Part shown: in pieces, positions 1 to 32,990 of the stretch
Layout of the letters: each line of letters opens with the position of its first letter
How positions within the stretch are numbered: the stretch's first letter is position 1
IMG/VR virus record: IMGVR_UViG_3300036806_000341
Span: 1 to 32,990 of that record
Length of the DNA stretch: 32,990 bases
DNA from: a virus
Reading direction: 5' to 3' (one strand)
Translations under genes and position numbers: made by a program
The notes under the pieces: model-generated
Told to the model about the DNA's origin: nothing
What the model saw: the letters and a program-made list of their open reading frames with translations, nothing else
Databases searched by the model: none

Positions 1-222
1 CCCGCACAACTCGTCCGCGATTCCGTTTCGATTGAAGGCGAATTCATGGGTGAATATCGACCGTCGGAGCGTCTCCTCGACGGCCTTTTGGAATTCTTCG
101 AACGGCATACACAACCGATCCGTGAACGCCTGGAACACGGCGCGGACCCGCGGCGTCATCTCGCGCCATAGTCCCGAATCGAAAAGCGCGACCGCCTGCG
201 CCTCGGACATCTCGAATTTCAT
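1..222 (-). CDS. Phage protein of unknown function, 3' end outside window (paralogue of the 8203 gene)
   Basis: The first 74 codons are visible and open to the window edge. The ATG at 222 overlaps the TGA of the upstream glycosyltransferase gene as ATGA, and a G-rich Shine-Dalgarno-like run lies about 8 bases before it. The protein aligns over its whole visible length with the product of the gene at 7856-8203. Both share an EMTP/DMTP stretch, an LCMPF motif, an ExxEETLRR/EALEKTLGR helix and an IFTHE/VFTHE motif. The family is widespread in phages and looks all-helical; I cannot assign a function. The two copies differ at many positions, so this is an old duplication or two separate acquisitions, not a recent repeat. 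Confidence 0.8.
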   Translation of the reverse strand, partial: MKFEMSEAQAVALFDSGLWREMTPRVRAVFQAFTDRLCMPFEEFQKAVEETLRRSIFTHEFAFNRNGIADELCG

Positions 223-1196
223 AACTCGCCCCCCGCTAACAACCCGGAAACCAGCGTCCGCCAACGGCGCCGCTGCGCGTCGTACCGTTCCCAGTATTCC
301 CGGAACCGGGGCGGACAATCCGCCGGAACCGCGCCCGCCGCCAGGTCCGCGGCGTACTCGTTCCATTCCCGGCCCAGTTCCTCCGCGGCGGCGTTCCGCC
401 GCGCGTCGGAGGCGCGTTTGTGCACCACCGTGGACGCCCCCGTGACCATCGCCGCGCCGCCCCCGGCGTCCACCGCGCGTTTGAGGCAAATCCCGGCCCA
501 GATGTCGGCGAACCGGGCCAGCTCGGGTTCGCCGGAATCCGCCCCCATCGGCGCGAAGAATAGATGCGGCAGCCAGCTGCCGCGAACGGCCAGGTTCATT
601 CCGCAAACCGGCATCAGACACCCCCGCGGAACGGGGCCGCGGTGGTACGGGAGGGTATCGGGAATACCGCCCGGCGACGATTCCAATTCCAGTTGCGTTT
701 CGCCGTCGAAATCCGGGACGCCGGTCCAGACGCCGTGCGACACCACCACGGGGACGGTCGGCACCCGCCGGGGGAATCCGCGCAGCCGCGGGGCGGGGTA
801 GGCGGCGGTATTCATCCACCCGACGGGGGAGGTTCGATGTAGGGCGGCCAGATGTTCCTTAATCGGGTCGGCGTCGGGCGGCGGTTCCACGTCGTCGTCG
901 AGGGTGATAACCACGTCGGGTTCCAACCGGGCCGCCACCAGGAAACCTAGATTGCGGACGCCGTCGGTGCGGCGGCAAACGAGGTCGGCGTTATCGCCCA
1001 GGAAGGACCGTGCCAGCATCGGAACGGACGAATTCTTCGACTGGGTGTAATCCCATGCCTCCGCCTTAGGGTCGTCGCCGTCCCGAACGATAACCAACTG
1101 CACCCCGTGCCGCCTGAATAACACCGCCCACGCACCCACGAACGACATAAGGCATTCGGGACGGTTGGTCGGAACGACCACAACGGTACGAACCAT
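219..1196 (-). CDS. GT75-like (reversibly glycosylated polypeptide-like) glycosyltransferase
   Basis: A 325-residue protein that starts like a nucleotide-sugar glycosyltransferase (MVRTVVVVPTNRP). It has a DDD motif at residues 100-102, which in the GT-A fold binds the metal and nucleotide sugar. An RNLGFLVA segment just before it and a DIWAGICLK segment at about 231-239 followed by VHKRASD match the layout of plant RGP/UDP-arabinopyranose mutase-like proteins (GT75). The start at 1196 is preceded by AGGGG about 6 bases upstream. The gene lies downstream of the terminase and a small membrane protein. Inference: it modifies a phage or cell-surface sugar, or glycosylates a phage product. No signal peptide or membrane segment is visible, so it should be cytoplasmic. 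Confidence 0.65.
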   Translation of the reverse strand: MVRTVVVVPTNRPECLMSFVGAWAVLFRRHGVQLVIVRDGDDPKAEAWDYTQSKNSSVPMLARSFLGDNADLVCRRTDGVRNLGFLVAARLEPDVVITLDDDVEPPPDADPIKEHLAALHRTSPVGWMNTAAYPAPRLRGFPRRVPTVPVVVSHGVWTGVPDFDGETQLELESSPGGIPDTLPYHRGPVPRGCLMPVCGMNLAVRGSWLPHLFFAPMGADSGEPELARFADIWAGICLKRAVDAGGGAAMVTGASTVVHKRASDARRNAAAEELGREWNEYAADLAAGAVPADCPPRFREYWERYDAQRRRWRTLVSGLLAGGEL

Positions 1197-1272
1197 GATT
1201 TCCCCTAGAAGGTAAGGCGGATAACGCACCACACGAGAATCCGTTCCCGAATTGACATTACTCCTCTTGGCC

Positions 1273-1437
1273 TCACCGCCACTTAGCAATGAAAACGAGA
1301 ACAGCGGCAATGGCCACGACGGCCGCCGCAAACATAAGCCGACCGGCCATTCTCTGGCAATGCGCAATCTCCACAAACTCGTCTTGCAGCTCCTTTATCC
1401 GACGGCGCAATTCCGCCTCGTTTTTATCGTCGTTCAT
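1273..1437 (-). CDS. Small coiled-coil plus single-pass membrane protein
   Basis: A 54-residue protein. Residues 1-30 are charged and helical (NEAELRRRIKELQDEF), a short coiled coil. Residues 34-51 (MFAAAVVAIAAVLVFIA) form one hydrophobic transmembrane helix, followed by KWR and the stop. A good ribosome-binding site (GGAGG, 6 bases before ATG) supports it. The likely orientation is N-terminus in the cytoplasm, because the basic residues flank the helix. It sits between the terminase large subunit and the glycosyltransferase genes. Similar tiny membrane proteins in phages include holin or spanin components, but one helix with a cytoplasmic coil is not diagnostic, so function is unknown. Confidence 0.65.
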   Translation of the reverse strand: MNDDKNEAELRRRIKELQDEFVEIAHCQRMAGRLMFAAAVVAIAAVLVFIAKWR

Positions 1438-1491
1438 TTCGGTCCTCCACGGTTAGCGGTTCCCTGCTCCATCGTACCGGGAAGGCAATAC

Positions 1492-3138
1492 CTAATCCTT
1501 TTCCACAATAACCGCCGACGGCAGGGACCGGCCCCGGATCTCGCGGCGGGACAGGATAAAGGCATCGGCGTCGTCGGGGGAACGTTTCAACCGCCCCTTC
1601 AAATCCTTCTTCGGTTCGACCGCCCGCGCCCCGTTCGGCAGCGGCCAGTAGCACGGGGCCAGTAGCTGCAACCGCAATTTCGCCCGCACGTCGCCCGGCA
1701 GCGGCGACAGGTCCACGCCCCCGGACGACGCGGCGTTGGCGGATTCGCACCACCATTGCGAGCGGGCGTTGGCGTAAACCGGGCGTCCGTTATGGAAGGC
1801 GTCGCCCGACGCGCCCGCGGACACCAGGACCCATCGGCGGAAATCCCCCCGATGCGACCAGACGCCGCCGCCGAAGCCGCCGTCGCCCTCGATAATCACG
1901 GCCACGTCCGGGGCGGCGATTCCGGGGCGCTCGAGGAAGGCCAGACGGTTGTAGTATTCCGAAAACTCCGCGGCTAGTTCCTTCAACCGCCCGGCGGTGC
2001 GGTCGGGCGGCCAGCCGTTGTGCGATTCGTGATGGACCGAAACGGGGCCGATACGCACGTGCAGGGAGGTATCGTCGTCGCCGAACAGCGCCGGGTCACA
2101 CCCTATCGTGACCCCCGCACGGCCGCCCCACGCGGCACGCAGGCGTTCCGGGGTGGGTATCGCGGGATTGACCGCCCGGTCCCAGGCATCCGCCGACCAG
2201 ACCGTATCCACGCCAGACGTGGGGCGGCGTCCCATCACGCGGGACAGGAACGACGGCCCCGGCCGGCGGTATAGCCCCGAACCGGGGGGCCATTCCAGGT
2301 CGGTCGCCTTTTTATCGCCGGGGAATACCGGGTCGGTCCAGTCCTGGACGTACTGCTCGACCTGGCCCAGCGAAACCGCGTCCGGCACCGGCGGCGCGCA
2401 GCCGGCCAGTTCCGCCAGTACGTTCGGGTGGTTTAGCGCGGAGAGGGAATAATGTTTCCATTTGGGGGAACCGCCCGCGCCCGCGGCCAATTCCTCCAAG
2501 TACGATTGCGACGAGGTGGTGGTCGGGTTGCCGATTGCCAACCAGACGTGGTCGGACCCGTGCTTGTACATCGTCGAGGTCGTCGTCCAGAACAGCGGCG
2601 CAATGCCCTCGTCCTCGTCGAAGACGAACATCATGGACCCGTGATGCCGCCCCTGGAACGATTCGGACTGACGCGCGGTGTAACCCCGCGCCCAATGCTC
2701 CTCGGATTCGAACAGCTCCGGGGCGCGGGGGCCGACGAAATGATTCGGAAGGCGGATGCGTGCGCCGTAATGCAGGTGCCGCACGGTATTCCACAACAGG
2801 TCGATCACGTCGCGTTCGGTCGGGGCGGTGGTAATTACCACCGCCGCCGGGCGGGTATGGAACCACCACAACACCAGGCAGGCCGCCAAGAAGGTTTTCC
2901 CGACGTTGTGGCCGGACGAGACCTTGACCCGGCCGCCCCGCGCCATCGCCGCGGCGATAATCTCCTGGTCCGGCGTGAGCGTGACGCCCAGCACGTCCCG
3001 AACGAATCCGTTGGGGTCGTTGCGGTATCGCGTGAGGTTAACGGGGGTGTCCGGACCGCCCAGGAAGGTGGCTATCGCCGGGGAACCGTAAACGGCGCGG
3101 AGGCGGGCGGCAATCTCGGCAAGTTCGGCGGGGGACAT
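1492..3138 (-). CDS. terL: Terminase large subunit (DNA packaging ATPase/nuclease)
   Basis: A 548-residue protein of normal TerL length. The packaging ATPase domain shows a Walker A at residues 74-82 (SSGHNVGKT) and a Walker B at about 171-177 (FVFDEDE). The RNase H-like nuclease domain shows the three acidic positions expected: D348 (IGCDPALFGDDDTS), E417 (VIIEGDGG) and the DDAD near 522-525. It translocates phage DNA into the prohead and cuts the concatemer. ATG at 3138 is chosen as the only sensible start; no clear Shine-Dalgarno precedes it, and a 9-base gap separates it from the CsrA-like gene stop, so translational coupling is likely. Confidence 0.95.
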   Translation of the reverse strand: MSPAELAEIAARLRAVYGSPAIATFLGGPDTPVNLTRYRNDPNGFVRDVLGVTLTPDQEIIAAAMARGGRVKVSSGHNVGKTFLAACLVLWWFHTRPAAVVITTAPTERDVIDLLWNTVRHLHYGARIRLPNHFVGPRAPELFESEEHWARGYTARQSESFQGRHHGSMMFVFDEDEGIAPLFWTTTSTMYKHGSDHVWLAIGNPTTTSSQSYLEELAAGAGGSPKWKHYSLSALNHPNVLAELAGCAPPVPDAVSLGQVEQYVQDWTDPVFPGDKKATDLEWPPGSGLYRRPGPSFLSRVMGRRPTSGVDTVWSADAWDRAVNPAIPTPERLRAAWGGRAGVTIGCDPALFGDDDTSLHVRIGPVSVHHESHNGWPPDRTAGRLKELAAEFSEYYNRLAFLERPGIAAPDVAVIIEGDGGFGGGVWSHRGDFRRWVLVSAGASGDAFHNGRPVYANARSQWWCESANAASSGGVDLSPLPGDVRAKLRLQLLAPCYWPLPNGARAVEPKKDLKGRLKRSPDDADAFILSRREIRGRSLPSAVIVEKD

Positions 3139-3147
3139 GTGCGGATT

Positions 3148-3423
3148 CTAGGCGTTTTCGCGGGGGGCGGCGCAAAGCTCGCCGCGTTTAATGCGGACGG
3201 ATTGCGGCGCGTCGAACCCCAACCGGGCCGGGTAGTGGCGTTCGCCCACGTTCACAATGGTCACCGGCCCGATAGTGAACGCCCGGCCGGGCGGCAGGAC
3301 AACCGGATCGGACAGGCACGACAGCCGCAAATGCACCGTACCGTAGCGGACACCGGCAACGGTTACCGTGCCGACGCCGTCGATAATCACCGTGTCCCCG
3401 CGGTATCGCGTGAGTGTCAGCAT
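3148..3423 (-). CDS. CsrA-like RNA-binding protein with two tandem CsrA-type repeats
   Basis: A 91-residue protein. Its first half (MLTLTRYRGDTVII, then VTVAGVRYGTVHLRL) follows the beta1-beta4 pattern of CsrA/RsmA (MLILTR...G...I...VTVLGV...VRIG). Residues 48-83 repeat the beta2-beta5 part: VTIVNVGERHYPARLGFDAPQ, then SVRIKRGEL, which matches the VRIGVNAP...VSVHREEI end of CsrA. Known CsrA is a ~60-residue domain-swapped dimer that binds GGA motifs in mRNA leaders and blocks ribosomes. This chain may be a single-polypeptide pseudo-dimer. A GAGGA ribosome-binding site lies 5 bases before ATG, and the start overlaps the stop of the HD gene by 7 bases. Inference: it controls translation of phage or host mRNAs. 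Confidence 0.7.
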   Translation of the reverse strand: MLTLTRYRGDTVIIDGVGTVTVAGVRYGTVHLRLSCLSDPVVLPPGRAFTIGPVTIVNVGERHYPARLGFDAPQSVRIKRGELCAAPRENA

Positions 3424-4019
3424 GTTTTCCTCAATTCCGCGTAGCGTTCCAGAAACCGCGTCCGGGCGCGCGCGGGCGTCCAGGGTTCGATTGCCGCGGG
3501 GCGTCGGTCGATGCCCCGCAGACATTCCCATTCCTCGCCCGTATCCGGCATCAGATCGCGGCGTTCGGTTGCCAGCATCACCAGATCGGCGTTGCCGACC
3601 AGACCGAGGGCACCGAGCTCCACCGAAGGGACGCCCAGCGCCCCGTAAATGACCTTCAACATCCGATGTTCGGCAACGGCCACACAACGGTATTCGACGC
3701 GCGGGGGTTCGTCGGGATAGCGGCGCGTGGGCCGCGCCGTAAACAACTCCCCCTTCAACGGCCGGATGATGTCGCCCAGATAGGCCTCGGCGGCGTCGTG
3801 GAGCAGGCCAACCAGCGCCGGAACGCCCCGCAACAACTCCGAAACGTGCACGCTGTGCTGCGCTACCGAATAGAACTCGCGGCAATGCCCCCCGAACCGG
3901 CAGATGTTCGATAGGGCGTGGGCAATGTCGTCGAGATGAATCTCGTCGGGCCGCGGGTCCAGCGGGTAGACCCGCAGGCCGCCCGCGGACAGCATGTATT
4001 CCCCGAATCGCTCGCTCAT
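3417..4019 (-). CDS. HD-domain phosphohydrolase (YfbR-like)
   Basis: A 200-residue protein with an HD metal-binding layout: H55 in AQHSVHVSELL, the H74-D75 pair in GLLHDAAEAYLGDI, and a further Asp at 83. This pattern, with a small helical fold, is typical of YfbR-type 5'-deoxynucleotidases and phage relatives that hydrolyse deoxynucleoside monophosphates. Inference: it may trim nucleotide pools during infection, in line with ThyX and UDG in the same genome. A GGAGAG ribosome-binding site precedes the ATG at 4019. Substrate is not visible from sequence. Confidence 0.8.
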   Translation of the reverse strand: MSERFGEYMLSAGGLRVYPLDPRPDEIHLDDIAHALSNICRFGGHCREFYSVAQHSVHVSELLRGVPALVGLLHDAAEAYLGDIIRPLKGELFTARPTRRYPDEPPRVEYRCVAVAEHRMLKVIYGALGVPSVELGALGLVGNADLVMLATERRDLMPDTGEEWECLRGIDRRPAAIEPWTPARARTRFLERYAELRKTC

Positions 4020-4055
4020 GTTTCTCTCCGGTTGGTAGGCCCGGAGCTGCCATCG

Positions 4056-4277
4056 TTAGCGGCCCCGCGAAACCACCGCGCCGAAGAATTTTCGCTGCTC
4101 GTCGGTAATCGGTTTGCCGTTGACGTGGCCGTCGTGCAGGATCTTACGGGCCTTTTCCGGGGACAGGTCCGTCGTCTCCGACGGTTGGCTGTAATGGTTC
4201 CCGTACCCCGGAAACTCCGCCGTTCGGTAGGTCGACATTCCGTACCCCGGCTGGGCCGTCGGTCGTAACTGGCTCAT
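4056..4277 (-). CDS. Small conserved phage protein with KARKILHDG...QRKFFGA motif
   Basis: A 73-residue protein. The last 36 residues hold a motif common in phage proteins (SPEKARKILHDG, GKPIT, QRKFFGAV), which recurs in tailed phages both alone and at protein ends; its role is not known to me. The N-terminal half is rich in Tyr, Gly and Pro and looks disordered. The ATG at 4277 has a strong GGAGG site 9 bases upstream. This start lies inside the terminase small subunit gene, so 134 bases are read in two frames. A second in-frame ATG at 4238 would shorten the overlap but lacks a comparable site. Confidence 0.75.
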   Translation of the reverse strand: MSQLRPTAQPGYGMSTYRTAEFPGYGNHYSQPSETTDLSPEKARKILHDGHVNGKPITDEQRKFFGAVVSRGR

Positions 4278-4836
4278 TGGACTGCACCTCCGCAAGTTGG
4301 TTAGGATTGGCAAGGAACGCACGCAGTTTGGCGGCCATATTGGGGCCGAGTAGATCGAACACCAGCTCCAGGGGCGGCAGCCGGTCCGGATTGAAGTAAC
4401 CCCGGTCGCGGGCGCGGGTCGAGAGCGCGAACATGGTCAATCCCGGATGGCCCTTCCTCAACCCGCGCACCAACGAGGACTCCGCCAGGTCCTTAAACGT
4501 CTCGCGGGTCTCCTCCATAATGGTGCGGAGATGCGGGTGATGGGCCAAATAACTATGCAGGGAGGGGATCGCCACGTTCAACCGTTTTGCGGACTCGGAC
4601 AGGTTCCCCAGATACTCCCGGAGGGTCGCGGCAACCAACTCCTCCGATAAAATTCCCGCCCCGCAGGGACGCCCCGGCCCCCGTCCCGTCCGGTAGACTT
4701 TATCTTTAGAAACTTTAGAAACCTTCTTCGCCTTTTTGGGTTTCTTGGGCTTGGTTTCCGCCTTCCCGTTGGGGGTCTTCCCCTGGGGGGCCTTCTTGGC
4801 GGGCGGGGGCTTTATCTTCGTGGTTCTCGCGGCCAT
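4144..4836 (-). CDS. Putative terminase small subunit (helix-turn-helix DNA-binding)
   Basis: A 230-residue protein. Residues 1-48 are a Lys/Pro/Ala-rich tail. From about 62 to 105 there is a helix-turn-helix-like segment (ELVAATLREYLGNLSESAKRL, then HSYLAHHPHLRTIMEE) of the kind seen in small terminase subunits and Fis-like phage regulators. A helical region with RGYFNP at about 146-150 follows, which is a frequent ending of such domains. Small terminase subunits recognise the packaging site and recruit TerL, and the gene lies three genes upstream of terL on the same strand. The GGAG before ATG at 4836 fixes the start. A plain phage DNA-binding regulator is the alternative. Confidence 0.6.
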   Translation of the reverse strand: MAARTTKIKPPPAKKAPQGKTPNGKAETKPKKPKKAKKVSKVSKDKVYRTGRGPGRPCGAGILSEELVAATLREYLGNLSESAKRLNVAIPSLHSYLAHHPHLRTIMEETRETFKDLAESSLVRGLRKGHPGLTMFALSTRARDRGYFNPDRLPPLELVFDLLGPNMAAKLRAFLANPNQLAEVQSNEPVTTDGPAGVRNVDLPNGGVSGVREPLQPTVGDDGPVPGKGP

Positions 4837-4968
4837 GTTTGTACTCCGTTCGGCGTCCGTAGTTATACCGCGTCCGGCGGGCGCACGCCAGACGGGGGAC
4901 GGGAATGATATTGCCGCGGGGCGGCGAATTCGGCGATGATTACCCGTAACACCCCCGAGGTATTCCGC
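4837..4968. promoter_or_regulatory. Divergent intergenic region between terminase small subunit and ECF sigma factor
   Basis: A 132-bp gap from which both strands are transcribed outward. On the minus strand a TATAAC hexamer lies at 4862-4867, about 26 bases before the start at 4836; no good -35 box is seen at 17 bases from it. On the plus strand a GATATT/TATTGC stretch around 4908-4914 is AT-richer than its surroundings but weak as a promoter. The layout requires at least one promoter here, but the exact boxes are uncertain. Confidence 0.35.
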
Positions 4969-5445
4969 ATGGACGCCGCCCTGTCCCCCGAATCGGTGTT
5001 TCGCGCCCACCGCGGCCTGATGTATTCCGAGGCGTTCCGAATTCTAAACAACGCCCCGGACGCCGAGGACGCGGTCGGGGGCGCGGCGTTGGCACTGGTT
5101 CGGCATCTCGGTTCCTTCCGGGGGGAATCCCGGTTGCAAACCTGGCTCGTCCGGGTGGTCCGCAACGCGGCCCTGAACGTATTGCGGAAACGGCGGAATT
5201 ACGTGCAACTTCCCAATAGCCTGACCGCCCCGGAGGATTCCGCCCCGGACGAACGGGGGGCCGGGTTGGGGCGGGCGCTTGCGGCGTTTCCGGACGCCGG
5301 CCGCATTGTCGCGGATCTGGCCGAACTGGACGGAAACCTCCGCGTAGCGGCGGCGCGGGCGGGAATTTCCGTGGGGGCGTACAAATCCCGCCTTCGGCGC
5401 GCCCGCGTCAAACTGCGGGGCGTTCTGGCGGCGGCGGGGGGTTGA
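4969..5445 (+). CDS. ECF-type (sigma-70 family) RNA polymerase sigma factor
   Basis: A 158-residue protein with both conserved sigma regions. Region 2 (MYSEAFRILNNAPDAEDAV followed by GESRLQTWLVRVVRNAALN and LRKRR) binds core polymerase and the -10 element. Region 4 (LRVAAARAGISVGAYKSRLRRAR) is the helix-turn-helix for the -35 element. Region 3 is missing, as in ECF sigmas. The ATG at 4969 is preferred over one at 4936 because GAGG lies 8 bases before it. The gene heads the only plus-strand island in the window. Inference: it directs host polymerase to phage promoters, perhaps those of late genes, or is an adapted host gene; ECF sigmas are numerous in planctomycetes. Confidence 0.85.
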   Translation: MDAALSPESVFRAHRGLMYSEAFRILNNAPDAEDAVGGAALALVRHLGSFRGESRLQTWLVRVVRNAALNVLRKRRNYVQLPNSLTAPEDSAPDERGAGLGRALAAFPDAGRIVADLAELDGNLRVAAARAGISVGAYKSRLRRARVKLRGVLAAAGG

Positions 5446-5447
5446 CG

Positions 5448-5693
5448 ATGCCGGCGGACGAATACGAACGGGGACGGTGGCGGAATTTCGGCGGCGATTA
5501 CGCCTATATCCCGATGGGGGCGGCGGTTTCCGTCCCGGTCCTGCATCCGGATACGGAACCGGGGGCGGTTGCCGCCGCCCAGCGCGCGGCGGTGGCGGAA
5601 TTCCGGGGATTGGCGGCCGCGGAAATCTCGGAACTGGCCGTTCTGCCGGTTTCGGTCGTATTGCGGCGGCTGGCCGAACTGGAATCCACGTAG
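5448..5693 (+). CDS. Hypothetical protein downstream of sigma factor
   Basis: An 81-residue protein that starts 2 bases after the sigma-factor stop. A GGGGGG run lies about 6 bases before the ATG; a TTG at 5442 is an alternative start. The second half (about 40-81) is an Ala/Glu-rich helix with an EISELAVLPVSVVLRRLAELE end. The tight coupling suggests it works with the sigma factor, for example as an anti-sigma or co-regulator, but there is no anti-sigma zinc motif or membrane segment and the function is unknown. Confidence 0.6.
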   Translation: MPADEYERGRWRNFGGDYAYIPMGAAVSVPVLHPDTEPGAVAAAQRAAVAEFRGLAAAEISELAVLPVSVVLRRLAELEST

Positions 5694-5726
5694 AAATCTT
5701 GCCAAATCTTGCCGCGGCGATTTGCC

Positions 5727-5768
5727 TTTCCTGCCTTCCTGTCCGATACTGGAAGTGAAGGCAGGAAA
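5727..5768 (+). promoter_or_regulatory. 12-bp inverted repeat in leader of the 5784 gene
   Basis: Perfect arms TTTCCTGCCTTC (5727-5738) and GAAGGCAGGAAA (5757-5768) enclose an 18-base loop. The right arm lies inside the duplicated leader and ends 16 bases before the ATG, just upstream of AAGGAG. No T-run follows, so it is not a clear intrinsic terminator. It could be an operator, or an RNA hairpin that exposes or stabilises the ribosome-binding site. Confidence 0.55.
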
Positions 5769-5787
5769 ACCAAGGAGACGAAAATGA
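5753..5787 (+). repeat. Leader/RBS repeat, copy A
   Basis: Direct repeat with copy B at 6009-6041. The two match base for base except for two single-base indels. Each ends in an AAGGAG site and an ATGA start, so the copy brings a ready translation start to the gene behind it. Confidence 0.8.
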
Positions 5788-5993
5788 TGATTACCGTTTA
5801 TTACTCCTCGATTGACCGTTGCCGCATAACACGCGAGTTCACGACGCTGGAGGCCGCCCGAGAGTTCGCCCACAAGTATGTTGGGGCTCATCCCGAACGC
5901 GGCCAAAACTACGCTGTCTCGAAGGACGGGGTTGGCCGAGTCGAAGTTACTGGTTGTTCCTTCTACGATTTGTTCCCCCGAAAACAATTCTGA
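5784..5993 (+). CDS. Small hypothetical phage protein
   Basis: A 69-residue protein with a strong AAGGAG site 6 bases before ATG. The composition is mixed and looks folded: a beta strand (ITVYYSS), a helix (TLEAAREFAHKYVGAHP), then two strands (NYAVSKDGVGRVEVTG) and an FYDLFP end. I do not recognise the family. It is the first gene behind the duplicated leader and has no detectable signal peptide or cysteine cluster. Its position in a cluster of tiny accessory genes is the only clue. Confidence 0.7.
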   Translation: MMITVYYSSIDRCRITREFTTLEAAREFAHKYVGAHPERGQNYAVSKDGVGRVEVTGCSFYDLFPRKQF

Positions 5994-6008
5994 GCGGCAT
6001 GTCCCTCC

Positions 6009-6041
6009 AAGTGAAGGCGGAAACCAAGGAGACGAAAATGA
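6009..6041 (+). repeat. Leader/RBS repeat, copy B
   Basis: Second copy of the leader at 5753-5787, upstream of the 6038 gene. It lacks the left arm of the 12-bp inverted repeat present at copy A, so only the ribosome-binding part is conserved. Confidence 0.8.
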
Positions 6042-6262
6042 ACGCGACCAGTTGCAAGTGTTCGACGAAACGCAACGGAAACCAGCTGACCGGCACGATC
6101 GCCGGGGTGAACTACGGCCCCGCGGCCCACGTAATCGACCCCACCGGCGAGTACTGCCGTACCTGCGGTTCGGACGCCTGCACCTGCCAGGGATGCGGGC
6201 GGCGGGTCTGCGGTTCGCAAACCGAATGGATCGAGGGGATTGGCAACGTCGTTACGAAATAG
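6038..6262 (+). CDS. Small cysteine-rich, probably zinc-binding protein
   Basis: A 74-residue protein with seven Cys in residues 6-58. A CxC lies near the N-terminus and a dense group sits at 40-58 (EYCRTCGSDACTCQGCGRRVC). The CxxC pairs at 40/43 and 50/53 look like a zinc ribbon or treble-clef site. Translation starts from the duplicated leader with AAGGAG. The end (QTEWIEGIGNVVTK) is not basic, so a DNA-binding role is not implied. Small zinc proteins of this kind in phages are often host-takeover or regulator proteins, but no family was recognised. Confidence 0.7.
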   Translation: MNATSCKCSTKRNGNQLTGTIAGVNYGPAAHVIDPTGEYCRTCGSDACTCQGCGRRVCGSQTEWIEGIGNVVTK

Positions 6263-6273
6263 GGGGGGCTGCC

Positions 6274-6447
6274 ATGTTCCGTGTCTGCGATCAAAGTCTG
6301 CGGGTACTATCCGAATGGGCAACGCTCGCCGCAGCCAAGGAAACCGCACGAATCCGGGCGCGGGAATACCGCAACCGGACCTTTTTCGTTTGCGGTGCCG
6401 ACGGTTCCGTAATTGCGGGGTACTACAATTCGGGGGAAGAGCCATGA
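6274..6447 (+). CDS. Small hypothetical protein
   Basis: A 57-residue protein with a G-rich ribosome-binding run before the ATG. A beta-hairpin (FRVCDQSLRVLSEW), a helix (LAAAKETARIRAREYR) and two further strands (TFFVCGADGSVIAGYY) suggest a compact alpha/beta fold. The stop overlaps the next start as ATGA, so it is translated together with the 6444 gene. Function unknown. Confidence 0.65.
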   Translation: MFRVCDQSLRVLSEWATLAAAKETARIRAREYRNRTFFVCGADGSVIAGYYNSGEEP

Positions 6448-6656
6448 CCGAAAAGGCCAAATTCCTCGAAGCCGCGAACGGCTACGGCTTCGACGAAATT
6501 GAACAGGAGGCCGACGGCGTCTACTGCACCGGCTGTTACGTCGTCCACAAGCGATCCACCAAAATGTACACGGACGGGGCCAAGGAAGTATTGTGCCGTT
6601 TCCAGGTTGTCCGATTGTACTTTGACGAGGAGGCAAACGATGAAAACCCGCGGTAA
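6444..6656 (+). CDS. Small hypothetical protein
   Basis: A 70-residue protein that starts in the ATGA overlap with the previous gene. It is acidic (about 14 Asp/Glu) with a CxxC pair (YCTGCYVV) at residues 28-31. The middle (STKMYTDGAKEVLCRFQVVRLYF) looks like two strands. The 3' end overlaps the next gene by 17 bases. No family recognised. Confidence 0.65.
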   Translation: MTEKAKFLEAANGYGFDEIEQEADGVYCTGCYVVHKRSTKMYTDGAKEVLCRFQVVRLYFDEEANDENPR

Positions 6657-6861
6657 AATGGTCCGCGCCGGCGGCCGACGTTCGGCGTGCTTCGGCGTCT
6701 ATTTCGGCGAACTTTTGTTAGGCGAGGTCCGCCGCGAAACGGGCGGCTGGATTGCGTATCTGGCAGAACTCTCCGGCGATTTGATCCGTCTGCCGGGTAG
6801 TTACGATAGTGCCGGCGACGCCCGCGAGGTGATTGTGGACGCCAACTGCCCGGACGAATAG
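6640..6861 (+). CDS. Small hypothetical protein, last gene of the plus-strand island
   Basis: A 73-residue protein with a GAGGAGG site 6 bases before ATG. It is basic at the N-terminus (MKTRGKMVRAGGRR), followed by antiparallel strands (FGVYFGELLLGEVRR, GGWIAYLAEL), and it ends acidic. The next gene on the right is convergent. Function unknown. Confidence 0.65.
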   Translation: MKTRGKMVRAGGRRSACFGVYFGELLLGEVRRETGGWIAYLAELSGDLIRLPGSYDSAGDAREVIVDANCPDE

Positions 6862-6894
6862 GCCGGGCAACGCCCCTCGGCGACTGGCCGCTCT

Positions 6895-7782
6895 TCACCA
6901 TCCAGAGATTGTCGTCGTCGGGAATGCGGGTCGGTTGCGGCGCTCCCGCTCTTCCGCCGCCTCCCGCTCCGGCATCGCGAATTCCACGCCCGGCCAGCGG
7001 TCGCAACGCCAGATGTTCACTCCGGCCTCGGCGTCCTCGGGGTGGCGGGTGAAACGACAATCATCTACCCACGCCACGTTCATATCTCGACTTCGGTGTC
7101 CGTTCCGGTATCCAGTTCTGGTTTCATTGAGGTTCAACGGGGCGACCGTAAACGTCACCTTCTCGATTGGCTGAGCGGTCGCCGGCATCTCGCGGGGGAT
7201 GCGGCCGGTGCCGTTGCAATCTCCGTGCTTATAAGACGGGCTCATAGGATGTTTGCCGTGCACAATCCCGAAATCACAGCCAAGACATCCCTCCATCTGC
7301 GTCGGGTGCCAGAACACGTTGGCCTCGTGAGCCAACCAAACGATCCAGGGGCCGGTCAACTCGGCGATGAAGCCACGACGGAATACGACATTATCCTGTG
7401 TGGGGATCAAGCCTGTGCATTCACACCGGCGACATTCTACGAGGCCTGTCTCATAGTCCGGTCCCTGGTTCTCGCAGGACGGACAGTGCTCCATTACGAG
7501 CGGATCGGGAAGCCCATCCGTCCACGCGCCGAAGTTTGTTTTGAGCAATTCCCGCTGGCGTTGCCGAAGTTCGTATTTCCGGCATTGACCGCCCATCGAG
7601 CAGGGGAACACCGATCCGTCACATGAATGACAACTCGTCCGCGCCAACTCGCACTGCACCCGCACGAACTCTCCGCGCTCGCCCTGGCCGTGCTCCGCGA
7701 GCCAATCGGCGTACACCAGCCGCGGGGCATCCTCGGCCGGGTAGGCAAGAACCGCACGGTAGAGCATGTCGGCGTCGGTCAT
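6895..7782 (-). CDS. TIGR02996 repeat-companion domain protein with DnaJ-like CxxC clusters
   Basis: A 295-residue protein. Residues 1-50 hold the repeat-companion domain (AVLAYPAEDAPRLVYADWL, then RGEFVRVQCELAR) that in Gemmata and myxobacteria usually precedes leucine-rich-type repeats. Here the repeats are absent. Residues 50-145 instead hold several CxxC pairs (CHSCDG, CPSCENQ, CRRCECTG), similar to the DnaJ central zinc domain, and a further CLGCDFG...CNGTG lies near 190-215. It ends in a charged region. The start at 7782 has only a weak CGGAA site. This is the clearest host clue in the window: a host-derived gene taken up by the phage. Confidence 0.75.
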   Translation of the reverse strand: MTDADMLYRAVLAYPAEDAPRLVYADWLAEHGQGERGEFVRVQCELARTSCHSCDGSVFPCSMGGQCRKYELRQRQRELLKTNFGAWTDGLPDPLVMEHCPSCENQGPDYETGLVECRRCECTGLIPTQDNVVFRRGFIAELTGPWIVWLAHEANVFWHPTQMEGCLGCDFGIVHGKHPMSPSYKHGDCNGTGRIPREMPATAQPIEKVTFTVAPLNLNETRTGYRNGHRSRDMNVAWVDDCRFTRHPEDAEAGVNIWRCDRWPGVEFAMPEREAAEERERRNRPAFPTTTISGW

Positions 7783-7855
7783 GCGTTTGGTTTCCGCCGA
7801 GTATATTGATCCACGAGGCTCCTAAGGTCTAGATGGTGATCGTATCGCGCGGTAT

Positions 7856-8203
7856 TCACGCGGGCACCTCGTCTTCGTCTTCGTCTTCGTCTTCGTCTTC
7901 GTCCTCGTTCTCTATCACGCTGTTAACGACGATGGCCAGCTTATCCGCCGGGATCAAGTTGATAATCTCGGTTACGCTCGGCGGCCCCTTCTCGCCGCGC
8001 AGTTCAGCACGGATACCCTCAGCGTTCATCCCGAGTTCGTGCGTGAACACGGGACGTCCCAAGGTCTTTTCGAGAGCCTCATGGAAGACGCCAAACGGCA
8101 TACAGAGTTTTTCCTCGAACATCTGAAATTCCGCGATCTGGCGAGGCGTCATGTCCTTCCAGAACTCCGACTCTGCCAGTTTGATTGCCTGTTCTTCGGT
8201 CAT
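7856..8203 (-). CDS. Phage protein of unknown function with acidic Glu-Asp repeat tail
   Basis: A 115-residue protein; the GGAGG site 7 bases before the ATG at 8203 fixes the start. Residues 1-70 match the partial gene at 1-222 (same family, see there). Residues 70-98 are a short helical link. Residues 99-112 are a run of alternating Glu and Asp, encoded by a 6-bp microsatellite. Acidic tails of this type often bind basic proteins or mimic DNA, but this one may be neutral length variation. It lies directly downstream of the split SbcC genes. Confidence 0.75.
   Translation of the reverse strand: MTEEQAIKLAESEFWKDMTPRQIAEFQMFEEKLCMPFGVFHEALEKTLGRPVFTHELGMNAEGIRAELRGEKGPPSVTEIINLIPADKLAIVVNSVIENEDEDEDEDEDEDEVPA
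7870..7908. repeat. 6-bp microsatellite encoding an Asp-Glu tail
   Basis: About six near-perfect units of GTCTTC on the plus strand, coding for alternating Asp and Glu on the minus strand. Since the unit is 6 bp, slippage would change length without breaking the frame. Confidence 0.9.
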
Positions 8204-8234
8204 GCGGATTCCTCCAGTGTCAATTTCCGGGAGT

Positions 8235-8804
8235 CTACCCAATCTCAATAATCTTCCCGCACGCAAGTGCCGGTGAATGCGTCACCAACAGAAACTGCAC
8301 GCCCATGTCCGCCGCCAGGGATTCCAGCAGTTCCCGCACGCGGGGAGCGTAGTCCCGCGACAGCATTTTCATCGGCTCGTCCAGCACCAACAACCGCCGG
8401 AACGCCGGGCGGGACAGCACCAACGCTGCCAACCGCAACGCAAACGCCGCCACGTCCACCACACCGCCGCCGGCCTCGGTAATCGGGTCGAATTCCCGGC
8501 CGTCGCGGACGAACGCCAGCCGCGCCTCGGTTTTGCCCCGCTTCTGTTCGAATACCACCCGAAACTCGTAGGGCGAATCGAACACCGTCTCGAGGCATTT
8601 CGAAACGACGCGGGCGATCTGGGCGTGGGCCGCATTCTGGACCCCAGCGGCGATTTCCTGAAGGATTTTCTGGGCGTCGGCGGCGTCGGCGGCATTTGCC
8701 CGGACCCCCGCGAGGTTATCGGTTTCCGCCGCGGCCGTGCGTTGCGCGTGGACGTATTCCGCGTAGGCCGGCGTCAGTAGTTTTCGGTATTCGGCGGGGG
8801 TCAC
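8235..8804 (-). CDS. SbcC/Rad50-type ATPase, C-terminal half
   Basis: A 189-residue protein that holds only the C-terminal part of a Rad50/SbcC/gp46 ATPase. It starts with a short coiled coil (about 1-60) and then shows the degenerate signature region (EAGGGVVDVAAFALRLA), the Walker B LLVLDEP with its catalytic Glu, and the H-loop FLLVTHSPAL. It has no Walker A, which is supplied by the gene at 10021-11151. The GTG at 8804 is chosen as start because GAGG lies 6 bases before it. Inference: it pairs with that N-terminal half to form the working ATPase of an SbcCD-like nuclease. Confidence 0.85.
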   Translation of the reverse strand: MTPAEYRKLLTPAYAEYVHAQRTAAAETDNLAGVRANAADAADAQKILQEIAAGVQNAAHAQIARVVSKCLETVFDSPYEFRVVFEQKRGKTEARLAFVRDGREFDPITEAGGGVVDVAAFALRLAALVLSRPAFRRLLVLDEPMKMLSRDYAPRVRELLESLAADMGVQFLLVTHSPALACGKIIEIG

Positions 8805-8821
8805 GGAACACCTCAATCGGT

Positions 8822-8842
8822 CGGGGCATCCTCGGCCGGGTA
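8822..8842 (-). repeat. 21-bp copy of TIGR02996-gene sequence
   Basis: A 21-bp stretch identical to 7723-7743 inside the TIGR02996 gene; read on the minus strand it encodes YPAEDAP in both places. It lies after the stop of the small gene at 8845-8958. See the finding on the possible broken ORF. Confidence 0.8.
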
Positions 8843-8844
8843 CG

Positions 8845-8958
8845 TCAGTACGTCAGGACCGCAACCCACGTATCGAGTTGGCGACCGGCTGGTTCGGCTC
8901 GGATTTCGGCTCGGATTTCGGCTTCGGTGGGGCATTTGATGAGATCGGCGGCGGTCAT
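8845..8958 (-). CDS. Short ORF between SbcC coil and SbcC C-half, possibly truncated by an 8-bp duplication
   Basis: A 37-residue ORF whose ATG at 8958 overlaps the stop of the coil gene as ATGA. The AGRQLDTWVA segment matches a motif (AGRELDxxVAxxVMG) seen in many phage proteins of unknown function. The stop lies within a tandem 8-bp duplication (8840-8847 and 8848-8855). Removal of one copy would give eight more codons ending in YPAEDAPTD, which resembles the TIGR02996 domain. It may be functional as is or a decayed chimera. Confidence 0.5.
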   Translation of the reverse strand: MTAADLIKCPTEAEIRAEIRAEPAGRQLDTWVAVLTY

Positions 8959-9206
8959 TTCTTTTCCAGTAACGCCGCGTATTTGGCCTCGAAGGTTTTC
9001 TTCGCGGCGAGGTATTCGTCCGCCAGCGTTTCCTCGCGGCGTTCGAGTTTGGTCAATTTTCGCGTCGCCTCGTCAACGTCCTCGACGCCGTACTCGCGGC
9101 GGAGGCGTTCCCGCAACGAGGCAACGGCCCCCACGGCGCGGTCGCGTTGCTGTTTCGCGTTCTCGACCCGGCGTTGCAGGGCCTGGAAATCGTCGAGTGA
9201 GATCAT
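8955..9206 (-). CDS. Small coiled-coil protein within SbcCD cluster
   Basis: An 83-residue, almost wholly helical protein with a long heptad pattern (LQRRVENAKQQRDRAVGAV and DEATRKLTKLERREETLADE). The ATG at 9206 is preferred, although 9221 is in frame. It sits between the SbcD-like nuclease and the SbcC C-terminal half. Inference: it could stand in for part of the coiled-coil arm missing from the two short SbcC pieces, or bridge them. Similar small coil proteins occur beside recombination nucleases in other phages. Confidence 0.65.
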   Translation of the reverse strand: MISLDDFQALQRRVENAKQQRDRAVGAVASLRERLRREYGVEDVDEATRKLTKLERREETLADEYLAAKKTFEAKYAALLEKK

Positions 9207-10219
9207 TTGTTTTCCAGCCATTCCAGAAGAAGACCGCGGACTCCCGCCGAAACGGACGCCCCCGCCAGATGACGCATCGCGGCCTCGCGGAACGACACCA
9301 CCCCGTCCGCCGCGGTTTCGAGTAATTTTATCAAATCCCCGGCGTCGATGCCCGCGCGGGCCAGACCCGCGGGTAGTTCGGGCGGGGCGTCCCATAGATC
9401 GCCGCGGGTGTCCAGTTCAACGACGCGGACCGTCCCGTCGTCCCCCAGAACGCCCGCGGTAGGGCGCAGGTGCCGTTCGTCGGCCCGACGGCGCAGAAAC
9501 GCCCCGTGGTTGTACACGTTGGCCGTTTCCCCGTCCCCGGCGGCGTAGAACCCCTGGTGGTTATCGCCGAACACCGCCGCGCCGAACCCCCGCAGGAACG
9601 GTCGTGTGGCGTCCAGCGATTCGTCGGCGGGGGCGTCGGGGTAGGTATGCCCCACGCGCCAAAGGTAACGATGCACCACGGCCAGATTGACCGCGTTCGT
9701 TGCCCGGAGTTTTCCCGTTAGGGGCGTCAACGGGGTTCCCCACGGAAATCCCCACAGCACCGCGCCGTCTATCGGCTCCGGAACGCCGGGCCGGATATTG
9801 CGCATCCGCCCCGCCGCCACGAGCGTCCAGTACGCCGTCTTTTTGAGATCCTCGTAACGGTGGTGGGGCAGGTCGTGTTGCCCCGGTACGGCGTAGATCG
9901 CGGTATTCGGCAGTTCGGCGAGTGCGAAGTTAATAAGCTCGGCCGGGGCGTCCCAGCGGTCGAACAAATCCCCGGCGATTACCAGCGGCAACGACGCCCC
10001 GCCGTTGTTGCAGAGATCGTTCAGCTGTCCGAGGTAGCCGGCCTGGGCCGCGTACCACGCCTCACGGGTTCCCTCCCCGCGTGCGACGGGGACGCGGTGG
10101 GAGAGGTGGAGGTCGGAGGTGAGAATTGCGAGGGGGCGGCCGGCTGATTGCACAGCGGACACCGCCCCGCCGTCTGGGTCGCCAGTTCCGCCTCGGCGCT
10201 TTCCGTTTCGCGTTGCCAT
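9203..10219 (-). CDS. SbcD/Mre11-like metallophosphoesterase (recombination nuclease)
   Basis: A 338-residue protein with the calcineurin-like phosphoesterase motifs in order: SDLHLSH (35-41), AGDLFDRWD (82-90), VPGQHDLPHH (111-120; the usual GNHD is GQHD here), and later VVHRYLW and FGDNHQGF. Such proteins are the nuclease partner of SbcC/Rad50 and process DNA ends and hairpins. GGGAGG precedes the ATG at 10219. The first 199 bases overlap the 3' end of the SbcC N-terminal half in a different frame. The ending (about 260-338) is a helical ATPase- or capping-type region. Confidence 0.9.
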   Translation of the reverse strand: MATRNGKRRGGTGDPDGGAVSAVQSAGRPLAILTSDLHLSHRVPVARGEGTREAWYAAQAGYLGQLNDLCNNGGASLPLVIAGDLFDRWDAPAELINFALAELPNTAIYAVPGQHDLPHHRYEDLKKTAYWTLVAAGRMRNIRPGVPEPIDGAVLWGFPWGTPLTPLTGKLRATNAVNLAVVHRYLWRVGHTYPDAPADESLDATRPFLRGFGAAVFGDNHQGFYAAGDGETANVYNHGAFLRRRADERHLRPTAGVLGDDGTVRVVELDTRGDLWDAPPELPAGLARAGIDAGDLIKLLETAADGVVSFREAAMRHLAGASVSAGVRGLLLEWLENK

Positions 10220-11151
10220 TTCCGAACCTCCCTCTCGGCGTTCGCCGATTCCTCGAGAAGATGACGTAGTTCCCGGAGCTCGTCCGCTACCGCGTCGCCG
10301 TCCGCACGGAGTTGTTTCAGGGCGTCCCAGTCGTCGCCGGGGTCCGGGGCGATCGCCGCCCCGTGGCGTTCGATCTCGGCCAGGATTTCCGCAAGTGCGA
10401 ATCGCTGGGCGGCGGCCTGCGCAGCGTCGGTTCCGGCGTTTGTTGCAATCTGGCCCAGCGGCACCAATTCCACCAGGGGCACCAGTTCCGTTTCGGCGCG
10501 CCCCAATTCCGCCAGTAGTTCCCGGAGCTCGCCGGCGGCAGTTTTCGCCCCCGTCCAGTCCCGCCCCCGTTCCTCGAGTTCGGTTAGTTCCCGGTCCGCG
10601 GCCGCCGTCCACTCCGTGTCCCGTACCGTTTGTTCGGCCTTCGCTAAACGCTCCTGAATCAGTTTCTCGCGTTCGCGGTACGCGCGGACCGCCGCCGCCG
10701 CCCGGCCCAGAATCTCGTCGATTTCGCCCAGATTAACGACGGCGTTCAACTGCCGGGATACCTCGCCGGCCGTGTCCGCAAGCCAGTACGGCGCGTCCAG
10801 CTGCGACTGGAAGTTAACCGGCCCGGTATTGAGGTGGGCGGCGATTGTTTCGGGGACCGACGTTGCCCGGAGACAGGAATAGACCTCGCCGTTGAATTCG
10901 TAAACGTTCTCCCGCTCGGAACGCCGCCGCACCGTCCAGACCCCCTCGGCGCGAACGGATACCGCGGCGGACGCCGCCCCGTCGCGAATGAAGGAATTTC
11001 CCTGCGGACGGTTCTCGGCGACCCAGCGCAGGGCGCGCAGCACGGCGCTTTTCCCTACGTCGGAGGGGCCGACGAGTGTAGTCACGGGCGCAAGTTGAAT
11101 ATCGAGTTTTTTGTGCGCCTGGAAATCTTCGAGGATGATGCGTTCGATCAT
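10021..11151 (-). CDS. SbcC/Rad50-type ATPase, N-terminal half ending at the zinc hook
   Basis: A 376-residue protein. It has the Walker A at 28-35 (GPSDVGKS) of an SMC-like ATPase and a long coiled coil (about 150-325). It ends with a CPLC zinc-hook motif at 331-334 and a 42-residue Ser/Pro/Arg-rich tail that is probably disordered. The C-terminal ATPase half is in a separate gene at 8235-8804. Thus the protein is cut at the apex of the coil. ATG at 11151 overlaps the upstream stop as ATGA. Known role: with the SbcD-like protein, tethering and resection of DNA ends. Confidence 0.9.
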   Translation of the reverse strand: MIERIILEDFQAHKKLDIQLAPVTTLVGPSDVGKSAVLRALRWVAENRPQGNSFIRDGAASAAVSVRAEGVWTVRRRSERENVYEFNGEVYSCLRATSVPETIAAHLNTGPVNFQSQLDAPYWLADTAGEVSRQLNAVVNLGEIDEILGRAAAAVRAYREREKLIQERLAKAEQTVRDTEWTAAADRELTELEERGRDWTGAKTAAGELRELLAELGRAETELVPLVELVPLGQIATNAGTDAAQAAAQRFALAEILAEIERHGAAIAPDPGDDWDALKQLRADGDAVADELRELRHLLEESANAEREVRKWQRETESAEAELATQTAGRCPLCNQPAAPSQFSPPTSTSPTASPSHAGREPVRRGTRPRPATSDS

Positions 11152-11774
11152 TTGAGACCGCAAATCATATCGGGTGTCACCGCCGCCAGAAACGCCCCTA
11201 ACGGCATCGCAACCAGCCCCACCCGATTCTTCTTTTTGCCCGCGGTTAGTTCCACCACCGCGTCCACCACCGGCGGCGGAAAGTCGGCCGCCGGGTCGTT
11301 GAATCCCAAATTCCACAACAGGGCGCGGGGCACGACAATCAGACATTCCCGCCGGTCGCGGCGGTGAATCACCGCCCAGTATCGCGTCCCGGCGTTGGCG
11401 GACGCCTCCTGTGCCTGGGCAATCCATTCCTCCCAGACCTGGGCGGCGGCGCGGACCGGGCGGTCCAGGAGATCGTGCAGCGCGGCGGTGCGATAGCCCC
11501 GCTTCAATTCGAATACAACGGCGCGGGTGAGGGGTTCGCCGGACGCCGCAATTGCGGCCAGGTCGCCGCAATGGGCGGCGGCGGTGCGGCGTCCGGTTTT
11601 TCGGCGGGCGGTGGCGCGGCCGCCGGACTGGGAGGTCCGCCAAAAGATCACGTCGGCGTCGCTGTCGCCGGTCCACCAAACGGACAACAACCGGCAAATC
11701 TCACGCTCGAAGGACGATCCCTTACCGGCGCGGTTGCCGCGTTTTCGTTTAGGTTTAGTCTTCGACTTCGGCAT
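11148..11774 (-). CDS. PD-(D/E)XK-fold nuclease (Holliday-junction resolvase-like)
   Basis: A 208-residue protein with a basic N-terminus. It shows the restriction-endonuclease-fold pattern: E23 in SSFEREICRLL, D71 in HCGDLAAI, and the E89-x-K91 pair in FELKRG. An SGGRAT segment at about 50-54 precedes the active Asp. This pattern occurs in phage and archaeal-type junction resolvases. Its place just upstream of the SbcCD genes fits a role in recombination-dependent replication. The Shine-Dalgarno (GAGGTG) is 12 bases from the ATG, so it is a weak start. A restriction-type or other nuclease cannot be excluded. Confidence 0.6.
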   Translation of the reverse strand: MPKSKTKPKRKRGNRAGKGSSFEREICRLLSVWWTGDSDADVIFWRTSQSGGRATARRKTGRRTAAAHCGDLAAIAASGEPLTRAVVFELKRGYRTAALHDLLDRPVRAAAQVWEEWIAQAQEASANAGTRYWAVIHRRDRRECLIVVPRALLWNLGFNDPAADFPPPVVDAVVELTAGKKKNRVGLVAMPLGAFLAAVTPDMICGLK

Positions 11775-12096
11775 GTGATGTCTTCACCTCGTCGAACGCG
11801 CGGAGAAGGGCCAGAACCGCCTGGTATAGGGGGGTGATGGTTTTGCGGGCCTTTTGATATTCCGGGTTCATCCATCGCGTCGGGTCCAAAAGGGGCATGA
11901 TCGTATCAACCGACGCCTCCTCGACGAGGAACTGGTCGATTGTTTCGCGGTGGACGCCGAGAATCGAGCAGGCCAGACCCACGGCCTGGTTCGTTGCCTG
12001 CATTTTGCGTCTTGCCTCGTCGATTGTCATCGTCGGCTCCTTGCGTTGCGCCTTGAACCAATCGGCGAGTTCGGGGTTTTCAATCCGAATGCTCAT
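11755..12096 (-). CDS. Hypothetical phage protein
   Basis: A 113-residue, mostly helical protein. The middle (ATNQAVGLACSILGVHRETIDQFL) looks like a helix-turn-helix-like bundle. The end is helical and acidic. GGGAG precedes the ATG at 12096, and the last 20 bases overlap the nuclease gene. No family recognised. Confidence 0.65.
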   Translation of the reverse strand: MSIRIENPELADWFKAQRKEPTMTIDEARRKMQATNQAVGLACSILGVHRETIDQFLVEEASVDTIMPLLDPTRWMNPEYQKARKTITPLYQAVLALLRAFDEVKTSHAEVED

Positions 12097-12108
12097 CGGC
12101 AGCTCCCG

Positions 12109-13002
12109 TTAGGACTTCTTACCATCGGAAGCTTGGAATCTCCGGACGGGTTGGCGGTTCTGGTTGCCGTCTATCGCGTCGGCCAGCGTTCGCATCCCCA
12201 ACCGTTCGCACAGACGCAGCCAGGCGTTCGGGTCGGGTTTATCGTCCGGTTCCGGACGGAACGCGGGGCAGTTCGGATACGGCAGCGTTACCAGTTCGAG
12301 GTTTCCCCGGTATTCCACCCCCGCCCGGTAGTCGTCGATGGCCCCGCGTTTGGAACCACGGAGCGGTTTGCCGAGGAGATAGTCAATCGCGGTCTTCTCG
12401 CCGACGCCGGGAATCCCCGGAATCTCGTCGGAGGTGCATCCGGCTATTGCCTTCACCTCGGGCCATTGGGACGGCGCAATCCCGTACTCGGCCCGGAATT
12501 GCCGGGCGGTATAGAGATGCCGTTTAGCCGGGATGTACTGGGCCGCGGAACGGGACAGCAGCTGATAGAGGTCACGATCGGCGGAAATCATAATCGCGCG
12601 GTCGTCCGCCGGTAGGTTCCGCACCACCGACGCAATCACGTCGTCGGCCTCGTATCCCTTCGAGAAAAAGACATTGTTGTATCCCAACTCGGGGAGATAC
12701 CGCTGTTTCAGGGCGGAAATCTGCGTACGCATCCCGTCCCGCGCCGTCTCGGCCGCATCGTCCAGTTTGCGGTGCCGCCGTCCGGCCTTATAGAACGGGT
12801 AGGTTCCCTCGCGCAGCCCGTTGCCGGAATCGAAGGCGAACACCAGGTCGGTACTGCCGAGTTCCCACGCGAACGTCCGCAAATCGCGCAGGAAGCCGAA
12901 CACAACGCCCGTCGGTTCGATTCCGTGCGATAGGCCGCCCGTGGAAAAGAAGGCCCGGTGGCAAAGATAATCGCAATCGAAAACGAGCCAGGTTCGGGGC
13001 AT
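12109..13002 (-). CDS. 5'-3' exonuclease / flap endonuclease (PolI N-domain type)
   Basis: A 297-residue FEN-superfamily nuclease. It carries the metal-binding acidic sites D9/D11 (VFDCDY), D58 (FAFDSG), E118/D120/D121 (GYEADDVIASVV), D142/D144 (SADRDLYQLL) and D192. The DNA-binding H3TH motif is at 186-206 (IAGCTSDEIPGIPGVGEKTA). Role: removes RNA primers and flaps during phage replication; it supplies the 5' nuclease that the separate polymerase lacks. The ORF starts 1 base after the stop of the upstream gene, so coupling is likely. Length fits T5 D15-like enzymes. Confidence 0.92.
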   Translation of the reverse strand: MPRTWLVFDCDYLCHRAFFSTGGLSHGIEPTGVVFGFLRDLRTFAWELGSTDLVFAFDSGNGLREGTYPFYKAGRRHRKLDDAAETARDGMRTQISALKQRYLPELGYNNVFFSKGYEADDVIASVVRNLPADDRAIMISADRDLYQLLSRSAAQYIPAKRHLYTARQFRAEYGIAPSQWPEVKAIAGCTSDEIPGIPGVGEKTAIDYLLGKPLRGSKRGAIDDYRAGVEYRGNLELVTLPYPNCPAFRPEPDDKPDPNAWLRLCERLGMRTLADAIDGNQNRQPVRRFQASDGKKS

Positions 13003-13003
13003 G

Positions 13004-13672
13004 TCAGTCCGCCGCGTTGCCGTGAAGGAGGGCCAGTTCTATTTTCTGGCCCGGCAAATCGTCCGCGTCCAACCGCATCATCGCACGGACATGTTCGGCA
13101 ACGGTCCGCTTTTCCAACGGGGGGATGGCCGCCAGGTCCTCCGGAACCCGCGCGGGGCGGTTCCGAAGCGACGCGAGATAATCGTCGACCAGCGTCCGGT
13201 CGGCGTCCGTGCGCGCCAGTAACCGCGACAGTTTGCCCCAGTCAACCCGCGGCTGGCCGTGGCCCGGTTTCGCCGCGAGGGGTTTGAGCACGCGAACGCA
13301 TTCCGCCCAGGACAAACTACGTCCCGCACGGGGGGTTTCCCCGATTCGTTCCAGCAATTCGAACAGCGGCGGGTTACGGTCGCATATCGCGTACGTGACG
13401 GTACGCACCTCAAGCAACGCCACGGACTCGTTGACTATATCGGCCTGCGTGGGATGCGCCCCGTGCGGGAACCGCGGCGTGCGGCCGAGGATTTCGCAGA
13501 GCTGCACGCAGGTTTTGAGGTAGGCGCGTTCGGAACGACAGTTGAGCAGTACCGGCCAAAGAAGGGCGTCCTCCCACGGCGTCCAGGGACGCGCCCGGCC
13601 GACCCGCGTTCCGGGAGCGTACCGCCCCGTTCCCCGCGCCGGAAATCCGGCGAATCCGTTTGTGCTACTCAT
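13004..13672 (-). CDS. Hypothetical protein
   Basis: A 222-residue protein. The first 40 residues are Gly/Arg-rich and then comes an aromatic WTPWEDALLWPVLL segment that resembles the start of a Myb/SANT- or HTH-like helix, followed by helical sequence throughout. The ATG at 13672 follows a G-rich run. No family assigned. It lies between the 5' nuclease and the 138-residue gene, so a replication-accessory role is possible but not shown. Confidence 0.6.
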   Translation of the reverse strand: MSSTNGFAGFPARGTGRYAPGTRVGRARPWTPWEDALLWPVLLNCRSERAYLKTCVQLCEILGRTPRFPHGAHPTQADIVNESVALLEVRTVTYAICDRNPPLFELLERIGETPRAGRSLSWAECVRVLKPLAAKPGHGQPRVDWGKLSRLLARTDADRTLVDDYLASLRNRPARVPEDLAAIPPLEKRTVAEHVRAMMRLDADDLPGQKIELALLHGNAAD

Positions 13673-13711
13673 CGGCGAGCCCCCCCCCCAACCGCAAACC
13701 GGATCGGTCGG

Positions 13712-14128
13712 TCAATCCTGAACGCGCCGCAATTCGTCGGCGAACGCACGTTGGTAGACCACCGCGTACACGCCGGGACGCAGCGTAACGTCGCCGTGTT
13801 CGGGGTGGTTGACGCGAAGCCCCGGCGGAGCGTCGAGAATCGGACCGTCGAGGGGGGTAGGATCGGCGTGTCGATAAACCGAAATCCCCTCCAACGACTC
13901 GAGGCAATGGCGAGATCCCTGCGTTGTGCCGGGGGCCAGTTGCAATTGCGGACAGGGGTCGACAGTTGCGCCCCCCGGCACCGCGTCCAGCAACACCAAC
14001 GCGAGATCCCCCTGCGCCCAGGCGTCGCCGACGGTCATCTCGCCCGCCGTCTGATGTTCGTCGTTTTTGATCTTTTCGGCGTGCTTCGACAACTCACCGA
14101 ACGCACGCCGGACCGTCATAGTCGCCAT
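13712..14128 (-). CDS. Hypothetical beta-rich protein
   Basis: A 138-residue protein. The first 30 residues are charged and helical. From residue 35 on it is beta-rich (VGDAWAQGDLALVLL; TTQGSRHCLESLEG; HPEHGDVTLRPGVYAVVYQR), which resembles proteins of unknown function that I associate with planctomycete genomes. GGGAGG precedes the ATG. It starts within 2 bases of the upstream gene stop, so it is likely co-translated with the DUF6745 gene. Confidence 0.6.
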   Translation of the reverse strand: MATMTVRRAFGELSKHAEKIKNDEHQTAGEMTVGDAWAQGDLALVLLDAVPGGATVDPCPQLQLAPGTTQGSRHCLESLEGISVYRHADPTPLDGPILDAPPGLRVNHPEHGDVTLRPGVYAVVYQRAFADELRRVQD

Positions 14129-14129
14129 G

Positions 14130-15225
14130 TTACGTCCTCCCGACAGTAGTGACCGGACGGCCGAGAAGTTCCGCCGTCCTCGACCCGTTCCAAAGCCATC
14201 GCTGCGCTTCCTCCGCGGTTCCTATGTCGTTCGGCACCTCCATTGCGTAGACGCGTGCTGTACTGGGACAATGGCATATTAGCACACGTTGATCCGCGGT
14301 CTGCATGAGTACCTCGCGGGTTCCCTCCACATCATTTCGGCGGCGGTCGACAACCGCCGCCCCAACCTGTTCCAGGTACCGACGCCAACCCGCCCCCGCA
14401 TCGGTCCCCGCATACCGTTCTATGCGTATTCGCTTGATCTCCGCATTCTGTTCCTTCTGTATCTCCTCAATCGTTTGGAGAGTTGGCGCAGTTACTATCT
14501 TTTCGGAGACGAGAACGCCGCCGATGGCGTAAATTGCCCAACCGTCCGGATATTCGAGCGCCGCCCCGGACGTATTATGCAAACGGCCGCGGTCGTCACG
14601 ATTTAACGCACAGGGACGCTCCGAAACCCAACAGATGCCAGCATGAGGCAGCCACCACCCAGCAGCGAGGGATACTTCCATAATCCCCGCGAGTGGTTGC
14701 GTCTGTGTTGACAGGCCACAAACGGTTGCGAAATAATCATAAAACCCGAGCCAGTTGGTGTCGTGCTGGCCGTAAATCGAATCCCAGACCGAATCCCGGA
14801 CCGAATCCCCGACCGAATCCCGGACCGAATCCCCGACCGAATCCCGGACCGAATCCCCGACCGAATCCCGGACCGAATCCCGGACCGAATCCCGGACCGA
14901 ATCCCGGACCGAATCCCGGACCGAATCCCGGACCGAAGCCCCGGACCGAAGCCCCGACCGAATCCCGGACCGAATCCCCGACCGAATCCCGGACCGAATC
15001 CCCGCACCTCATTGTAAACGCCCGCACAAATCCTTGGCTCAGGGGCGAACCGCACCAAACAATCCCCGGCGGTTCAAGACCCGCAATTTGATAGACCTTA
15101 GTAATACCCGCCTCGGCACGCGGACGGTCCGCAGGTGCCGTACCGAGACCGACACGCGTCCACTTTTCGACGAACTCCGGGAATCGCGCAACTTGTGCGG
15201 GGGACAGCTTTTCTATCTTTTTCAT
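14130..15225 (-). pseudogene. DUF6745-like protein gene with a 1-bp frameshift in a minisatellite
   Basis: The 5' part (from ATG 15225) reads as a conserved N-terminus (SPAQVARFPEFVEKWTRVGL; AGLEPPGIVWCGSPLSQG), then enters DSVR/DSVG repeats. The 3' part, in another frame, ends the repeats (VWDSIYGQHDTNWLGFYDYF) and continues as the conserved C-terminus (GWWLPHAGICWVSERP; LHNTSGAALEYPDGWAIYA). Total length 1096 bases is 3n+1. One 13-bp unit (14934-14946) instead of 12 bp explains the shift: removal of one base gives a single 364-residue protein. It could be a broken gene, a phase-variable one, a recoding site or a read error. The short 3' part could also start at ATG 14681. Confidence 0.75.
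14778..15006. repeat. 12-bp minisatellite, about 19 units
   Basis: Contiguous units alternate between CGAATCCCGGAC and CGAATCCCCGAC on the plus strand, with two CGAAG variants. All are 12 bp except one 13-bp unit at 14934-14946. On the minus strand they encode DSVR or DSVG. Because 12 is divisible by 3 and no unit holds a stop in any frame, the tract is open in all frames, which explains long false ORFs here. Confidence 0.95.
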
Positions 15226-15231
15226 GATTTC

Positions 15232-16383
15232 TCAACCGTATCGGGGTTTTCGGCCGGGGAGACACGCCTCCTCGATCTTCCTCCAGACATCGCCGACCAG
15301 GAGTTGGAGTTCCCGTTCGGCGTCCTCCCCCTCGATTTTGGCAAGGAGTGCGTCCCGCGTCCCCTCAAACCTGAATTCCGGGGCGGTTATTTTGCTGCCC
15401 TTGTCCGCCTTTTTCCAATGCTTCTCACCAACGAGGAAATCGACGCAGCATCCGAGGTCGTCGAGGCCCAGTTTGCGAAGAAACGGCACCTCGATTTTGC
15501 CCTCCCACCCGGTAATGCGGTTCTTTTGAACGTCCAGCTGGAGGAGGTTTCCGACCTCCCGTTCCTTGCCGAGTTTGGTGACCTTGATCGGCCCCCGGAC
15601 GGAGGTCCAGATTTCGACGTGGGCGTAGAAGCGCAACGCCTTTCCCCCGGCCCGCGTTTTCTGCGGCCCGTACCCCATCCCGCCGATTTTATCGCGGGTT
15701 TGGGACACGCCGACGAGGATCGACCCGGTTTCCTGAAGGCGTTGCACGACCCGGTTAATGTTGTTCGAATGCGTCTTGGCCTTGGCGGTCCCGTAACTAC
15801 CGCTGAGATCCCGCTCCTTGCCGTCCTCCAGAGTCTTCTCGAAGGCCGATCTCGCCTCGCCGAATTTCTCGTCATCCGCCTCGGCGAGGAGCGCGTCGAA
15901 GGAATCCTCGATATAGAGGCACGGCCCCTCGTCGAGGGCCGCGTCCAGATTGTAGTACATCTCCTCGACCATCCGGCTGTACTGCGGGTTGTCGCGCGTA
16001 CCGCGGGGCGGTTCGAGACGCCCGGCCAGACGGTCGCCGAAATAGGCCGGGATGTCCATCAGCGCTCCGTTCTCCGAGGCGTCGTAGATAATCCGGTAGT
16101 CGTCGAAATGCTTGTTGCGCGCGAGTTCGGCCGCGACGCCCAGGGAAAACCACGTTTTCCCGCTCGAACTATCGCCGACGAAATAGAGATACTTGCCCTT
16201 GGGCAACCCGCCCGACGTTCGCCCGGCGACCGCCAGGTTCAGCGTCGTGACGCCGAAAGAAACGAAATCGGACGCCGGTATCGGCGGCGTCCGAGGAACC
16301 GGCGTCGTTAGCCGTGCGGCGGTTGCGGCGGCGGTCTTGCGTCCCATAACCCGGCGACTTCGGTCCGCGTGTCGCCCATTCAC
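15232..16383 (-). CDS. RecA/RadA-like recombinase
   Basis: A 383-residue ATPase with the RecA fold. The Walker A is at 70-77 (GDSSSGKT), the Walker B at about 155-161 (CLYIEDS), and a ILVGVSQTRDKIGGMG segment lies near the L1/L2 loop position. Such phage recombinases (UvsX/RecA/Sak4-like) pair homologous strands in repair and replication restart. The GTG start at 16383 overlaps no gene; an in-frame ATG at 16347 is an alternative, and neither has a strong Shine-Dalgarno. It lies immediately downstream of the SSB gene, as is usual for a recombinase and its SSB. Confidence 0.85.
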   Translation of the reverse strand: MNGRHADRSRRVMGRKTAAATAARLTTPVPRTPPIPASDFVSFGVTTLNLAVAGRTSGGLPKGKYLYFVGDSSSGKTWFSLGVAAELARNKHFDDYRIIYDASENGALMDIPAYFGDRLAGRLEPPRGTRDNPQYSRMVEEMYYNLDAALDEGPCLYIEDSFDALLAEADDEKFGEARSAFEKTLEDGKERDLSGSYGTAKAKTHSNNINRVVQRLQETGSILVGVSQTRDKIGGMGYGPQKTRAGGKALRFYAHVEIWTSVRGPIKVTKLGKEREVGNLLQLDVQKNRITGWEGKIEVPFLRKLGLDDLGCCVDFLVGEKHWKKADKGSKITAPEFRFEGTRDALLAKIEGEDAERELQLLVGDVWRKIEEACLPGRKPRYG

Positions 16384-16423
16384 GCTCGCCTACGCCGCCG
16401 GGTGCAGTACCATCATCGCACGG

Positions 16424-17770
16424 TCATTTGCGCCCGCGCGGGGGCGGTTCGTCGTCCCAGTCGTCGTCCCGTCCGCGTTTTCCGGCGTCCGGTTCCTTCT
16501 TGGATTTCGGGGCGTCGTCGTCCGCGTCGCGGCGGCGGAACGACTCGTCGTCGTCCTTTTTCTTGCGGGGTTTCGGCTCGTCGTCGTCCGCGGGGTGTTC
16601 CTTGTCGCGGGACTTCTGGGGTTCGGGTTCGCGGGTTTTCGCCGGTGCGGGGCGTACGTCGTCGAGGTCCACCACCATCGGACGGTCCTTGCCCTCGACC
16701 TCGATGTGGGCCACCTCGCGAGTTTCGTCCACCTTCACAACCCGGCCCGACCATTCCTTGTCCTTGTAATCGAACACCACCTCGTCCCCCTTCTCCAATT
16801 GCGGGGGGCGGTCCTTCGGTTCGTCCCGCGGCCGGGTACGTTCGGCCTTCCGGTCCTGGCGCGTCGGTTCGTCGTCCTTCTTGCGGGACTTCGGCTCGTC
16901 GTCGTCCCGCGTCGTCCGCTTGGAATCGCGGTCGTCGCGTTCCCGTTCGCCGCGGGGTTCCTCGCGTTCCCGCCGGTCGTCCCGTTTCCGTCCCTCCTCC
17001 CGCGGTTCGTCGTCCCCCGTCTGGAGGAAGATCTTCTTGAGCTCGTCGTAGGGCAACAGCCGCACCATGTCGTCGAGGCAGAACCCGTGGTCCAGCCAGT
17101 CCGGGTCCAGGACGTTCTTGCGGGGGCGGAATTCGTCCACGGCGAATTCCAGGTACTTGCCGCCGCGGTCGCCGGTCGTCTCTTCGGAGGCCATCAGCTT
17201 CAACGTCAGCCCCTCCTCCGGATCGGCGAACCGGCGATAGCGAATGCGGTCCTCGTCGTCGGCGTTGTTGATTTTGGCATCGAGTTGTTTGCCGAAATTG
17301 TGAAACGACACCTCCCACAACTGCACGCCCTTCTCCAACTCGTCGTGGTCCACAAGCAGGAACATCTGCCGTTCCTTCGGTTTCAACGCCGCCAGCAATT
17401 TCTCGTCGTCGGCCTTCGGCGACCGGGCCAGGATGCCGCGGTGCTCGCAGATCGGACACGGTTTTCCGAAGGTCTTGGCGGGGCAGACGTAGGAATCCCC
17501 GTTGACGCCGATGCGGGCGTGCATCCAGTAGGTGCGTTCGAAATACAGATCGCCCGGTTCCGCGTACTTGCGCAGGGCGAACTTGTCGGCCACCTTGCCG
17601 ACCTCGAACGGAATAATCTCGATCTTGTACGCCCCCGGTTTCTTGGGGTTCCAGAGCCCCAACCCGGTGGGAATGTTCAGGGCCTGGCGGTCCCCCGAGC
17701 TGTGCTCGGTGACCCGCCGGCCGGCGTCCACAACCCGCCGCCGCTTGTCCCGTTCGTCGCGATCCGACAT
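16424..17770 (-). CDS. gp32-like single-stranded DNA-binding protein with C-terminal Tudor-like domain and charged tail
   Basis: A 448-residue protein, much longer than T4 gp32 (301 residues). Residues 30-250 carry the SSB core: FERTYWMHARIG, a zinc-like CPAKTFGKPCPICEH at 96-110, and a helical acidic end. Residues 255-325 are a charged Arg/Asp/Glu linker. Residues 326-374 form a separate domain (LEKGDEVVFDYKDKEWSGRV, then AHIEVEGKD) with a Tudor/SH3-like five-strand pattern. A Lys/Asp/Arg-rich tail follows. SSB covers ssDNA and its acidic tail recruits replication and repair proteins. GAGGGGG before ATG 17770 marks the start. Confidence 0.8.
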   Translation of the reverse strand: MSDRDERDKRRRVVDAGRRVTEHSSGDRQALNIPTGLGLWNPKKPGAYKIEIIPFEVGKVADKFALRKYAEPGDLYFERTYWMHARIGVNGDSYVCPAKTFGKPCPICEHRGILARSPKADDEKLLAALKPKERQMFLLVDHDELEKGVQLWEVSFHNFGKQLDAKINNADDEDRIRYRRFADPEEGLTLKLMASEETTGDRGGKYLEFAVDEFRPRKNVLDPDWLDHGFCLDDMVRLLPYDELKKIFLQTGDDEPREEGRKRDDRREREEPRGERERDDRDSKRTTRDDDEPKSRKKDDEPTRQDRKAERTRPRDEPKDRPPQLEKGDEVVFDYKDKEWSGRVVKVDETREVAHIEVEGKDRPMVVDLDDVRPAPAKTREPEPQKSRDKEHPADDDEPKPRKKKDDDESFRRRDADDDAPKSKKEPDAGKRGRDDDWDDEPPPRGRK

Positions 17771-17787
17771 AAAAAGCCCCCTCAGGT

Positions 17788-18282
17788 TCAGGAACGACCC
17801 GCCTTCTTGATTGGTTCGCGGGCGGCGGTTTTGCCCGCCTGCTCCATCGTCCCCCGCGCCTGTTCGCCGCGGGCGTGGGGTTCGGAGAAGTAGTCTATTT
17901 GGAGTAATTCGACAAGACGCTCGAGCGCCCGGCGGCGGTCGGTCATCGCCGCCACGTCCGCGGCGCAAAGGTCGAGTTCGAGTTTGGCGTCGTTGAGTGC
18001 CGATAACGCACGCTGGTAATCGGGGTGGAGCACCACGCATTCGCCGATAGCGCCCTCGGTCGGTTTATCCCGCAGCGCGTAGTCGTCCGGCCGGCGGCGG
18101 ACGGCCCGGCGTAATTCGGCCTCGGTTACGTCGAGTTTCGCCTTGGCCAGGGCGACCCTGTGGCGGGCGTCCGCCTCGCGAATTCCGGCCCGGCGCATCA
18201 ACCGCGGCTGGCGGAGCCATTCGACGTCGAGCCGCCCCTCGTCGATTTCGAAGGGGTTGGCGGGTTCGGTTGTTTTGTCCAT
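17788..18282 (-). CDS. Coiled-coil phage recombination/replication accessory protein
   Basis: A 164-residue, nearly all-helical protein (WLRQPRLMRRAGIREADAR, then ALSALNDAKLELDLCAADVA, RRRALERLVELL, and the end YFSEP). The pattern matches a phage family near ssDNA-binding and recombinase genes. Its place between the clamp loader and SSB, and its length close to UvsY (137 residues), suggest a mediator that loads the recombinase on SSB-coated DNA. This is inference by position, not motif. The start TAATG overlaps the clamp-loader stop by 1 base. Confidence 0.6.
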   Translation of the reverse strand: MDKTTEPANPFEIDEGRLDVEWLRQPRLMRRAGIREADARHRVALAKAKLDVTEAELRRAVRRRPDDYALRDKPTEGAIGECVVLHPDYQRALSALNDAKLELDLCAADVAAMTDRRRALERLVELLQIDYFSEPHARGEQARGTMEQAGKTAAREPIKKAGRS

Positions 18283-19223
18283 TATTTTGCCTGAAGAACC
18301 GCCTCGTAGCATCGCGCCGCAAGTAACGCCCGGCCGCTGTTCTGGTCCCAGAACGGTTCGCGGAGACAATCAATCGTGACGTAGGCCTGCGGCGAACCGG
18401 ATTTGAGTAACGCGGAACGAGCCGCGGACAGAACGAGCTGCCGCAGGCCCTCGGGTTCCTGGTCCTCAACGTCCTTGAGGACGCGGGCGACCTCCGTCCA
18501 TTGCGGTTTGCCCTTCCACGGGAGGAGAGCCTTGACCAGATCGAAGGCCGCACGCTCGGCCCCGGCCGCCCCCACCGCATCCACGCGTTCGTCCTCGGGC
18601 AACCCCGTCACCTTTTCCAACTCGACCAACGCACGGCGTCCCGACCCCGCCGCGAAATCCACGATCTTGTCCAGCAATTCGGCGGATGCCTTAACCCTTT
18701 CGCGCGCCGCAACGTCCGCAAGCATCCCGCGCAATTCCTTGGGTGGAATCGGCTTGACGACGATTTCGGTGCAGCGGTTGCGGATCGCCGCGAGGATTTT
18801 CCGGGGGTCGGTGGTGCACAGGAAAAAATAGACGTGCGGCGGCGTTTCCTCGAGTACCTTGAGGAGCGCCTCCTGGGCGAATTTGGCGCGGGACAGCGAC
18901 TGCACCTCGTCCAGTATCCAGACGCGGGCGGTGCCGCACAACGGCGCGCCCATCATGGTGCGGTCGATGTCGCGAACCATGTCGATGGCCGACTCCACCA
19001 CGCCGCAATTCACCTCGCCGTAATCGAAGCGGTTCGTGATGTCGCACCCCACGCGCCCGGCCATGATCCGAGCGAGCGTTGTTTTGCCGCATCCGGTCGG
19101 TCCGTGGAACAAGATTGCATGTGGAACCGACTTGAACGCCTTGAGGGATTTCACCGCCGTCGCCTGCCCGACTACGTCGTCGAGTTTCGCGGGACGGTAG
19201 ACCTTGTACAATTCCGTCGTCAT
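18282..19223 (-). CDS. Clamp-loader AAA+ ATPase (DnaX/gp44-like)
   Basis: A 313-residue AAA+ protein. Walker A GPTGCGKT at 41-48, Walker B VWILDEVQS with D105/E106, and an arginine-finger region (RNRC at 148-151) match clamp loaders (DnaX, RFC, T4 gp44). Only C60 and C73 lie between Walker A and B, so the zinc module of bacterial DnaX is absent. It loads the sliding clamp on primed DNA using ATP. No second clamp-loader subunit was found nearby. GGGAGG precedes the ATG at 19223, which meets the next gene's stop. Confidence 0.9.
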   Translation of the reverse strand: MTTELYKVYRPAKLDDVVGQATAVKSLKAFKSVPHAILFHGPTGCGKTTLARIMAGRVGCDITNRFDYGEVNCGVVESAIDMVRDIDRTMMGAPLCGTARVWILDEVQSLSRAKFAQEALLKVLEETPPHVYFFLCTTDPRKILAAIRNRCTEIVVKPIPPKELRGMLADVAARERVKASAELLDKIVDFAAGSGRRALVELEKVTGLPEDERVDAVGAAGAERAAFDLVKALLPWKGKPQWTEVARVLKDVEDQEPEGLRQLVLSAARSALLKSGSPQAYVTIDCLREPFWDQNSGRALLAARCYEAVLQAK

Positions 19224-19696
19224 TACGCCTCCCGGTATTTCACAATTCGGTACTCGACCCGCGCCCGTTGTAGAAGCTCGATCATCGACGCGGTGCCGGG
19301 GGAAACGCCGTCGTAGAACCCCACGGCGAATCCGTTCTCTATCCCGGCAACGAACTCCACCATGTCCCGGTTGCGCTTGTGAAACGCGCCCTTCTCGTTA
19401 CGCGGGAATTGTTCGAATTCCGGGGGGAACCGCAGAACCGGCACCCGAAACCCCCGCGTCCGGTGGACGCCGTAGGCCCATTGCTCGCCCAGCAAATCCG
19501 CCCCGCGGTAGCCGGGGGTGCCGTAACCGATTCCCCGCCATTCGCCCGTGACGACCACGAACGGCCCGAGGTCGGCCGTGTATTTATCCATCCGTTCGCA
19601 TAGCAGTCCGTAATCCGAAAATGTGCGGGTTCCGAAGATTATCACGTGGGGGAGTTTGGGGTCGGTTCGGGCGGGGCCGGTTCCGCGGGTAGACAT
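19223..19696 (-). CDS. DUF2493/SLOG-family nucleotide-binding protein
   Basis: A 157-residue protein. It starts with HVIIFGTRTFSDYGLL and VVVTGEWRGIGYGTPGYRGADLLGEQWA, the GxR and GxxxGAD pattern of the SLOG superfamily (DUF2493, YspA-like). An MVEFVAGIENGFAVGFYDG segment follows. SLOG domains bind nucleotide-derived ligands. Here it may sense or handle a nucleotide signal in infection, but the ligand is unknown. The start at 19696 has GGGAG 5 bases upstream and overlaps the upstream gene by 55 bases. Confidence 0.75.
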   Translation of the reverse strand: MSTRGTGPARTDPKLPHVIIFGTRTFSDYGLLCERMDKYTADLGPFVVVTGEWRGIGYGTPGYRGADLLGEQWAYGVHRTRGFRVPVLRFPPEFEQFPRNEKGAFHKRNRDMVEFVAGIENGFAVGFYDGVSPGTASMIELLQRARVEYRIVKYREA

Positions 19697-20190
19697 AGAA
19701 ACTCCCGAAGTAGCCTCTCGGCCTCGGCAACGGTCGGATAGCCGAAAATACCCGGAACGGTCGAGCGGAGACGGGACCATCGTTGGGCGTACCGTCCCGC
19801 GTCGTCCGCCCGTTGGAGAGAAATCCCGTCCCGGACCTGCTGGCCCACAAGAAACTCCGCCAATTCCGCAACGAAGCGACCGCGTTCCTTGTTGCCCCGA
19901 AATACTCTCTCAACCAACTCGGGGATTTTCAACCGTATCGGGGATTCACAACTTTCCCCCGCATCGTTGACATACGCAGCGGGGCCAATCGCCGCGGCGC
20001 AGCGGTCGAGGAGGTCCCGATAAAACTGCGAGTTACCCGCCTCCCGCGTGGCGTCAGCCATCCAGACCGCTATCCGACGCGCAACCGCCTCGGCGAGTTC
20101 GGGGATCATCGTCAGGTGCGAGGTTGTTTCGTCGCACCAGCACTGTGCGGCTACCTGCCTCGCCTCGTCCATGAAATCGCCCGCGTTCAT
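19642..20190 (-). CDS. Hypothetical helical protein
   Basis: A 182-residue, mainly helical protein (MDEARQVAAQCWCDETTSHL; ELAEAVARRIAVWMADATRE; ERGRFVAELAEFLVGQQVRD). It resembles the helical small proteins common in phages but I cannot name its family. The end (LPAEPAPPEPTPNSPT) is Pro-rich and overlaps the SLOG gene. GGGGG before ATG 20190 supports the start. Confidence 0.65.
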   Translation of the reverse strand: MNAGDFMDEARQVAAQCWCDETTSHLTMIPELAEAVARRIAVWMADATREAGNSQFYRDLLDRCAAAIGPAAYVNDAGESCESPIRLKIPELVERVFRGNKERGRFVAELAEFLVGQQVRDGISLQRADDAGRYAQRWSRLRSTVPGIFGYPTVAEAERLLREFLCLPAEPAPPEPTPNSPT

Positions 20191-20438
20191 AGTTCCGTCC
20201 CCCTGCGTCGTTGGATTTCGCGGTCCAGATACCATCGAGCCTTCTCGAGATCGAGAACCGCGTCGTCCTTCTTTCCCGCGCGGGAAATGTATTTGACGGC
20301 GTTGCCAAGGCAGAAACCCAACTCCCAGGCCTCGATAACCTTGATGGTCTCGTAGACCGTATCGCCGCCGTAGTGGGGCGGATGGTCAACTTTCTCCTGT
20401 TCGGCGATCTCCTGGAGGCGTGCCGGTGAAATCGTCAC
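20187..20438 (-). CDS. DUF3310-family protein
   Basis: An 83-residue protein with the DUF3310 signature: VDHPPHYGGDTVYETIKVIE, then GFCLGNAVKYISRAGKKDD and a helical end. The family occurs in many phages and is sometimes annotated as a nucleotide kinase-related protein, without firm function. The GTG at 20438 overlaps the ThyX stop as GTGA and has GAGGG upstream, so it is the likely start. Confidence 0.75.
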   Translation of the reverse strand: MTISPARLQEIAEQEKVDHPPHYGGDTVYETIKVIEAWELGFCLGNAVKYISRAGKKDDAVLDLEKARWYLDREIQRRRGTEL

Positions 20439-21175
20439 GGGGCCACCCTCCCGAAATCGCAAAAGGCCTCGTAGGTCAACGGAAACAGCTTCGCGAACTC
20501 CGCCTCAACGGCCCGCGCCGCCATCTCGATTTCGTAAAGCGGGTACGACACCGCGGACGCCGCCGGTTCGTGGGTGCGTAGCGACAGGAACGCCATCACA
20601 CTTCGGGGGTTGCACGTCACCCAACAGGACGAATAGATTCCGACGGGCAGACAATCGCGGGCCAGTCCGGGGTCGATTCCGAGCCCCAGGTTCTCCTCGT
20701 ATCTCGAGTAGGCGTGCGTGTACACCTCCCGAAGATTTCTGCATAGTTTGTCATACGCCGCCTCGCCGACCTGATTGAGGATGGGCAGAAACTTCGGACG
20801 CCCCGGCTTCCAGTCCTCGATTTTGAACATGGGCCGGTCCCGCGGCGGGATGTAGAAGCGCGGCTCCAGAACCTTATAGCGTCCAGATTCCTCGTTGTAC
20901 GAGAATCCAATGCGATGTCGGTGCCACTCGCGCCATACAAAGATCGGGGCGTGCACAAAGAACGTCATCGAGGCGTGCTCAAAGGGCGTGCCGTGCCGTT
21001 GTCTCATCAGATAGCGTATAAGTCCGCGGTTCGACGACATCTCGGAGTCGTCGATCCGGGCCTCCGGCCCCCGAACGGAAACCCGCGCCGCCGCAACCAC
21101 CGCGGCGTCCGAACCGACGTTCTGAACAACGCTGACCGGAATGTCGCTTGTGAAAATCATACCTTCAATTCCCAT
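20435..21175 (-). CDS. thyX: Flavin-dependent thymidylate synthase
   Basis: A 246-residue protein carrying the ThyX signature RHRIGFSYNEESGRY (RHRxxSxNExSxRY), plus a WREWHRHR helix. ThyX makes dTMP from dUMP with FAD and methylene-tetrahydrofolate, which supplies thymidine for phage DNA. Together with the UDG-exonuclease gene it suggests attention to dUMP/dTMP balance. The ATG at 21175 is used because AAGGACGG precedes it; it overlaps the polymerase stop by 19 bases. Confidence 0.95.
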   Translation of the reverse strand: MGIEGMIFTSDIPVSVVQNVGSDAAVVAAARVSVRGPEARIDDSEMSSNRGLIRYLMRQRHGTPFEHASMTFFVHAPIFVWREWHRHRIGFSYNEESGRYKVLEPRFYIPPRDRPMFKIEDWKPGRPKFLPILNQVGEAAYDKLCRNLREVYTHAYSRYEENLGLGIDPGLARDCLPVGIYSSCWVTCNPRSVMAFLSLRTHEPAASAVSYPLYEIEMAARAVEAEFAKLFPLTYEAFCDFGRVAP

Positions 21176-22593
21176 GTTCCGTCCTTTTCCGTGTAGACCT
21201 TCTTCTCGAACCAGCTCGCGTCCGGTTCGCAAACCTCGGCCTCGATTTCGAGGGGCACTACGATCCAATCCCAGGCCCGCGTTACCCCCTCAACCATAAT
21301 CTCGCGGCAGAGGTTGATGTAGTCATCGCGTTCGTCCGGGTGAACGTCGCCCACCGTACAATCGTGGATCTCGCCGATTACCCGCGAACGCATCCGCAAC
21401 CGGCGGAGGCGGTTGTTGATTCGCGGCAACGACCACAGTAGACACTGGAAGGCGTCGCACTGAATCGGGTAGTTGATTACGTCGTTGCGGGCGTGCGGAC
21501 CGTTGACCGCGAATCCGGTATGCGTCCGGAATCCGCCGTTTCGCTGGTACGCCGCGAACCAGTCCTTCTTCCATTGCGTGTAGACGGGGAATTGCGTGTA
21601 CCAGAGCCATTCCTCGACCTCCTGAACGTGCCGCTCGAACGTGCCGGATTTTGTCTTCTGTTCCGGGTCGCATTCGCCCAGTTCCCGAATGCCGTTCTCC
21701 CGCAGACGGTCGTATATCGACGGCCCGTCCTTACCCACCCGAACGTCCTGGAATTCAATCGCCTCCCAGAGGGAGCGGGCGCACCGCGGGTAGAAATCGC
21801 CGTAGAATTGGGGGAAAACCATCTTGTTCTTGGCCAGGTGCCGGGACACCTTGTTGACCTCGCCCTCCTTGAGGAAGAACAACCGTGCCGCCATGTCCCG
21901 GTGCATGTCCGTGGACGGGTCCCTGATGTAGCGAATGAGATTGGGGTCGTGGTTATAGCACGCGGAGATTCGAACCTCGATCTGGGAGTAGTCGATTTCG
22001 ACGAGTTGGAACCCCGGCCGCGGAATGTAGCACCGCCGGACCATTTCCCCGAGCATGGGGTTTCGCGTGGGTACATTTTGCCAGTTTGGGCCTTGACAAC
22101 TTGACCTAAAAGTAGCAACGGTGTTGAGATTGTAACTGGGATGGACGTACCAGCAACCGTCCGGGGCGCGGACCATCTCGCGCTGGATTCCGGTGAGATA
22201 GGTGCCGCGTCCCTTGCGTAGCTTTTGTGCCCGGAAGTACGTCTTGACGAACGGTAGGTTTACCCCCTCGAACGCCGCCTCGTCGGCCTTGCCGCGTTTG
22301 CCCCCCGCCGTCATGCTTTTGGGTTTGTGCCCCAACTCGCCGAACACCACCCCGGCCAGTTGGTCCGGCGCGGCCAGCTTGGTCCGGTCGCCGTAACGCC
22401 GCCGCCAGATCTTGTAGATCGGGTCGGCCCGCAATTCCTCCTCGATCCCCTTGATGGCCGTCGCCGTGCGGTCGAGGGCGTCCTCGAGATAGGTTTTATC
22501 GACCCGGACACCGTTGTGCTCGATTTCGGCTAACGCGATCGTGCCGTTGTGGAGAAGCTCGTAGGCGGCGGGGGTGGTGCGGAACCGGCCCAT
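21157..22593 (-). CDS. Family A DNA polymerase, polymerase domain only
   Basis: A 478-residue protein with the PolA palm and fingers. Motif A is at 199-208 (EIDYSQIEVR), the O-helix region at 251-265 (RHLAKNKMVFPQFYG) with K255 and the YG pair, and motif C at 408-412 (EIHDC). The usual HDE is HDC here; the catalytic Asp is kept. The thumb starts at about residue 15 with LLHNGTIALAEIEHNGV. The 3'-5' exonuclease is absent from this chain and lies in the gene at 22862-24064. It copies the phage genome. GAGGTG precedes the ATG, which abuts the upstream stop. Confidence 0.92.
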   Translation of the reverse strand: MGRFRTTPAAYELLHNGTIALAEIEHNGVRVDKTYLEDALDRTATAIKGIEEELRADPIYKIWRRRYGDRTKLAAPDQLAGVVFGELGHKPKSMTAGGKRGKADEAAFEGVNLPFVKTYFRAQKLRKGRGTYLTGIQREMVRAPDGCWYVHPSYNLNTVATFRSSCQGPNWQNVPTRNPMLGEMVRRCYIPRPGFQLVEIDYSQIEVRISACYNHDPNLIRYIRDPSTDMHRDMAARLFFLKEGEVNKVSRHLAKNKMVFPQFYGDFYPRCARSLWEAIEFQDVRVGKDGPSIYDRLRENGIRELGECDPEQKTKSGTFERHVQEVEEWLWYTQFPVYTQWKKDWFAAYQRNGGFRTHTGFAVNGPHARNDVINYPIQCDAFQCLLWSLPRINNRLRRLRMRSRVIGEIHDCTVGDVHPDERDDYINLCREIMVEGVTRAWDWIVVPLEIEAEVCEPDASWFEKKVYTEKDGTWELKV

Positions 22594-22860
22594 CTACACC
22601 TCGCACATACGGTACACGCGGCAGGCATTGTCGATTTCCCTAACGGTCCGCCCCTCGGCCTCGCCGATTAACCGGACGCATTCCTGCGCCGCGTGGGAGT
22701 ACTCGGCCGTGATGCGCTTGTCGTTCTCCTGGCCGGGGCGGTAGTGCCGCCAGATGCGGCCCCGCATCGGTTTCGGGAGGGCGTACCAGTGGTTCCGGCA
22801 CATGAATCGGGCCGCCGGAACCGCGGCGTCGCAACCGGCGGCGTGGCAGGTGTGGGGCAT
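22594..22860 (-). CDS. Small conserved phage zinc-type protein
   Basis: An 88-residue protein that starts MPHTCHAAGCDAAVPAARFMCRNHW, a C..C...C..H arrangement seen in many phage genomes as a short stand-alone zinc protein, followed by ALPKPMRGRIWRHYRPGQE and a helical end. The function of the family is not known to me. It sits between the UDG-exonuclease and the polymerase genes, so it separates two parts of what in SPO1-like phages is one polymerase polypeptide. GGGAG precedes ATG 22860. Confidence 0.75.
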   Translation of the reverse strand: MPHTCHAAGCDAAVPAARFMCRNHWYALPKPMRGRIWRHYRPGQENDKRITAEYSHAAQECVRLIGEAEGRTVREIDNACRVYRMCEV

Positions 22861-22861
22861 C

Positions 22862-24064
22862 CTAGACTCCCATTTCGGCCTTCTGTGATTTCGCGACCTC
22901 GAACTCCAGCAGAGAATCCAGACCGTTGTAGACCAAAAGGTCCAGTAACGCGACCGACCGGACCTTGTTCGGGGCGTACCCGCCCGGTTCCCGCGGAATC
23001 AAAAACGGCGTTATATGGTGCGCGTAGTCGGGGCATCCCAGTCGGACAAAGGACTGGAACTTCAACCCCGTGACGCCGCCGCGCGGGTCGAGGGCGTGGG
23101 CGGCCAGCATGGTGTCCCAATCCCAGGACGCGACCCGAACGTCCAGCACCGCCCGGCACCACCGGTCCTCGTTTTTCAGGTTGGACGCTATTTTACCTAT
23201 ATCGGGGTTGCGGAGGAGGTTTTTGACCTCGTCCCGAACCGCCCCGTGCCAGGGGAACGCAATCGTTTCCTCCCCCTCCCAGCAAATCGAACAGGACACC
23301 AGATCGGCATCCGCCGCGTCCGGTTTGAGGGGGTTATGTTCGAAATCGAACGCCACCAGCCCGCCCGTGTACCGACGAACGCGTGCGGCGGCCGCAGCGG
23401 GGTCCAGAATCGTCTCAACGCGGCCGGGGTAGTCCGGGGGGCCGTCGGGCCACGGAACGCCGCTTAATTCGAATGCGGCGGTCAGATGCCGGCGGAATTC
23501 GCCGTCCAGAACCGGGTCCTTGGACCGGAGCAGGTAGGAGGGATGGTAGGTCGGGCATATCCAGGCGTTCGGACGATGGTTAGGTATTTGCAACCCGGCC
23601 CAGCGGGAAATGCCGCCCACGTCGTCCCGCCAGACGTGGGCGAGTAGGGATTCCGCCGCGACGCCGCCGAGAAGGACAATCACCGCGGGTTTGAATTCCG
23701 CCAGGGCGTTGAGGAGGTTCGGGCGGCAGTATTCGACGGCCTTCGGGAACCGGTCTAACTCGTTGTGTGGTGGGTGGCACACGCAGGCGTTTGTCATCCA
23801 ACAATCCCACCGCATATCGACGCCGATTTTATCGAGCACCCCCTCGAGATGCCGTCCGGATTTACCGACGAACGGCACTCCCTCCTGGTCCTCGGCCTCG
23901 CCTGGTGCCTCGCCGACGATCATCGCGCGGCGGCGTCCCCGGCCGTCGACCGGCATCTTCGGGGACTGGCACAACTTGAGGATACCGCAGGCACCGCACC
24001 GGGGGATTCCCAGGGACGGGGGGCGGACCTGCATCATTTCGGACTTGGAGAAGAATCCGTCCAT
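22862..24064 (-). CDS. Uracil-DNA glycosylase (family 4-like) fused to a 3'-5' exonuclease domain
   Basis: A 400-residue protein. The N-terminal half (about 20-205) is a family 4/5-type UDG: GEAPGEAEDQ motif at 51-60, HPSYLLR at 174-180, and Cys 23, 26, 96 and 113 spaced as the 4Fe-4S ligands of family 4. The C-terminal half shows DnaQ-type exonuclease sites: D240/E242 (AFDFEHNP), D317 (WDWDTMLAAHAL) and Y379/D383 (VYNGLDS). So this chain holds glycosylase and proofreading, and the separate PolA gene holds polymerisation. The start TAATG overlaps the clamp stop; no Shine-Dalgarno, so it is translationally coupled. Confidence 0.88.
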   Translation of the reverse strand: MDGFFSKSEMMQVRPPSLGIPRCGACGILKLCQSPKMPVDGRGRRRAMIVGEAPGEAEDQEGVPFVGKSGRHLEGVLDKIGVDMRWDCWMTNACVCHPPHNELDRFPKAVEYCRPNLLNALAEFKPAVIVLLGGVAAESLLAHVWRDDVGGISRWAGLQIPNHRPNAWICPTYHPSYLLRSKDPVLDGEFRRHLTAAFELSGVPWPDGPPDYPGRVETILDPAAAAARVRRYTGGLVAFDFEHNPLKPDAADADLVSCSICWEGEETIAFPWHGAVRDEVKNLLRNPDIGKIASNLKNEDRWCRAVLDVRVASWDWDTMLAAHALDPRGGVTGLKFQSFVRLGCPDYAHHITPFLIPREPGGYAPNKVRSVALLDLLVYNGLDSLLEFEVAKSQKAEMGV

Positions 24065-25206
24065 TAGAAGGGATCGTCGCGTTCGTCGTCCGCGTCGCGG
24101 CGGGACGCCCGCGAGGTTTCGGGTTCCGGTTCCGGTTCCTCGTCGTGCTTTTTCTTCCTCGTGGATTGCGGGACGGGTTTTTCCCCGTCCCCGACGCTGC
24201 CGAGGACCGTTATGTAGGTCCATCGTTCGCCGTCAACCCGCAACTTATCGTCGCCGATTTCGCACTCGGGTTTCTTGTTTTTCACTATCAGGGCGAGGAG
24301 ACGCGGGGAAATCCGGAACGTCCGGGCGGGGCCGCGATATCCGGCAAGCTCGAGGTCCTCCCGCGCCCAGCCGTGAACGCCCTCGCCGGTCACCCGCATC
24401 CGCCCCGGCGTCAATTCGACCGTTACTTTGTCGTTGTCCTTGTCCTCGCCGGAGAAAATCCCCGCCAGTTCCGCGGCGGTCTCGGCCCCCTTCGGGAGTA
24501 CGGCCGACTCGCCGCGAACGGCGAACATCGCATCCATGTTCGGATAGGTTTCGGCGAACCGGCGGCAGCTGAAAATCAGCCCGTTCTTGTTGCGGAAATG
24601 CACCCAGTTTTCGGTTTCGGACATCTTGTGCATCCCGAACCCGACGACGTGCTTCAACGCGGACTGGCGCACCAGAAAGGGCCGCTTGTTGCCGCAGGCG
24701 ACGCGGTAGCGTGTGGCCTGGAAGCGGTCGCAGGACTCGAGGAATTCGGGGTGCATGTGGACGCATAGGGTCAGGAATTCGTCCTTGTTGGTCCCCGCCG
24801 TTTCCTGGACGACCTCTACCGCCGCGGAGAAATCCTCCGGGAGCGGCGTCCACCCCGCCGGACGCTCGACGTGTTCGAGGGGCAGGACGATCTCGGATTG
24901 AAGCCGCACCCCGGAGGCCTTCCTCACCCCGCCGATCCGCAATTCCCGGTCGGACGCGGACAGGTCCACGTTCTCGTCCGGGAACTTGTACAGCACGCCC
25001 AACAACGGGGCGGCGTCCACCGCCCCCGTAAAATCCTCCGGGAGTTGCGTCCGCGTCCGGCACGCCACCTCACCGTTGAACGTGACGAGCCAGCCGTTCT
25101 GGAAGACGAAACAGCTGCTCTGTTCGAATACGTCCTTGGTGGACAACCCCGGCCGCACGGTTTCCAGAAGGTTTACAAACTCGGACCGATTGACGGAGGT
25201 CGGCAT
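24064..25206 (-). CDS. Putative DNA sliding clamp (beta-clamp-like)
   Basis: A 380-residue protein. It has about the length of DnaN and a repeated beta-alpha pattern without enzyme motifs (SVNRSEFVNLLETVRPGL; LPEDFTGAVDAAPLLGVLYKF; FRISPRLLALIVKN). The N-terminal region resembles the first domain of phage clamp-like proteins. The last 50 residues are a charged Lys/Glu tail. Its genes are neighbours of the polymerase and clamp loader, which makes a clamp likely. Without a structure search this is a working assignment. The ATG at 25206 has GGTGA 4-5 bases upstream. Confidence 0.65.
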   Translation of the reverse strand: MPTSVNRSEFVNLLETVRPGLSTKDVFEQSSCFVFQNGWLVTFNGEVACRTRTQLPEDFTGAVDAAPLLGVLYKFPDENVDLSASDRELRIGGVRKASGVRLQSEIVLPLEHVERPAGWTPLPEDFSAAVEVVQETAGTNKDEFLTLCVHMHPEFLESCDRFQATRYRVACGNKRPFLVRQSALKHVVGFGMHKMSETENWVHFRNKNGLIFSCRRFAETYPNMDAMFAVRGESAVLPKGAETAAELAGIFSGEDKDNDKVTVELTPGRMRVTGEGVHGWAREDLELAGYRGPARTFRISPRLLALIVKNKKPECEIGDDKLRVDGERWTYITVLGSVGDGEKPVPQSTRKKKHDEEPEPEPETSRASRRDADDERDDPF

Positions 25207-25210
25207 CGGT

Positions 25211-25393
25211 TCACCCAATTCCCTTCTCGTTGGCAATGTACCCGGTAATGGAAACTGTGACATCGCGGTCGCCGCGGGCGAGATGTTCGCCGCGGTCCTC
25301 GATCTGGGACCGCGGAATCCAGTACTCCGTCCCGTCGTAGACGATCAGCAGGGCCTTATCGGTTTCGGCCCAGGAACCAACAACCCATCGCAT
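25211..25393 (-). CDS. Small conserved phage protein (WIPxSQI motif)
   Basis: A 60-residue beta-rich protein. KALLIVYDGTEYWIPRSQIED matches a short phage family (xWIPKSQI) whose members lie beside DNA metabolism genes; function unknown. The ATG overlaps the upstream stop as ATGA at 25393. Confidence 0.75.
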   Translation of the reverse strand: MRWVVGSWAETDKALLIVYDGTEYWIPRSQIEDRGEHLARGDRDVTVSITGYIANEKGIG

Positions 25394-26124
25394 CACGCGG
25401 CTGCCTTCTTCACGGCCTTCTCCTTCGGCTTCTTGGTGCCGTCGCCCTCCATGTAAAACCCGCGGGTGTTTGGGTTCCGCTGGGCGTAGAGATGCCGGAC
25501 GATCCGCAACCGCGACGGGACCTGGTTGCTGACGGTGGACGCCAGCTTCACCGGGTCGTGGTCCCGGAATTTGGATGCGAGTTTCTTGACCAATTCCTCC
25601 TTGGTGAGTCCCCGCGGAACCCCGTCGTCGTCGAGTTTTCCGGAACCGGCCTCCTGAAGGCATTGAATGATGTACTTTGTGATTCCGGGGCCGCGGTCGG
25701 ACAGCGGAAGCGGCTTGCCGGAATCGGGGGACCAGGCCCCCGAGTGTTCCTTCGCGGGCTTGGTCTCCTTCTTCGGTTTGCCCTTCTTCGGATTGGTCTT
25801 CGGTTCGGATGTCGCCTTTTTGGATACCGCGGCCGTCGGTTTTCCCTTTTTCTTCTTCGGGGCCACCTTGGGCTTGCCCTTCTTCTTCGGGTCCGCCGCG
25901 CCAGTCTCCTCGGCCATCTCGATCTCCTCCCCGGCCGCCTGCGCCCGAACGACCTCGTCGAACAAATCGGCGAGTTTGGCGTCCTTAATCGGCACGTCGT
26001 CCTCGCGGTACTTTTTCATCCCGCCCGCGACCTTGGCGCGGAGTTTCGCGGCGTCCCATTTGTCCGCGGTATCGACGCCGCAGGCCAGAAACAGAGCCAC
26101 CACATCCGCCTGTGAAATCTTCAT
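25393..26124 (-). CDS. Lysine-rich H1-like protein with winged-helix-like end
   Basis: A 243-residue protein. Residues 1-75 form a helical domain (VVALFLACGVDTADKWDAAK; IKDAKLADLFDEVVRAQ). Residues 76-125 are Lys/Pro/Ala-rich (KKGKPKVAPKKKKGKP) like histone H1. Residues 145-230 look like a winged-helix domain (GITKYIIQCLQEAGSGKL; LTKEELVKKLASKF; TVSNQVPSRLRIVRHL). H1-like proteins with such domains bind and compact DNA in planctomycetes and chlamydiae. Its gene opens the block behind the regulatory gap and is preceded by GGAG. Function is inferred. Confidence 0.65.
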   Translation of the reverse strand: MKISQADVVALFLACGVDTADKWDAAKLRAKVAGGMKKYREDDVPIKDAKLADLFDEVVRAQAAGEEIEMAEETGAADPKKKGKPKVAPKKKKGKPTAAVSKKATSEPKTNPKKGKPKKETKPAKEHSGAWSPDSGKPLPLSDRGPGITKYIIQCLQEAGSGKLDDDGVPRGLTKEELVKKLASKFRDHDPVKLASTVSNQVPSRLRIVRHLYAQRNPNTRGFYMEGDGTKKPKEKAVKKAAA

Positions 26125-26140
26125 AACATCTCCGATAGGT

Positions 26141-26168
26141 GATTAAAAACGGTCCGCCGGGGCGGACC
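26141..26168 (-). terminator. Rho-independent terminator (minus strand)
   Basis: Read on the minus strand, arms GGTCCGC and GCGGACC enclose a CCCG loop and are followed by GTTTTTAAT. Stem, loop and T-run give a strong intrinsic terminator. It lies just before the H1-like gene, so it should stop transcripts from the helicase operon or act as an attenuator for the genes behind it. Confidence 0.75.
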
Positions 26169-26242
26169 CCTACAGGACATATCGAAGTTCGCGAGGACGA
26201 GAAAGGTAAAAAATCTTAAGATTCCGGCGAACCGGCGGGCGT

Positions 26243-26248
26243 ATTATA
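26243..26248 (-). promoter_or_regulatory. TATAAT -10-like hexamer on minus strand
   Basis: Perfect -10 hexamer on the minus strand, within an AT-rich run. No convincing -35 box stands 17 bases upstream, so it would need an activator or a non-standard sigma factor. A transcript from here would run into the terminator at 26168 before the H1-like gene start at 26124. Confidence 0.4.
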
Positions 26249-26261
26249 TCTCAAGACTAGA

Positions 26262-26278
26262 TTGGCACGCCTCTTGCG
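26262..26278 (+). promoter_or_regulatory. Sigma-54 (RpoN) -24/-12 promoter consensus
   Basis: TTGGCACG followed by CCTC and TTGCG matches the sigma-54 consensus YTGGCACGN4TTGC exactly; the GG (26264-26265) and GC (26276-26277) are 10 bases apart as required. It points to the right, against the direction of all nearby genes. A transcript would start near 26289 and read through a short ORF (ATG 26315, HTH-like LLNADPCLSTAEAEAQLGI) and antisense to the helicase 3' end. No activator site was identified. Confidence 0.55.
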
Positions 26279-26393
26279 TGCTTTTCGAAAGTCCGCCCGG
26301 TTCGGGGGTTTCCTATGTACCACCTGCCACTTTTGCGGCTGCTCAACGCCGATCCCTGCCTCAGCACCGCCGAGGCGGAGGCGCAGCTGGGAA

Positions 26394-27785
26394 TCAAAAC
26401 GTCGATACAATGGCCGGGTTCCCGATTGCCAGACACCCGGCCGTCCAGACGCACTTCGACTCCGAGAATTCGAGCTCGCGGAGCACGACCCAGTTCAACC
26501 GATACAGACCCTCGGCTTTTTCCCGGTCGGTCTGGTTGATGCCGACCATGCCGGTCACGTGGGCGTATTTGCGTTTGTCCTCGGAGAAATTGCCCCGTTT
26601 GAGAACCTTCGCGTCGTAGGAATCGGCGTCCGTCTGGGTCGCGGTCACCACGAGGCAATGCAGGCGCTGCGATAGCGCCCGCATTGCCTTCCAATTCGCG
26701 TTAATCTGATCGCGGGTTTCCGCCCGGTTATCCAACGGGGCGAGAATGTCAGCGTAGTCGATAAAGATACAATCAGGCAACCAGCCGTCCCGTTCCCATC
26801 CCTCGAGAATGGTCTCGATTCCGCGGACGGAAATAGTCGAGTTGGGGTGGCAGGACAATTTGAGCATGTCCGGCCCCACACGTTCGCCGAGACGCCGCAC
26901 CGCGTCCCAGGCACCGTCCGCGTCCAATCCCGCGGCAAACACCTCCCGCCGCTGGTCCACCGCGGGCAGGTTCTTGCCGTCCGGCGTCTCGATCCCGACG
27001 GGGAGGTAGTACCGGCCGGGGGTAATCGGCCGGGCCGCCGCGCGAACCCCGATGCGTCGCATGACCTGATGCTGGGAGTTATCCCCCACCTCGAAGTAGG
27101 CGGTGCGGCGTCCCTGTTCGACGGCGCGCATCGCCATGTCCATGAGCCAGAACGATTTTCCTATCTTTTCCTTGCCCATGAACGAAACGAAGGCGTCGCG
27201 GGCCAGCGCCACGGAAAAGAAGTTACCGAGGGCGTCCGGGTACTCGATCAGGGGCACGGCGCGGGATTCAAACGCCGCCGCCATCATTGTCTCCTCCGTC
27301 AGGACCCCCACGCCGGAACCGAGCCCCAGTTCGACCTTACGAAAGGCGTCCAATCGTTCCATTGCCTTTTCCACGTCGCCGACCTCGAGATCGCCCTCAA
27401 TAGCCTCCTTGTGTTGTTGTAGCCGAACGCGGTTAAACAGCCGCCCGGCTACGTCCAGAAGATGGTCCGGGGAGGTCGTTCGTTTGAGCCGTTCGTACTC
27501 CTCGGACAATCCGGACAAAAAGGTTTCTACCAGCTGGACCGTTTCTTTGTCCTTGCCGGATTCCGCCCAGCGGTCGAAATAATGCTCGATGCTGCGACCG
27601 GGCGGCTTGTGGTATTTCGTGTAGTGTTCAACCGCCCAGCCCCCCACCAGATTAGCCCAGCGGGAGGCGAATAGGTTGGTCTCCCAGCGCGCGGCGACCG
27701 CGCCCAACACCGCGCGGGATACGACCATACCGATCAGTACGGACCGTTCGCCCGAACCGTCCCGACGTTCTACCCGTAGCGCCAT
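26394..27785 (-). CDS. DnaB-like replicative helicase
   Basis: A 463-residue protein with a helical N-terminal domain (1-150) and a RecA-type motor. Walker A is at 204-211 (GKEKIGKS) and Walker B at 340-343 (IFIDYAD); a TATQTDADSYD segment follows near the H4/sensor position. It unwinds the fork and works with the primase in the next but one gene. The ATG at 27785 overlaps the initiator stop as TAATG, so the pair is co-translated. Confidence 0.9.
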   Translation of the reverse strand: MALRVERRDGSGERSVLIGMVVSRAVLGAVAARWETNLFASRWANLVGGWAVEHYTKYHKPPGRSIEHYFDRWAESGKDKETVQLVETFLSGLSEEYERLKRTTSPDHLLDVAGRLFNRVRLQQHKEAIEGDLEVGDVEKAMERLDAFRKVELGLGSGVGVLTEETMMAAAFESRAVPLIEYPDALGNFFSVALARDAFVSFMGKEKIGKSFWLMDMAMRAVEQGRRTAYFEVGDNSQHQVMRRIGVRAAARPITPGRYYLPVGIETPDGKNLPAVDQRREVFAAGLDADGAWDAVRRLGERVGPDMLKLSCHPNSTISVRGIETILEGWERDGWLPDCIFIDYADILAPLDNRAETRDQINANWKAMRALSQRLHCLVVTATQTDADSYDAKVLKRGNFSEDKRKYAHVTGMVGINQTDREKAEGLYRLNWVVLRELEFSESKCVWTAGCLAIGNPAIVSTF

Positions 27786-29101
27786 TACAACCCCGCGATC
27801 ACCCGTTGGAGTCCGTCCCAGGCCCCGGCGTCGCCGCAGATTTCGTCCGCGGCGGCGCGGCCGTCCTGGTTGAATTTCTTGGAATCCGGGCCGATTACGA
27901 AATTGGTCAGGCGTCCGGACCAGTCCGCCCACTTTCGAACCTGGCGATGAACGCCCCCCATCCAGTTTTCGGTGTAGTGGTAGGGGTCCCCGAGATCGTG
28001 ACGGCGCAACTCCTGCGCGAACCGGTCTAGCCGGGCGTTCCCGGTATCGACCCGATACAAACGGTCGGTCCAGGAGTTCATAAAGTCGAGGCACATCTGC
28101 ACAACCGCCGGAACGTGCGCCTCCGCACCCTTCGGCCATCCCCGCATCAGCAGCCGCTCGGATATTTCCAGCGCGTCCGCGCCGGGCACGACATCGGGGT
28201 TGTCGCGCGTATGCCGTTTCATCGCCTCCTCAATTGCATCGAACTTGACGCGAAATGATTCGGCGGAGAAGGCCTGCGGAACGTACTGCTCGCCAATATG
28301 TTCGACGTACCAGGAGAGGACCGTCGTCAGCCGACCGGCGGCCTCCGCGCCGGTCGGCTGAAAACTGTCGTGCAGACGACGGAACTCTACCGCCCACGCC
28401 CGCGGGGACCATGCGTACAGCCGCCGCCGTTTCACGGCGAGGGCCTTCCGTAGGACAGCCGCGCATTCCCTGTGGAAGGCAGTGGGCGGCGTCCCCCCTC
28501 TCCTCTGCGGAGTTCTTTCCTCGTCGCCGAATAGGTCGGGCATGGAACCAGCATCGGAATCCAAACCCCCGCACCGTCCCGCCGTAGGCGGGACATCTTT
28601 AAGCTTATCGGAGACCTCTTCAGAGGTCTCTTTATGGTGTACAACGGGGGGCGAGCTAGTTTGTACAGAACTGTACAAACTAGCGGACGCCGCTTTGTTA
28701 ATCTCCCTGTCAATCGCCTCCTCAATAGCCTCGAGATCGACGCAGATATACCGGGAGGCGGGGATGCCGCGGAGTTGCGTATCCAGGAACCCCAGATTCT
28801 TGAGCTCCCCAAACAACCGATCCTGGGTTCGCCGCGTGATACGAAGGGTCCCGTAGAGAAACTCGGTTGTGCAACGGACCCAACCATCCTTGGCCACGCC
28901 GCTTCCGAGATTGGTGAGGGACTGGGCAAGGCAGGCGGCCTCGAGAGACATGACAGTGAGATAGTCCCGAAAGAACAGGAAATAATTCCCGGACTCGGAA
29001 CGCCGCCGCAGATACCGCTTGTAGTCGTTGCCGGAACTTGGACGTTTGGCGCTAGAGTTGCTACGATGCTTCATCACAGCCTCCTGTTCCGAGGTTGTCA
29101 T
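27785..29101 (-). CDS. Replication initiator-like protein with N-terminal winged helix
   Basis: A 438-residue protein (start 29101 with GAGGTGATGGG; ATG 29074 with a stronger AGGAGG is equally plausible). Residues about 40-125 look like a winged helix (EAACLAQSLTNLGSG; TTEFLYGTLRITRRTQDRLF; NLGFLDTQLRG) as in phage O and DnaD/RepA-type initiators. Residues 135-200 are a polar linker. The C-terminal half is helical (LTTVLSWYVEHIG; VVQMCLDFMNSWTDRL), possibly the helicase-loading part. It precedes dnaB. The linker region of the gene holds several perfect inverted repeats, as in lambda O, whose gene contains the origin. Confidence 0.6.
   Translation of the reverse strand: MTTSEQEAVMKHRSNSSAKRPSSGNDYKRYLRRRSESGNYFLFFRDYLTVMSLEAACLAQSLTNLGSGVAKDGWVRCTTEFLYGTLRITRRTQDRLFGELKNLGFLDTQLRGIPASRYICVDLEAIEEAIDREINKAASASLYSSVQTSSPPVVHHKETSEEVSDKLKDVPPTAGRCGGLDSDAGSMPDLFGDEERTPQRRGGTPPTAFHRECAAVLRKALAVKRRRLYAWSPRAWAVEFRRLHDSFQPTGAEAAGRLTTVLSWYVEHIGEQYVPQAFSAESFRVKFDAIEEAMKRHTRDNPDVVPGADALEISERLLMRGWPKGAEAHVPAVVQMCLDFMNSWTDRLYRVDTGNARLDRFAQELRRHDLGDPYHYTENWMGGVHRQVRKWADWSGRLTNFVIGPDSKKFNQDGRAAADEICGDAGAWDGLQRVIAGL
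28328..28360. repeat. 13-bp perfect inverted repeat inside initiator gene
   Basis: Arms CAGCCGACCGGCG (28328-28340) and CGCCGGTCGGCTG (28348-28360) with a 7-base centre. It lies in coding DNA for the conserved C-terminal half, so it must keep both protein and palindrome. Confidence 0.9.
28576..28684. other. Candidate replication origin: cluster of perfect inverted repeats in the initiator gene
   Basis: Three perfect inverted repeats lie within 109 bp: GTCCCGCC/GGCGGGAC (28576-28594), GAGACCTCT/AGAGGTCTC (28611-28630) and GCTAGTTTGTACAG/CTGTACAAACTAGC (28655-28684, 14-bp arms and a 2-base centre). TGTACA occurs at 28638, 28662 and 28672, so a third half-site accompanies the last repeat. They lie in DNA coding for the linker between the winged helix and the C-terminal half. 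Lambda-type phages keep their origin in the same place. Alternatives are operator sites or mRNA hairpins. Confidence 0.5.
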
Positions 29102-29207
29102 CCCATCACCTCGTTCGGCCACTAACCGAACCAGGCATATCACGAAGCCTCGGGGAGTGATGACCCCCGAGGTTTCCCATCTTAGAAACCGCCCCCGAAA
29201 CCGTCCA

Positions 29208-30083
29208 CTACTCCAGAAACCGGCGGCGGAGTTCCCGTATTTCCCGCCGCGGTGTCTCGGCCGGGTCCTTGCCCGACAATTGAACCAGGTAGGTACTCCC
29301 CGGAAACGGGGAAAGAGCGTCCGCCAGCTGGCGGGCGCGGCGTCCGGCGTCCCGGTCGAACGCCACGACCCGAATCGGGTAGCGGACCAAACGTCGCACC
29401 TGGCCCCGCGAGAACCCCGTCCCGCACGTGCAGACGGCACCCGGCCCCACGGCAAAAACGTCGAACGGTCCCTCCGTTACGACCACGCCGTGCCGGACGT
29501 ATTCCTCGCCGAACAGCACCTCCGCCCGCGGTACGGATTCCTGGCCCCGCCCGGCCCCGCGGTAGCGTTCGGTCGGGGGTACGTCGTTGGATAGGGCGCG
29601 GGTGGTCCAGGACACGGTTTCCCCGTCCCGGCGGATTGGAATGAAGATACGCCAGGCCAGGGACGCCGCGACGCCGATGCCCCGGAGTCCCCAGAGTTGC
29701 GCGAGTTCGTCCGGGTCGAAACCCCGTCCCTCGAGATACCGCCGATGGGCGCGGCCCAGCTCCCCTAACCCGGCGGGGAGTTCCAGTTTGCCGCGGGTTT
29801 CGGGTTGCGATTGCCGCCGTTCCGGGGAGAGTTGTCCTAACAAACCACGTATGCGTTCGCGGGGGACCTCGTAGGCCGTTAGAACGTCCCAGAGGCTATG
29901 GGGACCGCACTTCCAGCACGTGCCCCACCGGTGCGATTGAAACGAGAAACCCAGTCCGGGGCGGTTGGAACCACCGCCACAAAACGGACACTCGACGCCG
30001 ATCCAATTCGCCGTGACGTAACTGGACTCGCCGTGCCGCCAGAAGCGAATCCGGCACTCGTCGAGGATTTCGGTAATTGTCAT
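29208..30083 (-). CDS. DnaG-type primase
   Basis: A 291-residue primase. The N-terminal zinc finger uses C32, C35, C56 and C59 (ECPFCGG...TCWKCG). The catalytic TOPRIM shows E204 (VVVTEGPFDVF) and D243/D245 (VAFDRDAG). It makes RNA primers for the lagging strand and pairs with the DnaB helicase encoded downstream. It is short compared with bacterial DnaG because the C-terminal helicase-binding domain is absent, which is typical of phage primases. The start ATG overlaps the upstream stop as ATGA. Confidence 0.93.
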   Translation of the reverse strand: MTITEILDECRIRFWRHGESSYVTANWIGVECPFCGGGSNRPGLGFSFQSHRWGTCWKCGPHSLWDVLTAYEVPRERIRGLLGQLSPERRQSQPETRGKLELPAGLGELGRAHRRYLEGRGFDPDELAQLWGLRGIGVAASLAWRIFIPIRRDGETVSWTTRALSNDVPPTERYRGAGRGQESVPRAEVLFGEEYVRHGVVVTEGPFDVFAVGPGAVCTCGTGFSRGQVRRLVRYPIRVVAFDRDAGRRARQLADALSPFPGSTYLVQLSGKDPAETPRREIRELRRRFLE

Positions 30084-30559
30084 GCGTCCCAACGCCAGGA
30101 CGAATGCCCCGCCGCGCGTTCGATTTGTCCCTGCGCCCGGCGGCTGGAGATGCGGTCCCGGACCGTACCGGAATTTTCCATGCCGGTGTTCCAGAGTTTG
30201 ATGTACCTCATGAGGCGTTCGAGATTGTCCGTGGACAGGTGCACCGTCACCTCGTCCGTAACGTGGGGGCCGCGTCCGACCCGAACCGTCTGGCCGTCCG
30301 TTACGGAAATTCCGTAGTACCGGGCCGGTTGATTCCCGCGGCCCTTGGCAATGAGCAGGGTCGTCAGGACCCAACCGAAACGGGCGGTTTTGTAGAACAG
30401 CAGCTCGTCCGATTGAAGGCCCAGTTCCTTCAATTTGGAATAGGGGAGATGCCGGGACGGTTGGACGACGCGGTCGCCCTCGTAGACCGGCGCGGGCCAT
30501 TTGAGATCGTCCGGGGTCACGTCGGGGGGCAGCTTGGCGGGTTCCGGTTTCGGTTTCAT
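30080..30559 (-). CDS. Hypothetical protein
   Basis: A 159-residue protein with an AGGAG site before ATG 30559. The N-terminus is Lys/Pro-rich and then come a beta-rich part (LLFYKTARFGWVLTTLLIAK; YYGISVTDGQTVRVGRGPHV) and a helical end (STDNLERLMRYIKLWNTGME). No family recognised. It is translationally coupled to the primase. Confidence 0.6.
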   Translation of the reverse strand: MKPKPEPAKLPPDVTPDDLKWPAPVYEGDRVVQPSRHLPYSKLKELGLQSDELLFYKTARFGWVLTTLLIAKGRGNQPARYYGISVTDGQTVRVGRGPHVTDEVTVHLSTDNLERLMRYIKLWNTGMENSGTVRDRISSRRAQGQIERAAGHSSWRWDA

Positions 30560-30576
30560 TGTCGTGCTCCTGGGGT

Positions 30577-30608
30577 TTTGTGTCTCCAGAGATACCATCG
30601 GACACAAA
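30577..30608. promoter_or_regulatory. 8-bp inverted repeat, candidate operator
   Basis: Arms TTTGTGTC (30577-30584) and GACACAAA (30601-30608) around a 16-base centre, in the 76-bp gap between the ribbon-helix-helix gene and the 30559 gene. It suits a dimeric repressor such as the neighbouring ribbon-helix-helix protein, but this is only positional. Confidence 0.4.
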
Positions 30609-30635
30609 GGCTAGGAAGGCAAGTAATTCTGTCTT

Positions 30636-30824
30636 TTACCTTTGCCGTTCCCGCAATCCCTCCTCGACGCACTGCGCGACGTGGTTCGTATCCCGCGCAT
30701 ACAACCGCATTAGTTCCCGGATTACCCCGGACATCGTTCGGCCGCGGCGGGCGCACGCCGCCTTGAATTTCGCGCGTAGCCGCGGCGGTAGGTTACGAAT
30801 CAACAGGGATTCGGGGGTCCTCAC
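30636..30824 (-). CDS. Ribbon-helix-helix (Arc/CopG-like) DNA-binding protein
   Basis: A 62-residue protein. The beta strand SLLIRNLPPRL and the two helices RAKFKAACARRGRTMSGVIR and ELMRLYARD follow the Arc/CopG pattern; dimers of such proteins bind operators. The GTG at 30824 overlaps the SNF2 helicase stop as GTGA, with GGAGG upstream. Inference: it is a repressor of the phage genes behind it. Confidence 0.8.
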   Translation of the reverse strand: MRTPESLLIRNLPPRLRAKFKAACARRGRTMSGVIRELMRLYARDTNHVAQCVEEGLRERQR

Positions 30825-32245
30825 GACGCGCGCCTCCGGACAAGTGCCTTGACCTGGTCGTAGATGTCCAATTCCGTCTCCGCCCGCGTACCGCCGTCGA
30901 GCACGGAATCCAGCCACCCCTGCTTCGTTTGAATGACCCGGCAAAGGTCCGCCTCAATTGTGTCCTCGGCCACCAGGTAGTAAATCTCCGCCGCCGTACC
31001 GGGGATGCCCCGCTCCAGGCCGTGCACCCGGTCCTCGAATTGCAGGCACTCCCCCGGCGTCCACGGCATCTCGCAAAGCAACACCTTGGACGTGGCCCGG
31101 CACGACCACGCCGTACCCGCGGCCTGGACGTTTCCGACCAACAACCGGCACCGTTCGTCCGCGTTGAACTTGTCGAACGCCTCGGTCTTTTCCAATTCGG
31201 ACAGGCCGCCGTCGACCAGTACGGCCGTCGACCGGAACGCCTCCATGAGCGGCCCGGTGACGGCCCGGTGCACCGCGCCCAGGAGCAGTTTCTCGTCCGA
31301 ACCCTCGAAGAAATCCCGCACCCATTCGATCACGGCTCGCACCTTCAACCGCCCGGCCAGCCGCCGGAGTTCGTTCATCTTCGCCAACTCCCGCGCCTTG
31401 CGGGCGCGGTCGGCGCGGCCGGCCCCGGCGGTTTTCTCCAACCAGGCGAGGAAATCCGTTTCGGCGGCGTTGTACTCCCGGCGGTCGATCTCGACGGGGA
31501 CAATCGACCGCCGTTTCTCGGGAAGGTCCCGGAGCACGTCGATCTTCAGCCGGCGGACCATGCAGGTTTTGCGAAGATTAGCGTGCAGTTCGTCGAGGTT
31601 TTTAGCGCCGCGGTAGTTCCAGCCCCAGGGCATCCGCCGCGCGTTGGAATACCGCACCGCGAACGGAAAGAACGCCGGGTATTCGCGGGGGCGGAGGATA
31701 TTCAACGCCGGCCAGAGGTCCACGGGATTATTGGTGAGGGGCGTGCCGGACAGAAGTAAGACCCGTTCAACCCCCTCGCACAACCGCCGGAAGGCACGCG
31801 ACCGCGCGGCGCGGACCGACTTGATGAAGTGGCATTCGTCGCCGATCACAATTCGCGGTTTGAGTGCGTTGAGGAAGTGCGTCCACGACTTTTCCAGGTT
31901 GCGCTTCTTACCGTCCCGGCGGTTCGGCACGAGGATGTCGTAGTTCAGCACGTAGATCTGGTTCGGGTCCCGGATACCGGCCTCGTCCGGGGCAGTTTCG
32001 CCGTTGAGAACCTCGGCGTGGAGTCCCAGATGTTGGAGGGCCTGGCGCTGCCAGACCCGTTTGGCGTTCGCGGGGCAGACAATTACGATTGGCCCCGGTT
32101 CGTCGGCGAGGTATTTCCAACAGTAGTACAACGATACTAGCGTTTTGCCTAGACCCATTTGGTCCGCTAGGAGACAACGCCCCCCGAACCGGTGGATGGC
32201 GCGGACGCCCTCCCGTTGGTAGGGGTAAAGCGGGGTATGTTTCAT
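30821..32245 (-). CDS. SNF2-family (SMARCAL1-like) DNA helicase/translocase
   Basis: A 474-residue superfamily 2 protein. Motif I is DQMGLGKT (28-35), motif II DECH at 136-139, motif III LLSGTPLTN (164-172), and the C-terminal motif VI is QFEDRVHGLER. Phage SNF2 proteins are thought to remodel or restart stalled forks, or displace host proteins. It stands alone without an HNH or methylase domain. GGGGGG precedes the ATG at 32245. Confidence 0.9.
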   Translation of the reverse strand: MKHTPLYPYQREGVRAIHRFGGRCLLADQMGLGKTLVSLYYCWKYLADEPGPIVIVCPANAKRVWQRQALQHLGLHAEVLNGETAPDEAGIRDPNQIYVLNYDILVPNRRDGKKRNLEKSWTHFLNALKPRIVIGDECHFIKSVRAARSRAFRRLCEGVERVLLLSGTPLTNNPVDLWPALNILRPREYPAFFPFAVRYSNARRMPWGWNYRGAKNLDELHANLRKTCMVRRLKIDVLRDLPEKRRSIVPVEIDRREYNAAETDFLAWLEKTAGAGRADRARKARELAKMNELRRLAGRLKVRAVIEWVRDFFEGSDEKLLLGAVHRAVTGPLMEAFRSTAVLVDGGLSELEKTEAFDKFNADERCRLLVGNVQAAGTAWSCRATSKVLLCEMPWTPGECLQFEDRVHGLERGIPGTAAEIYYLVAEDTIEADLCRVIQTKQGWLDSVLDGGTRAETELDIYDQVKALVRRRAS

Positions 32246-32517
32246 TGGCCCCCCGCCAGCGACCGGATGTGGGCACCGTCGCCCAACACGAACGCCACAG
32301 ACGCGGCCACGGTTTGATTCCGGTACACAGCGGCCGCACTAGCGTCGGTCGTCCACACGGCGTGCACGTCGTCCCAGAACATCACACGGCGTTCCCCCGG
32401 CCGCCGCACCACGGCGTAGGGACCGGGCTGGTCGGGGCCGCGGTAATCCCGGAAATCCTCAACGGGGGCGGCGGACGCGCGTAGACAGAACCGCAGTACG
32501 ATTACAACGGGGTTCAT
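32242..32517 (-). CDS. Hypothetical protein
   Basis: A 91-residue protein with a GAGGAGGG site before ATG 32517. It has short beta stretches (VVIVLRFCLRA; YAVVRRPGERRVMFWDDVHA) and an Ala-rich end (TVAASVAFVLGDGAH). No family recognised. It overlaps its neighbours by 4 bases on each side, so it belongs to the same operon. Confidence 0.6.
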   Translation of the reverse strand: MNPVVIVLRFCLRASAAPVEDFRDYRGPDQPGPYAVVRRPGERRVMFWDDVHAVWTTDASAAAVYRNQTVAASVAFVLGDGAHIRSLAGGQ

Positions 32518-32990
32518 CCGCCCTCCTCGGGATCGCCACCCCAATCCGGGACGGTGGCCTTTTTTCGTTCCTCGGCGCGTTTCTTGAGGGCGTTCCGACG
32601 TTCCTCCTCGGATTCGCCCGTTACCGCGTCCATCGCCCGTTTCGGGTCGCCCTTTACGAACACGAGCACGTTCTGGTGGGTGCGGCCCATCTTGCCGGAC
32701 ATGTAAAACTGCCGCTCGGTCCGGATGGACAGGGACCCCACCGCCGTGACGAGGATCGCCTCGTTGTAGAGCTTCAATCCGGCCTTTTGGAAGGCGCGGA
32801 TGGTATCGCCGGGGAAGTTCCGATAGCAACCGTCCGGACCGCGGAAATCGCCGACCACGAAACAGGCGAAGCGGTTGTCCTTTAACCTGTCGCAGGACTT
32901 TTGGATGATTTCCCAGTAGGCCGCGCGGAAATCGTCCCAGGACATGTTCGAGAGGTCCGCCGGATTCTTGGAATACTGCTCCAAATCCCC
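32514..32990 (-). CDS. Phage DNA methyltransferase, C-terminal part (5' end outside window)
   Basis: The reading frame is open to the window edge, so the gene starts beyond it. The visible 158 residues contain DNRFACFVVGDFRG, the YRNFPGDTIRAFQKAG helix, AILVTAVGSLSIR and a KMGRTHQNVLVFVKGDPKRA stretch. This matches the C-terminal region of phage DNA methyltransferases, often joined to a ParB-like domain. The catalytic DPPY-type motif would lie outside. Methylation may protect phage DNA from restriction. Confidence 0.8.
   Translation of the reverse strand, partial: GDLEQYSKNPADLSNMSWDDFRAAYWEIIQKSCDRLKDNRFACFVVGDFRGPDGCYRNFPGDTIRAFQKAGLKLYNEAILVTAVGSLSIRTERQFYMSGKMGRTHQNVLVFVKGDPKRAMDAVTGESEEERRNALKKRAEERKKATVPDWGGDPEEGG

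Follow-up and report, generated by a model that had tools for sequence, protein, structure and literature searches.

The 32,990-nt window, the whole stretch of viral DNA that was analysed (IMG/VR record IMGVR_UViG_3300036806_000341), carries an overlapping minus-strand operon in which the two halves of a Rad50/SbcC-type ATPase are separate genes. As the earlier note had described, an SbcD-type nuclease gene, a small coiled-coil gene and a short open reading frame (ORF) lie between the N-terminal half (N) and the C-terminal half (C). The features of the operon, with the nuclease called D and the coil protein S, are the following:

11148..11774, minus strand: PDDEXK/RusA-like resolvase gene, upstream of N in the operon
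10021..11151, minus strand: N, N-terminal half of Rad50/SbcC, 376 aa (Walker A and Q-loop in the N-lobe; helical arm; CPLC)
11047..11070, minus strand: Walker A codons of N, GPSDVGKS
10150..10161, minus strand: CPLC zinc-hook codons of N, residues 331–334
9203 to about 10162, minus strand: D, SbcD/Mre11-type metallophosphoesterase, about 320 aa
8955..9206, minus strand: S, coiled-coil protein, 82 aa (conserved as the third part of split SbcC)
8845..8958, minus strand: tiny ORF in the S/C interval, 37 aa
8235..8804, minus strand: C, C-terminal half of Rad50/SbcC, 189 aa (root of the coil, GGG signature, LVLDEP, H-loop)
8376..8381, minus strand: Walker B D142-E143 codons of C

The interval that the note had assigned to the module does contain its genes and starts, at 8235, with the stop of the C-half; it missed the PDDEXK/RusA-like gene, which the operon additionally holds. 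Stop and start codons overlap as ATGA at the PDDEXK/N, D/S and S/tiny ORF junctions. The likely start of D is GTG 10162, with GTG 10153 and ATG 10219 as further candidates, and both GTG codons overlap the hook codons of N (10150–10161) in a different frame. The 42 residues that follow CPLC in N are encoded over the SbcD gene, in another frame. The 37-aa ORF is not conserved across the module and is probably unrelated to the split SbcC.

The motifs of a Rad50-type ATPase head are divided between N and C. In an alignment of 49 N-halves G28, G33, K34 and Q117 are invariant, and in one of 50 C-halves G114, D142 and E143 are invariant and H176 is kept in at least 90%; C contributes GGG at residues 112–114, the Walker B sequence LVLDEP and the H-loop residue H176, its signature reading GGG(V/I)xD and not LSGG. 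The N profile matched Rad50 heads (5f3w, 3aux) at about 1e-14 to 1e-18, and the C profile matched Rad50 C-lobes at 4e-18, with 3qkr_B and 1ii8_B on top and 1f2t_B close behind, all three being C chains from Rad50 solved as two chains; hmmscan also placed the pieces from the window with Rad50. The AlphaFold2 (AF2) model of N from the window (pLDDT 84) led, through its N-lobe, to Rad50 9a9j and 1f2u in Foldseek, and VIA-align of the model gave Z 10–14 over RecF, SMC and Rad50 heads alike, so that the fold match by itself cannot single out Rad50. Neither N nor C from the window matched TIGR00618 (NCBIfam sbcC) at E up to 0.01. Two-chain crystal forms of Rad50 show that such a head is able to assemble from separate halves. 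With complementary motifs on N and C, which never occurred in one ORF, the proposal in the note that the ATPase assembles from two chains is well supported by the sequences, and we infer the physical assembly from them.

In canonical Rad50 or SbcC the arm of each chain turns at a single hook CxxC, and two chains hold one zinc between them. The note had placed the split just after the zinc hook, and this is where it lies, with CPLC at residues 331–334 of 376 and likewise in homologous loci: C331 and C334 are invariant in the 49 aligned N-halves, in complete N-halves the chain nearly always stops shortly past the CxxC (median 11 residues in 119 N-halves), and the N profile matches the Rad50 zinc-hook structures 6zff and 1l8d. 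As N ends after the hook and a Rad50 chain has one CxxC, N should be its sole carrier, and no CxxC was found in S or C across the viral set. The expectation in the note of one CxxC per coil was mistaken, since all 20 one-piece SbcC proteins that we fetched have a single CPxC near mid-chain. The exception among the N-halves is that of Microbacterium phage Magritte, which lacks CxxC; its N-like gene lies at about 93.8 kb and its C-like gene at about 0.3 kb of the record.

D matches Metallophos PF00149 (5e-7) and, of the five phosphoesterase motifs, retains I (DxH), II (GDx(F)D) and IV (H) in the window. Canonical Mre11 has GNHD as motif III and GHxH as motif V, whereas D of the window and of 29 other loci has GQHD and GDNH. 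Another 49 loci retain the H of motif V, and in 46 of these motif III has N; a single locus combines N in motif III with D in motif V, and D proteins encoded on chromosomes have canonical motifs III and V. Across these sequences the changes in the two motifs are coupled, and D of the clade that includes the window may differ from the canonical enzyme in its nuclease activity or metal use.

A nucleotide search of phages with the operon gave no match, and C alone found no relatives among phages and IMG/VR. Two-row alignments with Bacillus phage vB_BboS-125 were therefore the basis of the HMMs with which relatives and IMG/VR loci were found, an alignment of 49 N-halves being too diverse for scanning. 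In vB_BboS-125, gp32 is N (C-terminal end CPLCEQTHKGGGC), gp34 is a 78-aa S and gp35 is C; SbcD is present and unannotated, and an AP2-domain gene lies between N and S. By the HMMs, N, D, S and C are complete in 72 of 91 distinct viral or phage loci, the window included, 36 in the order N-D-S-C and 36 in the order N-S-C-D. Bacterial genomes contributed 40 loci, 35 of them with all four genes (25 D-N-S-C, 10 N-S-C-D). The same split thus recurs in homologous phages, half of the complete viral loci sharing the gene order of the window; the placement of both SbcD and the coil between the halves is particular to N-D-S-C and does not hold for N-S-C-D or D-N-S-C. The N-D-S-C products of Microcystis phage Mvi-JY20 are each annotated as a hypothetical protein, all four genes are present in the uncultured phage LR745208, and PHROGs keeps the pieces in separate families named 'exonuclease' and 'ATPase'. 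Tree distances of N, D, S and C correlate across 80 loci (r 0.76–0.93, permuted maximum 0.135), which speaks for co-inheritance.

A fused form, for which the note had proposed a search, did not come to light: no viral or bacterial locus that we examined has N and C in a single ORF, and the fusions that do occur join D to N in two viral loci, as D-N (L008) and as D-N with an S-like segment (L099). A frameshift joining N to D, whose frames overlap, was rejected because the natural fusions run D-N and never N-D.

The chromosomal form lies in most cases between recA and RNase Y. In Aedoeadaptatus ivorii D-N-S-C lies directly between recA and rny, in a gene string that we take to be ftsK-rimO-pgsA-cinA-recA-D-N-S-C-rny, the flanking names being assigned from sequence. 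Among the 25 chromosomal D-N-S-C loci a RecA motif lies about 2–2.8 kb upstream of N in 22, and RNase Y follows the module in 20. When 100 genomes of one bacterial order were sampled, 53 had a free C ORF, 34 had canonical SbcC, one had both and 14 had neither; split and canonical forms are near-exclusive (Fisher 3e-14, phylogeny ignored). The name of the order, Tissierellales, is taken from named member genomes, and across the class 11 of 118 genomes gave a strong N match. The genomes with the split form had no TIGR00618 match above the cut-off, a threshold below which most one-piece SbcC also fell. In Tissierellales-type bacteria, one-piece SbcCD seems to have given way to the split form.

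The arm of N varies in length. Its span from Walker A to the hook ranges from 258 to 483 residues in clusters, and while N arms vary by more than 200 residues S (mostly 77–90 residues) and C (mostly 190–220) hardly vary. Self-comparison of long N arms gave a peak at a lag of 47 residues, then at 94 and 141 (z 30, 20 and 17), and the 47-residue peak was seen in shorter arms as well (z 13 and 11); 20 one-piece SbcC proteins had no 47-residue periodicity in either strand (ascending z 1.9, descending z −0.4). Ahead of the hook, clusters of prolines recur at intervals of about 49 residues, a spacing similar to that of the helix breaks in the AF2 model of N from Aedoeadaptatus. In the AF2 models the N arm is predicted to be helical with breaks. 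The return strand would be divided between S and C. We read the N arm as a series of 47-residue helical units, for which a zigzag or a continuous course would both be conceivable. A descending strand made of S and C only was rejected for long arms, because N varies in length and S and C do not.

The note had also assigned the small coil to the system, and the loci bear this out: S adjoins C in nearly all of them, immediately upstream with a median gap of 14 nt, and an S-like segment is part of the natural fusion L099. S is predicted to be a short helix-turn-helix coil. The L099 protein continues for 136 residues past the hook, and its last 56 or so residues score 16.2 bits against the S model, a value reached by 0 of 1,000 shuffles and 0 of 201 N-arm coil decoys. 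With a segment of this kind behind the hook, S would correspond to the returning strand; the placement comes from this one fusion, whose ORF was absent from the first S HMM search (E up to 10). We favour a place for S in the arm close to the hook, a position that the sequences make reasonably probable. That S instead serves the split ATPase as an adaptor, chaperone or regulator, standing outside the arm, is the less likely option, although it would suit a protein whose length stays near-constant irrespective of that of the N arm, which in the PDB matches generic coils only and which is not adjacent to N in N-D-S-C loci. The position of S directly before C, the succession of N, then S, then C in nearly all complete loci, which is collinear with the SbcC chain, and the fused segment of L099 argue for the arm.

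That the split might be an artefact, through a frameshift, stop or assembly error in the SbcC gene of this contig, was the refutation foreseen in the note, and a single contig with long overlapping D, S and N reading frames could raise the suspicion. The probability of this is next to nil: the identical break after the hook, with the same intervening genes, is found in unrelated phages and bacterial chromosomes, the D and S genes are intact in homologous loci, free C ORFs of 186–249 aa occur in 53 genomes, and more than 100 other loci with all four genes exclude a read error. It is also very improbable, if less so than an artefact, that N and C form an anti-phage or anti-host ABC system or its descendant (Lamassu LmuB, MADS3 or ASRP/ClsN-like) and not SbcCD. 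Weak matches in PADLOC and NCBIfam point that way, of N to LmuB (7e-10; 5e-19 for N of locus L138) and of C to mad3 (2e-10), as does that of N to archaeal ASRP in NCBIfam (2e-9); these weak matches reflect the ABC head that the proteins share. The constant SbcD/Mre11 partner, the hook homologous to that of Rad50, the recA neighbourhood and the near-exclusivity with canonical SbcC speak against it, and the PADLOC scan, limited to N, S, C and D, gave no convincing match for S or D.

N, S, C and D thus very probably specify one split SbcCD-type (Mre11–Rad50) complex, and the best reading of the locus is a natively three-chain SbcC working with SbcD. With bacterial SbcCD and Mre11–Rad50 the module shares Rad50-type head motifs, a zinc hook, an Mre11-type partner and linked genes; it differs in having Rad50 divided past the hook into the three chains N, S and C, in the GGG signature and in the 47-residue repeat of the N arm, absent from the 20 one-piece SbcC, and its pieces score far below SbcC family cut-offs. 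The Pyrococcus furiosus Rad50 constructs (1F2T/1F2U, 1II8, 3QKR) likewise form one head from separate N- and C-lobe chains, but they were made in the laboratory without the full arm, whereas the present split is natural and comes with arm, hook and S. Fusions of Mre11 and Rad50 were described in 2011 in Mimivirus R555, Bacillus phage 0305phi8-36 and Anaerostipes (PMC3175470), with D ahead of Rad50 as in L008 and L099; for the phage and Anaerostipes proteins the study noted that one of the P-loop NTPase segments of SbcC was missing, and the passages of that paper on the fusions report no separately encoded C-half or split. A C-half encoded elsewhere would fit the missing segment. The SMC-related archaeal ASRP/coalescin/Sph proteins also combine an ABC head with a zinc hook, but are described as single-chain, with no linked nuclease in the sections concerned (PMC9389158). 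In open-access papers we found no description of a split Rad50/SbcC.

Mechanistically, we suggest that the two chains N and C together form, in trans, a single ABC ATPase head of the Rad50 type, N giving Walker A and the Q-loop and C the signature, Walker B and the H-loop. A pair of these heads, seated on a dimer of SbcD, would engage with ATP, and the arms would be joined through a single zinc held by the terminal CPLC motifs of two N chains. The N arm would be largely self-contained, in helical units of about 47 residues; close to the hook S would make up some of the returning strand, and at the head this strand would come from the short coil with which C begins. In the usual view Rad50/SbcC is one long chain folded back on itself; a form that is naturally cut at the hook makes head, arm and hook genetically separable, so that the roles of coil continuity, hook zinc binding and head assembly could be tested by omission or swapping of subunits. 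More tentatively, and with rather less confidence than even chances would give, Rad50 may exist here as a native, exchangeable multi-subunit assembly, with a two-chain head, a hook at one chain's free end and an arm that lengthens or shortens by 47-residue units, borne by phages and replacing one-piece SbcC in a bacterial order. If so, arm and hook could be remodelled by subunit exchange, which is impossible for a single-chain Rad50. A group of anaerobic bacteria in which SbcCD seems to be missing may have it next to recA in this unrecognised guise, and phage genes labelled 'exonuclease', 'ATPase' or 'hypothetical' can be reannotated. In the phage the complex would act on DNA ends or hairpins in the course of replication and recombination. 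As to the phage itself, a gene at 6895–7782 of the window carries TIGR02996, a Gemmata-type domain, and the host is probably a planctomycete.

The complete split Rad50/SbcC module, with its genes in the order N-half, SbcD/Mre11-type nuclease, small coiled coil and C-half, is present in an isolated Microcystis phage, and parts or variants of it are found in two other phages:

L196 5608-8480, complete module, Microcystis phage Mvi-JY20
L004 6001-7053 and L195 284-934, N-like gene and C-half, Microbacterium phage Magritte
L003 7407-7979, AP2-domain gene inserted between N-half and coiled coil, Bacillus phage vB_BboS-125
L003 9247-10227, SbcD without annotation, same phage

All four Mvi-JY20 genes are annotated as hypothetical proteins, the zinc-hook motif is the variant CSQC, and this isolated phage could provide a laboratory model for the split module. 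The C-half of Magritte lies distant from its N-like gene within the record, and CxxC is absent throughout the N-like protein; this is a hookless variant. The AP2-domain gene is possibly a homing-type mobile gene. Among 80 loci, GQHD and GDNH occur together in 30 SbcD proteins, including that of the window (9203-10162, minus strand), and nearly all the others have canonical-type metal-motif residues, indicating that the two changes are coupled.

Other features of the window are:

8805-8958, stretch between coiled coil and C-half, containing a 37-aa ORF and the fragment YPAEDAPTD
12109-13002, 5'-3' exonuclease
15232-16383, minus, UvsX/RecA-like recombinase
21157-22593 and 22862-24223, both minus, neighbouring DNA polymerase-matching genes

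The YPAEDAPTD fragment is similar to part of the TIGR02996 domain at 6895-7782, and the stretch looks like gene debris. The recombinase, the exonuclease and the PDDEXK/RusA gene (11148-11774, minus) form a recombination block surrounding split SbcCD. The two neighbouring genes each correspond to a different stretch of phrog_17, a single long DNA polymerase family in PHROGs, and the second has a further match to family-4 uracil-DNA glycosylase; like SbcC, this phage's replicative polymerase may be split.
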